A stretch of 64,000 bases of DNA, from contig NZ_KN046818.1 in assembly GCF_000742135.1 (NCBI RefSeq), forward strand, positions 2,868,097 through 2,932,096. Direction: 5' to 3'. Below, one piece after another: positions 1-64,000 of this stretch. This stretch comes from Klebsiella pneumoniae. Its GTDB lineage: Bacteria; Pseudomonadota; Gammaproteobacteria; Enterobacterales; Enterobacteriaceae. Position numbers and translations under genes: made by a program. The notes under the pieces are model-generated. The model made no database searches and was not told where the DNA came from. It was given only the letters and a program-made list of their open reading frames with translations. Each line of letters opens with the position of its first letter. Positions within the stretch are counted from its first letter, which is position 1.

Positions 1-330
1 ATACCAGACCGCCAGCGGCAGCGTCCCCAACAGCTGGTTAAACCATGCCAGCCGGGTGGGATGCCCATGGATCAGCTCATGCTGTAAGGACATATACCAG
101 GCGGTAAACCAGATCAACAGCAGCGTGGCCGGAAACAGTCCCAGCGTCCGCCAGCCCGCCACGCAGGCAAACCAGCCGCCGTAAACCGTCACAATCAGCA
201 GCCAGGTCGGCAGCTCGCTGCGCCACAGCCAGCTGCGCGCCAGCTGGCGGATCAGGATGCGCTGTTGGTCATCCACATAGACAGCCGTCTTCTTTTCCGT
301 CACTTCCGATACCTTGCCGTGTTGCCTCAT
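1..330 (-). CDS. Fatty acid desaturase family protein (3' part outside the window)
   Basis: The frame opens at the ATG whose complement is at 328-330 and runs off the left edge, giving 110 residues. A hydrophobic segment at about residues 37-75 is followed by the histidine box HELIHGHPTR, the first iron-binding box of the membrane fatty acid desaturase superfamily (PF00487). The protein is therefore probably a membrane di-iron desaturase or hydroxylase acting on acyl lipids. The other histidine boxes lie outside the window, so substrate and exact subfamily cannot be judged. Confidence 0.75.
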   Translation of the reverse strand, partial: MRQHGKVSEVTEKKTAVYVDDQQRILIRQLARSWLWRSELPTWLLIVTVYGGWFACVAGWRTLGLFPATLLLIWFTAWYMSLQHELIHGHPTRLAWFNQLLGTLPLAVWY

Positions 331-469
331 TCCCTCCGAAGATGTGAGATAACACGTTAAATAACAAAGTATTTAATTGACTTAGCTTTGCCAAAAAGCG
401 CGTTTGTGTTCAACAGGGCAAAGAGAATACCGTCCATGGCGCAACAGGTTGGCGGTGTTTAAACAGGTC

Positions 470-618
470 CATCGCCCGGCGGCGCTGCGCTTGCCGGGCC
501 TACGGGATACCCCCCTCCCCGGGCCATCCAGGCCGGTGCAGGCGCAGCGCCGCCGGACAAGGACAGCGGCGCCGCTTTTGTGCCGGGCGGCGGCGACGCC
601 TTGCCCGGCCTACGATCC
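470..618. repeat. REP/BIME-like palindromic repeat cluster
   Basis: The 331-742 interval has no convincing gene. It holds at least two REP-type palindromes, at 474-499 and 582-609, each shaped like the enterobacterial REP unit (GCCGGGCGGCG ... GCC-TTGCCCGGCCTAC), and a more degenerate GC-rich unit between them in inverted orientation (about 525-556). The TACG-like tail follows both clear units. Such clusters usually sit after convergent or tandem gene ends and can act in mRNA stabilisation, transcription termination or gyrase binding. The cluster lies downstream of the Anbu operon and upstream of the desaturase gene. Confidence 0.7.
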
Positions 619-742
619 GTGCGGCCTGTCGTTAATTTATTTACCGCTATTGCTGAAATTTTACCGCCAGGTCGAGGATACTTAAGGACTCCAGCGCCTT
701 ACCCGCCTTCGCGCCGACGATACCGGCGGAGCGTCACAGCGA

Positions 743-1489
743 CTACTCCTCTTCCCGCTCCGCTGGCGTCCAGGTCGGCAGAGTCTGGAAGGTGTGCAAC
801 AGCCCTTCGGACCACGCCTTGCGAATGCGGTTGAAGTAGGGATCGCTGTCGGTGATGCGATGCTGCCCGGCACTGCTGAAGCTGCCGCTGCGGTAGAGCA
901 GCGTATCCAGCGGCAGGCCGACGGACAGATTACTGCGCAGCGTCGAGTCAATGGAGATCAACGCGCAGCACATCGCCTGCTCCAGCGGCGTGTCGATGGT
1001 CAGCACCCGATCGATGATCGGTTTGCCGTATTTGCTTTCGCCAATCTGGAAATAAGGCGTGTCGCGGGTGGCTTCAATAAAGTTGCCCTCCGGATAAATA
1101 TGGAACAGACGATGGGGTTCGCCGGCGATCTGGCCGCCAAGCAGCAGGTTGCAGTTGAAGTTGGTGTTACTGCAGGTCTGCTGATTGCTGCTGTCGCGCT
1201 GGATCACCTCCAGCAGCGTTTTACCGATCAGCATCGCGGCGTCGTAGAGGGAAGTGACCTGCATCAGATTCGGCTCCTGCTGGGTACGGATGCGCGCGCT
1301 GAGCAGGCTTATCACGCTCTGGGTGGTGGCCAGATTGCCGGCGGATTGCAGCACCAGCACCCGTTCCCCCTCCTGATGGAAAACGTGCAGCTTTTTAAAA
1401 GTGGCAATATGGTCGACGCCCGCGTTGGTGCGGGAGTCGGAAGCAAACACCAGTCCATCCGCCAGGCACATGGCCACACAGTAGGTCAT
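743..1489 (-). CDS. Anbu proteasome-like peptidase
   Basis: This 248-residue protein starts MTYCVAMCLADG and has the Ntn-hydrolase layout of the proteasome beta/HslV family. Removal of Met1 would expose Thr as the N-terminal nucleophile. Asp18 lies in ASDSRTNAG, and Lys32/Lys33 are where the catalytic lysine is expected. It is much longer than HslV (about 175 residues) and fits the Anbu (ancestral beta subunit) family. It is the last gene of a four-gene operon, 16 bp after the transglutaminase gene. No unfoldase ATPase gene is nearby, unlike hslVU. Family knowledge says Anbu forms self-assembling particles of unclear proteolytic activity; the substrate is unknown. Confidence 0.88.
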   Translation of the reverse strand: MTYCVAMCLADGLVFASDSRTNAGVDHIATFKKLHVFHQEGERVLVLQSAGNLATTQSVISLLSARIRTQQEPNLMQVTSLYDAAMLIGKTLLEVIQRDSSNQQTCSNTNFNCNLLLGGQIAGEPHRLFHIYPEGNFIEATRDTPYFQIGESKYGKPIIDRVLTIDTPLEQAMCCALISIDSTLRSNLSVGLPLDTLLYRSGSFSSAGQHRITDSDPYFNRIRKAWSEGLLHTFQTLPTWTPAEREEE

Positions 1490-1505
1490 TGCGGTTATTC
1501 CCGTA

Positions 1506-2321
1506 TTATTGCTGCTGCGCCTGCTGGCTGTGTTCGCGCACTTCAGCGTTAGTTAACATAATCTCCCCGCCGCCGCCCAGCCGGGTGCCCCGTACCGGGC
1601 AGGCATCGAGATAATCCAGCCCGGTCGCCAGCCGTAAATGCTGATTCAGGCGACGGGTATTATTGGTGATATCAAACGACAGCCAGCGGCCGTCGAGCCA
1701 GACTTCCGCCCAGGCATGCATCGCCACATGCTGGGCGTTATCGCTGTAGACATAGCCGCTGACGTAGCGCGCCGGGATCTCCAGCGCGCGGCAGCAGGCG
1801 AGAAAAACATGGGTATGATCCTGGCACACCCCCTTCGCGCGGGCGAAGGCGTCGGCGGCGGAGTCCTGCACCTGGGTCGCGCCGGGGGAGTATGGCATTC
1901 TTAACAGCAGATCCGCCATCAGTTGATTCAGACTCTCTTCCGCCGCATCGGGACGATAGAGGCGCTGGGCAAACTCACGGATCGCCGTATCGGCGCGGGT
2001 TAGCGGCGTACAGCGCAGAAAAACCAGCGGCGACAGCAGCTCGGCCTCTTCATCACGCGTCTCCTCCCCTTCGTCGGCGATATCGACAATCCCGCTGGCG
2101 CGGATGGTGATCTCCTTGTGCGGGTTATCCAGCGTCAGCACATGCAGCACATTGCCCCAGCCGTCGGTAGTGGTCACCGCCGCGCCGTCCGGCAGGGTCA
2201 GCGTCCAGGCGGTGATCGTCTGCCGGGCGGTACTGCGTGGCGTCAGGCGCAGATACTGGGTGGAAAACTTCACTTCTTCATCGTAGCCATAGCGGGTGAG
2301 ATGATCGATGACCAGTTTCAT
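1506..2321 (-). CDS. Transglutaminase-like cysteine protease of the Anbu operon
   Basis: The 271-residue protein has the transglutaminase-like fold (PF01841) with an N-terminal beta domain (PF08379 type) over residues 1-80. The likely catalytic triad is Cys166 in GVCQDH, His202 in MHAWAEVW and Asp217 in SFDITN. Bacterial members usually hydrolyse or rearrange amide bonds rather than cross-link proteins. Its start overlaps the end of the alpha-E gene by 4 bp (ATGA type), so the two are translationally coupled. No signal peptide is visible, so the protein is expected in the cytoplasm. Its role with the ATP-grasp and Anbu proteins is inferred from conserved neighbourhood only. Confidence 0.85.
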   Translation of the reverse strand: MKLVIDHLTRYGYDEEVKFSTQYLRLTPRSTARQTITAWTLTLPDGAAVTTTDGWGNVLHVLTLDNPHKEITIRASGIVDIADEGEETRDEEAELLSPLVFLRCTPLTRADTAIREFAQRLYRPDAAEESLNQLMADLLLRMPYSPGATQVQDSAADAFARAKGVCQDHTHVFLACCRALEIPARYVSGYVYSDNAQHVAMHAWAEVWLDGRWLSFDITNNTRRLNQHLRLATGLDYLDACPVRGTRLGGGGEIMLTNAEVREHSQQAQQQ

Positions 2322-3247
2322 AAGGCCTCCAGGTAGGTTTGTCTGATGCTGTCGGACAGCGCGTTAATTCTCGCCAGTAGCCCGTTAAGGGTGGTCTGCA
2401 GGTCCGCCTGCGCCAGGTCGTCACGGGTGCTGAAGCGCAGGTCAACGTTGAGCTGATGGGCGAGGCGCAACGGCTGATAAGAACGATCGTTGGCAATCTT
2501 CTCCAGCTCGCCCACCAGGTCGGCAATGCTGGCGCGCAGCGAACGTGGAATATCGTTGCGCAGGATCAGCAGCTCCATCACCGTTTCGCGACTGACCGGC
2601 TGGCGGTAGAGGCTGTTGTAGGCTTCGCGGGCGCTGACCGCATTGAGCAGGGTATCCAGTCGGTAGTATTCCCGCACCGGATCCGGATCGTTGGTCAGCT
2701 GTTGATCCTTAATCAGCAGCAACTGGGTGGTGGCGAAGGCGCGCTCAATCAGGGTGCCGATACCGATAAAACTCAGGGCGTCGTTGCGCAGCAGCGTGCC
2801 GATCACTGCCCCGCGAAACAGATGCACCCGCTCTTTCACCCACTCAAAAAAGCCGTCGCTCCCCAGCTCGCCCAGCCCCTGCTGGCGGAGGGTCCGCAGT
2901 TCAATGCGGGTGGCATTGATGCTCTCCCACACTTCGGCCGACAGACTGCCGCGCACCGCGTGCGCATTGTTCCACGCCATCTCCACGCAGCTGTAAATAC
3001 TGCAGGGGTTGTTGCCATCAAGGGCAAAAAAGTTGAGCAGATTGCTCATGGTAAAGCGGGCATGGCGCGCCTGAAACAACTCGTGGGTCATCGACAAATT
3101 CAGCGGCAGCGCCAGATCCCGCGACTGCTGGCTGTGACGGGGGATCATCGATAATTTCCAGGTCACGTCCAGCACCCGGGCGTAGCTCTCCGCCCGCTCG
3201 AGATAGCGGGCCATCCAGAACAGTTCACTCGCCGTACGACTTAGCAT
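2318..3247 (-). CDS. Alpha-E domain protein (DUF403)
   Basis: The 309-residue, mostly helical protein begins MLSRTASELFWMARYLERAE, the typical opening of the alpha-E family (PF04168). No enzymatic motif is visible. In many bacteria this family is found fused to, or directly beside, circularly permuted ATP-grasp proteins, suggesting it is a partner or substrate-holding subunit of that ligase. It overlaps the upstream ATP-grasp gene by 7 bp and the downstream transglutaminase gene by 4 bp. Biochemical function is not known. Confidence 0.85.
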   Translation of the reverse strand: MLSRTASELFWMARYLERAESYARVLDVTWKLSMIPRHSQQSRDLALPLNLSMTHELFQARHARFTMSNLLNFFALDGNNPCSIYSCVEMAWNNAHAVRGSLSAEVWESINATRIELRTLRQQGLGELGSDGFFEWVKERVHLFRGAVIGTLLRNDALSFIGIGTLIERAFATTQLLLIKDQQLTNDPDPVREYYRLDTLLNAVSAREAYNSLYRQPVSRETVMELLILRNDIPRSLRASIADLVGELEKIANDRSYQPLRLAHQLNVDLRFSTRDDLAQADLQTTLNGLLARINALSDSIRQTYLEAL

Positions 3248-4680
3248 GATGCGTCATCCTCCATCACCCAGGTATCCTTGGTTCCGCCGCCCTGCGACGA
3301 GTTGACCACCAGCGACCCTTCGGTGAGGGCCACGCGGGTCAGGCCGCCGGGCACCAGCCGCATCTCCTGCCCGGACAGCACGTAGGGGCGTAAATCGATA
3401 TGCCGCGGCGACAGCCCTTCATCAACGAAGGTGGGGCAGGTCGACAGCGCGAGGGTGTCCTGGGCGATATAGTTGGCCGGATTGGCCAGCAGGCGCTGGC
3501 GGAAGGCCTCCCGCTCCTCTTTGGTGGAACGCGGGCCGACCAGCATGCCGTAGCCCCCGGCGCCATGGACCTCCTTGACCACCATCAGCTCGAGATTGCT
3601 CAGCACGTAGCGCAGGTCCTCCGCTTTCCGGCACTGCCAGGTGGGGATATTGCTGAGGATCGGCTGTTCGCCGAGGTAAAAGCGGATCATCTCCGGGACG
3701 TACGGATAGATCGATTTGTCGTCAGCCACCCCGGTGCCGATGGCGTTGGCCAGCACTACGCCGCCGGCGCGATAGACGGACAGCAGCCCCGGGACGCCGA
3801 GCATCGAATCGGCGCGGAAGGCCAGCGGGTCGAGCCAGGCGTCGTCGATGCGGCGATAAATCACATCCACCCGCCGCGGCCCCTCGGTGGTGCGCATATA
3901 CACCGCGCCGTTTTTAATAAACAGGTCGGCGCTCTCCACCAGCTCGACCCCCATCTGCTGCGCCAGGAAGCTGTGCTCGAAGTAGGCGCTGTTGAAGCGA
4001 CCCGGGGTCATCACCACGACGCAGGGATCATCCACCAGCGAGCTTTCGCGCAGGGTCTGCAGGAGGTAGCTCGGGTAGCGCTCCACCGGCGCAATATGAT
4101 GCTGCTCGAACATCTCCGGATAGAGGCGCATCATCATCTTACGGTTTTCGAGCATGTAGGAGACGCCGGACGGCGTGCGCAGATTATCCTCCAGCACGTA
4201 GTACTGACCGTCGTTATTGCGCACCATATCGACGCCGGTGATATGGGCATAGGTATTGTTTGGCAGGTTGATGCCCTGCATGCACGGCTGATACTGCTCG
4301 TTGGCCAGCACCTGCTCGGCCGGGATCAGCCCCGCGCGCAGGATATTCTGCTCATGATAGATGTCATAGAGGAAGGCGTTCAGCGCTTTCACCCGCTGGC
4401 GTATGCCGCGGTCAATGCGCTGCCACTCCCCGGCGGGTATGATCCGCGGCACGCTGTCAAACGGGATCAGCCGCTCGGTCCCCTCATCCTCGCCGTACAC
4501 GTTAAAGGTGATGCCGATACGGTGAAAAAGCAGTTCCGCTTGCGCTTTTTTCTGCCGGATAGAGAATTGATCGGTGTTGCGAAACCATTGCCACCAGGCA
4601 TTATAGTGCGGCCGCTGTTCACCCTGCGCGGTCAGCATCTCGTCATAATAATGCCCGTCAGGTAGCGTAATTTTAATCAT
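3241..4680 (-). CDS. Circularly permuted type-2 ATP-grasp protein
   Basis: This 479-residue protein is the first gene of the Anbu operon. It matches the circularly permuted ATP-grasp family (DUF404/DUF407). Recognisable segments are the N-terminal GITFNVYGEDEGTERLIPFD region, the DNLRTPSGVSY segment near residue 165, the VDVIYRRIDD segment in the middle and the C-terminal DLRPYVLSG motif. ATP-grasp enzymes join a carboxylate to an amine through an acyl-phosphate, so a peptide or amide ligase role is expected. The predicted acceptor and donor are unknown. The start at 4680 gives the length usual for the family. A 384-bp non-coding gap separates it from divergent treA. Confidence 0.87.
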   Translation of the reverse strand: MIKITLPDGHYYDEMLTAQGEQRPHYNAWWQWFRNTDQFSIRQKKAQAELLFHRIGITFNVYGEDEGTERLIPFDSVPRIIPAGEWQRIDRGIRQRVKALNAFLYDIYHEQNILRAGLIPAEQVLANEQYQPCMQGINLPNNTYAHITGVDMVRNNDGQYYVLEDNLRTPSGVSYMLENRKMMMRLYPEMFEQHHIAPVERYPSYLLQTLRESSLVDDPCVVVMTPGRFNSAYFEHSFLAQQMGVELVESADLFIKNGAVYMRTTEGPRRVDVIYRRIDDAWLDPLAFRADSMLGVPGLLSVYRAGGVVLANAIGTGVADDKSIYPYVPEMIRFYLGEQPILSNIPTWQCRKAEDLRYVLSNLELMVVKEVHGAGGYGMLVGPRSTKEEREAFRQRLLANPANYIAQDTLALSTCPTFVDEGLSPRHIDLRPYVLSGQEMRLVPGGLTRVALTEGSLVVNSSQGGGTKDTWVMEDDASC

Positions 4681-5064
4681 GGCTATCCCCTCCGGTTGTA
4701 CTCACTTTGTGGTAATCCCGCTAAGAGATAAGCATTAATTATGCCAGGTCCTCTGCCGCCGCGGCGTTGTGCAAATCGGTTCAGCCCCGCCGTCTGGTTG
4801 TGCAAAAAATCGACAAAACAGCCGCCCGCGCCCGGCGGCGGCTGCACCGTCGTGAGGCAGGGCGACGTTTTTTGCGCCATCGTGGACGCCAGCGCCCTCA
4901 GCCAGGCGGCCCAGCCCGCGGCGGTCTCAGGAGACCTGGCAGGTAAATCCTCTGTTTTCGCGCAAAATGTTACCCCTGACACGCGCAGCGGCAGATATTC
5001 GTCTAAGGTTTTTGGATGGCCAAACGTCGTGGCCCGCAGTCGATAATGATAAGGAGAACTCCCC
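4681..5064. promoter_or_regulatory. Divergent regulatory interval between the Anbu operon and treA
   Basis: This interval separates two divergently transcribed units and must carry both promoters. A clear Shine-Dalgarno sequence (AAGGAG at 5051-5056) serves treA. I could not assign -10 and -35 boxes with confidence. Open frames across it show no family resemblance and no plausible ribosome-binding site, so I see no gene here. Confidence 0.5.
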
Positions 5065-6810
5065 ATGACGAGTACTGATGCACGTCGTCCCGCTGCTTTG
5101 CCCTGTTCCCTGCGCCTGGCGATCGGCGGCGCTCTGATCGCCCTGATGAGCCTGAACGCTCAGGCGGAAGACGGCAAAACCGCGCCGCCCCCCTCGCCGG
5201 ATATTCTGCTGGGCCCGCTGTTCAATGATGTCCAGAGCGCGAAGCTGTTTGCCGATCAGAAAACCTTCGCCGACGCTATCCCTAACAGCGATCCGCTGAT
5301 GATCCTTGCCGATTACCGGATGCAAAAAAACCAGGCCAGCTTCGACCTGCGCCACTTCGTCGAACTGAACTTCACGCTGCCGAAAGAGAACGACACCTAT
5401 GTGCCGCCCAAAGGGCAAACTCTGCGTCAACATATCGATGGCCTGTGGCCGGTCCTGACCCGCAGCACCGTCGAGGTGGAAAAATGGGACTCGCTGCTGC
5501 CGCTGCCTAAGCCCTACGTGGTGCCCGGAGGACGTTTCCGCGAAGTCTATTACTGGGACAGCTATTTCACGATGCTGGGTCTTGCCGAAAGCGGTCACTG
5601 GGATAAAGTCGAGGATATGGTCGCCAACTTCGCCGCGGAAATTGACGCCTGGGGCCATATCCCCAACGGCAACCGCACCTATTATCTCAGCCGTTCGCAG
5701 CCCCCCTTCTTCTCCTTTATGGTGAGCCTGCTGGCGACGCACGATGGCGACCAGGTGCTGAAAACCTACCAGCCGCAGCTGGAGAAAGAGTATCGCTACT
5801 GGATGGCCGGAGCGGACGCGCTGGCTCCCGGCAGCGCCGACAAACGGGCGGTGCGGATGGCGGACGGCGCGCTGCTCAACCGCTACTGGGACGATAACGA
5901 CACCCCGCGTCCCGAGTCCTGGCTTGACGACGTCAAAACCGCCAAAAGCAACCCGAATCGTCCGGCAACCGAGATCTATCGCGACCTGCGCTCCGCCGCC
6001 GCCTCCGGCTGGGATTTCAGCTCCCGCTGGATGGACAATCCGCAGCAGCTCGCCACCATTCGCACCACCTCGATTGTCCCGGTCGATCTCAATGCCCTGA
6101 TGTTCCATCTGGAGAAAACCCTCGCCCGCGCCAGCAAGGCATCCGGGGACAGCGCTGGCGCTACGCAGTACGATGCGCTGGCTAACGCCCGCCAGCAGGC
6201 CATCGAGAAATACCTGTGGAATGATAAAGAGGGATGGTACGCCGACTACGATCTGAAAAGCCACAAGGTGCGCAATCAGCTGACCGCGGCGGCGCTGTTC
6301 CCGCTGTACGTCAATGCCGCGTCACGCGAGCGGGCGACGAAAGTGGCCGCCGCCGCCGAGTCGCGCCTGCTTAAACCCGGCGGGCTGACCACCACCATCG
6401 TCAACAGCGGCCAGCAGTGGGACGCTCCCAACGGCTGGGCGCCGCTGCAGTGGGTGGCGGTCGAGGGGCTGCAAAACTATGGTCAGCAGAAGATCGCCAT
6501 GGAGGTCACCTGGCGCTTCCTGACCAACGTGCAGCATACCTATGACAGTAAGCAAAAGCTGGTGGAGAAGTATGACGTGAGCTCGACCGGCACCGGCGGC
6601 GGCGGCGGGGAATATCCGCTGCAGGACGGCTTTGGCTGGACCAACGGCGTCACCCTGAAGATGTTGGATCTGATCTGCCCGCAGGAGAAACCCTGCGATG
6701 CGCTGCCCGCTACCCGTCCGGCGACAACCCCTTCACCGCAGGACAAACCTGTTGCGGCGCCCGCGGCTAACGACCCCGCCCCTGCGGAACCGCAAAAGAC
6801 CGGCTCCTGA
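5065..6810 (+). CDS. treA: Periplasmic trehalase TreA
   Basis: The 581-residue enzyme hydrolyses alpha,alpha-trehalose to two glucoses in the periplasm (glycoside hydrolase family 37). An N-terminal signal peptide ends near LNAQA-ED (about residue 34). The two trehalase signatures are present: [15 protein letters not shown] (about residues 153-167) and [10 protein letters not shown] (about residues 451-460), and a glycine-rich [16 protein letters not shown] segment lies near the C-terminus. A proline/alanine-rich tail of some 40 residues follows the catalytic domain, making it slightly longer than E. coli TreA (565). The ATG at 5065 has AAGGAG 8 bp upstream. In E. coli treA is osmotically induced through RpoS. 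Confidence 0.96.
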
Positions 6811-6849
6811 CGCTTCGCCGCCCCTACCAAAATCGGTAGGGGGAAGCGG
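6811..6849 (+). terminator. Hairpin after treA
   Basis: A long stem with CCCCTACC and GGTAGGGG arms around AAAATC, extended by CGCTTC/GAAGCG, follows the treA stop codon immediately. No T-tract follows, so it could be a Rho-dependent or mRNA-protecting structure instead of a classical terminator. Confidence 0.5.
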
Positions 6850-6961
6850 TCTCCCTGGTCACTACCGTCCCGCGCAGACCCATTCTGCGGCTCGCGGGAA
6901 ACACATCCCCACCCCCTCGCGTTGAACAGGTCACCTTTTCGCTTGACCGCACAAATACAAA

Positions 6962-6976
6962 CAATAATAATTCGCA
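6962..6976 (+). promoter_or_regulatory. Candidate Fur box upstream of the foxA-like gene
   Basis: CAATAATAATTCGCA matches the 7-1-7 Fur consensus TGATAAT-N-ATTATCA at 10 of 14 defined positions. It lies about 85 bp before the receptor start, in an AT-rich stretch unlike the flanking GC-rich DNA, where a promoter would be expected. Iron repression of siderophore receptors by Fur is general, so the position fits; binding is inferred. Confidence 0.5.
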
Positions 6977-7060
6977 TTACTTTTTAACGAATAATGACAG
7001 ATTCGTTTTTCACGCGGCGGCGTACAGGAGTACCAGACCGCGTTGGTTCAGGATGATCTT

Positions 7061-9181
7061 ATGAACGTGGCTATTTCTCGAAAACGCCCGGGGCTGCTGT
7101 ATGCCCTTGCGGTCACACTCCCCTTCACCGCGCAAGCCGAAGAGACGGTGGTGGTCACTGCCACCCCGCCGGCGTCCGCCAGCGCGCCGACGGAGGGCTA
7201 CAGCGCCAGCACCTCGCTCGGGGCGACGAAAACCGACCAGCCGTTAATCACTACCGCCCAGTCGGTGTCGGTGGTCACCCGCCAGCAGATGGCGGATCAG
7301 GGGGCGAATACCATCAGCCAGGCGCTGGAATATACCCCGGGGGTCTACTCCAGCTTCGGCGGCGGCGCCACCCGGTTCGACGCCATCTCCCTGCGCGGCC
7401 ACCACGGCGGCGACGTCGATAACCTGTTCCTCGACGGCATGCGCCTGATGAGCGACGGCGGCAGCCATAACGTACTGCAAATCGACCCGTGGTTTATCGA
7501 ACGCGTGGATGTGATCCGCGGCCCCTCCTCCGCGCTCTACGGGCAGAGCGTGCCGGGCGGCGTGGTCAACCTGACTTCCAAACGTCCGCAGTTCAGTCAG
7601 CAGGGCCACATCCGCCTGACCGGCGGCACGCAAAATACCAAAGGCGCGGCCTTCGATTACACCGACGCCATCAATGACCAGTGGGCATGGCGGCTGATCG
7701 GGATGACCCGCAGCAGCGACACGCAGTATGACCATACCCGCGAAGAGCGCTACGCGATTTCGCCTTCCCTGCTGTGGCAGCCGGACAGCGACACCTCGCT
7801 GCTGCTGCGCGCCTATCTGCAAAAAGATCCTTCCGGCGGCTACCACGGCTCTTTGCCGCTGGACGGCACCCGCTACGCGCACAATGGCCGTAAGCTCTCC
7901 CCCAGCACCAACGAAGGCGATCCGGGAGATGGCTATCAACGCCGCCAGCAGATCTACAGCTATGAGTTTGACCACCAGTTCACCGACGTCTGGTCGGTCT
8001 ATTCCGCCGGGAGCTACACCCATACCAACGTCTCCCTCGATCAGGTCTACCAGGTCGGCTGGATAGATGACAGCGACATGCTGGCCCGCGGCTACAGCGG
8101 TTCGCGCGGTTCGCTGGACGGCTGGTCAACCGATAACCGCCTGCGCGCCGATTTCAATACAGGCGACCTGGCGCACACCCTGATCCTCGGCGCCGAATAT
8201 CATCGCTTCCGTAACGACCTGTGGACCGGCGCCGGCGGCGCGGCGCCCCTTAACCCGTTTAGCGGCTATACCGCGCAGACCGGACATACCGTTACCTACA
8301 GCGACGACAATAATCGCCGCTATTACCAGACCGGGCTGTATCTGCAGGATGAGATGGTCTGGAACCGCTGGCATGTGGATGTTTCCGCCCGCTACGACCG
8401 CATCGTTTCCCAGCAGGTCAGCGATACCCAGGGGACCTCAAACCGCCGTTCAGACGACCATATCAGCGGCCGCGCCTCGCTGTTGTACGCCCTGGACAAC
8501 GGTCTGTCGCCCTACCTGAGCTACAGCCAGGCGATCACTCCGGCGATGCTGCCGGGCGCGGACGGCAAACCGTTGAAACCGACCACCGCCGAACAGGTTG
8601 AAGCCGGCCTGAAGTTCCAGCCGCCGGGCAGCAGCGATCTCTATAGCATCGCGATTTACGACCTGACGCAAAAGGATGTCGCCACTCGCGACCCGAACAT
8701 CGCCACCGCCACCTATATTCCGGCGGGTAAGGTCCATTCCCAGGGCGTTGAGCTGGAAGCGCACCACCAGATCACCCCGCAGCTGAGTACTATCGCCTCG
8801 TATACCTGGAATCGTCTGCGTTTCCAGGACACCAAAGACGGGACCGACAATAACACGCCGCAGCTGACCCCGGATCAGATGGCCTCCTTCTGGGCGCGCT
8901 ATCAGTTCCCGGCGGGGATCTCCGTTGGCGCCGGCGTCCGCTACATCGGTAAACAGTGGGCGGATGATGCCAACACCGCGCGGCTGCCGTCGGTCACGCT
9001 GATGGACGCCATGATGCGGGCCGACCTCGGCGTCTGGTCGCCAACGCTGAAAGGCGCATATGTGCAGGTTAACGCCAACAATATCGGCGACCGCGAGTAT
9101 ATTTCCGGCTGCTATGGCACCGGCAACTGTTACTGGGGAGCAGAGCGCAGCGTTATAGCCACCGTGGGCTACGATTTCTGA
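7061..9181 (+). CDS. foxA: TonB-dependent siderophore receptor, FoxA type (ferrioxamine B)
   Basis: The 706-residue outer-membrane receptor has a signal peptide ending at FTAQA (residue 26), a TonB box ETVVVTATP directly after it, a plug domain (about residues 50-160, with RGPSSALYGQSVPGG) and a 22-strand barrel ending in the C-terminal phenylalanine VGYDF. It belongs to the TIGR01783 siderophore receptors and resembles Klebsiella FoxA, which imports ferrioxamine B. The ATG at 7061 is chosen over a TTG 18 bp upstream because AGGA (7050-7053) sits 7 bp before it. It is a single-gene unit, absent from this place in E. coli. Ligand identity rests on recognition only. Confidence 0.85.
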   Translation: MNVAISRKRPGLLYALAVTLPFTAQAEETVVVTATPPASASAPTEGYSASTSLGATKTDQPLITTAQSVSVVTRQQMADQGANTISQALEYTPGVYSSFGGGATRFDAISLRGHHGGDVDNLFLDGMRLMSDGGSHNVLQIDPWFIERVDVIRGPSSALYGQSVPGGVVNLTSKRPQFSQQGHIRLTGGTQNTKGAAFDYTDAINDQWAWRLIGMTRSSDTQYDHTREERYAISPSLLWQPDSDTSLLLRAYLQKDPSGGYHGSLPLDGTRYAHNGRKLSPSTNEGDPGDGYQRRQQIYSYEFDHQFTDVWSVYSAGSYTHTNVSLDQVYQVGWIDDSDMLARGYSGSRGSLDGWSTDNRLRADFNTGDLAHTLILGAEYHRFRNDLWTGAGGAAPLNPFSGYTAQTGHTVTYSDDNNRRYYQTGLYLQDEMVWNRWHVDVSARYDRIVSQQVSDTQGTSNRRSDDHISGRASLLYALDNGLSPYLSYSQAITPAMLPGADGKPLKPTTAEQVEAGLKFQPPGSSDLYSIAIYDLTQKDVATRDPNIATATYIPAGKVHSQGVELEAHHQITPQLSTIASYTWNRLRFQDTKDGTDNNTPQLTPDQMASFWARYQFPAGISVGAGVRYIGKQWADDANTARLPSVTLMDAMMRADLGVWSPTLKGAYVQVNANNIGDREYISGCYGTGNCYWGAERSVIATVGYDF

Positions 9182-9222
9182 GGACGTGGCCTCCGGGAGA
9201 CTACCGGAGGCCAAACGAGGGA

Positions 9223-9834
9223 TTACATGGCGTCCAGCGCTTTCTGCAACTTCCAGATATAGCGCGGCGCCTGCGGTGCCGGGTGTTTTTTCACCACATG
9301 TTCGAAGAACTCATCGGCGTCGAGATCGTTAATCTCCTCGATGGCGTCCTGGCGGTTCGAGGAGAAGGTACGCAGCAGCGCGCCAGCGCCGTTGGCATAG
9401 GAGACCACCACCGCATAGCGCATCACCTGCGGGTCTTTGATCCCCGCCAGCGGACCGTTCTCCAGAATGCTCAGATAGGCGGCCCCCATCGAGATATTAC
9501 GTTCCGGGTTTTTCAGCTCACTGACCGACGGCTCGCCGCGCCACCCCATCCGCCGATAGACATCGCGTCCGGAGGTCGAGGGCTTGAGCTGCATCAGCCC
9601 GACAGCGCCGGATTTACTCACCACCGCAGGATTACCACCCGACTCGATGGCGATGATCGCCGTGATCAGCTGCGGATCCACGCCCCAGGCGGCGCCGGCT
9701 TTTTCACTGATCGGCATCCACTGCATCGCCCGCTTCACCGGGACCTCGGGGTTCCACGGCGGGTTAGTGTAATCATGTTTCGAACTACAACCGGCCAGAA
9801 AAACGACTAAAATAAGCAACCATCTCAATTTCAC
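9223..9834 (-). CDS. emtA: Endo-type membrane-bound lytic murein transglycosylase EmtA
   Basis: The 203-residue lipoprotein has a signal peptide with lipobox FLAGC, lipidated at Cys16, and the family 1 lytic transglycosylase domain. The catalytic Glu64 is in IAIESGGNP, followed by [13 protein letters not shown] and a YANGAG motif. It cleaves the MurNAc-GlcNAc bond inside glycan strands with formation of 1,6-anhydroMurNAc. Length and catalytic position equal E. coli EmtA (MltE). It is divergent from ldcA, which processes the turnover products in the cytoplasm. Confidence 0.96.
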
Positions 9835-10009
9835 ACATCTATCCTTATCTACCCAAACGCCATCATGCTACAGAACGACGGCCGCGGTACATCTCCCGCC
9901 TGCCGACAACCTGAAGGATGACGGGTGCGGACTGAAGTTAGCCACCTGGAGATGACAATCGCCATTCCAGGCGGCATCATAACCCTTTCATTCATAGCAA
10001 GGAATTATC

Positions 10010-10969
10010 ATGTCTCAGTTTTATCTGGTCGCGCCATCCGGGTATTGCATCAACCAGCAGGCGGCAGCCCGCGGCGTCGAGCGTCTGCAGCAGGCCGGAC
10101 ACGAGGTGGCCCACCAGCAGGTCATTCCCCGCCGGCAGCAGCGTTTCGCCGGGACTGAACATGAACGGCTGGCCGATATTAACCAGCTGGCCCAGTTGCC
10201 CGGCCGCAACCGGATCGTCCTCGCCGTGCGCGGCGGCTACGGCGCCAGTCGCCTGCTGCCGCATATCGACTGGCAGGGACTGGTTGCCCGCCAGCAGCGC
10301 GACCCGCTGCTGATTTGCGGCCACAGCGATTTCACCGCTATCCAGTCGGGCCTGCTGGCCATGGGCAACGTCATCACCTTCAGCGGTCCAATGCTCGCCG
10401 GCAACTTCGGCGCGGAGACCCTCGACCCGTTTACCGAGCACCATTTCTGGCAGGCGCTACGCCAGCCGGAATTCACCCTCGAATGGCCGGGCGAAGGGCC
10501 GAACTGCCGGGTGGAAGGCACCCTGTGGGGGGGAAATCTGGCGATGCTGACCTCGCTTATCGGCACGCCGTGGCTGCCGGCGATCCGCGACGGCATCCTG
10601 GTGGTGGAGGATATCAATGAGCACCCGTTCCGCGTCGAGCGCATGCTGCTTCAGCTGTTGCACAGCGGCGTGCTGGCGGCGCAGAAAGCGGTGATCTTCG
10701 GCAGCTTCACCGGCAGCGCGCCGAACGACTATGACGCGGGATACGATTTGCCGCAGGTCTTTGATTATCTGCGCCAGCAGCTATCCCTGCCGCTGATTAG
10801 CGGACTGGAGTTTGGCCACGAGCAGCGCACGGTGACCCTGCCGCTGGGCGCCCGCGCGCGCCTGGTGAATCAGGCGGCGGCCACCACCCTGACGATCGGC
10901 GGCCATCCGGTGCTGACAGAATATATTTCCCGAACGCATAGGCGGATCCCCTGCGAATTGTTAAAATAG
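10010..10969 (+). CDS. ldcA: Murein tetrapeptide L,D-carboxypeptidase LdcA
   Basis: The 319-residue cytoplasmic serine peptidase (family S66) removes the terminal D-Ala from tetrapeptides during murein recycling. The Ser-Glu-His triad is visible as Ser106 in GHSDFT, Glu200 in VVEDINEHP and His270 in EFGHEQ. AAGGAATTATC precedes the ATG. The C-terminus runs about 15 residues past the end of E. coli LdcA (304), as TEYISRTHRRIPCELLK. The short polar extension looks like a changed stop position, not a domain. It precedes cvrA by 47 bp in the same direction. Confidence 0.95.
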   Translation: MSQFYLVAPSGYCINQQAAARGVERLQQAGHEVAHQQVIPRRQQRFAGTEHERLADINQLAQLPGRNRIVLAVRGGYGASRLLPHIDWQGLVARQQRDPLLICGHSDFTAIQSGLLAMGNVITFSGPMLAGNFGAETLDPFTEHHFWQALRQPEFTLEWPGEGPNCRVEGTLWGGNLAMLTSLIGTPWLPAIRDGILVVEDINEHPFRVERMLLQLLHSGVLAAQKAVIFGSFTGSAPNDYDAGYDLPQVFDYLRQQLSLPLISGLEFGHEQRTVTLPLGARARLVNQAAATTLTIGGHPVLTEYISRTHRRIPCELLK

Positions 10970-11016
10970 TGTCACTTTTAGCCATTTTTTCACGCCAGTC
11001 AGGGAGTACGTGAACA

Positions 11017-12750
11017 TTGGACGCCGCTGCGGTCATTAGTCTGTTTATTCTGGGTTCTGTTTTAGTAACCTGCAGTATCTTATTGAGCTCCTTTTCTTCG
11101 CGCCTTGGCATCCCGATTCTGGTCATCTTTCTGGCCATCGGGATGCTGGCAGGCATTGACGGCATCGGCGGCATCCCCTTCGACAATTACCCCTTCGCCT
11201 ATATGGTGAGTAACCTGGCGCTGGCGGTGATCCTACTGGACGGCGGGATGCGCACCCAGGCCAGCTCCTTTCGCGTCGCGCTGTGGCCCGCGCTGTCGCT
11301 GGCGACGGTTGGGGTGCTGATCACCTCGGCGCTGACCGGGATGATGGCGGCCTGGTTGTTCAAGCTGGATCTGATCGAAGGCCTGCTGATCGGCGCCATT
11401 GTCGGCTCCACCGACGCCGCGGCGGTCTTCTCGCTGCTCGGCGGCAAGGGGCTCAACGAGCGCGTCGGCTCGACGCTGGAGATAGAGTCAGGCAGTAACG
11501 ACCCGATGGCGGTCTTCCTGACCATCACCCTGATCGAAATGATCCAGCAGCACCAAACCGGCCTCAGCTGGATGTTCGCCGTGCATATCATTCAGCAGTT
11601 CGGCCTCGGGATCGCCATCGGCCTCGGCGGCGGCTACCTGCTGCTGCAGATGATTAACCGCATCGTGCTGCCCGCCGGCCTCTATCCGCTGCTGGCGCTG
11701 AGCGGCGGGATCATGATTTTTGCCGTCACCACCTCCCTCGACGGCAGCGGTATCCTCGCCGTCTATCTCTGCGGCTTTCTGCTGGGCAACCGGCCGATCC
11801 GCAACCGGCACGGCATCCTGCAGAACTTCGACGGCCTAGCGTGGCTGGCGCAGATCGCCATGTTCCTGGTGCTGGGCCTGCTGGTGACGCCCTCCGACCT
11901 GCTGCCGATCGCTATCCCGGCGCTGCTGCTGTCGATGTGGATGATATTCATTGCCCGGCCCCTGTCGGTGTTTGCCGGCCTGCTGCCGTTTCGCGGCTTT
12001 AACCTGCGCGAACGGGTGTTTATCAGCTGGGTTGGCCTGCGCGGCGCGGTGCCCATTATTCTCGCGGTGTTCCCGATGATGGCCGGCCTGGACAACGCCC
12101 GCCTGTTCTTCAATGTCGCCTTCTTCGTGGTGCTGGTATCGCTGCTGCTGCAGGGCACTTCGCTGTCGTGGGCGGCGAAAAAAGCCAAAGTGGTGGTGCC
12201 GCCCATCAGCTGGCCCATCTCCCGCGTCGGGCTGGATATTCACCCGGAAAACCCGTGGGAGCAGTTTGTCTACCAGCTGGGGGCCGATAAGTGGTGCATC
12301 GGCGCGGCGCTGCGCGACTTGCACATGCCACCGGAGACGCGGATTGCCGCGCTGTTTCGCAACAATGTCCTGCTGCACCCCACCGGCAGCACCCGCCTGC
12401 GGGAAGGCGATATCCTGTGCGTTATTGGTCGGGAGCACGACCTGCCGGCGCTCGGCAAAATGTTCAGCCAGTCGCCGCCGGTGGCGCTCGATCAGCGCTT
12501 TTTCGGCGACTTCATTCTTGATGCTGAGGCCCGCTTCGCCGATGTGGCGCAAATCTACGGTCTCGACGGCGGTGAGGAGTTCCGCGAGCATCAGCAGTCG
12601 CTCGGGGAAGTGGTGCAGCAGCTGCTGGGCGCCGCGCCGGTGGTGGGCGACCAGGTGGAGTTCGCCGGGATGGTGTGGACGGTAGCTGAAAAAGAGAACG
12701 ATCACGTGCTGAAGGTTGGGGTGCGGGTCGCGGAAGACGAGGCGGAGTGA
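11017..12750 (+). CDS. cvrA: K+/H+ antiporter CvrA (NhaP2 type)
   Basis: The 577-residue inner-membrane transporter belongs to the CPA1 family. About 12 to 13 hydrophobic segments span residues 1-390, with the conserved [16 protein letters not shown] and [12 protein letters not shown] segments. A cytoplasmic TrkA-C-like domain (about residues 400-490) and a CorC-like domain follow. It exchanges cytoplasmic K+ for protons and is linked in E. coli to volume regulation at low osmolarity. The start is a TTG, supported by AGGGAG 10 bp upstream and by the match of [14 protein letters not shown] to E. coli CvrA. The GTG at 11010 is out of frame. Confidence 0.95.
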
Positions 12751-12766
12751 TCCGCCCCGGAATAGG

Positions 12767-13837
12767 TTACAGGGTCACAACTGGCACCCGCGGCGCCAGG
12801 GCGCACATCAGCTCATAGCCGACGGTGCCGCTGCTGGCCGCCACGTCGTCGATTTTAATCTCTTTGCCCCACAGCTCGACCGGCGCGCCGATCCCGGCCT
12901 GCGGACAAGGCGTTAAATCGACCGCCAGCATATCCATCGATACGCGTCCCACGGTAGTGGTACGTACGCCATCCACCAGCACCGGCGTGCCGCTCGGCGC
13001 CACCCGCGGGTAGCCGTCGGCATAGCCGCAGGCGACGATGCCGATCCGCTGCTCCTGGGTGGTGCGGTACAGGCCGCCATAGCCAATCGCCTCGCCGGGA
13101 CGCAGGTTCTGCACGCCGATGATCTCGCTGCGCAGCGTCATGACCGGCTTCAGCCCGGTGTTGGCGATGTCCTGCCACTGCCCGGAAGGCGACGCGCCAT
13201 ACAGCACGATGCCTGGACGAACCCAGTCAAAATGCGCTTCCGGATGCCAGAGGGTCGCCGCCGAGTTGGCCAGCGAGCGCGGGCAATCCAGCCCCTCCGC
13301 CGCCTGTTCGATACGGCGCATCGGCTCGACAATTCCCTGCGGGTTCTCCGCCTCCGCGAAGTGCGACATCAGCGTCATCTCGCCGACGTTGCTTATCGCC
13401 CGCAGCTGCTGCCAGACGGTGTGGACCCGCTCAGGCATAAAGCCCAGCCGGTTCATGCCGCTGTTCACCTTGAGATAGATATCCAGCGGCGCGCGCAGCT
13501 TCGCCTGTTGCAGGGCCTTAATCTGCCAGTTGCTGTGGACGCTGGTGGTTAAACGATATTGATCCAGCACCGCCAGCTCATCGGCATGGAAGAAGCCCTC
13601 CAGCAGCAGGATCGGGCCTTTCCAGCCCTGCTCCCGCAGCAGGATCGCCTCTTCCAGGTTGAGCAAGGCGAAACCATCCGCCGCGCTTAACGCACTCCAT
13701 ACGCGCGCCACGCCGTGGCCGTAGGCGTTGGCCTTGACCACCGCCCACAGGCGCGACCCGGGGGCCGCGCGACGCACTATCTGTAAATTCTGCCGCAAGG
13801 CCAGCAGGTCGATGCTGGCCACTACCGGACGGGTCAT
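12767..13837 (-). CDS. dadX: Catabolic alanine racemase DadX
   Basis: The 356-residue PLP enzyme interconverts L- and D-alanine. The PLP-binding lysine is Lys35 in [11 protein letters not shown], and the second catalytic base is the Tyr of [10 protein letters not shown]. The length fits DadX. It is 9 bp downstream of dadA on the same strand, the dadAX operon that lets the cell use L-alanine: DadX makes D-alanine and DadA oxidises it to pyruvate. The closeness to dadA separates it from the biosynthetic paralogue Alr. Confidence 0.97.
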
Positions 13838-13846
13838 GCAAGCTCC

Positions 13847-15145
13847 TTAGTTGTGTGCGCCGTGCAGGTGCTGCGGGCGCGCCGGGGTAAAACCGGGGCT
13901 GTAGCGGGCAACCGCCAGATCGTCGTAAGGGATCGCCGGCGTGCGGCCGGAGATCAGATCGCTGATAAGCTGCCCGGAGCCGCAGGCCATGGTCCAGCCA
14001 AGCGTGCCGTGGCCGGTGTTGAGCCACAGATTTTTATACGCTGTGCGGCCGACCACCGGCGTGCCGTCCGGCGTCATCGGCCGCAGGCCCGTCCAGAACG
14101 TCGCCTGCTCCACGTGGCCGCCGCGCGGGAACAGATCGCGCACCACCATCTCCAGGGTTTCGCGACGCGGCTGCAGCAGCGCTTTGTTAAAACCGACGAT
14201 CTCCGCCATGCCGCCGACCCGAATGCGCTGATCGAAGCGGGTGATGGCGATTTTGTAAGTCTCATCAAGGATAGTTGAAACCGGCGCGCCGTCCTCCTGA
14301 GCGATCGGAATAGTTAATGAGTAGCCTTTCAGCGGGTAGACCGGTATATCCACCAGCCCTTTAAGCATCGCCGTCGAGTAGGAGCCGAAGGCCACCACAT
14401 AGGCGTCGCCCTTAATAATCTCATCGCCGCATTTCACCCCGGCAATGCGATCGCCCTCGTGCAGCAGCGCATCCACTGCGGTGTTGAAGCGGAAGGTCAC
14501 GCCGGCCTGTTCCGCCATTGCCGCCAAACGGGTGGTAAACAGCTGGCAGTCGCCGGTTTCATCATTTGGCAGGCGCAGGCCGCCGGTCAGTTTGTGGCTG
14601 ACCTCCGCCAGCGCCGGCTCCACCTCCGCCAACCGCTTCGCTTCCAGCAGCTGATACGGCACGCCGGCGTCCTCCAGAACCGCGATGTCGCGGGTGGCAT
14701 TTTCATACTGTTTGGCGGTACGGAACAACTGCAGCGTCCCGCCCTGGCGCCCTTCATACTGAATGCCGGTGGTGTCGCGCAGCGCCTTCAGGCAGTCGCG
14801 GCTGTACTCCGCCAGGCGCACCATACGGCCTTTGTTCTCCATATAGTGGCGGGTGTCGCAGTTGCGCAGCATCTGCCACATCCACTTCAACTGGAACGAG
14901 GTGCCGTCAAGACCGATCGCCAGCGGCGCATGGCGCTGAAACATCCATTTGATCGCCTTCAGCGGCACCCCCGGCGCCGCCCAGGGCGCCGCATAGCCGG
15001 GAGAAATCTGCCCGGCGTTGGCCGCGCTGGTCTCCTCTGCCGGACCGGGCTGACGGTCGATGACCGTCACGTCATGACCCGCCTGACTCAAATACCACGC
15101 GCTGGCTACCCCAACCACCCCACTTCCCAGTATGACGACACGCAT
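13847..15145 (-). CDS. dadA: D-amino acid dehydrogenase small subunit DadA
   Basis: The 432-residue FAD enzyme deaminates D-alanine and other D-amino acids oxidatively, passing electrons to the respiratory chain at the membrane. The N-terminal Rossmann motif [18 protein letters not shown] is the FAD-binding site (DAO family, PF01266). The start at MRVV is preferred over an in-frame codon 9 residues upstream because it begins the Rossmann strand directly, as in E. coli DadA (432 residues). It is the first gene of dadAX; a strong CRP site lies about 90 bp upstream. Confidence 0.96.
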
Positions 15146-15232
15146 AGCGACTCCGTAACAGTTAAAGAACAATCATCTGATTACAAATTGATAACTCAGT
15201 TGAAAATATTATTCAACATACGCTTTATTTAT

Positions 15233-15248
15233 GGTGACTTAACTCACA
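15233..15248. promoter_or_regulatory. CRP site in the dadA-ycgB intergenic region
   Basis: GGTGA-CTTAAC-TCACA matches the CRP core TGTGA-N6-TCACA at 9 of 10 positions. The 15146-15466 interval separates dadA from divergent ycgB. E. coli dadAX is known to be controlled by cAMP-CRP and Lrp, so this site most likely serves dadA; the AT-rich stretch around 15180-15235 could hold Lrp sites. A second palindrome, TGAGATTTACGATCTCA (15283-15299), is of unknown meaning. Confidence 0.75.
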
Positions 15249-15408
15249 GCAAACCGCACCAGCCCTGCGCTGTGAGATTTACGATCTCATGCTGCGCTTT
15301 ATTTTTACCCAGCATTAAATTCTGCAAACAAGGCAAAAAAACGGCTTTGAGATGGGGAAATCGCGAAGAAAAGCGATTGGCGTACAGCACAGTTTGCTGC
15401 ACCGTGTT

Positions 15409-15416
15409 CTATGCTT
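15409..15416 (+). promoter_or_regulatory. Candidate RpoS-type -10 element of ycgB
   Basis: CTATGCTT matches the sigma-S -10 consensus CTATACTT at 7 of 8 positions, with no good -35 hexamer in front, and lies about 50 bp before the ycgB start. E. coli ycgB is a known RpoS-dependent gene, which fits. Confidence 0.45.
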
Positions 15417-15466
15417 GTTTAGAGGTTTTCCGTTCAGAGAAAACCAACAACAACGAGGGCGCGCTA

Positions 15467-16999
15467 ATGGCTACGATTGACTCCATGAACAGGGACACCA
15501 CCCGTTTAAGCGATGGACCCGACTGGACGTTCGAGTTACTGGAAACCTACCTGGCCGAAGTGGACCGGGTCGCCAAGCTCTATCGTCTTGACACCTACCC
15601 GCACCAGATCGAAGTCATTACTTCCGAGCAGATGATGGACGCCTACTCCAGCGTCGGCATGCCCATCAACTATCCGCACTGGTCGTTTGGCAAAAAATTT
15701 ATTGAGACCGAGCAGGCCTATAAGCACGGTCAGCAGGGTCTGGCGTATGAGATAGTCATCAACTCCAACCCCTGTATCGCCTACCTGATGGAGGAAAACA
15801 CCATCACCATGCAGGCGCTGGTGATGGCCCATGCCTGCTACGGGCATAACTCGTTTTTTAAAAATAACTATCTGTTTCGCAGCTGGACCGACGCCAGCTC
15901 GATCATCGACTATCTGATCTTTGCCCGTAAGTACATCACCGAGTGCGAAGAGCGCTATGGCGTCGACGAAGTAGAGAAACTGCTCGACTCCTGCCACGCG
16001 CTGATGAACTACGGCGTCGACCGCTATAAACGTCCGCAAAAAATCTCTCTGCAGGAGGAGAAAGCGCGGCAGAAAAGCCGGGAAGAGTATCTGCAAAGCC
16101 AGGTGAATATGCTGTGGCGCACCCTGCCGAAGCGCGAAGAGGAAAAAGCGATTGAATCCGCTCGTCGCTACCCTTCCGAACCGCAGGAGAACCTGCTGTA
16201 CTTTATGGAGAAGAACGCCCCGCTGCTCGAACCGTGGCAGCGCGAGATCCTGCGCATCGTGCGTAAAGTCAGCCAGTATTTCTACCCGCAGAAACAGACC
16301 CAGGTGATGAACGAGGGGTGGGCCACCTTCTGGCACTACACCATCCTCAACCATCTCTACGATGAAGGGAAAGTGACTGAGCGCTTTATGCTGGAGTTTC
16401 TCCACAGCCATACCAACGTGGTGTTCCAGCCGCCGTACAACAGTCCGTGGTACAGCGGGATTAACCCCTACGCGCTGGGCTTCGCCATGTTCCAGGACAT
16501 CAAGCGCATCTGTCAGTCGCCCACGGAAGAGGATAAGTACTGGTTCCCCGATATCGCCGGTTCTGACTGGCTGGAAACGCTGCATTTCGCCATGCGCGAC
16601 TTTAAGGATGAAAGCTTTATCAGTCAGTTCCTGTCGCCGAAGATCATGCGCGATTTCCGCTTCTTTACCGTGCTCGACGACGATCACAACAATTATCTGG
16701 AGATCTCGGCGATTCACAACGAAGAGGGTTATCGCGAGATCCGCAATAAGCTCTCCGCGCAGTATAACCTCAGCAATCTTGAGCCGAACATCCAGGTGTG
16801 GAACGTTGACCTGCGCGGCGACCGATCGCTGACCTTGCGCTATGTGCCGCACAACCGCGTCCCGCTGGACAAAGGCCGGCGCGAAGTGCTGAAGCATGTG
16901 CATCGTCTGTGGGGGTTCGATGTGCTGCTGGAGCAGCAGAACGCCGACGGCAGCATTGAGCTGTTGGACCGCTGCCCGGCGCGGCCGAACGCGCTATAG
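15467..16999 (+). CDS. ycgB: SpoVR family protein YcgB
   Basis: The 510-residue protein matches E. coli YcgB in length and throughout (PF04293, SpoVR). The function is not established. The family is named after a Bacillus spore cortex protein; in enterobacteria ycgB is part of the stationary-phase regulon. No signal peptide or membrane segment is seen. The open frame extends far upstream without a stop, but the ATG at 15467 starts the conserved MATIDSMNRD segment and lies downstream of the RpoS-like promoter, so the longer frame is not used. It is divergent from dadA. Confidence 0.94.
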   Translation: MATIDSMNRDTTRLSDGPDWTFELLETYLAEVDRVAKLYRLDTYPHQIEVITSEQMMDAYSSVGMPINYPHWSFGKKFIETEQAYKHGQQGLAYEIVINSNPCIAYLMEENTITMQALVMAHACYGHNSFFKNNYLFRSWTDASSIIDYLIFARKYITECEERYGVDEVEKLLDSCHALMNYGVDRYKRPQKISLQEEKARQKSREEYLQSQVNMLWRTLPKREEEKAIESARRYPSEPQENLLYFMEKNAPLLEPWQREILRIVRKVSQYFYPQKQTQVMNEGWATFWHYTILNHLYDEGKVTERFMLEFLHSHTNVVFQPPYNSPWYSGINPYALGFAMFQDIKRICQSPTEEDKYWFPDIAGSDWLETLHFAMRDFKDESFISQFLSPKIMRDFRFFTVLDDDHNNYLEISAIHNEEGYREIRNKLSAQYNLSNLEPNIQVWNVDLRGDRSLTLRYVPHNRVPLDKGRREVLKHVHRLWGFDVLLEQQNADGSIELLDRCPARPNAL

Positions 17000-17019
17000 C
17001 ATTGCGGGGCGAGTAAAAT

Positions 17020-17047
17020 AACAAAGGGGGCCATTGGCCCCCTTGTT
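17020..17047. terminator. Convergent terminator between ycgB and fadR
   Basis: A strong inverted repeat, AACAAAGGGGGCC / GGCCCCCTTGTT, separated by ATT, sits between the converging ends of ycgB (16999) and fadR (17074). It can serve both strands. Confidence 0.7.
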
Positions 17048-17073
17048 CTGTATATCGATCGCGAAAAGCCCGC

Positions 17074-17793
17074 TTAACGCATATTCATGGCTAAATCACC
17101 GGGCAGCGATTTCTGCATCCGGTGCCAGATCTCGCCGCTGTCATGGCCGTAGCGACGAACCAGCTCGTAAACCTGGTCATGCAGGCCAGCCTCACACACT
17201 TTCGCCAGCTGATGATAGAAACCGAGCGCCAGGCTGCGCGCTTCCGGGCTGGAGAAATAGTGGCGGCCGATGCGGGTATACAACCCCTTCATGCCGTTGA
17301 GGATCAGACCGTAGATCGGGTTGCCGGAGGCAAACGCCAGACCACGGAAAATATTATAATCAAGCTCGGCGAAGGCGTCGGCGTGATCCTCCACCTCCCG
17401 GGCGCTGTCCAGGACCGCCAGCGCTTTATCCGGATGCTGGCGAAACGCGGTGCGGATAAAAATCGTGGAAATGTTGGTGCGCACGGAGAGCAGATTATCA
17501 ATCAACTGCGGTACGCTGTCGTGATCGAGGCGCGCCAGCGTTTCGAGGATATTCAGGCCTGAGGTTTCCCAAAAGTTATTCACTTTAGTGGGCTTACCAT
17601 GCTGAATGGTCAGCCAGCCGTCACGGGCCAGACGCTGCAATACTTCGCGCAGGGTTGTGCGGGTGACACCGATCAGCTCAGAAAGCTCGCGTTCAGCGGG
17701 GAGAATCGATCCGGGAGGGAAGCGGTTATTCCAGATACTCTCAATGATGTACTCTTCCGCGAAACCCGCAGGGCTCTGCGCCTTAATGACCAT
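17074..17793 (-). CDS. fadR: Fatty acid metabolism regulator FadR
   Basis: The 239-residue GntR-family regulator has an N-terminal winged helix (about residues 8-74, including [19 protein letters not shown]) and a C-terminal acyl-CoA-binding helical domain. It represses fatty acid degradation genes and activates fabA/fabB; long-chain acyl-CoA releases it from DNA. The start at [11 protein letters not shown] gives the same length as E. coli FadR and discards a 25-residue in-frame extension. One target, fadD, is in this window with a strong operator. It is divergent from nhaB. Confidence 0.97.
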
Positions 17794-18041
17794 AGTAAGA
17801 TTTCCATTACACAGCGTTACAATTGCACTCATCATACCAGAGCCGCTATAGCGCAGATAGCATGGCAAGTGAATTAAAAAGGGATCGCCGTTTCATTTTC
17901 CGCTTTTACTTTGCGCTTTTCCTTATCTTCACAAACCGCCAGCACGGCGCGAAGAAAGTTGCTTCTCATTTTGCTCAACTGGTACTCTTGCCAATCGTTA
18001 TGCACAAAACCATGCACTCATTGACGGGGAAGGATTCTGTC

Positions 18042-19592
18042 GTGGAAATTTCTTATGGCCGCGCGCTGTGGCGCAATTTTCTTGGCCAGTCGCCGGACTG
18101 GTACAAGCTGGCATTAATCATTTTCTTAATCGTAAATCCGCTGGTGTTCGCCGTGGCGCCGTTTGTCGCCGGCTGGCTGCTGGTGGTCGAGTTTATCTTT
18201 ACCCTCGCCATGGCGCTGAAGTGCTATCCGCTGCTGCCGGGTGGTCTGCTGGCTATCGAGGCGCTGCTGATCGGCATGACCAGCCCGGCGCACGTGCGGG
18301 ACGAGATCGCCGGCAATCTGGAGGTGCTGCTCCTGCTGATGTTCATGGTGGCGGGTATCTACTTTATGAAACAGCTTTTGCTGTTCGTGTTTACGCGCCT
18401 GCTGCTGGGGATCCGCAGCAAAATGCTGCTATCGCTGGCGTTCTGCCTGGCGGCCGCGTTCCTCTCGGCCTTTCTCGATGCGCTGACGGTGGTGGCGGTA
18501 GTGATCAGCGTCGCCGTCGGGTTCTATGGCATCTATCACCGCGTCGCCTCGGCGCGCCCGGACGATAGCGACCTGCTCGATGACAGCCATATCGAGCAGC
18601 ACTACCGTGAGGTGCTGGAGCAGTTCCGCGGCTTTCTGCGCAGCCTGATGATGCACGCCGGCGTCGGGACCGCGCTCGGCGGCGTCATGACCATGGTCGG
18701 CGAGCCGCAAAACTTGATTATCGCCAAAGCCGCGGGCTGGCATTTTGGCGAGTTCTTTCTTCGCATGGCGCCCGTGACCCTGCCGGTGATGGTCTGCGGT
18801 CTGTTAACCTGTCTGCTGGTCGAAAAGTATCGCCTGTTTGGCTACGGCGAACCGCTACCGCCGACGGTGCGCAAGGTGCTGCAGGAGTTTGACGATCGCA
18901 GCCGCGCCCAGCGCAGCCGTCAGGAGCGACTGCGGCTGATTGCCCAGGCGCTCATTGGCGTTTGGCTGATCGTGGCCCTGGCTTTTCACCTGGCTGAGGT
19001 CGGCCTGATTGGCCTGTCGGTGATCATCCTCGCCACCACCTTTACCGGCGTTACCGATGAGCACGCCATTGGCAAGGCGTTCACCGAGGCGCTGCCCTTT
19101 ACCGCGCTGCTGACGGTCTTCTTCTCCATCGTCGCGGTTATCATCGATCAGCAGCTGTTCACGCCGGTGATCGAGTTTGTCCTGCAGGCCTCGCCGCACG
19201 CGCAGCTGTCGCTGTTTTATCTGTTCAACGGCCTGCTGTCGTCCATTTCGGATAACGTGTTTGTCGGCACGGTCTACATCAACGAAGCGAAAGCGGCGCT
19301 CGAACATGGCGCCATCAGCCTGCCCCAGTTTGAGATGCTGGCGGTAGCGATCAACACCGGCACCAACCTGCCCTCGGTGGCCACCCCGAACGGCCAGGCG
19401 GCGTTTCTCTTCCTGCTGACTTCCGCCCTGGCGCCGCTTATTAGGCTCTCCTATGGCCGTATGGTGTGGATGGCGCTGCCCTACACCATCGTACTGACGC
19501 TGGTCGGCCTGTTATGCGTCGAGTTCACCCTGATGCCAGTCACCGACTGGCTGCTGGCGCACGGCTGGCTGGTGACGCCCAGCCTGCCCTGA
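18042..19592 (+). CDS. nhaB: Na+/H+ antiporter NhaB
   Basis: The 516-residue inner-membrane antiporter expels Na+ in exchange for protons. It has about 12 hydrophobic segments, with conserved stretches [17 protein letters not shown] and [19 protein letters not shown]. The start is a GTG, with GGAAGG about 8 bp upstream, giving [16 protein letters not shown] as in E. coli NhaB. The open frame continues upstream for 73 codons, but that part is AT-rich, unlike the family and has no better start signal. The 248-bp gap to fadR carries the divergent promoters. Confidence 0.96.
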
Positions 19593-19720
19593 GTCAGTTT
19601 TTGCCCGGGTTCGCCCGGGCGCATCAATAACCCGTTACGGAATATTTTCCGCCGCGCCTCTGGCGTCGGTTCGGTTTTCGTTTACACTGCCATGATTTAG
19701 CATCTTCCAGGGAAATGATT

Positions 19721-20251
19721 ATGTTGCAATATTTAAACCAGTGCTCAAGAGGACGCGGTGCCTGGCTCCTGATGGCGTTGACCGCTTTTATTCTCGAACT
19801 TGTCGCGCTGTGGTTCCAGCACGTGATGCTGCTGCAGCCGTGTGTCATGTGTATTTACGAACGCTGCGCGCTGTTCGGCATCATGGGCGCGGGACTGGTG
19901 GGCGCTATCGCCCCCAAAACGCCGCTGCGCTATGTCGCCATGGCAATCTGGTTGTACAGCGCGATACGCGGACTACAGCTGGCGTGGGAGCATACGATGA
20001 TCCAGCTGCACCCTTCACCGTTCCAGACCTGCGATTTCGCCGCCCGCTTCCCAACCTGGCTGCCGCTGGATAAATGGCTGCCGCAGGTTTTCGTTGCGTC
20101 CGGAGACTGTTCAGTACGTCAGTGGCAGTTCCTGTCGCTGGAGATGCCGCAATGGCTGGTGGGGATTTTCGCCGCCTATCTGCTGGTCGCTATTCTGGTG
20201 ATCGTTGCTCAGCCTTTCAAAGCGAAAAAACGCGATCTGTTTGGTCGTTAA
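19721..20251 (+). CDS. dsbB: Disulfide bond formation protein DsbB
   Basis: The 176-residue inner-membrane protein reoxidises periplasmic DsbA and passes the electrons to quinones. It has four transmembrane segments. The first periplasmic cysteine pair is Cys41-Cys44 (CVMC) and the second is Cys104-Cys130, the positions known in E. coli. The start at [13 protein letters not shown] is preferred over an ATG two codons upstream from the E. coli match. Confidence 0.97.
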
Positions 20252-20277
20252 GCCGCGGCAAGTCCAGCCCACAATGA

Positions 20278-20302
20278 AACGCCCTGCGGGGCGTTTTTTT
20301 TA
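20278..20302 (+). terminator. Intrinsic terminator after dsbB
   Basis: AACGCCC-TGC-GGGGCGTT followed by a run of eight T, 27 bp after the dsbB stop codon. Confidence 0.9.
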
Positions 20303-20402
20303 TGCCTCCTGCGCATAGCTGAATCGTTTCATGTCTATGGTTGACCACAGCCACCAAAAAGCGCATATTAAATACATCTTTTAAAACCCCACAGGAGCTC
20401 AC

Positions 20403-20747
20403 ATGTCATCTTTACTGATCCCCGCAGACTGGAAAGTTAAACGCTCCACCCCATTCTTTACCAAAGAGAATGTCCCTGCCGCCCTGCTGAGCCACCACAA
20501 CACCGCGGCTGGCGTCTTCGGCCAGCTGTGCGTCATGGAGGGCACGGTGACCTATTACGGTTTTGCCAATGAACAGGCGACGGAGCCGGAGAAAAAAGTT
20601 GTGATTCATGCCGGGCAGTTTGCTACCAGTCCGCCGCAGTACTGGCACCGCGTCGAACTCAGTGACGACGCCCGCTTCAATATTCACTTCTGGGTGGCGG
20701 AAGAAACCGACGGTGAAAACGGGCTGTTCCACGCGAAGAAAGCGTGA
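20403..20747 (+). CDS. DUF1971 (YeaR/TehB-like) protein
   Basis: The 114-residue protein is a small cupin-like domain of the DUF1971 family (PF09313), with the family segments RSTPFF near residue 14, GQLCVMEGTV near 39 and HAGQFATSPPQYWHRVE near 68. Relatives are YeaR, a nitrate/nitrite-induced E. coli protein, and the C-terminal part of some TehB proteins. Conserved histidines in PPQYWHRVE suggest a metal-binding or small-molecule-binding role, but no activity is established. It forms its own unit after the dsbB terminator, with AGGAGCTCAC before the ATG. Confidence 0.8.
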   Translation: MSSLLIPADWKVKRSTPFFTKENVPAALLSHHNTAAGVFGQLCVMEGTVTYYGFANEQATEPEKKVVIHAGQFATSPPQYWHRVELSDDARFNIHFWVAEETDGENGLFHAKKA

Positions 20748-20753
20748 CGGCGC

Positions 20754-21200
20754 TTAGCGCGCCCTGTCAGGCAGATTAAGGATATGGTCCTGCCAGTCGA
20801 CCACCGTGGACTCAGGCACCGCAATATGGCGAACGGAGATGCGTTCGCCGTGCATCGCCGCTTTTGAGCCAGTCAGCAGCGGGTGCCAGGCCGGCAGAGG
20901 CTTGCCTTCCGCCAGCAGGCGATAGGCACAGGTCGGCGGCAGCCATTCGAAGGTCGGCAGATTTTCGCGGGTAAGCTTGATGCAGTCCGGCTCATACTCA
21001 AAGCGACGCGCGTAGTTACGACACTGGCAGGTTTTGATATTGAGCTGACGACAGGCGACGTTGGTGAAGTAGATCTCGTCAGTGTCTTCATCCATCAGCT
21101 TGTGCAGGCAGCACTGGCCGCAGCCGTCACACAACGATTCCCACTCCGCGTCGCTCATGTCATCCAGTGTTTTTTGTTGCCAGAAAGGTTGTTCGCTCAT
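20754..21200 (-). CDS. ycgN: YcgN family cysteine cluster protein (UPF0260)
   Basis: The 148-residue protein carries the [11 protein letters not shown] motif at about residues 25-35 and further cysteines in [11 protein letters not shown] and at PTCAY, the pattern of the YkgJ/YcgN zinc- or iron-cluster family (PF03692). Function is unknown. It converges with the DUF1971 gene across a 6-bp gap and lies downstream of ycgM on the same strand, as in E. coli. Confidence 0.92.
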
Positions 21201-21294
21201 CGGAGTGTCCGTCGTTGCCAGTTAAGGGTGCACCTTATAACCAGTCTGGCACGCCGATGCAAGTTTTGCCGCCCCAAAAGGCGGCAAATAGCGC

Positions 21295-21954
21295 TTACAG
21301 CACGCGGGTAGTGAGCGCCAGGCCGTTGAAGCCGACCTCCAGCTCGTCACCGCTGTGCAGCGGCCCCACGCCTTCCGGGGTGCCGGTGAGGATCACATCC
21401 CCGGCTTTGAGGGTAAAGAAGCGCGACATATAGGCGATCAGCGGCACAATCTTATGGATCATGTCGGCAGTGGTGCCCTGCTGGCGCACTTCGCCATTAA
21501 TCTTCAGGCTTAACGACGTATTCTGCGGGTCGCCGTGGAACTCAGCGGCCGGGATAAAGCCGGAGATCGGACAGGCGTTATCGAAGCCTTTGGCCTTCTC
21601 CCAGGGTTGTCCCGCTTTTTTCATTTTCGCCTGCAGGTCGCGCAGCGTGAGATCCAGCGCGACGCCATAGCCGGCAATCCCTTTCAGCACATGCTCTTCC
21701 GTCGCCTGACGCAGCGTACTGCCGATAAGCACCACCAGCTCGACTTCGTGATGCACCGAGCCCAGCCCCTCAGGAAGCACCAACGGCTGACGAAGATCGC
21801 ACAGCGCAGTCTCAGGTTTAATAAACAGCACCGGCTCTTCCGGCGTCGCACTGCCCATTTCCTTGATGTGTTTCGCATAATTACTGCCGACGCACACTAC
21901 TTTGCTTACTGGATAATCCAGAAGCGCACCCTGCCAGTTATGATGTTGGTACAT
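21295..21954 (-). CDS. ycgM: Fumarylacetoacetate hydrolase family protein YcgM
   Basis: The 219-residue enzyme belongs to the FAH superfamily (PF01557), which includes acylpyruvate hydrolases. The metal-binding acidic residues are in HHEVELVVLIG (about residues 68-78) and in the GYGVALDLTLRDLQ segment near residue 100; the C-terminal LTGTPEGVGPL loop is also typical. A substrate such as acylpyruvate or oxaloacetate is plausible but not proved. It starts 16 bp after ycgL on the minus strand, so ycgL, ycgM and ycgN may be cotranscribed. Confidence 0.92.
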   Translation of the reverse strand: MYQHHNWQGALLDYPVSKVVCVGSNYAKHIKEMGSATPEEPVLFIKPETALCDLRQPLVLPEGLGSVHHEVELVVLIGSTLRQATEEHVLKGIAGYGVALDLTLRDLQAKMKKAGQPWEKAKGFDNACPISGFIPAAEFHGDPQNTSLSLKINGEVRQQGTTADMIHKIVPLIAYMSRFFTLKAGDVILTGTPEGVGPLHSGDELEVGFNGLALTTRVL

Positions 21955-21970
21955 TATTTTCCCTCGTGGG

Positions 21971-22252
21971 TTAATCGGATTGTTTCCCCTGTTCCGCCAG
22001 GTGTTTCTTTAGTAGATTTTCAGACGGCGGAGGCAGTTGCAGGTAATAGCCCTGTTCGCTTAACGCCTGTTTCACTTTTTCCAGATCGGCGTTAACCAGT
22101 TTTTTGCGCCCATCCAGCGGCAGCAGCATCGCCATTTGCGGCGTGCCAAAGCTGCGCATTAGCTCGTCAGGAACGCGCGAGAAATCGTCCTTTTTTTCGA
22201 CGTATAAATAGGTTTGTTCACGTTTAGTACTTCGATAGATCACACAAAACAT
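21971..22252 (-). CDS. ycgL: YcgL domain protein
   Basis: The 93-residue protein begins [20 protein letters not shown] and matches the YcgL family (PF05166) over its whole length, up to the [14 protein letters not shown]-terminus. The function is not known; its constant place beside minCDE suggests a cell-division or housekeeping link, which is inference. A longer frame from 22291 exists, but the conserved domain starts at the ATG at 22252. It is divergent from minC. Confidence 0.9.
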
Positions 22253-22378
22253 AGTTTTACTCGGAATTAGACCCGTGGTCACTTGCCTCAATATATGAGT
22301 GACTATAACATGCCTTTTAGTCTTCGGAATATCACCGCACTTCGGCGGTTGATAAACAGCAAATTGAGTAAGGCCAGG

Positions 22379-23077
22379 ATGTCAAATACGCCAATCGAAC
22401 TTAAAGGCAGTAGCTTCACGTTATCTGTCGTTCATTTGCACGATGCAAATCCCGAGGTTATTCGTCAGGCGTTAGAAGACATAATCGCCCAGGCTCCCGC
22501 CTTTTTACGTCATGCTCCGGTGGTGGTGAATATCGCCAGCATCGAGGAGGAGGTAGAATGGCGCGCCATCAACGAGGCTATCGCCGCGACCGGTTTACGT
22601 ATTATGGGCGTTAGCGGATGCAAAATTCCGCGCCTGAAAACCGAAATCGACCGCGCCGGCATCCCGTTATTAACCGAAGGGAAAGAAAAAGCCTCTCGTC
22701 CGGCACCGTCCGACCCCACCCCGCCGCCGCCAGTTGCTAGTCAGATCACAAAAACGCGTTTGATTGATCAGCCGGTACGTTCCGGTCAGCGCATTTATGC
22801 GCCACACTGTGATCTTATTGTTACAAATCATGTGAGTGCCGGTGCGGAACTTATCGCTGACGGAAATATCCATGTATATGGCATGATGCGAGGACGCGCG
22901 CTGGCAGGCGCCGGTGGCGACAGAGACGCCCAGATATTTTGTACCCACCTTGCGGCGGAGCTGGTCTCCATCGCCGGGGAATATTGGCTGAGCGATAACA
23001 TCCCGGCCGAATTTTATGGCAAAGCGGCGCGCCTGCGTTTAGGTGAAAGCGCTTTGGCAATTCAACCGTTAAATTAA
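22379..23077 (+). CDS. minC: Septum site-determining protein MinC
   Basis: The 232-residue division inhibitor blocks FtsZ ring formation away from midcell. The N-terminal MinC_N domain (about residues 5-100) is followed by a proline-rich linker near residue 110 and the C-terminal beta-helix MinC_C domain (about residues 125-225, with [10 protein letters not shown] and [17 protein letters not shown]). The start at [13 protein letters not shown] follows E. coli MinC. It is the first gene of minCDE, 23 bp before minD. Confidence 0.97.
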
Positions 23078-23100
23078 TCCCTTTTTAACAAGGAATTTCT

Positions 23101-23913
23101 ATGGCACGCATTATTGTTGTGACTTCGGGTAAAGGGGGCGTTGGCAAGACCACCTCCAGCGCGGCCATCGCTACAGGTTTGGCCCAGAAGGGAAATAAAA
23201 CCGTCGTTATCGACTTCGACATCGGCCTGCGTAACCTCGACCTGATTATGGGCTGCGAACGTCGCGTCGTTTATGATTTCGTCAACGTCATTCAGGGCGA
23301 TGCCACACTGAACCAGGCGCTGATTAAAGATAAGCGCACGGAAAATCTCTACATTCTCCCGGCTTCCCAGACCCGGGATAAAGACGCTCTGACTCGCGAA
23401 GGCGTCGACAAGGTTCTCGAAGAACTGAAGAAAATGGAATTCGATTTCATCGTCTGTGATTCCCCGGCAGGCATTGAAACCGGTGCGCTGATGGCGCTTT
23501 ACTTTGCTGATGAAGCCATCATCACCACTAACCCGGAAGTCTCCTCCGTTCGCGACTCCGACCGTATCCTTGGCATTCTCGCCTCTAAATCCCGCCGCGC
23601 GGAAAATGGCGAAGAGCCAATCAAAGAGCATCTGCTGCTGACCCGCTACAATCCAGGCCGCGTTAATAAAGGCGATATGCTGAGCATGGAAGACGTGCTG
23701 GAAATTCTGCGCATCAACCTGGTAGGCGTGATCCCGGAAGACCAGTCAGTCCTGCGCGCATCCAACCAGGGTGAGCCGGTGATCCTCGATGCCGCCTCGG
23801 ACGCAGGCAAAGCCTATGCCGATACCGTTGAACGTCTGCTCGGAGAAGAACGCCCTTTCCGCTTCATTGAAGAAGAGAAGAAAGGATTCCTCAAACGCCT
23901 GTTCGGAGGATAA
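23101..23913 (+). CDS. minD: Septum site-determining ATPase MinD
   Basis: The 270-residue ParA-family ATPase binds the membrane in its ATP form, recruits MinC and is released by MinE, giving pole-to-pole oscillation. The deviant Walker A is GKGGVGKTT (residues 10-18, with Lys11 and Lys16). The C-terminal amphipathic membrane-targeting helix is KKGFLKRLFGG. AAGGAATTTCT precedes the ATG. Length and sequence equal E. coli MinD closely. Confidence 0.98.
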   Translation: MARIIVVTSGKGGVGKTTSSAAIATGLAQKGNKTVVIDFDIGLRNLDLIMGCERRVVYDFVNVIQGDATLNQALIKDKRTENLYILPASQTRDKDALTREGVDKVLEELKKMEFDFIVCDSPAGIETGALMALYFADEAIITTNPEVSSVRDSDRILGILASKSRRAENGEEPIKEHLLLTRYNPGRVNKGDMLSMEDVLEILRINLVGVIPEDQSVLRASNQGEPVILDAASDAGKAYADTVERLLGEERPFRFIEEEKKGFLKRLFGG

Positions 23914-23916
23914 ATT

Positions 23917-24186
23917 ATGGCTTTACTCGACTTTTTTCTCTCGCGAAAAAAGAACACGGCTAATATTGCGAAAGAACGCCTGCAAATCATCGTCGCCGAG
24001 CGCCGCCGCGGAGACGCGGAGCCGCATTACCTGCCGCAGTTACGCAAAGATATCCTGGAAGTGATCTGTAAATACGTACAGATCGACCCGGAGATGGTCA
24101 GCGTGCAGCTGGAGCAGCGGGACGGGGATATATCCATTCTTGAGCTGAACGTGACCCTACCCGAAACGGAAGAGTCGAAATCCTGA
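23917..24186 (+). CDS. minE: Cell division topological specificity factor MinE
   Basis: The 89-residue protein has the N-terminal membrane-binding and anti-MinCD helix ([12 protein letters not shown], then residues 13-31) and the C-terminal topological specificity domain. It stimulates the MinD ATPase and confines MinC to the poles. It starts 3 bp after the minD stop codon, so it is translationally coupled. E. coli MinE is 88 residues. Confidence 0.97.
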
Positions 24187-24203
24187 CCTGTCGCGCTATC
24201 GCG

Positions 24204-24240
24204 AAAAAAAACCGGCTACGCCACGCGCCGCCGGTTTTTT
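24204..24240. terminator. Convergent terminator between minE and rnd
   Basis: AAAAAAACCGGC and GCCGGTTTTTT arms flank a GC-rich loop, with A- and T-runs on both sides, so it can terminate minCDE on the plus strand and rnd on the minus strand. Confidence 0.88.
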
Positions 24241-24263
24241 AATGGTCTGAACCTGGCCGCGAA

Positions 24264-25391
24264 CTAGCGCGGATAGTCGTTTAACAGCCTCTTCAGCCGC
24301 TCGGCCATCAGCTCCCCGCGCCAACCGGAAATCAGCTCAGGTTCACCGGCTTGCGTTTTCAGCTGCCAGTGCCAGTTCAGCAGCTGGTTGATCTGCCGAC
24401 GCGACGCCAGCAGCTCCGCGCTTACGCCCTTCTCCGTGCTCACTTCCTGCACCAGCGCTTTAATATCTTTAAAGGCTTTGCGGTAGCCCGGCATGTCGAT
24501 CAGGTTCTGCAGCGGCGCCGGCAGGGCCGACTCCGGCAGCGCCTGCGCTTTTTCGACCAGGCTAATCAGCGTTTTGCCGTGGAAGCGAATTTCGCTACCG
24601 GACAACCCGAGGCTGTCGAGCTCGCCCAGGCTGGTGGGCATATAGCGCGCCACGCTCCACAGATGCTCTTCCCGCACCACAAAGTTTACCGCCAGGTCGC
24701 GCTCGCGCGCTTTGCGCAGGCGCCACTCCGCCAACAGCTGCAGACAACCCAGCTGGCGGGTACGCAGCTGCCAGGCGTTGCCGATATCGCGCCAGGCCTC
24801 GGCCGGGTCGACCACCTCCTGACGACGCTGCTGCATCACGCGGCACTCGTCGAGCGCCGCCGGCAGCCAGCCAGCGCGATCGGTCTCCGCCATTAACTGG
24901 CTGGCGATCGGCAGCAGATACCAGACGTCGGCCGCGGCATATTCACACTGACGCTCAGTCAGCGGGCGCGCCAGCCAGTCGGTGCGGGATTCGCTTTTAT
25001 CCAGCGCTACCCCGGAATACTCTTCCACCATCGAAGCGAAGCCCCAGGACATTGGGCGGCCGCAGAAGGCCGCCAGGATCTGGGTGTCAATCAGCGGCTG
25101 CGGCATCAGGTTAAATGCATTAAGGAAGACTTCTAAATCTTCGCTGCCGGCATGCAGGTATTTAGTCACATCCTGGTTGAGCAGCAGGTCGCGCATCGGC
25201 GCCCAGTCGTTAATCGTCAAGGGATCGATCAGAGAGACCTGCTGGCCGTCGAACAGCTGCAGCAGGCCCAGCTGCGGGTAATAGGTGCGGGTGCGGACAA
25301 ATTCCGTATCCAGAGCGACGGCGGAGGCCGCGCTTGCCGCTTCGCAGACAGCGCGCAGGCCATCGTCGGTGGTGATCATCTGATAGTTCAA
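24264..25391 (-). CDS. rnd: Ribonuclease D
   Basis: The 375-residue 3'-to-5' exoribonuclease trims tRNA precursors and other stable RNAs. The DEDD exonuclease domain carries Asp28 and Glu30 (LDTEFVR), the HAGSEDLEVF segment near residue 100 and the YAAADVWYL segment near residue 151. An HRDC domain (about residues 210-290) and a second HRDC-like helical domain follow. It lies 69 bp downstream of fadD, with a terminator between them. E. coli RNase D is known to start with UUG; here an ATG at 25391 gives MNYQMITTDDG. Confidence 0.96.
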   Translation of the reverse strand: MNYQMITTDDGLRAVCEAASAASAVALDTEFVRTRTYYPQLGLLQLFDGQQVSLIDPLTINDWAPMRDLLLNQDVTKYLHAGSEDLEVFLNAFNLMPQPLIDTQILAAFCGRPMSWGFASMVEEYSGVALDKSESRTDWLARPLTERQCEYAAADVWYLLPIASQLMAETDRAGWLPAALDECRVMQQRRQEVVDPAEAWRDIGNAWQLRTRQLGCLQLLAEWRLRKARERDLAVNFVVREEHLWSVARYMPTSLGELDSLGLSGSEIRFHGKTLISLVEKAQALPESALPAPLQNLIDMPGYRKAFKDIKALVQEVSTEKGVSAELLASRRQINQLLNWHWQLKTQAGEPELISGWRGELMAERLKRLLNDYPR

Positions 25392-25415
25392 AGCATACTC
25401 TCTTAACTTGCGCCC

Positions 25416-25442
25416 ATAAAAAACGCCGGCGTAGCCGGCGTC
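25416..25442 (-). terminator. Intrinsic terminator after fadD
   Basis: On the minus strand ACGCCGGC-TA-GCCGGCGT is followed by a run of six T, directly after the fadD stop and before the rnd start. Confidence 0.85.
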
Positions 25443-25460
25443 AGGCGACTCATTCGTTAC

Positions 25461-27146
25461 TTAGCCTTTATTGTCCACTTTAGCGCGCGCTTCGTCACGC
25501 AGTTCTCGCCGCAAAATTTTCCCGACGTTGGATTTCGGCAGTTCATCACGGAATTCCACCAGCTTCGGCACCTTGTATCCGGTCAAATGGCGACGGCAGA
25601 ACGTAATCAGCGCCTCTTCGGTTAACGCAGCATCTTTCTTGACTACGAAAATCTTCACCGCTTCGCCACTGCTGCCGGACGGCACGCCGATGGCCGCCAC
25701 TTCCAGCACCCCGCTATGCTGCATGACCACATCTTCGATTTCGTTCGGATAGACGTTAAAACCCGACACCAGGATCATATCTTTTTTGCGATCGACGATG
25801 CGCAGGAACCCCTCTTCATCCATCACCGCGATATCCCCGGTGTGCAGCCAGCCGTCTTTGATAATCTCATCCGTCGCGTCAGGGCGCTGCCAGTAGCCCA
25901 GCATCACCTGCGGCCCTTTAATACAGAGCTCGCCCGGCTGACCCGGCGCCACTTCGTTATCATCATCATCCACCAGTTTGGCTTCGGTGGAAGGCACCGG
26001 CAGGCCAATGCTGCCGCTGTGGTAGTCAATATCGTGCGGGTTAACGCTGACCAGCGGGGAACACTCTGTCAGGCCGTAGCCCTCCAGCAGATATTGCCCG
26101 GTCAGTTTTACCCAGCGCTCGGCCACCGCCTGCTGCACCGGCATCCCACCGCCGGCGGACAAATGCAGCGAGGAGAAATCAAGCTGCTGGAACTCTTTGT
26201 TGTTCAGCAAGGCGTTGAACAGGGTATTGACCCCGGTCATGGCGGTAAAAGGATACTTCGCCAGCTCCTTCACCAGCCCGGGGATATCGCGTGGGTTGGT
26301 GATCAGCAAATTTTGCCCGCCCAGTTCGATAAACAGCAGGCAGTTCATGGTCAGGGCGAAAATGTGATACAGCGGCAGCGCGGTCACCACGAACTCTTTG
26401 CCGCGATGCAGCAGCGGGCCGTAGGTGGCATTGACCTGCTCGAGGTTAGCCAGCATATTGCGGTGGGTTAGCATCGCACCTTTGGCCACGCCGGTGGTGC
26501 CCCCGGTGTACTGCAGAAACGCTAGATCTTCCGCAACGATCTCCGGCTTGACGTACTGCATGCGATAGCCGTGCTGCAACGCGCTGCGAAACGAGATGGC
26601 GTCCGGCAGATGGTACTTCGGCACCAGGCGCTTAATGTACTTGACCACAAAGTTCACCAGCGTGCCTTTGGCGGTGGAAAGCTGGTCGCCCATGCGCGTC
26701 AGGATCACATGCTGGACCTGAGTTTTCGCCACCACTTTTTCCAGGGTATGGGCAAAGTTGGAGACAATGACGATCGCCGCCGCGCCGCTGTCGTTGAGCT
26801 GATGCTCCAGTTCGCGCGGGGTATATAAGGGGTTGACGTTAACCACGATCATCCCGGCGCGCAGGATGCCAAACAGAGCCACCGGATACTGCAGCAGGTT
26901 AGGCATCATCAGGGCCACGCGATCGCCCTTCTGTAACCCCAACCGCTCCTGAAGATAAGCGGCGAAGGCGCGACTACGCTCCTCCAGCTTACGGTAGGTC
27001 ATCACTTCACCCATATTGATAAACGCCGGTTGGTCGGCGTAACGGGTGGTGGCATGTTCAAACAGTTCAACCAGGGATTGATAGCGGTCAGGATTTATCT
27101 CCGCCGGAACATCTGCGGGATAACGGTTTAGCCAAACCTTTTTCAC
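25461..27146 (-). CDS. fadD: Long-chain-fatty-acid-CoA ligase FadD
   Basis: The 561-residue adenylate-forming enzyme activates exogenous fatty acids at the inner face of the membrane, coupling import to acyl-CoA formation. The ATP/AMP motif [16 protein letters not shown] (near residue 215) and the LLEGYGLTE motif are present, as is the C-terminal [13 protein letters not shown] segment. A GTG start at 27146, with AGAGGTG 8 bp upstream, gives exactly the E. coli length and its [12 protein letters not shown] beginning; the frame extends 18 codons further without support. The FadR operator at 27218-27234 predicts repression without fatty acids. Confidence 0.97.
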
Positions 27147-27217
27147 TGCATCACCTCTGAAATAGTTATTCGTCGTCATCACAGCCCCTGGATAATACAT
27201 TTTGTTAACATTATATT

Positions 27218-27234
27218 AACTCAGCGTACCAGTT
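27218..27234 (-). promoter_or_regulatory. FadR operator upstream of fadD
   Basis: Read on the minus strand, AACTGGTACGCTGAGTT agrees with the FadR consensus AnCTGGTCnGACnnGTT in the left half fully, and closely with the known E. coli fadD operator. It ends 72 bp before the fadD start codon. FadR itself is encoded at 17074-17793. Confidence 0.85.
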
Positions 27235-27299
27235 TATTAATTAGGCAATGAGCAGGTTGCGAAGCGCGTCACTATTTTTTTTCTTATTCGACTGAAAAC

Positions 27300-27331
27300 A
27301 AAGAAACAGCGGACCGGCCGCTGTTTCTTTG
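27300..27331. terminator. Hairpin downstream of yeaY
   Basis: AAAGAAACAGCGG-ACCGG-CCGCTGTTTCTTT lies 21 bp after the yeaY stop codon on the minus strand. The A/T-rich outer arms give it the look of a terminator usable in both directions. Confidence 0.75.
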
Positions 27332-27351
27332 AACTAACATAAACAACAAAA

Positions 27352-27933
27352 TCATTCGGTTACAACGTTTCTCACCTCAGCAGGGCCGGGATTGTACCAG
27401 CCCCAGCCGCCATAGCCGTAGCCCCAGGGGCGCGGACCCAGCATCCACGGGTCGATAGGTTGCGGAGGCATCACCACCTGCTGCACTACGTTCCAGCGCT
27501 TGTAGCCGGTGGCGTTCATCAGCATAAATTTATACGGCGTGCTGCCCACCTTGCCGTCAACCACCCCGGCGATCGGTCCGACCACGGTCACTAGTTGACC
27601 GCGGAAATCCACCGGATCGAGGAAGCCATTGACGTCAGCAAAAATCCTTCCGCGGGACGGCTCGCCCAGCACTGGCCGCGCGCCGCTGTCCAGCGGTACG
27701 GTGGCGATTTCTAAGCGGGTTTTCCCCTGCTGGTTTTGCACATTGACCACCTTACCGCCAAAGCGCGCTTCCTGGCCAACGTACAGCTGCGGGGCGTTCA
27801 TCACCCGCACCAAATCCTGCTGCGGCGTCGGGCTGGTGCCTTTGATGGCATCCGGCACCGATACGCAGCCGCTTAGCGCAACGGCAACCGCTGCGGCCAG
27901 CAGCCAGCGAACGCCCTGTTTTTGACCCGCCAT
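27352..27933 (-). CDS. yeaY: Slp family outer-membrane lipoprotein YeaY
   Basis: The 193-residue protein has a signal peptide with lipobox LSGC (Cys23) and the Slp domain (PF03843), ending in the [14 protein letters not shown] stretch typical of YeaY. Serine after the lipid cysteine region (CVSV) fits outer-membrane sorting. In E. coli yeaY is RpoE-linked; its function is unknown. The ATG at 27933 reproduces the E. coli length. It lies 38 bp downstream of tsaB on the same strand. Confidence 0.93.
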
Positions 27934-27971
27934 GATGCGACTCCTTTTCTCAGTCTTCTTGTTACTGAGAT

Positions 27972-28667
27972 TCACTCGCGGCCTGGAAGTTTCTTCCACG
28001 CCACCTCGTTTCGCAAATAAACCGGCTCCGCTTTCTCCACGGCCACGGTATTCCCCGCCGCCAGCAGGTAACAGGCTAACGGCAGCATATCCTCCGCCGC
28101 CGGCAATTCAATTTCGCCGCTGCTTAAGGTCAGTCCGCTCGCTTTCGCCAGATCCGGCCACGCCTGCCATCCGGTGCCGACGGTGGCCCATTCGCCGGAA
28201 AGCTGTGCCAGTCGTTCGGCTACCGCGTCCGGTTTGAGCACCGCTTCCGTCTCTTCGCCATGCCAGACGCCCTGCTCGTCGCGCTGGTACTCGGCCCAGT
28301 AGACTTCGCCCATACGCGCATCAATGGCCGCCAGCACACGGGTGGCGCCGGTTTTGCGCCAGGCGCCCTGCGCCATGGTGGCCAGCGTGGAAACGCCAAT
28401 CATTGGCAGTTCGGCGCCCAGCGCCAGCCCCTGGGCGATACCGATGCCGATGCGCACGCCGGTAAAGCTGCCCGGACCGCGACCAAAGGCCAGCGCGTCC
28501 AGCTCGCTCAGCGTGGTGCCGCTCTCGGTGAGGACCTCCTGCACCAGCGGCAGGATACGTTGGGTATGTTCGCGGGGACAAATTTCGAAATGAGCACTAA
28601 GGGTGCCATCATTCCACAGAGCCGCGGAGCAGGCCTCTGTGGCGGTATCGATAGCCAAAATTCGCAT
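27972..28667 (-). CDS. tsaB: tRNA t6A synthesis protein TsaB
   Basis: The 231-residue protein is a catalytically inactive ASKHA-fold partner that, with TsaD and TsaE, transfers threonylcarbamoyl to A37 of ANN-decoding tRNAs. The N-terminal [18 protein letters not shown] and the [15 protein letters not shown] segment (near residue 65) are typical. It is essential in E. coli. It is followed by yeaY and preceded by yoaA on the minus strand, as in E. coli. Confidence 0.96.
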
Positions 28668-28812
28668 GGGTGGTCACGCTCTCGTTACATAGTTCAGGCC
28701 TTCAGGCAGCCTGATTTCCGGCAAACGGCCAACCCGCCGCCATGCCGCCCGAAGTCTATTGGGAACCGCTAATTAACAAAATGGCGCGCAGCTTAACACA
28801 TTTTAGTGCGGA

Positions 28813-30723
28813 TTACCTTGCCGGCGGTACGGCGAGAAAGCGCACCGCCCAACGGATATCGCGGGTTCGCGGCGCCGGCGGCAGACTGGCCAGGAACACC
28901 GCGCCGTAGGGGCGCATCACCAGCCGGTTGTCGCAGATCACCAGCACCCCGCGGTCGTCGATATCGCGGATCAGGCGACCCACCCCCTGCTTGAGGGTGA
29001 TCACCGCATCCGGGAGCTGCACTTCATCGAAGGGATCGCCGCCGCGCAGCCGGCAATCTTCCATCCGCGCTTTTAGCAGCGGATCGTCCGGCGAGGTGAA
29101 CGGTAGCTTATCGATAATCACCAGCGACAGCGCGTCGCCGCGCACATCGACTCCCTCCCAGAAGCTGCTGGTAGCCACCAGCAGCGCGTTGCCGGCGCTG
29201 ACGAACTGCTGCAGCAGCTGGCCTTTACTGGTCTCGCCCTGCAGCAGCACCGGTAGCGTCATGGTGGCGCGGAACTGCTCCGCCAGATCGCGCATCATGG
29301 CGTGCGAGGTGCACAGCATAAAGCAGCGACCGTCGTTGGCCTCGATCAGCGGCTTGAGCATCGCCGCCAGGTGGCGCGCCGCGCCGGGCTGGTTCGGCAG
29401 GGGTAGGTTGCGCGGCACGCAGAGCAGCGCCTGGTGCTGATAGTCAAAGGGACTCGGCAGCAGCAGAGTCTGCGCCTCGTCGATCCCCAGCCGGGCGGTA
29501 AAGTGATGCAGATCGTCGTTCACCGACAGCGTCGCCGAGGTAAAGATCCAGCTCCCCGACTTCTGCGCCATCACCTCTTTAAACTTCTCGGCCACGGTCA
29601 GCGGCGTCAGCGCGAGAGTAAAGTGGCGCGAGGTACACTCATACCAGTAGCTGTAGCCCGGCTGGTTGATCTCTTTCAACCGCTTCAGGCGCCCGCGATA
29701 GAGGGTGGCGCGCTCAAAAGCGGCGTCGAGCAGCGCCGAGCGACCCAGCGAAAGTTTGGCGACGTCATAGCATAGCTCGAGCGCGTCATCGAGCAGCAGC
29801 AGCGCTCGCTGAATGTGGCTGTCCGCCAGCAGCTCGCGCAGATTGCCGCGGTAGCCCGGGTCTCCCAGCTGCAGGCGGAAATCCTGCGCGCTTTGCGCCA
29901 GGCGGTCGGCGCATTTTTGCAGCTGCTGAGTGTCTTTCAGTTCGGTGCGGTAGGCAATGGTGATGTCTTTCGCCAGGTCCAGCAGCTGGCGGCTGGAGAG
30001 CGACTGGCCAAAGTACTGACTGGCGATATCCGGCAGCTGATGGGCTTCATCGAAGATCATCACTTCCGCCTCGGGGATCAGCTCGGCAAAGCCGCTCTCT
30101 TTGACCACCATATCGGCCAGGAACAGGTGATGGTTGACCACCACCACGTCGGCGTCCATCGCTTTTTTACGCGCCTTCACCACGAAGCAATCTTTATACA
30201 GTGGGCAGTCGCTACCGAGACAGTTATCGTTGGTGCTGGTCACCAGCGGCCAGGCCTGAGAGTCTTCCGCGACGCTGGCGCAGGTGCTGATATCGCCATC
30301 CTGGGTTTGATTCGACCAGGAGCGCAGGAGGATCACATCGCTGAGGGTTTGCACCGGCAGATCGCCGCCCGCCAGCGCCTGCTGCTCAAGACGTTCGAGA
30401 CACAGGTAGTTGGAGCGCCCTTTGAGCAGCGCCAGTTTCCCGGTGAATTTGAGCGCTTTGGCGACGGTGGGCAGATCGCGGCTGTAAAGCTGATCCTGCA
30501 GCGCTTTCGAGCCGGTGGAGATAATCACCTTTTTTTTCGCCCGCAGCGCAGGCGCCAGGTAAGCGTAGGTTTTACCGGTTCCGGTCCCCGCTTCCACCAC
30601 CAGCGGCCGGGATGCCTCAATCGCTTCGCTGACCGCCACCGCCATCTGGCGCTGCGGCTCGCGCGGTTTAAATCCCGGTATGGCTTTGGCTAGCTGGCCG
30701 TCTGCTGCAAAATCGTCGATCAC
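28813..30723 (-). CDS. yoaA: DinG/XPD-family DNA helicase YoaA
   Basis: The 636-residue superfamily 2 helicase is related to DinG and XPD. Walker A is EAGTGTGKT (Lys51), the DEAH box is in IFDEAHQLPD, and a cysteine set between them (LCLE, NDNC, SDCP, KDC) is the iron-sulfur cluster site of this family. Helicase motif VI is GVGRLIRDIDDRGV. E. coli YoaA works with the HolC (chi) subunit of DNA polymerase III to rescue stalled forks. It is divergent from yoaB. Confidence 0.95.
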   Translation of the reverse strand: MIDDFAADGQLAKAIPGFKPREPQRQMAVAVSEAIEASRPLVVEAGTGTGKTYAYLAPALRAKKKVIISTGSKALQDQLYSRDLPTVAKALKFTGKLALLKGRSNYLCLERLEQQALAGGDLPVQTLSDVILLRSWSNQTQDGDISTCASVAEDSQAWPLVTSTNDNCLGSDCPLYKDCFVVKARKKAMDADVVVVNHHLFLADMVVKESGFAELIPEAEVMIFDEAHQLPDIASQYFGQSLSSRQLLDLAKDITIAYRTELKDTQQLQKCADRLAQSAQDFRLQLGDPGYRGNLRELLADSHIQRALLLLDDALELCYDVAKLSLGRSALLDAAFERATLYRGRLKRLKEINQPGYSYWYECTSRHFTLALTPLTVAEKFKEVMAQKSGSWIFTSATLSVNDDLHHFTARLGIDEAQTLLLPSPFDYQHQALLCVPRNLPLPNQPGAARHLAAMLKPLIEANDGRCFMLCTSHAMMRDLAEQFRATMTLPVLLQGETSKGQLLQQFVSAGNALLVATSSFWEGVDVRGDALSLVIIDKLPFTSPDDPLLKARMEDCRLRGGDPFDEVQLPDAVITLKQGVGRLIRDIDDRGVLVICDNRLVMRPYGAVFLASLPPAPRTRDIRWAVRFLAVPPAR

Positions 30724-30854
30724 ATTGCCCCCTGGTTATTTGGACAGTGATTATGTCAGGGAGGACGGCGTTTCGCCAGTCCGGGTAGTGACGCGAGCGG
30801 CACATTATGGCAGTCTTGCCGCAGCCGAATGGAATGCTTAAAGAGGAAAAAGCA

Positions 30855-31199
30855 ATGACAATTACGCGTATTGATGCCGAAGCCCGTTGGTCAGACGTGG
30901 TGATCCACAACCAGACCCTGTACTACACCGGCGTGCCGGCAAATCTCGATGCCGACGCTTTCGAGCAGACCGCCAATACCCTGGCGCAGATTGACGCGGT
31001 GCTGGAAAAACAGGGCAGCGACAAGTCGCGTATTCTTGACGCCACCATCTTCCTCGCCGATAAAAGCGACTTTGCGGCGATGAATAAAGCCTGGGACGCG
31101 TGGGTGGTGGCTGGTCACGCCCCGGTGCGCTGCACGGTGGAAGCGACGCTGATGAACCCGCAGTATAAAGTTGAGATCAAAATTATCGCCGCGGTGTAA
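30855..31199 (+). CDS. yoaB: RidA family protein YoaB
   Basis: The 114-residue protein belongs to the YjgF/RidA family, whose best-studied members hydrolyse reactive enamine/imine intermediates. The segments TLYYTGVP, DATIFLAD and the C-terminal HAPVRCTVEATLMNP, with the conserved Arg, are present. Substrate preference of YoaB is not known. The ATG at 30855 follows AAGAGGAAAAAGCA and gives the E. coli length; a 16-codon extension is discarded. The E. coli neighbour yoaC is not found here. Confidence 0.93.
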   Translation: MTITRIDAEARWSDVVIHNQTLYYTGVPANLDADAFEQTANTLAQIDAVLEKQGSDKSRILDATIFLADKSDFAAMNKAWDAWVVAGHAPVRCTVEATLMNPQYKVEIKIIAAV

Positions 31200-31385
31200 T
31201 TACTCGTCCTCATCCTCATCTTCAAAGCGCGCGACGATCTGCTCGCCGGTATGCGTTGCGCGCAGCTCTTCCGCCACCAGGGCAATCGCCTGGCCGCTGC
31301 TTATCCCCTGAGCCATTAGCTCATGGATACGTTCGACCGCTTTTTGCTGTTGCTCGTGGCTCAGCGAAGGTAAACCTGCAAACAT
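31200..31385 (-). CDS. yoaH: UPF0181 small protein YoaH
   Basis: The 61-residue acidic protein [20 protein letters not shown] matches the UPF0181/YoaH family (E. coli 59 residues), with the [13 protein letters not shown] core and an EDEDEDE tail. No function is established. The gene lies tail-to-tail with yoaB with no gap and is divergent from pabB. Confidence 0.92.
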
Positions 31386-31473
31386 CTTTTACTCCTGCTA
31401 CATTGTGGGGCGTAATTATTTCACGCCGTCCCCGACTACGCCAGAGGGGCGGCAACGTTCAGGATCGAGAAAG

Positions 31474-32829
31474 ATGTTGTCCCCCGCGATTATTACCCTG
31501 CCCTGGCGCCCGGATGCGGCCGAACACTATTTTGCGCCGTTAAGCGCCCTGCCCTGGGCGATGCTGCTGCATTCCGGCTTTGCCGACCATCCGCATAACC
31601 GCTTTGATATTCTGGTGGCTGCCCCGCGCGCCACGCTACTGACGCGCGATGAACAGACGTGGGTCGACGACGGCGAAACCGTTGTTGTCTCAGCGGAAGA
31701 TCCGCTGCAGCTCCTGCAGCAGCAGTTGGATCGTCAGCCGTTCACGCCGCAACCCCATGACGATCTGCCGTTTCTCGGCGGCGCGCTGGGATTATTCGGT
31801 TACGACCTGGGCCGTCGCTTTGAGCGTCTCCCTTCGCACGCGCAGGCCGATATCGCGCTGGCGGATATGGCGGTGGGGATCTATGACTGGGCGCTTATCG
31901 TCGACCACCAGCGCCAACAGATATCGCTGCTCAGCTATGACGACCCGCAGCAGCGTCTACAGTGGCTGGAGGCGCAAACGCCGACGCCGGGTGAAACCTT
32001 CGCCCTGACCTCTGCCTGGCAGTCAAATATGAGCCGCCAGCAGTACGGCGAAAAATTTCGCCAGGTACAGGCCTATCTGCACAGCGGCGACTGCTATCAG
32101 GTCAACCTCGCCCAGCGTTTTCAGGCCAGCTACGTCGGTGATGAATGGCAGGCCTTCCGCCAGCTGAACGCCGTCAACCGCGCCCCCTTTAGCGCCTTTA
32201 TTCGCCTCGATGAAGGGGCGATTTTAAGCCTGTCGCCGGAGCGCTTTATCCAGCTGCGCCAGGGGGAGATCCAGACGCGGCCGATAAAAGGCACCCTGCC
32301 GCGGCTCGATTCGCCGCTGGCAGATGCGCAGCAGGCTGAGAAGCTGGCGAATTCGCCGAAAGATCGCGCCGAGAATTTAATGATTGTCGACCTGATGCGC
32401 AACGACATCGGCCGCGTCGCCGTCCCGGGCAGCGTGCGGGTCCCCGAGCTGTTCGTGGTGGAGCCGTTCCCGGCGGTCCATCATCTGGTCAGCACCATCA
32501 CCGCCCGCCTGCCAATGACGCTGCACGCCAGCGACCTGCTGCGCGCCGCCTTTCCCGGCGGCTCGATCACCGGCGCGCCGAAAGTGCGGGCGATGGAGAT
32601 TATCGATGAACTGGAGCCCCAGCGTCGCAACGCCTGGTGTGGGAGCATTGGCTACCTGAGCTATTGCGGCAATATGGATACCAGCATCACCATTCGCACC
32701 CTGACGGCATGGCAGGGACAGCTGTACTGCTCCGCCGGCGGCGGAATTGTGGCGGATAGCGAGGAAGCGGCGGAATATCAGGAAACTTTTGATAAAGTTA
32801 ATCGTATCCTGCAGCAACTGGAGAACTAG
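31474..32829 (+). CDS. pabB: Aminodeoxychorismate synthase component I PabB
   Basis: The 451-residue enzyme, with glutamine amidotransferase PabA, makes 4-amino-4-deoxychorismate for folate. An N-terminal domain (about residues 10-140) precedes the chorismate-binding domain, with PIKGTLPRL carrying the nucleophilic lysine, KDRAENLMIVDLMRND, and FPGGSITGAPKVRAMEIID. The ATG at 31474 follows AGGA by 9 bp and aligns MLSPAIITLPWR with E. coli PabB; the longer frame from 31405 is unlikely. nudL follows 3 bp later, so the two are cotranscribed. Confidence 0.95.
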   Translation: MLSPAIITLPWRPDAAEHYFAPLSALPWAMLLHSGFADHPHNRFDILVAAPRATLLTRDEQTWVDDGETVVVSAEDPLQLLQQQLDRQPFTPQPHDDLPFLGGALGLFGYDLGRRFERLPSHAQADIALADMAVGIYDWALIVDHQRQQISLLSYDDPQQRLQWLEAQTPTPGETFALTSAWQSNMSRQQYGEKFRQVQAYLHSGDCYQVNLAQRFQASYVGDEWQAFRQLNAVNRAPFSAFIRLDEGAILSLSPERFIQLRQGEIQTRPIKGTLPRLDSPLADAQQAEKLANSPKDRAENLMIVDLMRNDIGRVAVPGSVRVPELFVVEPFPAVHHLVSTITARLPMTLHASDLLRAAFPGGSITGAPKVRAMEIIDELEPQRRNAWCGSIGYLSYCGNMDTSITIRTLTAWQGQLYCSAGGGIVADSEEAAEYQETFDKVNRILQQLEN

Positions 32830-32832
32830 ACC

Positions 32833-33411
32833 ATGGCGGATCGCGCCCTTTATCTGGATGATTTTCTGTCCCGCTTTCAGCTTCTGCGCCCGCAGCCTTC
32901 GCGCCATGCGCTCAATCAGCGGCAGGCGGCGGTGCTGGTGCCGATCGTGCGCCGGCCGCAGCCCGGCCTGCTGCTGACCCAGCGTTCGCCGCTGCTGCGC
33001 AAGCACGCCGGCCAGGTCGCCTTTCCCGGCGGCGCAGTAGATAATACCGACGCGACGCTTATCGCCGCCGCCCTGCGCGAAGCTCAGGAAGAGGTGGCGA
33101 TCCCGCCGGAGGCGGTCGAGGTGATCGGCGTCCTGCCGCCGGTGGACAGCGTCACCGGCTTTCAGGTGACGCCGGTGGTGGGCATTATTCCCCCGGATCT
33201 GCACTACCACGCCAGCCAGGACGAAGTCTCCGCGGTATTTGAAATGCCGCTCGCCGAAGCCCTGCGCCTTGGGCGCTACCATCCGCTCGATATCCACCGC
33301 CGGGGCAACGACCACCGCGTCTGGCTCTCCTGGTACCAGCATTATTTTGTCTGGGGAATGACCGCCGGGATCATTCGCGAGCTGGCGCTGCAAATTGGCG
33401 CACGTCCTTAG
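32833..33411 (+). CDS. nudL: CoA pyrophosphohydrolase NudL
   Basis: The 192-residue Nudix hydrolase has the CoA-specific pre-Nudix region ([20 protein letters not shown]) and the Nudix box from GGAVDN to REAQEEV (about residues 58-80). It is expected to split coenzyme A into 3',5'-ADP and phosphopantetheine. It starts 3 bp after pabB. E. coli NudL (YeaB) has the same place and length. Confidence 0.94.
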
Positions 33412-33419
33412 CTATACTG

Positions 33420-33443
33420 ATAATGAGAGGGCGCTCTCATTAT
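33420..33443 (+). terminator. Palindrome after nudL
   Basis: ATAATGAGAG-GGC-GCTCTCATTAT begins 9 bp after the nudL stop. There is no T-run, so it might also be an operator or an mRNA-stabilising hairpin. Confidence 0.5.
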
Positions 33444-33573
33444 TAGTAAAATCGCGGTTAGCCATTAGTTTAATTCATGTGAATAGTTGAACTGACAGGG
33501 CGCTTCCCTCTTACACTATGCGCAGTTATTACATCGTTACCGCACCCGCGGTAACCCTGTCAGGAGTATTATC

Positions 33574-34938
33574 GTGATTAGTCTATTCGACATGTTCAAG
33601 GTGGGGATTGGTCCCTCATCTTCCCACACTGTTGGCCCGATGAAGGCCGGAAAACAGTTCGTCGATGACCTGGTCGAAAAAGGATTGCTTAATGCAGTGA
33701 CTCGTGTGGCGGTTGACGTCTACGGTTCACTGTCATTAACCGGCAAAGGCCACCATACGGACATCGCCATTATCATGGGACTGGCGGGCAATCAGCCCGA
33801 TACGGTCGATATTGACGCGATCCCGGCTTTTATCCGTGACGTCGAAGCGCGCGGTCGTCTGCTGCTGGCCAACGGCCAGCATGAGGTCGACTTCCCGGCG
33901 GATGACGGCATGCGTTTTCGCAGCGACAACCTGCCGCTGCACGAAAACGGCATGACCATTCACGCCTGGGCCGGCGAGAAAGAGATCTACTGCAAGACCT
34001 ACTACTCGATCGGCGGCGGCTTTATTGTCGACGAAGAGCACTTCGGCAAGGAAAACGCCAACGAACTGCAGGTGCCCTACCCATTTAAATCGGCGCAGGA
34101 AATGCTGGCCTACTGCAAAGAGACTGGCCTGTCGCTCTCCGGGATGGTGATGCAGAACGAGCTGGCTCTGCACAGCAAAAAAGAGATCGAGGATTATTTC
34201 GCCAACGTCTGGCAGACCATGCGCGCCTGTATCGACCGCGGGATGAACACCGAGGGCGTGCTGCCTGGCCCGCTGCGCGTACCGCGTCGCGCCTCGGCGC
34301 TGCGTCGTCTGCTGGTGGCCAGCGATAAGCTCTCCAGCGATCCAATGAACGTTGTTGACTGGGTCAATATGTTCGCGCTGGCGGTCAATGAAGAGAACGC
34401 CGCCGGCGGTCGCGTGGTAACCGCGCCGACCAACGGCGCCTGCGGCATCGTTCCGGCGGTACTCGCCTATTACGATCACTTTATCGAGTCCGTCAGCCCG
34501 GAGATCTATATTCGCTACTTTATGGCCTGCGGGGCGATCGGCGCGCTGTATAAGATGAATGCGTCCATTTCCGGCGCGGAAGTCGGCTGTCAGGGCGAGG
34601 TGGGCGTCGCCTGCTCGATGGCGGCGGCGGGCCTGGCTGAACTGCTCGGCGCCAGCCCGGAACAGGTTTGCGTGGCGGCGGAGATCGGCATGGAACACAA
34701 CCTCGGCCTGACCTGTGATCCGGTCGCCGGCCAGGTGCAGGTGCCATGTATTGAACGTAACGCCATCGCTTCCGTCAAGGCGATCAACGCCGCGCGAATG
34801 GCTATGCGCCGCACCAGCGAACCGCGCGTCTCGCTCGATAAGGTGATCGAGACCATGTATGAAACCGGTAAAGACATGAACGCCAAGTACCGCGAAACCT
34901 CGCGCGGCGGCCTGGCGATTAAAGTTCAGTGTGACTAA
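33574..34938 (+). CDS. sdaA: L-serine dehydratase SdaA
   Basis: The 454-residue iron-sulfur enzyme deaminates L-serine to pyruvate and ammonia. The N-terminal regulatory domain ([19 protein letters not shown]) precedes the catalytic domain, which carries cluster cysteines in [30 protein letters not shown] and [12 protein letters not shown]. The start is a GTG with CAGGAG 9 bp upstream. In E. coli sdaA responds to Lrp and leucine. Two hairpins follow the stop codon. Confidence 0.97.
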
Positions 34939-34948
34939 ACTTTTCGTG

Positions 34949-35036
34949 CCCCTCTGCGCCTGCAAAGCGCGCAGGGGGTTAACCCTGGTGACTGAAATCT
35001 CCCTGATGCGCCTTCAACGGCGCATTTTCTTTTTTC
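34949..35036 (+). terminator. Tandem terminator hairpins after sdaA
   Basis: The first hairpin (34949-34978) has CCCCTCTGCGC / GCGCGCAGGGGG arms. The second (35006-35036) has ATGCGCC-TTCAAC-GGCGCAT followed by TTTCTTTTTT, a classical intrinsic terminator. Confidence 0.85.
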
Positions 35037-35120
35037 TATACCTGGCGATATTCTGCCACTACACTTGCTCTATAAAATAAGCCACGCTTAACCACTCGTC
35101 CTGTCGACAGGGTGTCGCAC

Positions 35121-36716
35121 ATGCAGACTGCACAAAAAGTCATTACGGCCTATCGTCACAAACGCATTATTGTCTGCCTGCTGGTAGCCCTGGCGACCCT
35201 GGGCGCCACATTAGCCATCCGATTTATTTCGCAGCGCAGCGTAAATGAAGATTATATTCGCACGGCCGCCAGCCAACGGGTGGCGGCGCTCAATGACATC
35301 TTGCGCCCGCTAAGCGCGCAGCGAGCCACCCTGCTCCCTCTGGTGGGCAAACCCTGCCCTGATATCCATCTGACGCTGCGCAAAATGGCGGCCTCGTTGC
35401 AAACCATTCGTTCCGTCGCCCTCGTCACGTCAGGTATCGTTTACTGTTCCAGTATTTTTGGCCCGCGACAGGCAGACTTACATCGCCTGCAGCCCGCGCT
35501 TCCTGCGCCCCGCCCTCTGCTGCTCTTCTCGAACGACAGCTCCTTGCTCAAAGGCTCGCCGGTACTGATCCAATGGTATCCAGCCGCGGAGAGCGGCCTG
35601 GACGGCGTGATGCTGGTGGTGAATATTGAGCTGCTGGGAACCTTAATTCTTAATGAAAAATCGGCCCTGATCAGCGACGTCAGCCTGCGGGTTGGCGATC
35701 GTTATTTTAGCAGCCGCCATGGGCTTCTCGAAAAAGCGCATGTCCCGCAGGGCACGGTGATTTATCGCCAGCGCTCTACGGAGTTTCCTTTTACTGTCAA
35801 TATTAATGGCCCTGGCGCCTCGGCGATTGCGCTTGAGGAGCTGCCCGGCGAGCTGCCGCTGGCGCTGATTTTTAGCCTGCTAATGACCGGCATCGCCTGG
35901 CTGGCCACCGCCGGCAGAATGAGTTTCTCGCGGGAAATAAGCCTTGGCATTTCGGCCCGGGAGTTTGCCCTCTGGTGCCAGCCGCTGCAGGATGCGCGCA
36001 GCGGCCTCTGCTGCGGGGTGGAGATCCTGCTGCGCTGGAATAATCCCCGCCGTGGGACGATTTCGCCGGAGGTATTTATTCCCATCGCCGAAGGCAATAA
36101 TCTGATCATCCCTCTCACCCGCTATGTGATTGCCGAAACCGCTCGCCGCCTGGATGCTTTTCCTCGCGACCGCCATTTTCACATCGCGATCAATGTCGCC
36201 GCGCGCCATTTCGCTAACGGACTCCTGCTGCGCGACCTGCACAATTACTGGTTCAGCGTGGATCCGGTGCAGCAGCTGGTGGTCGAGCTAACCGAACGCG
36301 ATGTCCTGCAGGATGGCGACCAGCATATGGCCGAACATCTGCACTTTAAGGGCGTACAGCTGGCGATCGATGATTTTGGTACCGGCAATACTTCGCTCTC
36401 ATGGCTGGAAAAGCTGCGCCCGGATGTTTTGAAGATCGACCGCTCGTTCACCAGCTCGGTCGGCATAGATAGCGTGAACGCGACGGTGACAGATATTATT
36501 ATCGCCCTCGCCAACCGCCTGCATATTGTTACCGTTGCCGAAGGGGTGGAGACGCTGGAGCAGGAAAACTACCTGCGTAGCCACGGCGTCGATGTGCTGC
36601 AGGGGTTTTATTATGCGCGGCCGATGCCGGTGGAGGCGTTCCCGGCGTGGCTGGCCAGCAGGGAGGAGAGTGAGAGTGAGAGTGAGAGTGAGGGTGAGAG
36701 CGAGACGACAGAATAA
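35121..36716 (+). CDS. pdeD: CSS-motif cyclic-di-GMP phosphodiesterase PdeD
   Basis: The 531-residue inner-membrane protein has two transmembrane segments (about residues 15-36 and 236-255) around a periplasmic CSS domain (Cys79 and Cys109-Ser-Ser111) and a cytoplasmic EAL domain. The EAL motif reads EIL (VEILLRW); NVAARHF, ELTERD, IDDFGTGNTS, DVLKIDRSF and VAEGVE are all kept, so it should hydrolyse c-di-GMP. Related CSS proteins are redox-tuned through DsbA/DsbB. The C-terminus ends in a Ser-Glu repeat tail coded by hexanucleotide repeats, not seen in E. coli PdeD (YoaD). The ATG at 35121 matches E. coli; a GTG lies three codons upstream. Confidence 0.93.
   Translation: MQTAQKVITAYRHKRIIVCLLVALATLGATLAIRFISQRSVNEDYIRTAASQRVAALNDILRPLSAQRATLLPLVGKPCPDIHLTLRKMAASLQTIRSVALVTSGIVYCSSIFGPRQADLHRLQPALPAPRPLLLFSNDSSLLKGSPVLIQWYPAAESGLDGVMLVVNIELLGTLILNEKSALISDVSLRVGDRYFSSRHGLLEKAHVPQGTVIYRQRSTEFPFTVNINGPGASAIALEELPGELPLALIFSLLMTGIAWLATAGRMSFSREISLGISAREFALWCQPLQDARSGLCCGVEILLRWNNPRRGTISPEVFIPIAEGNNLIIPLTRYVIAETARRLDAFPRDRHFHIAINVAARHFANGLLLRDLHNYWFSVDPVQQLVVELTERDVLQDGDQHMAEHLHFKGVQLAIDDFGTGNTSLSWLEKLRPDVLKIDRSFTSSVGIDSVNATVTDIIIALANRLHIVTVAEGVETLEQENYLRSHGVDVLQGFYYARPMPVEAFPAWLASREESESESESEGESETTE
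36666..36704 (+). repeat. In-frame GAGAGT hexanucleotide repeat in the 3' end of pdeD
   Basis: Four perfect GAGAGT units are followed by the variants GAGGGT and GAGAGC and a final GAG, encoding alternating Glu and Ser. Unit-length changes would keep the frame and only vary the tail length. Confidence 0.9.
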
Positions 36717-36749
36717 CTCGCCGGCCGCAGCGGCCGGCGAGCCTGGCGA

Positions 36750-38309
36750 TTACTCTTCTTCGTCGCTCGGCGGACGAGTGACCACCGCGCGCACCAGATC
36801 GACCCGGTAATCATTCGCTTCCACTACGGTAAAATGCAGCGGCGGAAGCGACACGACGTCGCCAATGCGCGGGATATGACCATTGGCGGAGATCACCAGC
36901 CCGGCAACGGTGGCAATATCCTCATCGTCATTGATCAGTGGATCCAGCCCCAGCGCCTGCTGCAGCGCATGCAGGTCGGTCGACCCCTTAATAAGCCAGC
37001 CATCGCCATCGATGACAATCTCTGGCGTCTCATCAGCGTCCGGGAATTCACCGGCGATGGCTTCAAGGACGTCCAGCGGCGTGACCAGCCCCTGCACCAC
37101 GCCAAATTCATTAGTTACGATGACGAAGCTGCCGCGCGCCCGACGCAGGACCCCGAGCAGATTGATCGGGTCCAGCGTTTCCGGAACGACAATTGCCGGG
37201 GAGGCAGAAGCCAGCGCCGCGACGTTTTCCCCCGACTCCAGGGCCACCAGCATCTCTTTCGCCCGCACGATACCAATGATTTCATCCAGCTCTCCGCGGC
37301 AGACCGGGAAGAGGCTGTGCGGCGACGACAGCAGTTGACGACGAATTTCATCTTCACTCTGCTCAGCGTCGACCCAGCTGATTTCTCCGCGCGGGGTCAT
37401 GATGCTGCGCAGGGAGCGCTGGGCCAGGGTCAGCACGCCGTTAATCATGTAGCGCTCTTCTTCCGCAAAGGCGCCCTCAGGAACGGGCACCGCGGCTGGA
37501 CTGTCTGCGTCATGGCTGACGGAGGCCTGTTTGCGGCCGCCCATCAGGCGCAGGATGGCATCCGCGGTCCGAGCGCGCAGCGGCAGCGTCGACTGGTGGC
37601 GAACAAAGTTACGGCGCGCCACCTGGTTAAAGAACTCGATAATGATCGAGAAACCGATCGCCGCGTACAGATACCCTTTTGGAATGTGGAAGCCAAACCC
37701 TTCCGCCACCAGGCTAAGGCCAATCATCAACAGGAAGCTCAGACAGAGCACGACCACCGTCGGGTGCTGGTTGACAAAGCGCGTCAACGGCTTGGAGGCC
37801 AGCAGCATCAAGATCATCGCGATCACCACCGCCGCCATCATCACCGGCAGATGGTTAACCATCCCGACCGCCGTGATCACGGCGTCCAGGGAGAAGACGG
37901 CATCCAGCACCACTATCTGCAATACTACTACCCAGAAACTGGCATAGCCTTTACCGTGACCGGCATCGTGCTGGCGGTTTTCCAGCCGTTCATGCAGCTC
38001 GGTTGTCGCCTTAAACAACAAGAAGATCCCGCCGAGCAGCATGATGAGATCGCGCCCGGAAAAGGAGAAATCGGCGATGGTAATCAGTGGTTTCGTCAGC
38101 GTCACCATCCAGGAGATGACCGACAGCAGCCCCAGGCGCATCACCAGCGCCAGTGACAGGCCGATCAGACGCGCTTTATCGCGCTGCTTCGGCGGCAGTT
38201 TGTCCGCCAGGATGGCAATAAACACCAGGTTGTCGATACCGAGCACAATTTCCAGAACGATAAGCGTCAACAGGCCGGCCCAGATTGAGGGATCCATTAA
38301 CAATTCCAT
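36750..38309 (-). CDS. yoaE: TerC/CorC-domain inner-membrane protein YoaE
   Basis: The 519-residue protein has an N-terminal TerC-type membrane domain of seven helices (residues 1-250, with [20 protein letters not shown] and [12 protein letters not shown]), two CBS domains (about residues 300-420) and a C-terminal CorC/HlyC domain. TerC proteins are increasingly linked to manganese export and metal loading of exoenzymes; for YoaE that role is an inference. The acidic residues in GIDN and SLDA are typical of the family. It is divergent from manX across 446 bp. Confidence 0.93.
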
Positions 38310-38556
38310 GTACGACTCCGGTTTGCGGCAAGGTCAGTCATCGCCATGCCATGCAGGGGCGCGACACCAGGTGCTGAAAGAAATGCGGGATACGTAGAGG
38401 TGGCAATCAGATGCCAGAAAGTGAAAAGACGTCGATGACGGTCCATACTGCGGGCTATGCCCTATACTCCTGAGTAATTAAACGGAAGTTAAACATAGCA
38501 AAATATAGATCGAAATTGGAAATAATTTACCTGAATTTGCAATAACTAAGGCTATT

Positions 38557-38571
38557 TTTTGCGCTGCAAAA
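38557..38571. promoter_or_regulatory. Candidate Mlc (or NagC) operator of manXYZ
   Basis: TTTTGC-GCT-GCAAAA is a clean palindrome in AT-rich flanks, the form of Mlc/NagC sites. E. coli manXYZ is known to be repressed by Mlc. Which of the two paralogous regulators binds cannot be told from sequence alone. Confidence 0.55.
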
Positions 38572-38595
38572 TTATTCGCAGACGATACGTGATTA

Positions 38596-38611
38596 ACGGA
38601 TCTTCATCACA
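38596..38611 (+). promoter_or_regulatory. Candidate CRP site of manXYZ
   Basis: ACGGA-TCTTCA-TCACA has a perfect right half and a weak left half (2 of 5). Its centre lies about 41 bp upstream of the start predicted from the -10 at 38632-38637, the class II position. manXYZ is CRP-activated in E. coli. Confidence 0.5.
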
Positions 38612-38755
38612 TTAATTATTTTTTCACTGTCTAAAATAATTCGCGGTAGTAACTATTTTCTATCTTACACCCTAACTGAATCGATTTTGTCCTCAAAAGT
38701 GATTCAGGATGTATCAAAGCAGATGATGCATTCACGATAATAAAGGAGGTAGCAA

Positions 38756-39727
38756 GTGACGATTGCTATTGTAATAGGCACACATGGTTGGGCTGCAGAA
38801 CAGCTGCTGAAAACAGCAGAAATGCTGTTGGGCGAGCAGGAAAACGTTGGCTGGATCGATTTCGTTCCGGGTGAAAATGCCGAAACGTTGATCGAGAAAT
38901 ACAACGCCCAGTTGGCAAAACTGGATACCAGTAAAGGCGTGCTGTTTCTCGTCGATACATGGGGAGGCAGCCCTTTCAACGCTGCGAGCCGCATTGTCGT
39001 CGATAAAGAGCATTACGAAGTTATCGCCGGCGTCAATATCCCGATGCTGGTGGAAACCTTCATGGCCCGCGACGACGATCCTTCCTTTGATGAACTGGTC
39101 GCCTTAGCGGTTGAAACCGGCAGCGAAGGCGTGAAAGCGCTTAAAGCCAAACCGGTGGAAAAAGCGGCCCCTGCGCCCGCGCCTGCCGCAGCGCCAAAAG
39201 CCGCCGCACCGGCCAAACCCATGGGCCCGAACGACTACATGGTAATTGGCCTTGCGCGTATAGACGACCGTCTGATCCATGGTCAGGTCGCCACCCGCTG
39301 GACCAAAGAGACCAACGTTACCCGCATCATCGTTGTCAGTGATGAAGTGGCCGCGGATACCGTGCGTAAAACTCTGCTGACCCAGGTTGCGCCGCCGGGC
39401 GTCACCGCTCACGTGGTGGATGTGGCCAAAATGATCCGCGTCTACAACAACCCCAAGTATGCCGGACAGCGCGTTATGCTGCTGTTTACTAACCCGACCG
39501 ACGTTGAACGTATCGTCGAGGGCGGCGTGAAAATCACCAGCGTCAACATCGGCGGTATGGCGTTCCGCCAGGGTAAAACCCAGGTTAACAACGCGATTTC
39601 AGTCGATGCCAAAGATATTGAGGCGTTTAAAAAGCTGAACGCCCGCGGTATCGAGCTGGAAGCACGTAAAGTGTCCACCGACCCGAAACTGAAAATGATG
39701 GATCTGATCGCTAAGGTTGATAAATAA
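38756..39727 (+). CDS. manX: Mannose PTS EIIAB component ManX
   Basis: The 323-residue cytoplasmic phosphotransferase passes phosphate from HPr to incoming mannose, glucose or glucosamine. The EIIA domain carries phospho-acceptor His10 (IGTHGW), an Ala/Pro-rich hinge lies at about residues 133-158, and the EIIB domain carries His175 (RLIHGQVATRW). The start is a GTG with a perfect AAAGGAGGT 5 bp upstream. It is the first gene of manXYZ-yobD. In E. coli the mRNA is silenced by the sRNA SgrS under sugar-phosphate stress. Confidence 0.98.
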   Translation: MTIAIVIGTHGWAAEQLLKTAEMLLGEQENVGWIDFVPGENAETLIEKYNAQLAKLDTSKGVLFLVDTWGGSPFNAASRIVVDKEHYEVIAGVNIPMLVETFMARDDDPSFDELVALAVETGSEGVKALKAKPVEKAAPAPAPAAAPKAAAPAKPMGPNDYMVIGLARIDDRLIHGQVATRWTKETNVTRIIVVSDEVAADTVRKTLLTQVAPPGVTAHVVDVAKMIRVYNNPKYAGQRVMLLFTNPTDVERIVEGGVKITSVNIGGMAFRQGKTQVNNAISVDAKDIEAFKKLNARGIELEARKVSTDPKLKMMDLIAKVDK

Positions 39728-39783
39728 CCCGGCGGATCGCGCCCCAGTTTTCACTTTAAGACTTAATCAACAGGAGAAGTACA

Positions 39784-40584
39784 ATGGAGATTACCCTTCT
39801 TCAGATTGTGCTGGTGTTCATCGTCGCGTGTATTGCGGGTATGGAGTCGGTACTTGATGAATTTCAGTTCCACCGTCCCCTGATCGCCTGTACGCTGATC
39901 GGCGCCGTTCTCGGCGATATGAAAACCGGTATTATCATCGGCGGTACGCTGGAGATGATAGCCCTGGGCTGGATGAACATCGGTGCGGCGGTAGCCCCTG
40001 ATGCCGCGCTGGCGTCCATTATTTCCACCGTCCTGGTTATTGCCGGCCATCAGAGCATCGGCGCCGGTATCGCGCTGGCTATCCCGCTGGCGGCGGCAGG
40101 CCAGGTGCTGACCATCATCGTGCGCACCATCACCGTGGCCTTCCAGCACGCGGCGGATAAAGCGGCGGAGAATGGCAACCTGACCGCCCTGTCGTGGCTG
40201 CACGTCTCGTCCCTGTTCCTGCAGGCGATGCGTATCGCTATCCCGGCCGTTATCGTGGCGATTTCCGTCGGCACCAGCGAAGTTCAGGGCCTGCTGAATG
40301 CTATCCCGGAAGTGGTCACCAGCGGTCTGAACATCGCCGGCGGTATGATCGTGGTTGTCGGTTATGCAATGGTCATCAACATGATGCGCGCAGGCTATCT
40401 GATGCCGTTCTTCTACCTCGGCTTCGTCACCGCCGCCTTCACCAACTTCAACCTGGTGGCCCTGGGCGTGATTGGTGCGGTCATGGCAATCCTCTACATC
40501 CAGCTGAGCCCGAAATATAACCGCGTCGCCGGTGCGCCGGCTCAGGCGGCTGGTAACAACGATCTCGATAACGAACTGGACTAA
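39784..40584 (+). CDS. manY: Mannose PTS EIIC component ManY
   Basis: The 266-residue inner-membrane permease subunit starts MEITLLQIVLVFIVACIAGM and has the EIIC family segment GTLEMIALGWMNIGAAVAPD (about residues 58-77). With ManZ it forms the sugar channel, and the complex is a known entry point for lambda DNA and several bacteriocins in E. coli. It follows manX by 56 bp with AGGAG upstream. Confidence 0.98.
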   Translation: MEITLLQIVLVFIVACIAGMESVLDEFQFHRPLIACTLIGAVLGDMKTGIIIGGTLEMIALGWMNIGAAVAPDAALASIISTVLVIAGHQSIGAGIALAIPLAAAGQVLTIIVRTITVAFQHAADKAAENGNLTALSWLHVSSLFLQAMRIAIPAVIVAISVGTSEVQGLLNAIPEVVTSGLNIAGGMIVVVGYAMVINMMRAGYLMPFFYLGFVTAAFTNFNLVALGVIGAVMAILYIQLSPKYNRVAGAPAQAAGNNDLDNELD

Positions 40585-40587
40585 CAG

Positions 40588-41448
40588 GTGAGCGAAATGG
40601 TTGATATGACTAAAAATACCACCGAGAAAAAACTCACACAGAGTGATATTCGTGGCGTGTTCATTCGTTCTAACCTGTTCCAGGGTTCATGGAACTTCGA
40701 ACGTATGCAGGCGCTGGGGTTCTGCTTCTCTATGGTTCCGGCGATTCGTCGTCTGTACCCGGAGAACAACGATGCGCGTAAGCAGGCGATTAAGCGTCAC
40801 CTTGAGTTTTTCAACACCCACCCTTACGTTGCCGCTCCGGTACTGGGCGTAACCCTGGCGATGGAAGAGCAGCGCGCCAATGGCGCAGAGATTGACGATG
40901 GCGCTATCAACGGCATCAAAGTCGGTCTGATGGGACCACTGGCCGGCGTTGGCGACCCGATCTTCTGGGGTACCGTGCGTCCGGTGTTTGCAGCCTTAGG
41001 CGCCGGGATCGCGATGAGCGGTAGCCTGCTCGGTCCTCTGCTGTTCTTTATCCTGTTCAACGCGGTGCGTCTGCTGACCCGTTACTACGGCGTCGCCTAT
41101 GGTTATCGCAAAGGCGTGGATATCGTTAAAGATATGGGCGGCGGCTTCCTGCAGAAACTGACTGAGGGGGCGTCAATCCTCGGCCTGTTTGTCATGGGGG
41201 CGCTTGTTAACAAGTGGACGCATGTGAACATTCCGATGGTGGTGTCAAAAATCACCGGCTCTGACGGACAGGTTCACGTCACCACGGTGCAGACTATCCT
41301 TGATCAGCTGATGCCGGGTCTGGTGCCGCTGCTGTTGACCTTCGCCTGTATGTGGCTGCTGCGTAAGAAAGTTAACCCGCTGTGGATCATCGTTGGCTTC
41401 TTCGTCATCGGTATCGCCGGCTACGCGGTCGGCCTGCTGGGTCTGTAA
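40588..41448 (+). CDS. manZ: Mannose PTS EIID component ManZ
   Basis: The 286-residue membrane subunit belongs to the EIID family, with [17 protein letters not shown] (about residues 29-45) and [17 protein letters not shown] (about 112-128). It pairs with ManY in the mannose transporter. The start is a GTG 3 bp after the manY stop; AACAGGTG gives a weak ribosome-binding site, so coupling is likely. Confidence 0.97.
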
Positions 41449-41462
41449 TTTCCAGGCTGTAC

Positions 41463-41490
41463 GCCGGGGGCTTGCCCCCGGCTTTTTTTT
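41463..41490 (+). terminator. Intrinsic terminator between manZ and yobD
   Basis: GCCGGGGGC-TT-GCCCCCGGC followed by eight T. Placed 14 bp after manZ, it should lower read-through into yobD, which begins 20 bp later. Confidence 0.9.
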
Positions 41491-41510
41491 ATCAGGAGAA
41501 ACGCAAAGCA

Positions 41511-41969
41511 ATGACCTTCACGGACCTGGTGATCATCCTGTTTATCCTTGCGCTACTGGCCTACGCGATATATGACCAGTTTATTATGCCGAGGCGAAAC
41601 GGCCCGGTACTGCTGGCCATCCCCCTGCTTCGCCGCAGTCGCGTTGACGGCATGATCTTTGTCGGCCTCACCGCCATTCTGATCTATAACAACATCACCC
41701 AGCACGGCACGGCGATCACCACCTGGCTATTATCTGTGCTGGCGCTGATGGGGCTCTATTTATTCTGGATCCGTACGCCGAAAATCATTTTTAAACCGCG
41801 CGGCTTTTTCTTCGCCAACGTGTGGATAGAATATCAGCGGATTAAAGAGATGAATTTATCCGAGGACGGTGTGCTGGTGATGCAATTAGAGCAACGGCGG
41901 CTGCTGATACGCGTACGAAATATCGACGATCTGGAGAAGATATACAAACTTCTCATTACAACTCAATGA
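41511..41969 (+). CDS. yobD: DUF986 inner-membrane protein YobD
   Basis: The 152-residue protein has three hydrophobic segments (about residues 3-22, 45-62 and 68-86) and a cytoplasmic C-terminus, matching DUF986/YobD (PF06173), with the family segment RSRVDGMIF near residue 40. Function is unknown. The ATG at 41511 follows CAGGAG by about 12 bp. The constant place behind manXYZ suggests a link to that transporter, but the terminator in front of it suggests low coexpression. Confidence 0.92.
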
Positions 41970-42091
41970 ATTAAAAATATAGCCAGCGCTATATTATTCC
42001 CGTTAGCAGCGGAGAAATATTATAGCCACGGCTATATTTCCCGCCTAACCTTATCTTTTTTATTAACTATTTTTTCACTTATAAATTTAAA

Positions 42092-42106
42092 TGAAAATCG
42101 TTATCA
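42092..42106. promoter_or_regulatory. Fur box upstream of the mntP leader
   Basis: TGAAAATCGTTATCA matches the 7-1-7 Fur site TGATAATCATTATCA at 13 of 15 positions. It lies about 75 bp before the riboswitch, where the promoter should be. Metal-dependent control of mntP is known in E. coli (MntR and the riboswitch); Fur control here is inferred from the site. Confidence 0.65.
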
Positions 42107-42164
42107 TTTGGTTATTAAAATAGCCCTCTTCTGTTATTGTTTTATATTCTAAAAATATGTTAAG

Positions 42165-42290
42165 GTTGCGCCCGTCGTTGGGGAGTAGCCGATTTCCTGC
42201 CCGCCAGGAAATGTACGTGTCAACATACTCGTTGCAAAACGTGGCACGTACGGGTTGAAGAGATTCAATCAGGCGAGACCATAGATACAT
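42165..42290 (+). ncRNA. yybP-ykoY manganese riboswitch in the mntP leader
   Basis: The leader holds both conserved ends of the yybP-ykoY motif: GGGGAGTAGCC at 42180-42190 and GGCGAGACCATAG at 42272-42284, separated by hairpins. It ends about 100 bp before the mntP start. In E. coli the same element senses Mn2+ and raises MntP expression. The segment between riboswitch and gene (TGAGCGGCTC and following) probably forms the expression platform. Confidence 0.92.
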
Positions 42291-42387
42291 CACTGCTGTA
42301 CGTATTGCTCAGCCATTGAGCGGCTCCGCGTATGTTTACTGGGGGCAGCGATGTGTCATATGGATTATCCCCGGTCAGGACACGCAC

Positions 42388-42954
42388 ATGAATTTATCCG
42401 CTACCATTCTTCTCGCTTTCGGCATGTCCATGGACGCCTTCGCAGCCTCCATCGGCAAAGGCGCCACCCTGCATAAACCCAAATTTTCAGAGGCAGTACG
42501 CACCGGGCTGATTTTTGGCGCCATTGAAACCCTGACACCGCTGGTCGGCTGGGGGCTTGGCATGCTGGCCAGCCAGTTTATCCTCGAGTGGAATCACTGG
42601 ATTGCCTTTATTTTACTGGTGTTTCTCGGCGGGCGAATGATCGTCGAAGGTTTTCGCGGCGACAGCGACGAGGCGTGCGAGGCGCCTCACCGACATGGTT
42701 TCTGGCTTCTGGTCACCACCGCCTTCGCCACCAGCCTTGACGCGATGGCCGTCGGCGTCGGTCTGGCCTTCCTGCAGGTCAGCATTGTGACCACCGCGCT
42801 GGCGATCGGCTGCGCTACCTTCATCATGTCGACGCTGGGGATGATGGTCGGTCGCTTTATCGGCCCGCTGCTGGGCAAACGAGCCGAAATTCTCGGCGGT
42901 ATCGTGCTGATTGGCATCGGCAGCGAAATCCTCTGGAGCCATTTCGCCGGTTAA
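42388..42954 (+). CDS. mntP: Manganese efflux pump MntP
   Basis: The 188-residue inner-membrane exporter has six transmembrane helices in two repeats of the MntP fold, each with a conserved acidic motif: [15 protein letters not shown] (about residues 9-23) and [18 protein letters not shown] (about 117-134). The ATG at 42388 with CAGGA upstream gives the E. coli length. It is governed by the riboswitch in front of it and possibly by Fur. rlmA converges from the right with a 3-bp gap. Confidence 0.96.
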
Positions 42955-42957
42955 GCT

Positions 42958-43752
42958 TTACGCTTCGCGCTGCCAGCAGTGGATCATAAAATCGGTCTGG
43001 CAACCAAAGGTCGGCTGCTGACGCAGCGCGGCGTGCACTTCGGCTTTAGCCCGCCATGCGAACGGCGTCATCTGCAGCAGGGCCTGCGCTTCACTTCCCG
43101 TCAGGATCATCGGGTAAGCCAGCTGCTGCTGAGCCTCCAGGCGGAACCCCGGCATCGCTTCCGTCTTCAGCTCATGCAGGCGAACTTCATCGTAAATCAG
43201 CCCTTTCAGCTCCAGTAGGTGACGGGGACCCGGCGTGGCGGTGATCACCCAACCACCGGGACGCACCACCCGCGCCAGCTCTTCGGCGTTGCAGGGCGCG
43301 TAAATGCGCACTACCGCGTCGAAGCTAGCGTCGGAAAATGGCAGGCGCTGGCTGGAGGCCACGCAAAAATTCACCTGCGGGTAGCGTTTTGCCGCCGCGC
43401 GGATCGCCGGCTTCGACACGTCCAGCCCCCAGCTGCGGCTGGCGATGGCGGCAAACGCGTGGGTGTAATACCCCTCGCCACAGCCGATATCCAGTAAATC
43501 CGTAGGGGCGTAATGTCGCAGCCGCTCAGCGATAGCATCCCGTAGCGGCTGATAATGTCCGGCGTCGAGGAACGCCCGCCGGGCCTGCATCATTTCGGCG
43601 CTATCGCCGGGATCGCGCGACCGCTTGAACTGCACCGGTAGCAGATTGACGTACCCCTCTTTCGCCAGCTCGAACTGGTGCCGCTGCGGGCAGGAATAGT
43701 GGTTGTCGCTACGGCTGAGCGGCGCGTGACAAAGGGGGCAACTGTATGACAT
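42958..43752 (-). CDS. rlmA: 23S rRNA (guanine-745-N1)-methyltransferase RlmA
   Basis: The 264-residue enzyme methylates G745 of 23S rRNA using SAM. An N-terminal zinc-binding site is formed by Cys5, Cys8, Cys21 and His25. The Rossmann methyltransferase domain has [15 protein letters not shown] (about residues 86-100). [17 protein letters not shown] segment follows. It lies downstream of the ftsI paralogue on the minus strand. Confidence 0.96.
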
Positions 43753-43813
43753 GACGGCTCCGGTGTTGCTGAAAGGGCGAAAGTGTAGCGCTATTCGCCC
43801 CTGCAGACCACTG

Positions 43814-45562
43814 TTACAGCGCCGGCCCCTGTGGGTGGCTATCGTGCATTACGATCAGATTCTCCGCCCCTTGCGGCATGCCGTCCGGCATGACGTTCTC
43901 CAGCCGCAGGACATCGCCCATGATCTGGCTGAAGACCGGCGCGGACACAGCGCCGCCGTAATAGGAACCATTGCTCGGATCGTTCATCACCACCACCAGC
44001 GCGAACTGTGGTCGACTGGCGGGCGCCACGCCGGCGGTATAGGCTACATACTTATCGATATATTTGCCGTCCGGGCCGATTTTCTTCGCCGTGCCGGTTT
44101 TTACCGCCACCCGGTAGTCGCGTACCGCCGCTTTAATACCGCCCCCGCCCGGGAGCGCCACGCTCTCCATCATATGTTCCACGCTATGCACAATACTCTC
44201 CGGCATCACCCGCGTGCCCATCACCGGCGGATCGATGCGGGTAATCGACAGTGGTCGCGCAATGCCGAAGCCGCCGATGGTGGCGTAGACGTGGGCGAGC
44301 TGGAGCGGGGTGACCATCAAACCATAGCCGAAGGCGAAGGTGGCGCGATCCAGTTGCCCCCAGTAGCGGCGATGCGGCATCAGCCCGGCGCTTTCGCCGG
44401 TCAACCCCAGCCCCGTCGGTTCGCCGAAGCCGAAAGCTTTATAGGTATCGATCAGATGCTGCACCGGCATGGCGAGCGAGAGATGGGACACGCCGGTATC
44501 GCTGGATTTCTGCAGGATCCCGGTCAGGCTCAGCTCCGGATAATAGCCCACATCGCGAATACGATGGCCATCGAGGACGAACGGATGGGTATCCACCACG
44601 CTGTCTGGCTGGACAATCCCCTGCTGTAGCGCAGTCATGATCACCAGCGGTTTGACCGTCGACCCGGGCTCGAAGGTGTCGCTGATGGCCCGGTTGCGAA
44701 AATCATCCAGCGTCGCGCTATCGCGATTGTTCGGATTGAAGTCCGGATAGCTGGCCATCGCCAGGATCTCGCCGGTATCAATTTTGATCAATACCGCCGC
44801 CCCGGACTCTGCTTTGTTCCAGCGGACGGCGTTGTCGAGGGCGTCTTCCGTCACCGTCTGTAGGCGTTCATCAATACTCAGCTGCAGATTATGCGCCGGA
44901 ACCGGCGGCACTTCGGTAATGTTCTCAATGACATTGCCATGTTTATCTTTACGCACCAGACGTCGCCCGGGTTTACCGGTCAACTGGGCGTTAAAGCTTT
45001 TCTCCACCCCTTCGATGCCCTGATTATCAACATTGGTAAAGCCCAGCAGATTGGCAGCCACATGGCCCGCCGGGTAGAACCGTCGCGATTCATCGCGCAG
45101 GTAAACGCCCGGCAGATGCAGTTTATCAATCCACTCTGCCTGCTCGGGATTGATCTGACGCGCCAGATAGAGAAAGCGAGCGTGGGGATGACTCTGTACC
45201 CGCTGGGCCAGCTCTCCGAGGTTGAGGTGCAGCGCTTCGGCCATCGCCTGCCAGCGGGGTCCATAGCCCACACCGCCCTTCTCCATAGTGGTCTGCGGGT
45301 CGATCCAGATAGCACTGACCGGAACGCTCACCGCCAGCGGCCGTCCTTCCCGGTCGCTGATCATCCCCCGCTCAACCGCTACGGGTTCTTCGCGCAGGGA
45401 GCGCATATCTTCTTGTTTTACCAGGTTATCGGGGGAGATAATTTGTAGCCAGCCCACGCGGACCAGCAGCAGCCCCAGACAACCGAGAATGGCCACACAC
45501 AGTAACCCGAAGCGAATCGGGGTGAAACTGGCGGCGGACTTCGTTTTTTTCTTTAGCACCAT
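43814..45562 (-). CDS. FtsI paralogue, class B penicillin-binding protein (PBP3SAL type)
   Basis: The roughly 582-residue protein is closely related to the division transpeptidase FtsI but lies outside the dcw cluster, between rlmA and cspC. Salmonella has a gene at the same place (PBP3SAL) that supports septation at acidic pH. It has an N-terminal membrane anchor (about residues 17-40), a PBP dimerisation domain and a transpeptidase domain with STVK (Ser301-Lys304), SSD (353-355, where FtsI has SSN) and KTG (488-490). Start is uncertain: ATG at 45562 or GTG at 45559, both near GGAG. The C-terminal tail is short and unlike FtsI. It should bind beta-lactams. Confidence 0.88.
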
Positions 45563-45700
45563 AGCTCCGGCATTGTTTTGCAACCAACTGATTTAACAGA
45601 AAATTAGCAAAACAGACTGCTACACAATGCTAATAAAGTTGAGTATTTGCAACAAGACGCGACGGGAGGGGGAAAAATGACATGCTTTGCAATAAAAATG

Positions 45701-45730
45701 CAAAAGCCCCGCGCAGGCGAGGCTTTTATA
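45701..45730 (-). terminator. Intrinsic terminator after cspC
   Basis: On the minus strand TAAAAGCCTCGC-CTGC-GCGGGGCTTTT is followed by a T-rich tract (GCATTTTTATT), 20 bp after the cspC stop codon. Confidence 0.88.
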
Positions 45731-45749
45731 CAAGAAGAGTGGTCTTGTA

Positions 45750-45959
45750 TCAGATAGCAGTTACGTTAACTGCAGCCGGACCTTTCTGGCCGTCCTGAAT
45801 TTCGAACTCAACGTTCTGGCCTTCAGCCAGAGTTTTGAAGCCGTTACCCTGGATAGCGGAGAAGTGTACGAACACGTCTTTGCTGCCATCAGCCGGAGTA
45901 ATGAAACCAAAACCTTTAGACTCGTTGAACCACTTAACTTGACCTTTAATCTTTGCCAT
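45750..45959 (-). CDS. cspC: Cold-shock family RNA chaperone CspC
   Basis: The 69-residue single-domain protein binds single-stranded RNA and melts secondary structure. RNP1 is KGFGFI and RNP2 is VFVHF. The start at [12 protein letters not shown], with AAGGAATTT upstream, is identical to E. coli CspC, which is constitutive at 37 degrees and stabilises RpoS and stress mRNAs. It follows the small gene yobF on the same transcript. Confidence 0.98.
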
Positions 45960-46041
45960 TTGCAAAATTCCTTAGACTGTTTTCTTCGCCTGCTGGCGTT
46001 TACCTAGATAAAACTGACACATAACTGCATGAGGCACTAAT

Positions 46042-46116
46042 TTAAGGTTCGGCAGAGAAGCGGTATTCAACGACAACGTGTTTACTCAGGACTTCTTTAC
46101 TGAAAATGCCACACAT
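46042..46116 (-). CDS. yobF: Shortened YobF (DUF2627) small protein
   Basis: Upstream of cspC the minus strand encodes [20 protein letters not shown] plus SAEP and then a TAA stop, 24 residues in all. The start of E. coli YobF (47 residues) is nearly identical, with Tyr at codon 25 where this sequence has TAA. Beyond the stop the frame still reads ISASCSYVSVLS, like E. coli YobF, before a second stop. The reading frame is thus truncated, or only the N-terminal part is needed. GAGGT lies 13 bp before the ATG. E. coli YobF is a stress-induced small protein of unknown function. Confidence 0.75.
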
Positions 46117-46706
46117 AAACAGAACTGTACCTCGTTTAACCCGAAACGTGTTATCACACACTACGTAAATAATGGCAAGCCATTTTTAAACGTGTCTCGA
46201 TCGTTCGCACAAATTATAAGGTAATCATTTGATCGCCTGCACATTTATGCGTCTTTGCCGCCCCTGGCAAGGCGCTACAGCATCAGCCAATATCGCCCAT
46301 TCGTTGCCTCATTACTGCAACTTTTTTACCATAGCTCAACAACTTCGCTTCGTCCAGGTATGTCCGTACACGAACTGCTGTAATGTAAGCGTCTGGTGGG
46401 CAACGGTGAATATTGATGCGCATAATTCGTTATAACTCCAGACTAAAAATCGCTAAGCCGTGCCAGTGTAGTGATAATAAAACCTGTTAGTCGTCACGCT
46501 AAAAATAGTGCTAATTCTGCACCTTAATAATGAAAAAAAGATGACAGTGTCACGTTACCCAACAATAAACGCGGCGAGAATGACTTTATTTACAGCGTGT
46601 AATAAAGAGGATATTGCACTAAGAAAGGAATAATGGAATAAGAATAAGATATTACCGCCCGCTATCATGCAGGTGCGCATCTTATGATGCACACCTGTCG
46701 GGCGCC
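46117..46706. other. 590-bp AT-rich interval between yobF and yebO
   Basis: The left part is the yobF-cspC leader with its promoter. A small plus-strand frame (46229-46435) has no family resemblance, an unusual composition and no ribosome-binding site, and is not accepted. A strong hairpin, CAGGTGCGCATC / GATGCACACCTG at 46669-46694, lies just downstream of yebO on the minus strand and may stop or protect its transcript. The middle (46440-46640) shows nothing I can name. Confidence 0.5.
46150..46178 (-). promoter_or_regulatory. Candidate sigma-70 promoter of yobF-cspC
   Basis: On the minus strand TTGCCA (5 of 6 to the -35) and GATAAC (4 of 6 to the -10) are separated by exactly 17 bp. The predicted start is about 25-30 bp before the yobF ATG. 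Confidence 0.55.
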
Positions 46707-46997
46707 TTAACGTTCAGCTACCAGGCGGATAAACTCATCCTCCCCTTTCACCTTGCCGGCGACGGTCGGCTCAGCCACATCCTCTTTCTCTGGCGCATTA
46801 GCTTCGCACAGGCGACGTAACAGCGCATTCTGCCGCTTTTGCTGATCCAGCAGCGCTTGCAGCAGCTCTATCTGCTCATTCGCCCGCGAACTGGCGCGGT
46901 TGACGAAGAACCATAACAACAGACCAACAAGCAGCAGCGCCACGGACACAGCCAGCGATGCCAGATTTAAAATCCCAGGATTTAGTAACTCACTCAT
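46707..46997 (-). CDS. yebO: Small inner-membrane protein YebO
   Basis: The 96-residue protein has one transmembrane helix (about residues 13-32, ending LLLWFFVNRASSR) and a helical, charged cytoplasmic part (ELLQALLDQQKRQNALLRRL) that may form a coiled coil. It matches YebO (E. coli 95 residues; DUF2627 neighbours). Function is unknown. It follows mgrB by 74 bp on the same strand, so in E. coli and here it may be read from the PhoP-controlled promoter. Confidence 0.92.
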   Translation of the reverse strand: MSELLNPGILNLASLAVSVALLLVGLLLWFFVNRASSRANEQIELLQALLDQQKRQNALLRRLCEANAPEKEDVAEPTVAGKVKGEDEFIRLVAER

Positions 46998-47071
46998 TTC
47001 ACCACCTCAAAGAGAAGGCGTTCATTCTACCACCCGCGGCGCAGAAGGAAATCAGTCGGCAGAAAAATGTC

Positions 47072-47215
47072 TTACCACGGAATAAATTTATTAATAGTGC
47101 AAATGCCGCTGAAAAACTGAACATCCTGGTCGCACATTACGTTAAGCATCTGAGTCCACAGCAACAGGCAGCCTGCTATGATGACTATCAGTAAAACCCA
47201 CCGTAATTTTTTCAC
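47072..47215 (-). CDS. mgrB: PhoPQ feedback inhibitor MgrB
   Basis: The 47-residue inner-membrane peptide starts with GTG and reads [20 protein letters not shown], then a periplasmic part with Cys28 and Cys39 ([19 protein letters not shown]) and ends IPW. It binds PhoQ and lowers its kinase activity. Both cysteines and the full length are kept, so the gene should be functional. Loss of mgrB is a common cause of colistin resistance in K. pneumoniae; by sequence, no such lesion is present in the coding region or the near promoter. Confidence 0.97.
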
Positions 47216-47246
47216 TCCACTCTCCGCATCAGTACGCAATGTCGCC

Positions 47247-47281
47247 AGGATAGCACGGCCTTCTTAAACCGCGGCTAACTG
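47247..47281 (-). promoter_or_regulatory. PhoP-type promoter of mgrB
   Basis: On the minus strand the half-site GGTTTA (47265-47270) is preceded, after 5 bp, by a weaker CAGTTA (to 47281). It lies 12 bp upstream of a -10 TATCCT (47247-47252). This is the direct-repeat arrangement of PhoP-activated promoters. The left half matches the consensus only in TTA. Confidence 0.6.
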
Positions 47282-47374
47282 TATTACGAAAGGTAAGTTT
47301 AGGAATCATCGACTTGTTTCAAAACGTGTTCGTGTCAAAATCACGCCAAGGATCATACAAATAATGAGGCATCA

Positions 47375-47614
47375 ATGCGATTAATCATTCGTACTATTAT
47401 CTTGGTGGCTATCTTATGGATTGGCGTATTATTGAGCGGTTATGGGGTGTTATTCCACAGTGAGGAAAACGTCGGCGGTCTGGGTCTTAAGTGCCAATAC
47501 CTCACCGCCCGCGGAGTCAGCACCGCACTTTATGTTCATTCCGACAGCGGAGTGATCGGCGTCAGCAGTTGCCCTCTGCTGCGTAAAAGCACAACCGTGG
47601 TTGATAACGGCTAA
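47375..47614 (+). CDS. yobH: YobH family protein
   Basis: The 79-residue protein has an N-terminal signal or anchor helix (MRLIIRTIILVAILWIGVLL) and a small exported domain with two cysteines (KCQYL near residue 40 and SCPLLRK near residue 68) that could form a disulfide. It matches E. coli YobH in length and C-terminal VVDNG. Function is unknown. It lies between divergent mgrB and convergent kdgR. Confidence 0.92.
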   Translation: MRLIIRTIILVAILWIGVLLSGYGVLFHSEENVGGLGLKCQYLTARGVSTALYVHSDSGVIGVSSCPLLRKSTTVVDNG

Positions 47615-47671
47615 CATCGAACCGGCGATCGCGACGTAGCGCCGCGGTCGCCAACCCCGTTATCCGCCGCC

Positions 47672-48463
47672 TCAGAACGGATAGTCGTTGTATCCCATTT
47701 GTTCAGAAATCTTACGCGCCGCCTGGTGGAGCATCGCCACGTATTCATGCAAGCGTTCTTCAGAGAAACGTAGCGTTGGGAAAGAGATGCTCAGCCCGGC
47801 GATGACCACGCCGAAACGGTCAAACACCGGCACGCCAATGCAGCGCAGTCCCTCTTCCTGTTCCTCATTATCCTCGCCATAGCCCTGCTCGCGAACGCCA
47901 TCCAGCACTTTTAGCAACTCCTCGGTGCTGGTAATGGTCCGCTCGGTGCTGCGCTTATACTCCACGCCGTCGAGGATCTGCTCCACTTCGCTGCGATCGC
48001 GCCATGCCAGCAGCACCTTGCCAATCGCGGTACTGTACAGCGGGTTGCGGCGGCCAATACGCGAGTACATCCGCAGGTTATACATCGAGTCAATTTTATG
48101 GATGTAGACGATACTGTCTTCATCCAGCGCCCCAAGATGGATGGTCTCTTTCGTCAGTCGCGAAAGTTCGCGCATCTGAATATCGGCGCTGCGCACCAGG
48201 TCGACGTTCTGCAGCGCGCGCGCGCCCAGTTCGAACAGCTTGAGGGTGAGAGAGTATTTCTCAGACTCTCCTTCCTGTGCCACATAGCCCAGTGATTTCA
48301 TGGTCTGTAAAAAGCGATAAACGGTGCTTTTCGACATCATGACGCGCTGGGACAGTTCGGTAATGCCAATTTCACGCTCTTCACCCAGCGCCTGTAGGAT
48401 GCCGAAAACCTTCAATACCGAAGAGACAGAATCTGGCTGTTTATCCAAATCTGCACCTGCCAT
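47672..48463 (-). CDS. kdgR: Transcriptional repressor KdgR
   Basis: The 263-residue IclR-family regulator has an N-terminal winged helix (about residues 12-75, GITELSQRVMMSKSTVYRFL) and a C-terminal effector domain. It binds 2-keto-3-deoxygluconate and controls uptake and breakdown of uronates and pectin products. E. coli and Dickeya KdgR have the same length. It is divergent from the exporter gene yebQ; a KdgR-like palindrome lies between them. Confidence 0.96.
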   Translation of the reverse strand: MAGADLDKQPDSVSSVLKVFGILQALGEEREIGITELSQRVMMSKSTVYRFLQTMKSLGYVAQEGESEKYSLTLKLFELGARALQNVDLVRSADIQMRELSRLTKETIHLGALDEDSIVYIHKIDSMYNLRMYSRIGRRNPLYSTAIGKVLLAWRDRSEVEQILDGVEYKRSTERTITSTEELLKVLDGVREQGYGEDNEEQEEGLRCIGVPVFDRFGVVIAGLSISFPTLRFSEERLHEYVAMLHQAARKISEQMGYNDYPF

Positions 48464-48604
48464 TTATCACCTCGTCGTAACTGTTTTATAAAAATTAGAA
48501 CCGGTTTTTATTATAAATTCGCCGCCTCTGAGCCGCAATCATTCTTCTGCCACTTCGTTACAAATCTGCGACATACTGCGAATTAATCAATGCTAAACTC
48601 ATCA

Positions 48605-48624
48605 TTCAAAAAACCGTTTCATTT
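48605..48624. promoter_or_regulatory. Candidate KdgR box between kdgR and yebQ
   Basis: The segment around AAAAAAC-CGTTTCATTT has one perfect half (GTTTCAT) and one partial half (AAAAAAC against ATGAAAC) of the KdgR palindrome. It is 17 bp before the yebQ start, a place where binding would block transcription or translation start. Inference only. Confidence 0.4.
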
Positions 48625-48640
48625 AAGACTCATATTCACC

Positions 48641-50011
48641 ATGGATAAAAATTCTTCTGATGGCGTGCCGTTGCCGCAACGCTATGGCGCCATTCTGACC
48701 ATCGTGCTTGGGCTGACCATGGCCGTGCTCGACGGGGCTATCGCCAACGTCGCGCTGCCGACTATCGCCAGCGATCTCAACGCCTCACCGGCGGCTTCAA
48801 TCTGGATCGTTAACGCCTACCAAATCGCCATTGTCATCGCCCTGCTGCCGCTCTCCTTCCTCGGCGACATGGTCGGCTATCGGCGTATCTATAAGATAGG
48901 CCTGGTGGTGTTTACCTTTACCTCGCTGGCCTGCGCGCTGTCGCGTAGCCTCGAAATGCTAACCTTCGCTCGCGTCGCGCAGGGATTGGGCGGCGCCGCG
49001 CTGATGAGCGTCAACACCGCGCTGATCCGTCTGATTTATCCGCAGCGCTTTCTTGGTCGCGGCATGGGCATTAACTCCTTTGTCGTTGCCGTCTCTTCGG
49101 CGGCCGGCCCGACTATCGCCGCAGCGATCCTCTCCCTCGCCTCATGGCAATGGCTGTTTTTAATTAACGTGCCTCTCGGCATCGTCGCTTTTGTTCTGGC
49201 CATGCGCTTTCTGCCGACCAACAGCGCGCGCAGCAAAATCATCCGCTTCGATCTGCCGAGCGCCATTATGAACGCCCTTACCTTCGGGCTGCTGATCACC
49301 GCCCTGAGCGGTTTCGCCCAGGGGCAGTCCACTCAGCTGGTGCTGGCGGAGGTCGCCGCTATGCTGGTGGTGGGGTTCTTCTTCGTTCGCCGCCAGCTCA
49401 CGATGCCCGTCCCCCTGCTGCCGGTCGACCTGCTGCGTATCCCACTCTTCTCTCTCTCTATCTGCACTTCCATCTGCTCCTTCTGCGCGCAGATGCTGGC
49501 GATGGTCTCCCTGCCCTTTTTTCTGCAGTCGATGATGGGGCGCAGCGAAGTGGAGACCGGTCTGCTGCTAACGCCATGGCCGTTAGCGACCATGGTGATG
49601 GCGCCGCTGGCCGGCTATTTGATCGAGAAATGTCATGCCGGGCTGCTGGGGGCTATCGGTTTGCTGATTATGGCCTGCGGCCTGTTCGGCCTGGCGCTGC
49701 TGCCCTCGTCGCCCTCCGATCTGGATATCATCTGGCGCATGGCGCTGTGCGGCGCCGGCTTCGGGCTGTTTCAGTCGCCGAACAACCATACCATCGTCAC
49801 CTCGGCTCCGAGCCATCGTAGCGGCGGCGCCAGCGGCATGCTGGGCACCGCTCGCCTGCTCGGACAGAGCACCGGCGCGGCGCTGGTGGCGCTGCTATTC
49901 AATTTGCTCGGTAACAACGGCACCCACACCGCCCTGCTGCTGGCCGGCACCCTGGCTATCGTCGCCGCGCTAATTAGCGGTCTGCGGGTCACTCAGCCGC
50001 GCGCAGCCTGA
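48641..50011 (+). CDS. yebQ: MFS transporter YebQ (DHA2 family)
   Basis: The 456-residue transporter has about 14 hydrophobic segments, and the DHA2 signature LGLTMAVLDGAIANVALP lies at about residues 20-37. FLGDMVGYRRIYKIGL (loop 2-3) is also typical. Drug/H+ exporters share this layout, but the substrate of YebQ is not known. The start at MDKNSSDGVPLPQRYG follows E. coli; a 17-codon extension is discarded. Divergence from kdgR hints at control by a sugar acid. Confidence 0.93.
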   Translation: MDKNSSDGVPLPQRYGAILTIVLGLTMAVLDGAIANVALPTIASDLNASPAASIWIVNAYQIAIVIALLPLSFLGDMVGYRRIYKIGLVVFTFTSLACALSRSLEMLTFARVAQGLGGAALMSVNTALIRLIYPQRFLGRGMGINSFVVAVSSAAGPTIAAAILSLASWQWLFLINVPLGIVAFVLAMRFLPTNSARSKIIRFDLPSAIMNALTFGLLITALSGFAQGQSTQLVLAEVAAMLVVGFFFVRRQLTMPVPLLPVDLLRIPLFSLSICTSICSFCAQMLAMVSLPFFLQSMMGRSEVETGLLLTPWPLATMVMAPLAGYLIEKCHAGLLGAIGLLIMACGLFGLALLPSSPSDLDIIWRMALCGAGFGLFQSPNNHTIVTSAPSHRSGGASGMLGTARLLGQSTGAALVALLFNLLGNNGTHTALLLAGTLAIVAALISGLRVTQPRAA

Positions 50012-50023
50012 CGGACGGTAAAA

Positions 50024-50054
50024 AAAATCCGCAGCTTGCGGGCTGCGGATTTTC
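50024..50054. terminator. Convergent terminator between yebQ and htpX
   Basis: AAAATCCGCAGC-TTGCGGG-CTGCGGATTTT with an A-run on the left and T-rich sequence on the right, between the converging ends of yebQ and htpX. Confidence 0.85.
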
Positions 50055-50076
50055 GTTTTCAGCGTCAGAAGATGGA

Positions 50077-50961
50077 TTATTTCAGATATTCACCGCTACG
50101 CAGGGCTTCAATACGCTTATCCAGCGGCGGGTGAGTCATAAACAGTTCGCTCATGGATTTCGCTTTACCGTTAATACAGAACGCCATCATGCTGCTGGCT
50201 TCCTGCGGCTCATAGCTGGTTTTCAGACGCTGCAGGGCTGCAATCATCTTCTCGCGGCCTACCAGACGCGCCGAGCCGGCGTCAGCATGGAACTCACGGT
50301 AACGCGAGAACCACATGGTGATTATGCTGGCCAGAATACCGAACACCAGCTCAAGCACCGTGGCGACCGCGAAGTAGATCAGCGGGTTGCCATTGCTGCT
50401 CTCCCCTTCATCTTCCCGGTTGCCGCCGAGGAAACCGGCCGCAATCTGCGCGATAACGCGGGAGATAAAGATAACGAAGGTGTTCACCACCCCCTGGATC
50501 AGGGTCATGGTAACCATATCGCCATTGGCGATGTGGCTGATTTCATGGGCAATGACCGCTTCCGCTTCATCACGGCTCATGTTTTGCAACAGCCCGGTGC
50601 TGACGGCGACCAGCGAGGCGTCACGACGCGCGCCGGTGGCGAAGGCGTTAATGTCAGGCGCGTGATAGATAGCTACCTGCGGCATGGCAATACCTACCTG
50701 CTGCGCCTGCTGCGCAACGGTATTCATCAGCCAGCGTTCCGTTTCGTTGCGCGGCTGCTCGATCACTTCCCCACCCACTGACTTCAGCGCCATCCACTTC
50801 GACATCATCAGCGAAACGATAGAACCACCGAAGCCGAACAGCAGGGCCATAATCAGAAGACCGGTCATGCTGCTGGATTGGATCCCCGTGAGGCTTAACA
50901 CCAGCCCGAACACGACCATCACTGCCAGGTTCGTCAGCAGGAAAAGCGCGATTCGCATCAT
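50077..50961 (-). CDS. htpX: Membrane metalloprotease HtpX
   Basis: The 294-residue inner-membrane zinc protease takes part in quality control of membrane proteins with FtsH. Two N-terminal helices (residues 4-25 and 32-53) precede the catalytic HEISH motif (about residues 139-143); two further hydrophobic segments follow, and a glutamate in the [14 protein letters not shown] segment is the third zinc ligand. E. coli HtpX (293 residues) is controlled by CpxR and HtpX is heat-inducible. Confidence 0.97.
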
Positions 50962-51196
50962 AATTTTCTTTTTACCTCAATTTAACAAAACGCACTATGC
51001 GATTACCCACATCGTATGGGTCAGGCTGCATTTTTCAACCATCAGCCCCCGCTAAGTCACGATAAAAACACAACTTTACATTTTGTAGCATCTTGCTGAC
51101 AGCGGCAGCGCAGGTTGACATTTTGTTAGATAAGCTGAATGGCGATGACAACGCGCACAAAAAAAACGGGCACCTCTCAGGGTGCCCGTTAGCAAC

Positions 51197-53245
51197 TTAT
51201 TTGCTGGCCGGCGGTTCCACCGCCGGGCGCGCTTTCTCCAGATGCGCCAGGTCTACCGCGATATGGACCGTTTCATCAAGATACGGATCCGGCTCCTGGT
51301 AATCCTTCGGCAGATCGTCCAGTTTTTTCAGCGGCGGCTTGCCTTCGCGTTTCAGGCGATCGTTAATCCGCGCCAGACGAATCGCATCATCTTCTTCGTT
51401 CTCTTTCTCACGCTGGGCGTAGTTCAGAGAGACGATGTTACGTTTGTCCTTCATCGCGTTATAACGGGCAATATCCTTCATGATGTACTGGAATTCAGGA
51501 TCCTGCGCAATACGCTCGTCGTGGCGCTTGAGCAGCTCCGGTCCAAACGGGGTCAGTTCCCCGGACTTCACATAGGTGGCCGCGTTGATGCTATCCCACG
51601 GCAGCGCGTTGTCTTCATACTGCTCGCCGGTTTCGCGATCTTCATTGCCGGTTGGCATCATGATATCCGGCGTCACGCCTTTGCGCTGCGTACTGCCGCC
51701 GTTAATACGATAGAACTTCTGGATGGTGTACTGGACGGAACCCAACGCCGGCCACTCCGGACGCAGCATTTGATCGTAAATACGATTCAACGAGCGATAC
51801 TGCTGTACCGTCCCTTTACCGAAGGTCGGTTCGCCAACGATCAGCGCGCGGCCATAGTCCTGCATCGCTGCGGCGAAGATTTCAGACGCCGAGGCGCTAA
51901 AGCGGTCAACCAGCACCACCAGCGGCCCTTTGTAATAAACCACGCCATCGTTGTCGCTGTCTTCGCGCACTTTGCCATTATTATCCCGCACCTGCACCAC
52001 CGGACCGGACGGAATAAACAGACCCGAGAGCGATACCGCCTCTGTCAGCGCTCCGCCGCCGTTGCTGCGCAGGTCAATGATGATGCTGCTGACGTTCTGT
52101 TTTTCCAGCTTCTGCAGCTGCACTTTCACATCATCGGTCAGGCCAACGTAAAAGCCTGGAATATCCAGCACGCCGACTTTTTCTTTCCCGACGGTTTTCA
52201 CCGACATCTTCACCGCACGGTCTTCCAGACGAATGCGCTCGCGGGTCAGCGTTACAATACGCGTCTTGGCTCCTTTACCGGCCGGCAGGATTTCAAGACG
52301 AACCTTGCTGCCCTTCGGCCCTTTAATCAGCGCCACGACGTCATCCAGACGCCAGCCGATGACATCAACCATCGACTTCCCGGTCTGGCCAACGCCAACG
52401 ATGCGATCGCCGACGCTGATCGCTTTGCTTTTCGCGGCTGGACCGCCCGCCACCAGCGAATTAATGACGGTATAGTCATCATCCATCTGCAGCACGGCGC
52501 CGATCCCCTCGAGTGAGAGGCTCATTTCGGTGTTGAACTGCTCGGTATTACGCGGCGACAGATAATTTGTGTGCGGATCGATTTCGCGAGCGAAGGCGGT
52601 CATCGCCAGCGAGAAGACATCTTCGCTGTTGGTTTGCGCCAGGCGACGGATAGCAAACTTATAGCGACGGGTTAAGGTGTCGCGGATCTCTTTATCGTCT
52701 TTACCCGCCAGCTTCAGGCTTAACTGGTCAAACTTAACCTTAGCGTCCCACAGCTTGTTCAGCTCGGCCTCGTCTTTTGGCCACGGCGCTTTGGAGCGGT
52801 CAAGGTTGAAATTATCATTGCCGGTAAAGTCCATCGGACGTTCAAGCACCTTCAGCGCATACTGATAGCGCTCGAAGCGGCGCTGCTGCCCCAGGTTGTA
52901 GAGGTCGTAAAAGACGTCCAGTTTCCCGCTGCGCAGCTCATCGCCAATTTGGTCTTTTTTAGCCGCAAACTTCGCCACATCGCTGGCCAGCAGCACATTG
53001 TGGCTGTAGTCCAGCAGGTTCAGGTAACGGTCAAAAATCTTTGCCGAGAAGGCGTTGTCGAGATCAAACTGACGGTAATGAGAGCGGGTAAAGCGCGACG
53101 TCACGCGCTCGCTTACCGTCGCGTGCTGCGGCTCTTCTTTCAGCACGGGGATTTGATCTGCGCGGGTTATGTCATCAACAGCGAATGCATGGCCTGCTAT
53201 TGCCAGCAGGCCCGCAAGCGCGGTGATTTTAAAAAATGTGTTCAT
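51197..53245 (-). CDS. prc: Tail-specific periplasmic protease Prc
   Basis: The 682-residue protease trims the C-terminus of FtsI and, with NlpI, degrades the hydrolase MepS. A signal peptide ends near GHAFA-VDD (residue 22). An N-terminal helical domain is followed by a PDZ domain (about residues 240-320, with GIGAVLQMDDDYTV) and the S41 protease core with the Ser of DRFSASASE and the Lys of PTFGKGTVQ as dyad. The start at MNTFFKITALAG matches the E. coli length. It lies 19 bp after proQ on the minus strand, so the two are cotranscribed. Confidence 0.97.
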   Translation of the reverse strand: MNTFFKITALAGLLAIAGHAFAVDDITRADQIPVLKEEPQHATVSERVTSRFTRSHYRQFDLDNAFSAKIFDRYLNLLDYSHNVLLASDVAKFAAKKDQIGDELRSGKLDVFYDLYNLGQQRRFERYQYALKVLERPMDFTGNDNFNLDRSKAPWPKDEAELNKLWDAKVKFDQLSLKLAGKDDKEIRDTLTRRYKFAIRRLAQTNSEDVFSLAMTAFAREIDPHTNYLSPRNTEQFNTEMSLSLEGIGAVLQMDDDYTVINSLVAGGPAAKSKAISVGDRIVGVGQTGKSMVDVIGWRLDDVVALIKGPKGSKVRLEILPAGKGAKTRIVTLTRERIRLEDRAVKMSVKTVGKEKVGVLDIPGFYVGLTDDVKVQLQKLEKQNVSSIIIDLRSNGGGALTEAVSLSGLFIPSGPVVQVRDNNGKVREDSDNDGVVYYKGPLVVLVDRFSASASEIFAAAMQDYGRALIVGEPTFGKGTVQQYRSLNRIYDQMLRPEWPALGSVQYTIQKFYRINGGSTQRKGVTPDIMMPTGNEDRETGEQYEDNALPWDSINAATYVKSGELTPFGPELLKRHDERIAQDPEFQYIMKDIARYNAMKDKRNIVSLNYAQREKENEEDDAIRLARINDRLKREGKPPLKKLDDLPKDYQEPDPYLDETVHIAVDLAHLEKARPAVEPPASK

Positions 53246-53264
53246 GCCTGGCCCGGCCTCCGTT

Positions 53265-53942
53265 TCAGAACACCAGGTGTTCTGCGCGTACAATCATTGA
53301 CATACCAGAAGTCAGCTGTACACGAACGCCATCTTTGGTGATTTCCAGAACGGTGGCGTCCATGGCGTTATTGCCTGCTTTTACCTTCAGCGCCTGGCCG
53401 ACGGTCAGAACGGAAACATCCGATACCGGAGTAAGACGCTCTTCACGCGGGGCTTTGGCCGCAACAGGACGCGGTTTACGCTGTTCAGCGCCTTCTTTAC
53501 GACGCGGCTGCTGAGGACGCGGTTTACGCTCGCGGCGAACGCCTTCATCCTGCTGGCCTGCGGCCGCAGCGGCTTCGCGTTTTTTCGCCTGCTGGGCTGC
53601 GCGCTGCGCCTGAACGCGAGCTTTCGCTTCTTCCAGCTGCTGACGCGCATGGGCAATGTGCTGCTCTTCCAGTTCGCCGCACGGATTGCCATCCAGGTCA
53701 ACGCGAATAGCGCCGGCTTTTACGCCGTACAGATAACGCCAGCTGGACGTGTAGAGACGTAATGCAGCGCGAAGCTGGGTCTTGCTGAGATTCATCTCAC
53801 CACCCACTCGCTCAACGAGATCCTGAAAAATTCCGATTTTCAGGGGGCGCGCTTCACCTTCAGCGCTAAAGCACTGCGGGAAACGTTCGGCCAGAAAGGC
53901 GATAACTTCTTTACTGCTATTCAACTTAGGTTGATTTTCCAT
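53265..53942 (-). CDS. proQ: RNA chaperone ProQ
   Basis: The 225-residue protein binds structured RNA 3' ends and many small RNAs. The N-terminal ProQ/FinO domain covers about residues 1-120, a basic Arg/Ala/Gln-rich linker runs from about 125 to 175, and a Tudor/SH3-like domain closes the protein ([16 protein letters not shown]). It is shorter than E. coli ProQ (232) only in the linker. It is followed by prc on the same strand. Confidence 0.97.
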
Positions 53943-54039
53943 GAAATTTCCTGATTACAACGGACGTAGCCAACAAGCCGCAGGCATGAACAGGCGACAT
54001 TATAATGACGTCCTCGCTAAATGCTACGTTATCCGTTGA

Positions 54040-54537
54040 TTATCCCACGACACGGGTAAAGATTTTTTGATAATCCGTGGCCGCAATGAGTTTTTCCAGA
54101 TGCTCGACCAGCGTGCGCAACCCCTGCTCATCTTCAGCGGTGAAGCGCCCGTAAGCCGGACTATCGATATCCAGCACGCCGATAATCTGGCCATTCACGC
54201 GCAGAGGGAAGACAATTTCCGAATTACTGGCGGCATCGCAGGCAATGTGGCCGTCAAAGGCGTGGACGTCCTCGACGCGCTGGACCTGAGCCTGCGCCAC
54301 CGCCGCGCCGCATACGCCTCGCCCGACCGGGATCCGCACGCAGGCCAGTTTGCCCTGGAACGGTCCCAACACCAGGGTATCGCCTTCCAGAAGGTAGAAA
54401 CCGGCCCAGTTGACCTCGCTCAGCCGCTCGAACAGCAGCGCGCTGGTATTGGCGATCATCGCCAGAAAACTGGTTTCACCTGCCATTAATGCCTGGAAAT
54501 CGCGGTTCAGATCCGCGTAAAATTCTGTTTTGCTCAT
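54040..54537 (-). CDS. msrC: Free methionine-(R)-sulfoxide reductase MsrC
   Basis: The 165-residue GAF-domain enzyme reduces free L-methionine-(R)-sulfoxide with thioredoxin. The redox cysteines are Cys66 (LACVRIP), Cys76 (GRGVCG) and Cys100 (HIACDAAS). The ATG at 54537 gives the E. coli length; an in-frame extension of 19 codons is not supported. It is the first gene of the msrC-proQ-prc group and is divergent from yebS. Confidence 0.95.
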   Translation of the reverse strand: MSKTEFYADLNRDFQALMAGETSFLAMIANTSALLFERLSEVNWAGFYLLEGDTLVLGPFQGKLACVRIPVGRGVCGAAVAQAQVQRVEDVHAFDGHIACDAASNSEIVFPLRVNGQIIGVLDIDSPAYGRFTAEDEQGLRTLVEHLEKLIAATDYQKIFTRVVG

Positions 54538-54669
54538 TATATCTTCACTTTGTTGTCTTACTGCCTGATACGTACAGCCTACTAAAATAAGCATTAAATG
54601 CGCTTGGGCTCAAGATGAATTCATTCATAGGTTAAGATAGTGAGATACATTCATTCCTGTACGTAATAA

Positions 54670-55953
54670 ATGCCGATAAAAACACCCACCCTCAAACCTG
54701 CGAAAAAGATGGTCGTGCATACCGTCAGCACGCCGCTTCCCTATGCGCATTATCAGCGCTGTACGCAGTGTGACATGCTCTTCCGCTTACCGGTGCTCAA
54801 ACGCAACCAAAGCGCCTGGTGTCCGCGCTGTAACGCGAAGGTGCGCGATGGCCGCGACTGGTCGCTGACCCGCCTGGGCAGCATGGCCCTCGCGATGCTA
54901 TTGCTCATGCCTTTCGCATGGTCTGAGCCTCTGCTGCGCCTGCATCTGTTGGGCGTACGCATCGACGCCAACGTCCTGCAGGGGATCTGGCAGATGACCG
55001 CGCAGGGCGATCCGATTACCGCCGCCATGGTGCTGTTTTGCGCGGTGGTCGCCCCGGTGCTGCTGGTGGTCTCCATCAGCTATCTCTGGCTGGGCAATGT
55101 GCTGGGGATGAACCTGCGGCCGCTGCTGCTGATGCTCGGCAAGCTTAAAGAGTGGGTGATGCTGGATATCTATCTGGTGGGCATCGGCGTCGCCTCCATC
55201 AAGGTGCAGGATTACGCCTTCCTGCAGCCGGGCATCGGTCTGGTGGCGTTTATCTCCCTGACGTTGTTGAGCATCCTGACGCTTATTCATATGAACGTCG
55301 AAGAGCTATGGGAGCGTTTCTATCCCGAGCGTCCGGCGACCCGCGCCGATAATAATCTGCAGGTGTGCACCGGCTGCCATTACACCGGCTATCGCGACGC
55401 GCGCGGCCGCTGCCGACGCTGCCACACGCCGCTGCATCATCGCCGACCGCAGAGCCTGCAGCGCAGCTGGGCGGCGCTGATTGCCTCGCTGGTTTTCCTC
55501 TTTCCGGCCAACCTGTTGCCAATCTCCATCATCTACGTCAACGGCGCGCGCCAGGACGACACGATCCTCTCGGGGATCATCTCCCTGGCCAGCAGCAATA
55601 TCGCCATTGCCGGGGTCGTGTTTATCGCCAGTATTTTGGTGCCATTCACCAAAGTTATAGTGTTATTTACCCTGCTGCTCAGCATACAATTCAAGTGCGA
55701 GCAGGGATTGCGCACCCGCATCCTGCTGCTGCGGCTAATCACCTGGATTGGCCGTTGGTCGATGCTGGATCTGTTTGTTATCTCACTCACCATGTCGCTA
55801 ATAAATCGCGATCAGCTCCTCGCCTTCACCATGGGGCCGGCTGCGGTTTACTTTGGCGGCGCGGTAATTTTAACTATTCTTGCAGTTGAATGGCTGGACA
55901 GCCGCTTACTTTGGGACGCACATGAGTCAGGAAACGCCCGCTTCGCAGACTGA
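54670..55953 (+). CDS. letA: Lipid transport membrane protein LetA (YebS)
   Basis: The 427-residue inner-membrane protein belongs to the PqiA family, with two repeats of four transmembrane helices, each preceded by a rubredoxin-like zinc ribbon (CTQCDMLF ... CPRCNAK near residues 34-58; CTGCHYTG ... CRRCHTP near 235-258). It works with LetB to move lipids between the inner and outer membranes. The coding region overlaps that of letB by 32 bp in another frame, so translation is coupled. Confidence 0.95.
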
Positions 55954-58555
55954 AGCCAGAATAAAAACCAAACGCCGTATTTCGCCATTCTGGCTGCTGC
56001 CGGTCATCGCGTTGCTGATTGCCGCCTGGCTAATCTGGACCAGCTTTGACGATCGCGGATCGACGATTACGATTGATTTCCAGTCCGCGAACGGCATCGT
56101 GCCGGGACGGACGCCGATCCGCTATCAGGGGGTTGAAGTCGGCACCGTCCAGGATATTAGCCTCAGTAAAGATCTGAGTAAGATTGAGGTTTCGGCCAGC
56201 ATCAAACGCGATATGAAAGATGCGCTGCGCAAAGAGACCCAGTTCTGGCTGGTCACGCCGAAAGCCTCTCTGGCCGGCGTATCGGGCCTCGATGCGCTGG
56301 TGGGCGGGAACTACATCGGCATGATGCCGGGCAAGGGTGAACCCGAAGATCACTTTGTCGCCCTTGACACCCAACCTAAATACCGCATTAACAACGGCGA
56401 GCTAATGATCCACCTGCAGGCGCCGGATCTTGGCTCTCTGAACAGCGGCTCGCTGGTCTACTTCCGAAAAATCCCGGTCGGGCGGGTGTATGACTATTCC
56501 CTGAATGCCAATAATCAGGGGGTGACCATCGATGTGCTAATTGAGCGCCGGTTTACCAATCTGGTGAAAAAAGGCAGCCGCTTCTGGAACGTCTCAGGCG
56601 TCAAGGCCGACGTCGGCCTGAGCGGGGCCAAAGTGCAACTGGAGAACCTGTCCGCGCTGGTGAACGGCGCCATCGCCTTTGACTCCCCCGCCGATTCGCA
56701 TGTCGCCTCGCAAAACGATGAATATCACCTGTATGAAGATCTGGCGCATAGCCAGCGCGGCGTGGTAGTGACCCTCGATCTGCCTGATGGCGACGGACTG
56801 AAAGCAGGCTCGACGCCGCTCATGTATCAGGGGCTGGAGGTGGGCCAGTTAAGCAAACTGAATCTAAACCCCGGCGGCAAAGTTACTGGCGAGATGACCG
56901 TCGACCCGAGCGTGGTGACGCTGCTGCGGGAGAAAACGCTGATTCAGATGAAGAAGCCGAAGCTCTCCCTCGATAACCCCAGCATTAGCACCCTACTCAC
57001 CGGCAATACCTTTGAGCTGGTGCCCGGCGAAGGCGAGCCACGCAATCACTTCTCGGTAATGCCCGCGGATAAAGCGCTGCTGGATGAGCCCAACGTCGCC
57101 ACCGTTACCCTCTCGGCGCCGGAAAGCTACGGCATCGACGGCGGTCAGCCGCTGGTGCTGCACGGAGTAAAAGTCGGCCAGGTGCTGGAGCGTAAACTGA
57201 CGGCCAAAGGGGTAACCTTTCAGGTTGCCATTGATCCTGAATACCGCGATTTAATTCACGGCGACAGCAAATTTGTGGTTAACAGTCGTCTGGACGTCAA
57301 AGTGGGGCTCGACGGCGTGCAGGTGCTGGGCGCCAGCGCCAGCGAATGGGTGAACGGCGGGATCAGGGTGATCCCCGGCGAAAAAGGCAAAATGCAAAGC
57401 AGCTATCCGCTGTACGCTATCCTTGAAAAGGCGCAGGAAAATAGCCTGAGCGAAGTGCCGACCACTACCCTGAGCCTGTCTGCTGAGACGCTGCCTGATG
57501 TTCAGGCCGGCTCGGTGGTGCTGTATCGTAAATTCGCCGTCGGCGAGATCATCGCCGTCAAACCGCGCAAGGATGCATTCGATATCGATCTGCATATCAA
57601 GCCGGAGTACCGCTACCTGCTGACCAACAACAGCGTCTTCTGGGCGGAAGGCGGTGCGAAGGTCAAGCTTGACGGTAACGGACTCACCGTGCAGGCCTCG
57701 CCGCTGGCGCGCGCGATCAAAGGGGCGATCAGTTTCGATAACCTCAATGGCAGCAGCGCCGGAGCACGGCTGAATAACAAACGTATCCTTTATGCATCTG
57801 AAACGGCGGCGCGCGCCGTGGGCGGCCAAATCACCCTGCACGCGTACGACGCCGGGAAGATGGCGGCCGGGATGCCGATTCGTTATCTCGGCATCGACAT
57901 CGGTCAAATCCAGTCGCTGGAGCTAATCACCGCCAAAAACGAAGTGCAGGCGAAAGCGGTGCTCTATCCGGAATACGTCGGCACCTTCGCCCGCGCCGGG
58001 ACCCGCTTCTCGGTGATCACTCCGCAAATCTCCGCCGCGGGCGTGGAACATCTCGACACCCTGTTCCAGGCCTACATCAACGTTGAGCTCGGCCGCGGCC
58101 CGGCGCGACGCGATTTTGAGATCCAGGATACGACGATCAGCGATTCGCGTTATATCGACGGCCTGAACATCGTGGTGGAAGCGCCGGAGGCGGGGTCGCT
58201 TGGCATCGGTACGCCGGTCCTGTTCCGCGGACTGGAAGTCGGGACGGTTACCGGACTGTCGCTGGGGTCGATGTCTGACCGGGTGATGGTTAAGCTGCGC
58301 ATCAGTAAGCGCTACCAGTACCTGGTACGTAATAACTCGGTGTTCTGGCTGGCCTCGGGTTACAGCCTCGACTTCGGCCTGATTGGCGGGGTGGTGAAAA
58401 CCGGTACCTTCAATCAGTTTATCCGCGGCGGGATCGCCTTTGCCACGCCGCCGGGCACGCCGCTGGCGCCGAAGGCCCAGGATGGCAAGCACTTCCTGCT
58501 GCAGGAGAGCGAGCCGAAAGAGTGGCGGGAGTGGGGCACCGCTCTGCCGCAGTAA
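55922..58555 (+). CDS. letB: MCE-family intermembrane lipid tunnel protein LetB (YebT)
   Basis: The 877-residue protein has an N-terminal inner-membrane anchor (about residues 22-40) and, by homology with E. coli YebT of the same length, seven MCE domains. These stack into a hexameric tube across the periplasm; repeats of the form [10 protein letters not shown] / [11 protein letters not shown] / VLFRGLEVG are visible. The ATG at 55922 lies inside letA. It ends at a GC-rich terminator before rsmF. Confidence 0.96.
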
Positions 58556-58608
58556 TGCCCCCTTCTCCCGCCCCGGGCAACGCCGGGCGCGGGGAAAGGA
58601 TAAACCGC

Positions 58609-58638
58609 ACGCCCCGGTGTCACGCGCCGGGGCGTTTG
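58609..58638 (+). terminator. Intrinsic terminator-like hairpin after letB
   Basis: ACGCCCCGG and CCGGGGCGT arms with a GTGTCACGCG loop and a short TTTG tail. It would separate letAB from rsmF only partly. Confidence 0.6.
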
Positions 58639-58678
58639 TGCTAAACTGCGCACCCTTTTTTTCTGTGGTGCGCTGCCC

Positions 58679-60112
58679 GTGGCTGAAAATACTGTCTATT
58701 TCCCTGAAGCGTTTCTCGCTCAAATGCGCGCGGCGATGCCAGCGCATCTCTCTTTCGACGACTTTATCGCCGCCTGTCAGCGCCCGCTACGCCGCAGTAT
58801 TCGCGTCAATACGCTGAAGATTAGCGTCGATGATTTCCTCTCTCTGGTTGCCCCCTACGGCTGGCAGCTCGCGCCGGTGCCCTGGTGCGCAGAGGGATTC
58901 TGGATCGAGCGAGAGGATGACGACGCGCTGCCGCTGGGCAGTACCGCCGAACATCTCAGCGGGCTGTTCTATATTCAGGAAGCCAGTTCGATGCTGCCGG
59001 TCGCCGCCCTGTTCGCCGATAACCGGCAGCCCGAACGGGTGATGGACGTTGCCGCCGCCCCGGGATCGAAAACCACCCAAATTGCAGCCCGAATGGGCAA
59101 CGCGGGCGGCATTCTCGCCAATGAATTCTCCGCCAGCCGGGTGAAGGTGCTGCATGCCAACATCAGCCGCTGCGGCATCAGCAACGTCGCTCTGACCCAC
59201 TTCGACGGCCGGGTTTTTGGCGCGGCCTTGCCCGAAACCTTCGATGCCATCCTGCTTGACGCCCCCTGCTCCGGCGAAGGGGTTGTACGTAAAGACGCCG
59301 ACGCGCTGAAAAACTGGTCGCCGGAGAGCAACCTCGACATCGCCGCCACTCAGCGCGAGCTTATCGACAGCGCCTTCCATGCTCTGCGCCCTGGCGGGAC
59401 GCTGGTGTATTCCACCTGCACCCTGAATCGTGAAGAAAATCAATCGGTCATTGAGTGGCTGCTGTCCCGCTATCCGCAGGCGGTGGAGATCCTGCCGCTG
59501 GGAGAGTTGTTTCCCGGCGCAGCCGACGCCTTAACCGCGGAAGGTTTTCTGCACGTTTTTCCGCAAATTTACGATTGCGAAGGCTTCTTTGTCGCAAGGT
59601 TGCGCAAAACTGCGGCGATCGATCCGCTCCCGGCGCCAGGCTATAAGGTCGGTAAATTCCCGTTTACGCCGCTGAAGGACCGGGAGGCCGCCGCGGTAAC
59701 TGCCGCCGCCAGGGCTGTTGGCCTGGAGTGGGACGCAGGCCATACGCTGTGGCAGCGGGATAAAGAGCTGTGGCTGTTTCCGCTGGCTTTGGAGCCCCTG
59801 TTCGGCAAGGTGCGCTTTTCTCGCATCGGCGTGCGCCTGGCGGAGCTGCACAATAAGGGGTACCGCTGGCAGCATGAGGCGGTTATCGCCTTTGCCGCGC
59901 CGCAGCGGGCCTTCGAGCTGTCGCAGGAGGAAGCGGAGGAATGGTATCGCGGGCGCGACGTCTATCCGCAAACCGCGCCTGGGCAGGATGAAACCATTGT
60001 GACCTTCCAGGGCGTCCCGCTGGGCCTGGCGAAGCGCGTCGGCTCCCGACTGAAGAACAGCTATCCGCGCGAACTGGTGCGCGATGGAAAACTTTTTGCC
60101 GGCAAGGTGTGA
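58679..60112 (+). CDS. rsmF: 16S rRNA (cytosine-1407-C5)-methyltransferase RsmF
   Basis: The 477-residue enzyme makes m5C1407 in 16S rRNA with SAM. The SAM site is [19 protein letters not shown] (about residues 121-139). The two cysteines of the NSUN/RsmB-type mechanism lie in [14 protein letters not shown] and YSTCTLN. A PUA-like domain fills the C-terminus. The start is a GTG at 58679 and aligns with E. coli RsmF (479 residues). Confidence 0.96.
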
Positions 60113-60227
60113 GGCCGCGCAAAAAATGCGCACTTTTTGACTGGCGCTTTTCGCCCCATTGACTACGCTGAAAAATAACGGCCATAACTGGTCGTACCAC
60201 AACTCAGCTGAAAAATGGGGTGAAACG

Positions 60228-60467
60228 ATGAGTAAAACCAATGTCCGCATCGGCGCGTTCGAAATAGACGATGCCGAACTGCACGGTGAGCATCAGGGTG
60301 AGCGAACGTTAAGCATACCCTGCAAATCCGATCCAGACTTATGTATGCAGCTTGACGCCTGGGATGCCGACACCAGCGTGCCCGCGATTCTCAATGGCGA
60401 ACATTCCGTTCTCTACCGTAAACATTACGACCGCCAGTCCGATGCCTGGGTCATGCGCCTTGCCTGA
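60228..60467 (+). CDS. yebV: YebV family small protein
   Basis: The 79-residue protein matches E. coli YebV (78 residues; DUF1480), with RIGAFEIDDAELHGE, IPCKSDPDLCMQLDAWDA and the C-terminal QSDAWVMRLA. The function is unknown; E. coli yebV is RpoS-dependent. The ATG at 60228 is chosen because the conserved part starts there. Two cysteines, in PCKS and LCMQ, are conserved. Confidence 0.93.
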   Translation: MSKTNVRIGAFEIDDAELHGEHQGERTLSIPCKSDPDLCMQLDAWDADTSVPAILNGEHSVLYRKHYDRQSDAWVMRLA

Positions 60468-60475
60468 CACCAATG

Positions 60476-60511
60476 AACCCGTCGCCTGAGACGGGTTATT
60501 TATTTCCCCGT
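60476..60511 (+). terminator. Intrinsic terminator after yebV
   Basis: AACCCGTC-GCCTGA-GACGGGTT followed by ATTTATTT, 9 bp after the yebV stop. Confidence 0.85.
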
Positions 60512-60564
60512 CCCGCCGTCATCCCCTACACTAAATAGTATGTGAACCCGAGCATGAGGCCAGG

Positions 60565-60756
60565 ATGTTTGCCTTAGTGTTGTTTATTTGCTATCTGGAT
60601 GGCGGCTGCGAGGACATTGTGGTTGACGTCTACCGCGAGGAAACGCAGTGCTTAGTGGCGATGGAGGATCAGCGGATCCGCCACGGTGGCTGCTACCCGA
60701 TAGAAGATTTTAGTGATGGCTTCTGGCAACCCGCCAGCGAATACAGCGACTTTTAG
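60565..60756 (+). CDS. yebW: YebW family small protein
   Basis: The 63-residue protein MFALVLFICYLDGGCEDIVV matches E. coli YebW (DUF1482) over its full length. A short hydrophobic N-terminus is followed by four cysteines (ICYL, GGCED, TQCLV, GGCYP). Export or membrane attachment is possible but not proved. It converges with pphA, with a 4-bp overlap of the stop regions. Confidence 0.92.
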   Translation: MFALVLFICYLDGGCEDIVVDVYREETQCLVAMEDQRIRHGGCYPIEDFSDGFWQPASEYSDF

Positions 60757-61406
60757 CCTGCCGACTGCAGCGCCACCAGCGTCAGCATCCCACCAAACAC
60801 AGCGCCCGTATCAATATAGTGTTGATTATCGTGGTCATAACGCGCCTGAAGCGGCGTATGGCCAAACCAGAAATGGTCTGCGCCGCCAATAGCGCCATGG
60901 CGCCCCGCCAGGTGTTCACTCAGACGATGGCGGCTCCATAGTACCCGTTGGGGATCCACCGGCTGCTGCCAGCGATAGAACGGCGCCGGGTAATCGGCGT
61001 GGGCGATCACATGCCGCGCTTTCCCGCATTCCACTTCAATAATCAACGGTAGCCGCCGACAGTGCGCCAGCAGCCGATCGACGTCGGCCCGCTGCCACGC
61101 ATCGCCCTTGACGTACCAGTCGCCACCGTTCATCTGCCAGAGCCGCATATCTCCGCTCTCCAGCGCCTCCAGCGCCATCTGCTCATGATTCCCCCGAACG
61201 GTCCTGAACCAGCGACAGCGCAACAGGCCAAGACAATCGGCGCTCTGCGGCCCGCGATCGATCAGATCGCCCACCGAGATCAGCAGATCGGCCCAGGGAT
61301 CAAAGCGCAACTGACGCAGGCGATTCATCAGCAGCGCAAAGCAGCCATGCAGATCGCCCATCAGCCAGATATTACGCCAGTCGCTGCCGTTAATACGTTG
61401 ATACAT
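60753..61406 (-). CDS. pphA: Serine/threonine protein phosphatase 1 PphA
   Basis: The 217-residue metallophosphatase carries the PPP-family motifs GDLHG (residues 17-21), GDLIDRG (near 47) and GNHEQ (near 74), and the C-terminal FGHTPL and YIDTGAVFGG. It dephosphorylates Ser/Thr and Tyr residues and in E. coli acts in misfolded-protein signalling with CpxR-linked control. The shorter N-terminus compared with E. coli begins at MYQRINGSDWRNIW. Confidence 0.94.
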   Translation of the reverse strand: MYQRINGSDWRNIWLMGDLHGCFALLMNRLRQLRFDPWADLLISVGDLIDRGPQSADCLGLLRCRWFRTVRGNHEQMALEALESGDMRLWQMNGGDWYVKGDAWQRADVDRLLAHCRRLPLIIEVECGKARHVIAHADYPAPFYRWQQPVDPQRVLWSRHRLSEHLAGRHGAIGGADHFWFGHTPLQARYDHDNQHYIDTGAVFGGMLTLVALQSAG

Positions 61407-61571
61407 ATAATTACCCCTCAGCGGTAATTATAGGTAATTCCAGCAAAGGTCCACGGAATTTAATTTACACCTCAATCAATTTTAAACAGACGGCAAATAT
61501 AGTCCGCCAGAGGATTAAGCTTGTCAGTGGCTCGCTTTAAAATAGGGGGAAATCACAACGAGGTGTTTATC

Positions 61572-62531
61572 GTGACAGACAATAGCCTGCATTCATCCGG
61601 CGTGCTAGCGCCGCGCTCGCATCTTATTGCCGATCTGGTGATGGGCAGATTGACACCAGCCCCCATCTGGCGGCAAAAAAATTACCGCTTTAAGTTTTTG
61701 CTGCGCACGGCCCTATTTTATAACGCCACCAGAGCGATGCTGGAAGCGCTCAGCGCTCGGGATGATTTTAATCAGCTGCTGGCCGCGCAGGCTACGCTGC
61801 CGGGCAAAGTACACCGTCAATATCTGACCCGCGATCTCAACGCCTGGCAGCGGGCGGTGGCGGTAATCAACCATTATCGCTATATCGACACCCTACGCGG
61901 ATCGCGGCTGGCGCACGCTATGACCGCGGTGTCTGAGGTCCCGCTGCTGACGTTAAACGGAAAAGAGGACCGCCGGTTTACTCTTTATGCCTCCTCGGCA
62001 GGCAAAGCCGAACGTGAGGGTGAAACCACTCTGTGGCTGCGCGACAGCGACCACACCCTGCTGGCCAGCGCCACCTTCAGCGTAACCCGTGATCACGATG
62101 CCTGGCAGCTGGTTATCGGCGGTCTGCAGGGGCCACGACGTCACGTTTCTCATGAGGTGATTAAGCAGGCGACTCGCGCCTGCTACGGCCTGTTTCCGAA
62201 GCGCCTGCTGCTGGAGTTTATCTGGCAGCTGGCCGCGCGCAGCCAAATCGCGGCTATTTACGGCGTCAGCGATAATGGTCACCTGTTCCGCGCCCTGCGA
62301 TATCGCCTGAGCAAAGGCCGCCATTTCCACGCCAGCTACGACGAGTTCTGGCAGTCTATCGACGGCCAGCCGGAAAGCCCCTGGCGCTGGCGGCTACCGC
62401 TATGTCTGGAAAGAAAATCGCTGGAGAGTATCGCCAGTAAAAAACGGGCTGAATATCGGCGGCGATTCCAGCTGCTGGATCAGCTGACGGAGCAGGTGGC
62501 AATATTGACGCAGCGGCATGCCGGTGACTAA
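61572..62531 (+). CDS. VirK/YbjX family protein (DUF535)
   Basis: The roughly 319-residue protein matches the DUF535 family, which includes YbjX of E. coli and VirK of Shigella and Salmonella, with RQKNYRFKFLLRTALFYNA near the N-terminus and GYAYNH-like histidine pockets replaced here by VINHYRYIDTL. Salmonella VirK is PhoP-controlled and linked to antimicrobial peptide resistance. The start is uncertain: GTG at 61572 follows AACGAGG by 8 bp; TTG at 61521 follows AGAGGA by 8 bp. It has no obvious operon partner. This gene is not at the same place in E. coli. Confidence 0.8.
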   Translation: MTDNSLHSSGVLAPRSHLIADLVMGRLTPAPIWRQKNYRFKFLLRTALFYNATRAMLEALSARDDFNQLLAAQATLPGKVHRQYLTRDLNAWQRAVAVINHYRYIDTLRGSRLAHAMTAVSEVPLLTLNGKEDRRFTLYASSAGKAEREGETTLWLRDSDHTLLASATFSVTRDHDAWQLVIGGLQGPRRHVSHEVIKQATRACYGLFPKRLLLEFIWQLAARSQIAAIYGVSDNGHLFRALRYRLSKGRHFHASYDEFWQSIDGQPESPWRWRLPLCLERKSLESIASKKRAEYRRRFQLLDQLTEQVAILTQRHAGD

Positions 62532-62635
62532 ATTGCGCTGTCGGTGAAGCCGAATTACAACATGGCGTTTGCTTATTATGTCAATATTTCGCTACTATCA
62601 GGGTCCCCGAAGGCCACCGGATAGTCGCTTGCATA

Positions 62636-62779
62636 ATGAGTAAAACCGAAATTTTTCTGCTGATTATTCTGGCGGTCATTCTGCTCGGGAGCATATGGTT
62701 TATTTTTAGCGATGAAATTTGGCTATTGCTCTGCTATCTGGAAAGTCAGATATACCCTACATTCAGCGTTCCGCAATAA
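62636..62779 (+). CDS. Putative small single-pass membrane protein
   Basis: A 47-codon frame reads MSKTEIFLLIILAVILLGSI, followed by WFIFSDEIWLLLCYLESQIY and a short polar tail PTFSVPQ. One strong transmembrane helix (residues 6-25) and a second amphipathic stretch (28-38) are predicted by eye. No strong Shine-Dalgarno sequence is seen. Small membrane proteins of this size are common and often missed in enterobacteria. I do not recognise the family with certainty. Confidence 0.55.
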   Translation: MSKTEIFLLIILAVILLGSIWFIFSDEIWLLLCYLESQIYPTFSVPQ

Positions 62780-62902
62780 TATTTTCCGCCCGCAAAAGTG
62801 CTCGTGCTTATTATTTATGCCACCTCGTCAGCCGGCGAGGTGTAATCGCATGAATTGCCAAATCGTTTAGATTTTGCTTATTTTATTTATCATACAAATA
62901 TG

Positions 62903-62979
62903 TATACTAGCAGGCTTCCGATGTTGGCCCGCCAGTTAACCTGCACGCCGGGCCTGTTTAGGTGCAGGTTTTTTCTTTT
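62903..62979 (+). ncRNA. Possible small RNA or short transcription unit with strong terminator
   Basis: A -10 box TATACT at 62903-62908 lies in AT-rich sequence, without a clear -35. About 25 bp after the likely start (near 62915) comes a perfect 9-bp stem, AACCTGCAC / GTGCAGGTT (62938-62946 and 62962-62970), with a 15-nt loop and a TTTTCTTTT tail. The unit would give an RNA of about 65 nt. Alternatively the terminator ends transcripts from the small membrane ORF upstream. The surrounding 62780-63085 has no convincing gene. Confidence 0.45.
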
Positions 62980-63153
62980 CTCCGCCCTCGTTTACGGTTC
63001 CACCGTTGCCACCTCCCCTTCCACAGGATGCGATTTATGTGTAAATGAATTGTGTATGCTAAAAACGGTGTGCTATAACGGGACATCCAGAGGCCAGCGG
63101 GTGTTTGACTGACAGGATGTCGCTGGCTCTTGAGAAAGAAGACAGATAAAGAT

Positions 63154-63255
63154 AAAAAGAGACCGAATACGATTCCTGTATTCGGTCCAGGGAAATGGCT
63201 CTTGGGAGAGAGCCGTGCGCTAAAAGTTGGCATTAATGCAGGCTAAGTCGCCTTG
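63154..63255 (-). ncRNA. sdsR: SdsR (RyeB) small RNA
   Basis: On the minus strand the sequence runs from AAGGCGACTTAGCCTGCATT to a terminator hairpin, GACCGAATAC-AGGAATC-GTATTCGGTC, with a TTTTT end. This is the well-known RpoS-dependent SdsR, an Hfq- and ProQ-associated RNA of about 100 nt that controls mutS, ompD and other mRNAs. A -10 CTATTCTT (63264-63271 on the plus strand complement) differs from the sigma-S consensus by one base. Confidence 0.9.
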
Positions 63256-63342
63256 CACTATAAGAATAGTTTAACGCGTCAGCTTTTCCAGTCCGCGGCC
63301 AAAGTGGCTGCATAATTCCTGGAAAGGGGGCCCCTGCCAGCG

Positions 63343-63384
63343 AAAAAACCGCCACTGCCGTTGTCCGGCAAGGGCGGTTTTTTT
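63343..63384. terminator. Convergent terminator for ryeA and yebY
   Basis: AAAAAACCGCC and GGCGGTTTTTTT arms with an inner TGCCG-TTGTC-CGGCA stem. It can stop RyeA on the plus strand and yebY on the minus strand (yebY stop at 63415). Confidence 0.88.
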
Positions 63385-63414
63385 AATGTTATTACAGCAG
63401 GATAGCGAGAAAGT

Positions 63415-63753
63415 TTAGCAGAGCTTCTGCGCTCGCTCGATAAAGGGCGCGAGGCTCATTTTTTGTCCCGGATGCTGCGGATCGTCGATCTGGATCACTG
63501 AGATCGGCTGCGCGGTGGTTTTGCCGGCTTTGACCTGCTGCTCAGCCACCTCATTGAGCGGATACTGAACCAGCGTGCTCGGGTTGATGGCGTAAAGCGC
63601 GTTACCCGGTCGACAGGTCAACATAACCTCTTCCCGGTTGAACGCCCAGCTCTCCTTCCCCACCTCAAAACGGCTCACGGTGATAATTTGTGGCGCTGCC
63701 AGAGCAGCCCCGGAGCTTGCCAGTAACAACATGGTCAGAACAATTTTTTTCAT
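63415..63753 (-). CDS. yebY: Periplasmic DUF2511 protein YebY
   Basis: The 112-residue protein has a signal peptide ([19 protein letters not shown], residues 1-19) and matches YebY (E. coli 113 residues). Two cysteines (TCRPG near residue 47 and the C-terminal Cys112) may form a disulfide. It lies 16 bp after the CopD-like gene yebZ on the minus strand; yobA-yebZ-yebY is a copper-linked cluster in E. coli, but the role of YebY is not known. Confidence 0.93.
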
Positions 63754-63769
63754 GATTTTGCCAGTTAAT

Positions 63770-64000
63770 TCAATAAGGTTCCCAGGTGGCGAACAGACTG
63801 ACGGCCAGCAGCGCCAGCGCGCCCAGCCCTATTTCAGCCTGCGTGGTTCGCAGGATCAGGCTTTCCGCCCGCGAACCGCTTGCCGACATGCGCGGTACCA
63901 GAACATACCTGTTCACTAACGCAATTACCACCATCCCGGCGACCAGCGCACATTTGATCAACAACATGCGTCCCCACGGCGATGCGCCAATCAATCCTCC
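63770..64000 (-). CDS. yebZ: CopD family copper-resistance membrane protein, C-terminal part (YebZ)
   Basis: The frame enters from the right edge and ends at 63770, giving the last 76 residues ([20 protein letters not shown] and following, ending WEPY). Two transmembrane helices are seen, and the segment fits the CopD domain (PF05425). The full E. coli YebZ has about 290 residues. It precedes yebY and is expected to belong to the yobA-yebZ-yebY copper-related operon. Confidence 0.88.

What the first reader, a model, noticed from the sequence alone, without database searches (positions are those of the whole stretch)
743..4680. Compact four-gene Anbu operon: predicted peptide-ligation and proteolysis system of unknown substrate
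Four genes overlap or nearly touch (7-bp and 4-bp overlaps, 16-bp gap): circularly permuted ATP-grasp, alpha-E, transglutaminase-like protease with Cys166-His202-Asp217, and an Anbu Ntn-hydrolase with Thr as the exposed N-terminal residue. All key residues are kept, so this is a working pathway. The set is known from other bacteria and has been predicted to make and cut peptides or tag proteins, but no physiological substrate is known. There is no unfoldase gene beside Anbu, which argues against a classical proteasome and for a small-peptide substrate.
Basis: partly seen in the sequence, partly recalled or inferred. Interest (0 to 1): 0.78.

Follow-up and report, generated by a model that had tools for sequence, protein, structure and literature searches.

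The report
Nitrogen-starvation Anbu peptide-ligase operon
This Klebsiella chromosome carries the known four-gene Anbu cluster (a ligase, its partner and two cutting enzymes), and a conserved promoter sequence in front of it predicts that the genes are switched on when nitrogen runs short, likely to join and cut small amide-linked peptides whose identity remains unknown.

The parts
3241..4680 (-). Circularly permuted ATP-grasp ligase, 479 aa
2318..3247 (-). Alpha-E protein, 309 aa, two duplicated helical halves
   Evidence: PF04168; AF2 pLDDT 90.5; N half versus C half HHalign probability 98.3, E 1.4e-13
1506..2321 (-). Transglutaminase-like cysteine enzyme, 271 aa, Cys166-His202-Asp217
   Evidence: PF08379+PF01841; 3isr E 3.5e-17; Cys and His kept in 63 of 66 relatives
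743..1489 (-). Anbu Ntn-hydrolase, 248 aa, Thr next to the initiator Met
   Evidence: 5nyw E 4e-108; Thr1/Asp17/Lys32 in 69 of 70 neighbours, the other a broken fragment
4731..4747 (-). Predicted sigma54 -24/-12 element CTGGCATAATTAATGCT, 50 bp before the ATP-grasp ATG
   Evidence: 12 of 13 consensus positions; only site of this score on either strand of the window; 1 of 5000 shuffles; conserved
4843..4859 (-). Candidate NtrC dyad TGCCTCACGACGGTGCA, 112 bp upstream of the -24 box
   Evidence: 10 of 12 consensus positions, P 0.045 alone; spacing close to the glnK (110) and cytosine permease (118) sites in this genome

Best explanation
The four genes are a known kind of Anbu cluster that sits directly behind a sigma54-type promoter sequence with an NtrC-like site, and it is predicted to be one nitrogen-starvation operon whose glutathione/glutathionylspermidine-synthetase-like ATP-grasp enzyme, with alpha-E, would make a small peptide or peptide-amine amide that the TG-like cysteine enzyme and Anbu would likely cut. 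Steps. (1) Low nitrogen: phosphorylated NtrC and sigma54 RNA polymerase start transcription about 40 bp before the ATP-grasp gene (predicted here; nitrogen or NtrC response shown by others for relatives in P. putida and B. cenocepacia). (2) ATP-grasp, working as a unit with alpha-E, activates a carboxylate with ATP and joins it to an amine (inferred from fold, conserved residues and published phosphate release). (3) TG and Anbu hydrolyse or mature that amide, a make-and-break cycle comparable in logic to glutathionylspermidine synthetase/amidase (inferred). The substrate is not identified.
Against: No transcript or activity was measured here. The window's NtrC dyad alone is weak (P 0.045). In P. 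putida one study found the Anbu gene 1.12-fold in wild type and the other three genes still induced 14-20-fold in an rpoN mutant, although urtA-D were also still induced there (PMC7801951). More distant ATP-grasp genes often lack the promoter: >=11 in 7 of 30, 6 of 29 and 14 of 30 loci; five of six Luteimonas/Lysobacteraceae loci lack it. Terminator-like hairpins are more frequent than chance in 300..5200 (11 vs 3.2 expected), five of them on the operon strand inside genes. The fold does not name a substrate, and parts of the ATP-grasp model are low confidence. Anbu forms a proteasome-like assembly and binds epoxomicin, which its authors take as support for protein degradation and against a peptide-synthesis role (PMC5666114).
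Confidence: 0.45

Rival explanations
1. Nitrogen-starvation protein turnover: Anbu is the end point, a self-compartmentalising protease that degrades proteins, with the ATP-grasp enzyme marking or preparing them, comparable to the Pup-proteasome system (comparison recalled).
For: Anbu forms an open-ring assembly and its Thr1 reacts with epoxomicin and MG132 (PMC5666114); nitrogen-linked expression.
Against: No activity on the 20S-type substrates tried; no unfoldase beside it; 10 of 55 genomes with ATP-grasp and alpha-E lack Anbu, whereas 3 of 48 Anbu-matching genomes lack the core, two of them with partial matches; no extra gene of 60 aa or more outside the four is shared by more than 11 of 36 genus labels, so no linked Pup-like tag of that size.
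Confidence: 0.25
2. Protein tagging and untagging: the ATP-grasp enzyme adds amino acids to a protein as RimK does, and TG and Anbu remove them, deubiquitinase-like.
For: Proposed for this operon (as cited in PMC6376114); RimK/RimB and Rlo are precedents that pair an ATP-grasp with a protease (PMC12239564).
Confidence: 0.15
3. Amine salvage by temporary conjugation, as in gamma-glutamylputrescine catabolism: the ligase caps an amine so it can be processed and the hydrolases release the nitrogen.
For: Ntr-type promoter; fold neighbours that use spermidine.
Against: No oxidase or transaminase was seen among gene clusters shared by five or more genus labels; a mixed set of ABC ATPases lies at varied places in 8 labels (products judged by eye). 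The Puu comparison is recalled.
Confidence: 0.1
4. The promoter match is real sigma54 but is driven by another enhancer-binding protein, or not driven at all in Klebsiella, so nitrogen is not the signal here.
For: The window's dyad is 10 of 12 with P 0.045; 15 of 34 first-per-genus loci have no dyad >=10.
Against: Enrichment over controls and published NtrC dependence in a relative.
Confidence: 0.12

Closest known systems
Anbu operon of Yersinia bercovieri and Pseudomonas (Anbu, TG, alpha-E, ATP-grasp)
   Same: Same four families; Anbu matches the Y. bercovieri chain 5nyw over residues 1-238 at E 4e-108; Thr1/Asp17/Lys32 kept.
   Different: Nothing in kind; this is a Klebsiella copy. The sigma54/NtrC footprint across Enterobacterales did not turn up in the library searches.
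NtrC/nitrogen-responsive relatives: B. cenocepacia I35_5080-83 and P. putida PP_2685-2688
   Same: ATP-grasp, alpha-E and TG genes under nitrogen or NtrC control (PMC5491218, PMC8050072, PMC7801951; passages).
   Different: Those are measured; here control is predicted from sequence. The Burkholderia passages list a large TG protein and no Anbu.
Glutathionylspermidine synthetase/amidase, trypanothione synthetase, E. coli YgiC/YjfC peptide-spermidine ligases, fungal Cp1B
   Different: Sequence identity only 8-12%; here the cysteine enzyme is a TG-type protein, and alpha-E and Anbu have no counterpart that I know of; substrates not tested.
Rim (RimK/RimB) and Rlo systems
   Same: ATP-grasp ligase paired with a protease in an operon; Rlo also has a TG-domain protein.

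Membership tests
Anbu (ancestral beta subunit) | Sequence match to solved Anbu proteins and Thr1 next to Met with Asp17 and Lys32 | tested here: met
   5nyw E 4e-108; residues present in the window
Anbu (ancestral beta subunit) | Ring or lock-washer assembly of dimers | not testable with these tools
   Known from published structures only (passages)
Anbu operon (ATP-grasp, alpha-E, TG, Anbu) | Four families adjacent and co-directional | tested here: met
Anbu operon (ATP-grasp, alpha-E, TG, Anbu) | One transcript | not testable with these tools
   Overlaps conserved, terminator-like hairpins above chance; no RNA data
Ntr (sigma54/NtrC) regulon | GG-N10-GC -24/-12 element close to the start codon, conserved in relatives | tested here: met
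Ntr (sigma54/NtrC) regulon | NtrC binding site upstream | tested here: inconclusive
   Window dyad 10/12, P 0.045; enriched across genera
Ntr (sigma54/NtrC) regulon | Expression depends on NtrC and low nitrogen | not testable with these tools
   Published for relatives only; one contrary rpoN result
Glutathione/glutathionylspermidine/YgiC-type amide ligases | Shared fold over most of the protein | tested here: met
Glutathione/glutathionylspermidine/YgiC-type amide ligases | Peptide plus amine ligase activity | not testable with these tools
   Only phosphate release is published for the Yersinia homologue
Proteasome/HslUV-type degradation machine | Partner unfoldase encoded with the protease | tested here: not met
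   None beside Anbu; an HslU-like ATPase ORF sits with hslV elsewhere
Known anti-phage defence systems | Match to PADLOC models | tested here: not met
   0 families for 4 proteins

The most novel reading that the evidence does not exclude
The Anbu operon is a nitrogen-starvation peptide-amine conjugation cycle: the ATP-grasp/alpha-E pair makes a new small conjugate of the glutathionylspermidine type, and Anbu is no protein-degrading proteasome but a ring-shaped amidase dedicated to that conjugate, alongside a cysteine amidase of TG type. This would explain why Anbu did not cut the proteasome substrates tried and why Anbu is rarely found without the ligase core but the core is found without Anbu.
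Probability: 0.22. Interest if true: 0.82.

Novelty: new member of a known kind. Interest (0 to 1): 0.5.

Why it matters
Anbu was named in 2008 and its crystal structures were published in 2017, yet its substrate is unknown and the published peptidase assays that I saw (passages) were negative. A conserved nitrogen-stress promoter across more than 30 genus labels says when to look (nitrogen starvation), and the ligase fold says what to look for first (small peptide-amine amides rather than tagged proteins). Together they make an old open question directly testable in laboratory strains. The finding that the ligase pair is the constant core and both hydrolases are optional changes which protein should be assayed first.

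Tried and rejected
Encoded tag peptide: clustering of ORFs of 60 aa or more in the 80 loci gave no extra gene that travels with the operon; outside the four genes no cluster is in more than 11 of 36 genus labels. The main ones are a pyrBI/ridA-like block upstream (10-11 labels, names by eye), a mixed set of ABC ATPases at varied places (8) and a P-type-ATPase-like gene downstream (6). Shorter peptides were not searched.

Defence system: no PADLOC match. RNA element: no Rfam match in 1..8000. Sigma70 promoter: one match, inside the ATP-grasp gene, against 1.9 expected. E. coli copies: no megablast match in 20,395 E. coli records.

Generality of the promoter: weaker among ATP-grasp loci of 29-69% identity, where 27 of 89 reach >=11 within 250 bp (a few loci there are closer relatives). 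I dropped the wider claim that every CP-ATP-grasp locus is sigma54-controlled. No matched control was run for those 250-bp windows.

K. oxytoca diazotrophy, P. stutzeri and Caulobacter NtrC papers: term searches of the main text found nothing on this operon. Supplements were not available.

Rows dropped before counts: the NtrC tests use only loci whose sigma54 score is >=10 (34 of 36 first-per-genus; window plus 35). In one search the ATP-grasp 'missing' rows come from my position filter; five loci (L107, L116, L121, L141, L144) are cut by contig ends. The 80 loci are the best 80 of 96 relatives. In one search two ATP-grasp, one alpha-E and three Anbu fragments of the tables were left out.

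Full report
The window lies in a 5.5-Mb genome. Window 700-5100 matches three K. pneumoniae records at 96.5-99.3% identity, so I treat it as Klebsiella. The 7-bp and 4-bp overlaps are conserved in 48 and 55 of 67 loci that have the first three genes, which supports one operon but is not transcript evidence; terminator-like hairpins in 300..5200 are above chance (11 against 3.2 expected), five of them on the operon strand inside genes.

Catalytic residues. Among the neighbours of 80 ATP-grasp loci (best 80 of 96), Thr1, Asp17 and Lys32 of Anbu are the same in the window and 69 of 70 Anbu ORFs; the other is a fragment of the broken copy L083. TG Cys166 and His202 are kept in the window and 63 of 66 aligned TGs; one is cut by a contig end, and the two real exceptions are Uliginosibacterium loci, where no Anbu was found next door. 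Six Luteimonas/Lysobacteraceae loci and one beta-proteobacterial MAG have Anbu and no small TG match in the locus; in the MAG a 1160-aa ORF that looks like the large TG follows Anbu (by eye).

Core and accessories. In 185 Gammaproteobacteria, ATP-grasp and alpha-E were each found in 55 genomes and these are the same 55; all 74 ATP-grasp hits copied into the count have alpha-E beside them on the same strand. Anbu matches were found in 48, of which 45 have the core; the three without it are a 78%-complete genome and two with partial matches over about 126 residues. Ten of 55 core genomes lack an Anbu match. Of 52 Anbu places copied, 7 are same-strand downstream as here, 15 divergent, 13 opposite-strand downstream, 12 on another contig of a genome with the core, 3 in genomes without the core, 1 far away, 1 same-strand upstream. 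Some of the 12 may be contig breaks, but in G107 Anbu lies about 270 kb from ATP-grasp on one contig. So the compact four-gene layout is one arrangement among several. In Enterobacterales the core is patchy: 24 of 197 genomes, and 20 of 149 in the family.

Promoter. The minus strand before the ATP-grasp gene reads CTGGCATAATTAATGCT, 50 bp from the ATG. It scores 12 of 13 against the sigma54 consensus (recalled) and is the only site of that score on either strand of the window; 1 of 5000 shuffles of the 120-bp upstream reached 12. Within 120 bp of the start, scores >=10 occur in 74 of 80 loci against 37 of 691 upstreams of other ORFs in the same loci and 236 of 4000 shuffles. The six that fail are the broken symbiont copy L083 and five of the six Luteimonas/Lysobacteraceae loci. 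Upstream of the -24 box, NtrC-like dyads (TGCACY-N5-RGTGCA, recalled) of >=10/12 are found in 19 of 34 first-per-genus loci against 8 of 297 control upstreams, and >=11 in 9 against 1.

Genome control. The pattern YTGGCAYRN5TGCW hits 25 places in this genome against 7 for the reversed pattern. I ran family searches on the gene after 6 of the other 24: glnK, cytosine permease, astC-type transaminase and prkA pass their curated cut-offs; a lysine/arginine-type binding protein and an ExaC-like aldehyde dehydrogenase (cut by the locus end) score below theirs. Dyads >=10 occur at 5 of 25: glnK, permease, binding protein, aldehyde dehydrogenase and this operon, with the dyad 110, 118, 124, 101 and 112 bp before the box. 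A full ntrC gene is present.

Published regulation. PMC5491218 (passages): B. cenocepacia I35_5080 to 5083 are listed at -8.2, -9.4, -9.4 and -6.0 in an ntrC mutant. PMC8050072 (passages and one section): PP_2685 and PP_2688 log2 4.4 and 4.0, PP_2688 promoter 3.7-fold, PP_2685 fragment constitutive (as was the glnK fragment). PMC7801951 (passages): PP_2686-2688 up 11-15-fold in wild type, but PP_2685 1.12-fold, and induction persists in an rpoN mutant, as it does for urtA-D. PMC13207237 (passages) predicts an RpoN site TGGCCCGGCCCTTGC 113 bp before a CP_ATPgrasp gene in Bradyrhizobium; three unnamed loci here show TGGCCCG-type sites at 111-112 bp. Hervas 2008 and 2009, Iyer 2009 and Valas and Bourne 2008 were not held and are known only through citing papers. 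The Enterobacterales footprint did not turn up in my searches of the library, which holds open-licence papers only.

Alpha-E. No solved relative by sequence up to E 10. The model is confident (pLDDT 90.5) and all helical; the two halves, split at residue 153, align to each other over 151 columns with probability 98.3 and E 1.4e-13, while five column-shuffled controls stayed at or below 1.3. The [LI]ERA motif occurs once in each half. Alpha-E thus looks like a duplicated helical domain; one search of the library for this found nothing.

Synthesis. Shown directly: gene content, residues, promoter-like sequence and its conservation, co-occurrence, fold similarity, duplication. Inferred: single transcript, nitrogen induction in Klebsiella, amide ligase chemistry, hydrolysis by TG and Anbu, and their order. 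The best fit is a nitrogen-starvation make-and-break module for a small amide, with protein turnover as the main rival.

Noticed in passing
window 4869..4910 (approx.), minus strand; L033:10121-11035: An alpha/beta hydrolase gene (best NCBIfam match PaeX esterase, below cut-off) lies just upstream of ATP-grasp on a K. pneumoniae plasmid and near it in 8 of 11 Klebsiella/Raoultella/Enterobacter loci; the window keeps only a short match to its 3' end (by eye), so the gene appears lost here.
   Followed up: partly
L033 (NZ_CP084831.1 103374-120641): The whole operon with its sigma54 site, a trehalase gene and a TonB receptor gene sits on a 173-kb plasmid typed as conjugative (IncFII) in a water isolate, with an IS1634 transposase close by.
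   Followed up: partly
L083: In Candidatus Symbiopectobacterium endolongispinus the alpha-E and Anbu matches are each split in two frames and no sigma54 core site was found upstream, while ATP-grasp is still matched over its full length.
   Followed up: no
L127:8421-9176, L129:8454-9287: TG homologues without the catalytic Cys and His stand in the operon in Uliginosibacterium, with a second TG gene near by and, in L129, a second ATP-grasp gene.
   Followed up: partly
genome G000:C1 site L193: An ExaC-like aldehyde dehydrogenase gene has a sigma54 match and an NtrC-like dyad of 10/12 in front of it.
   Followed up: no
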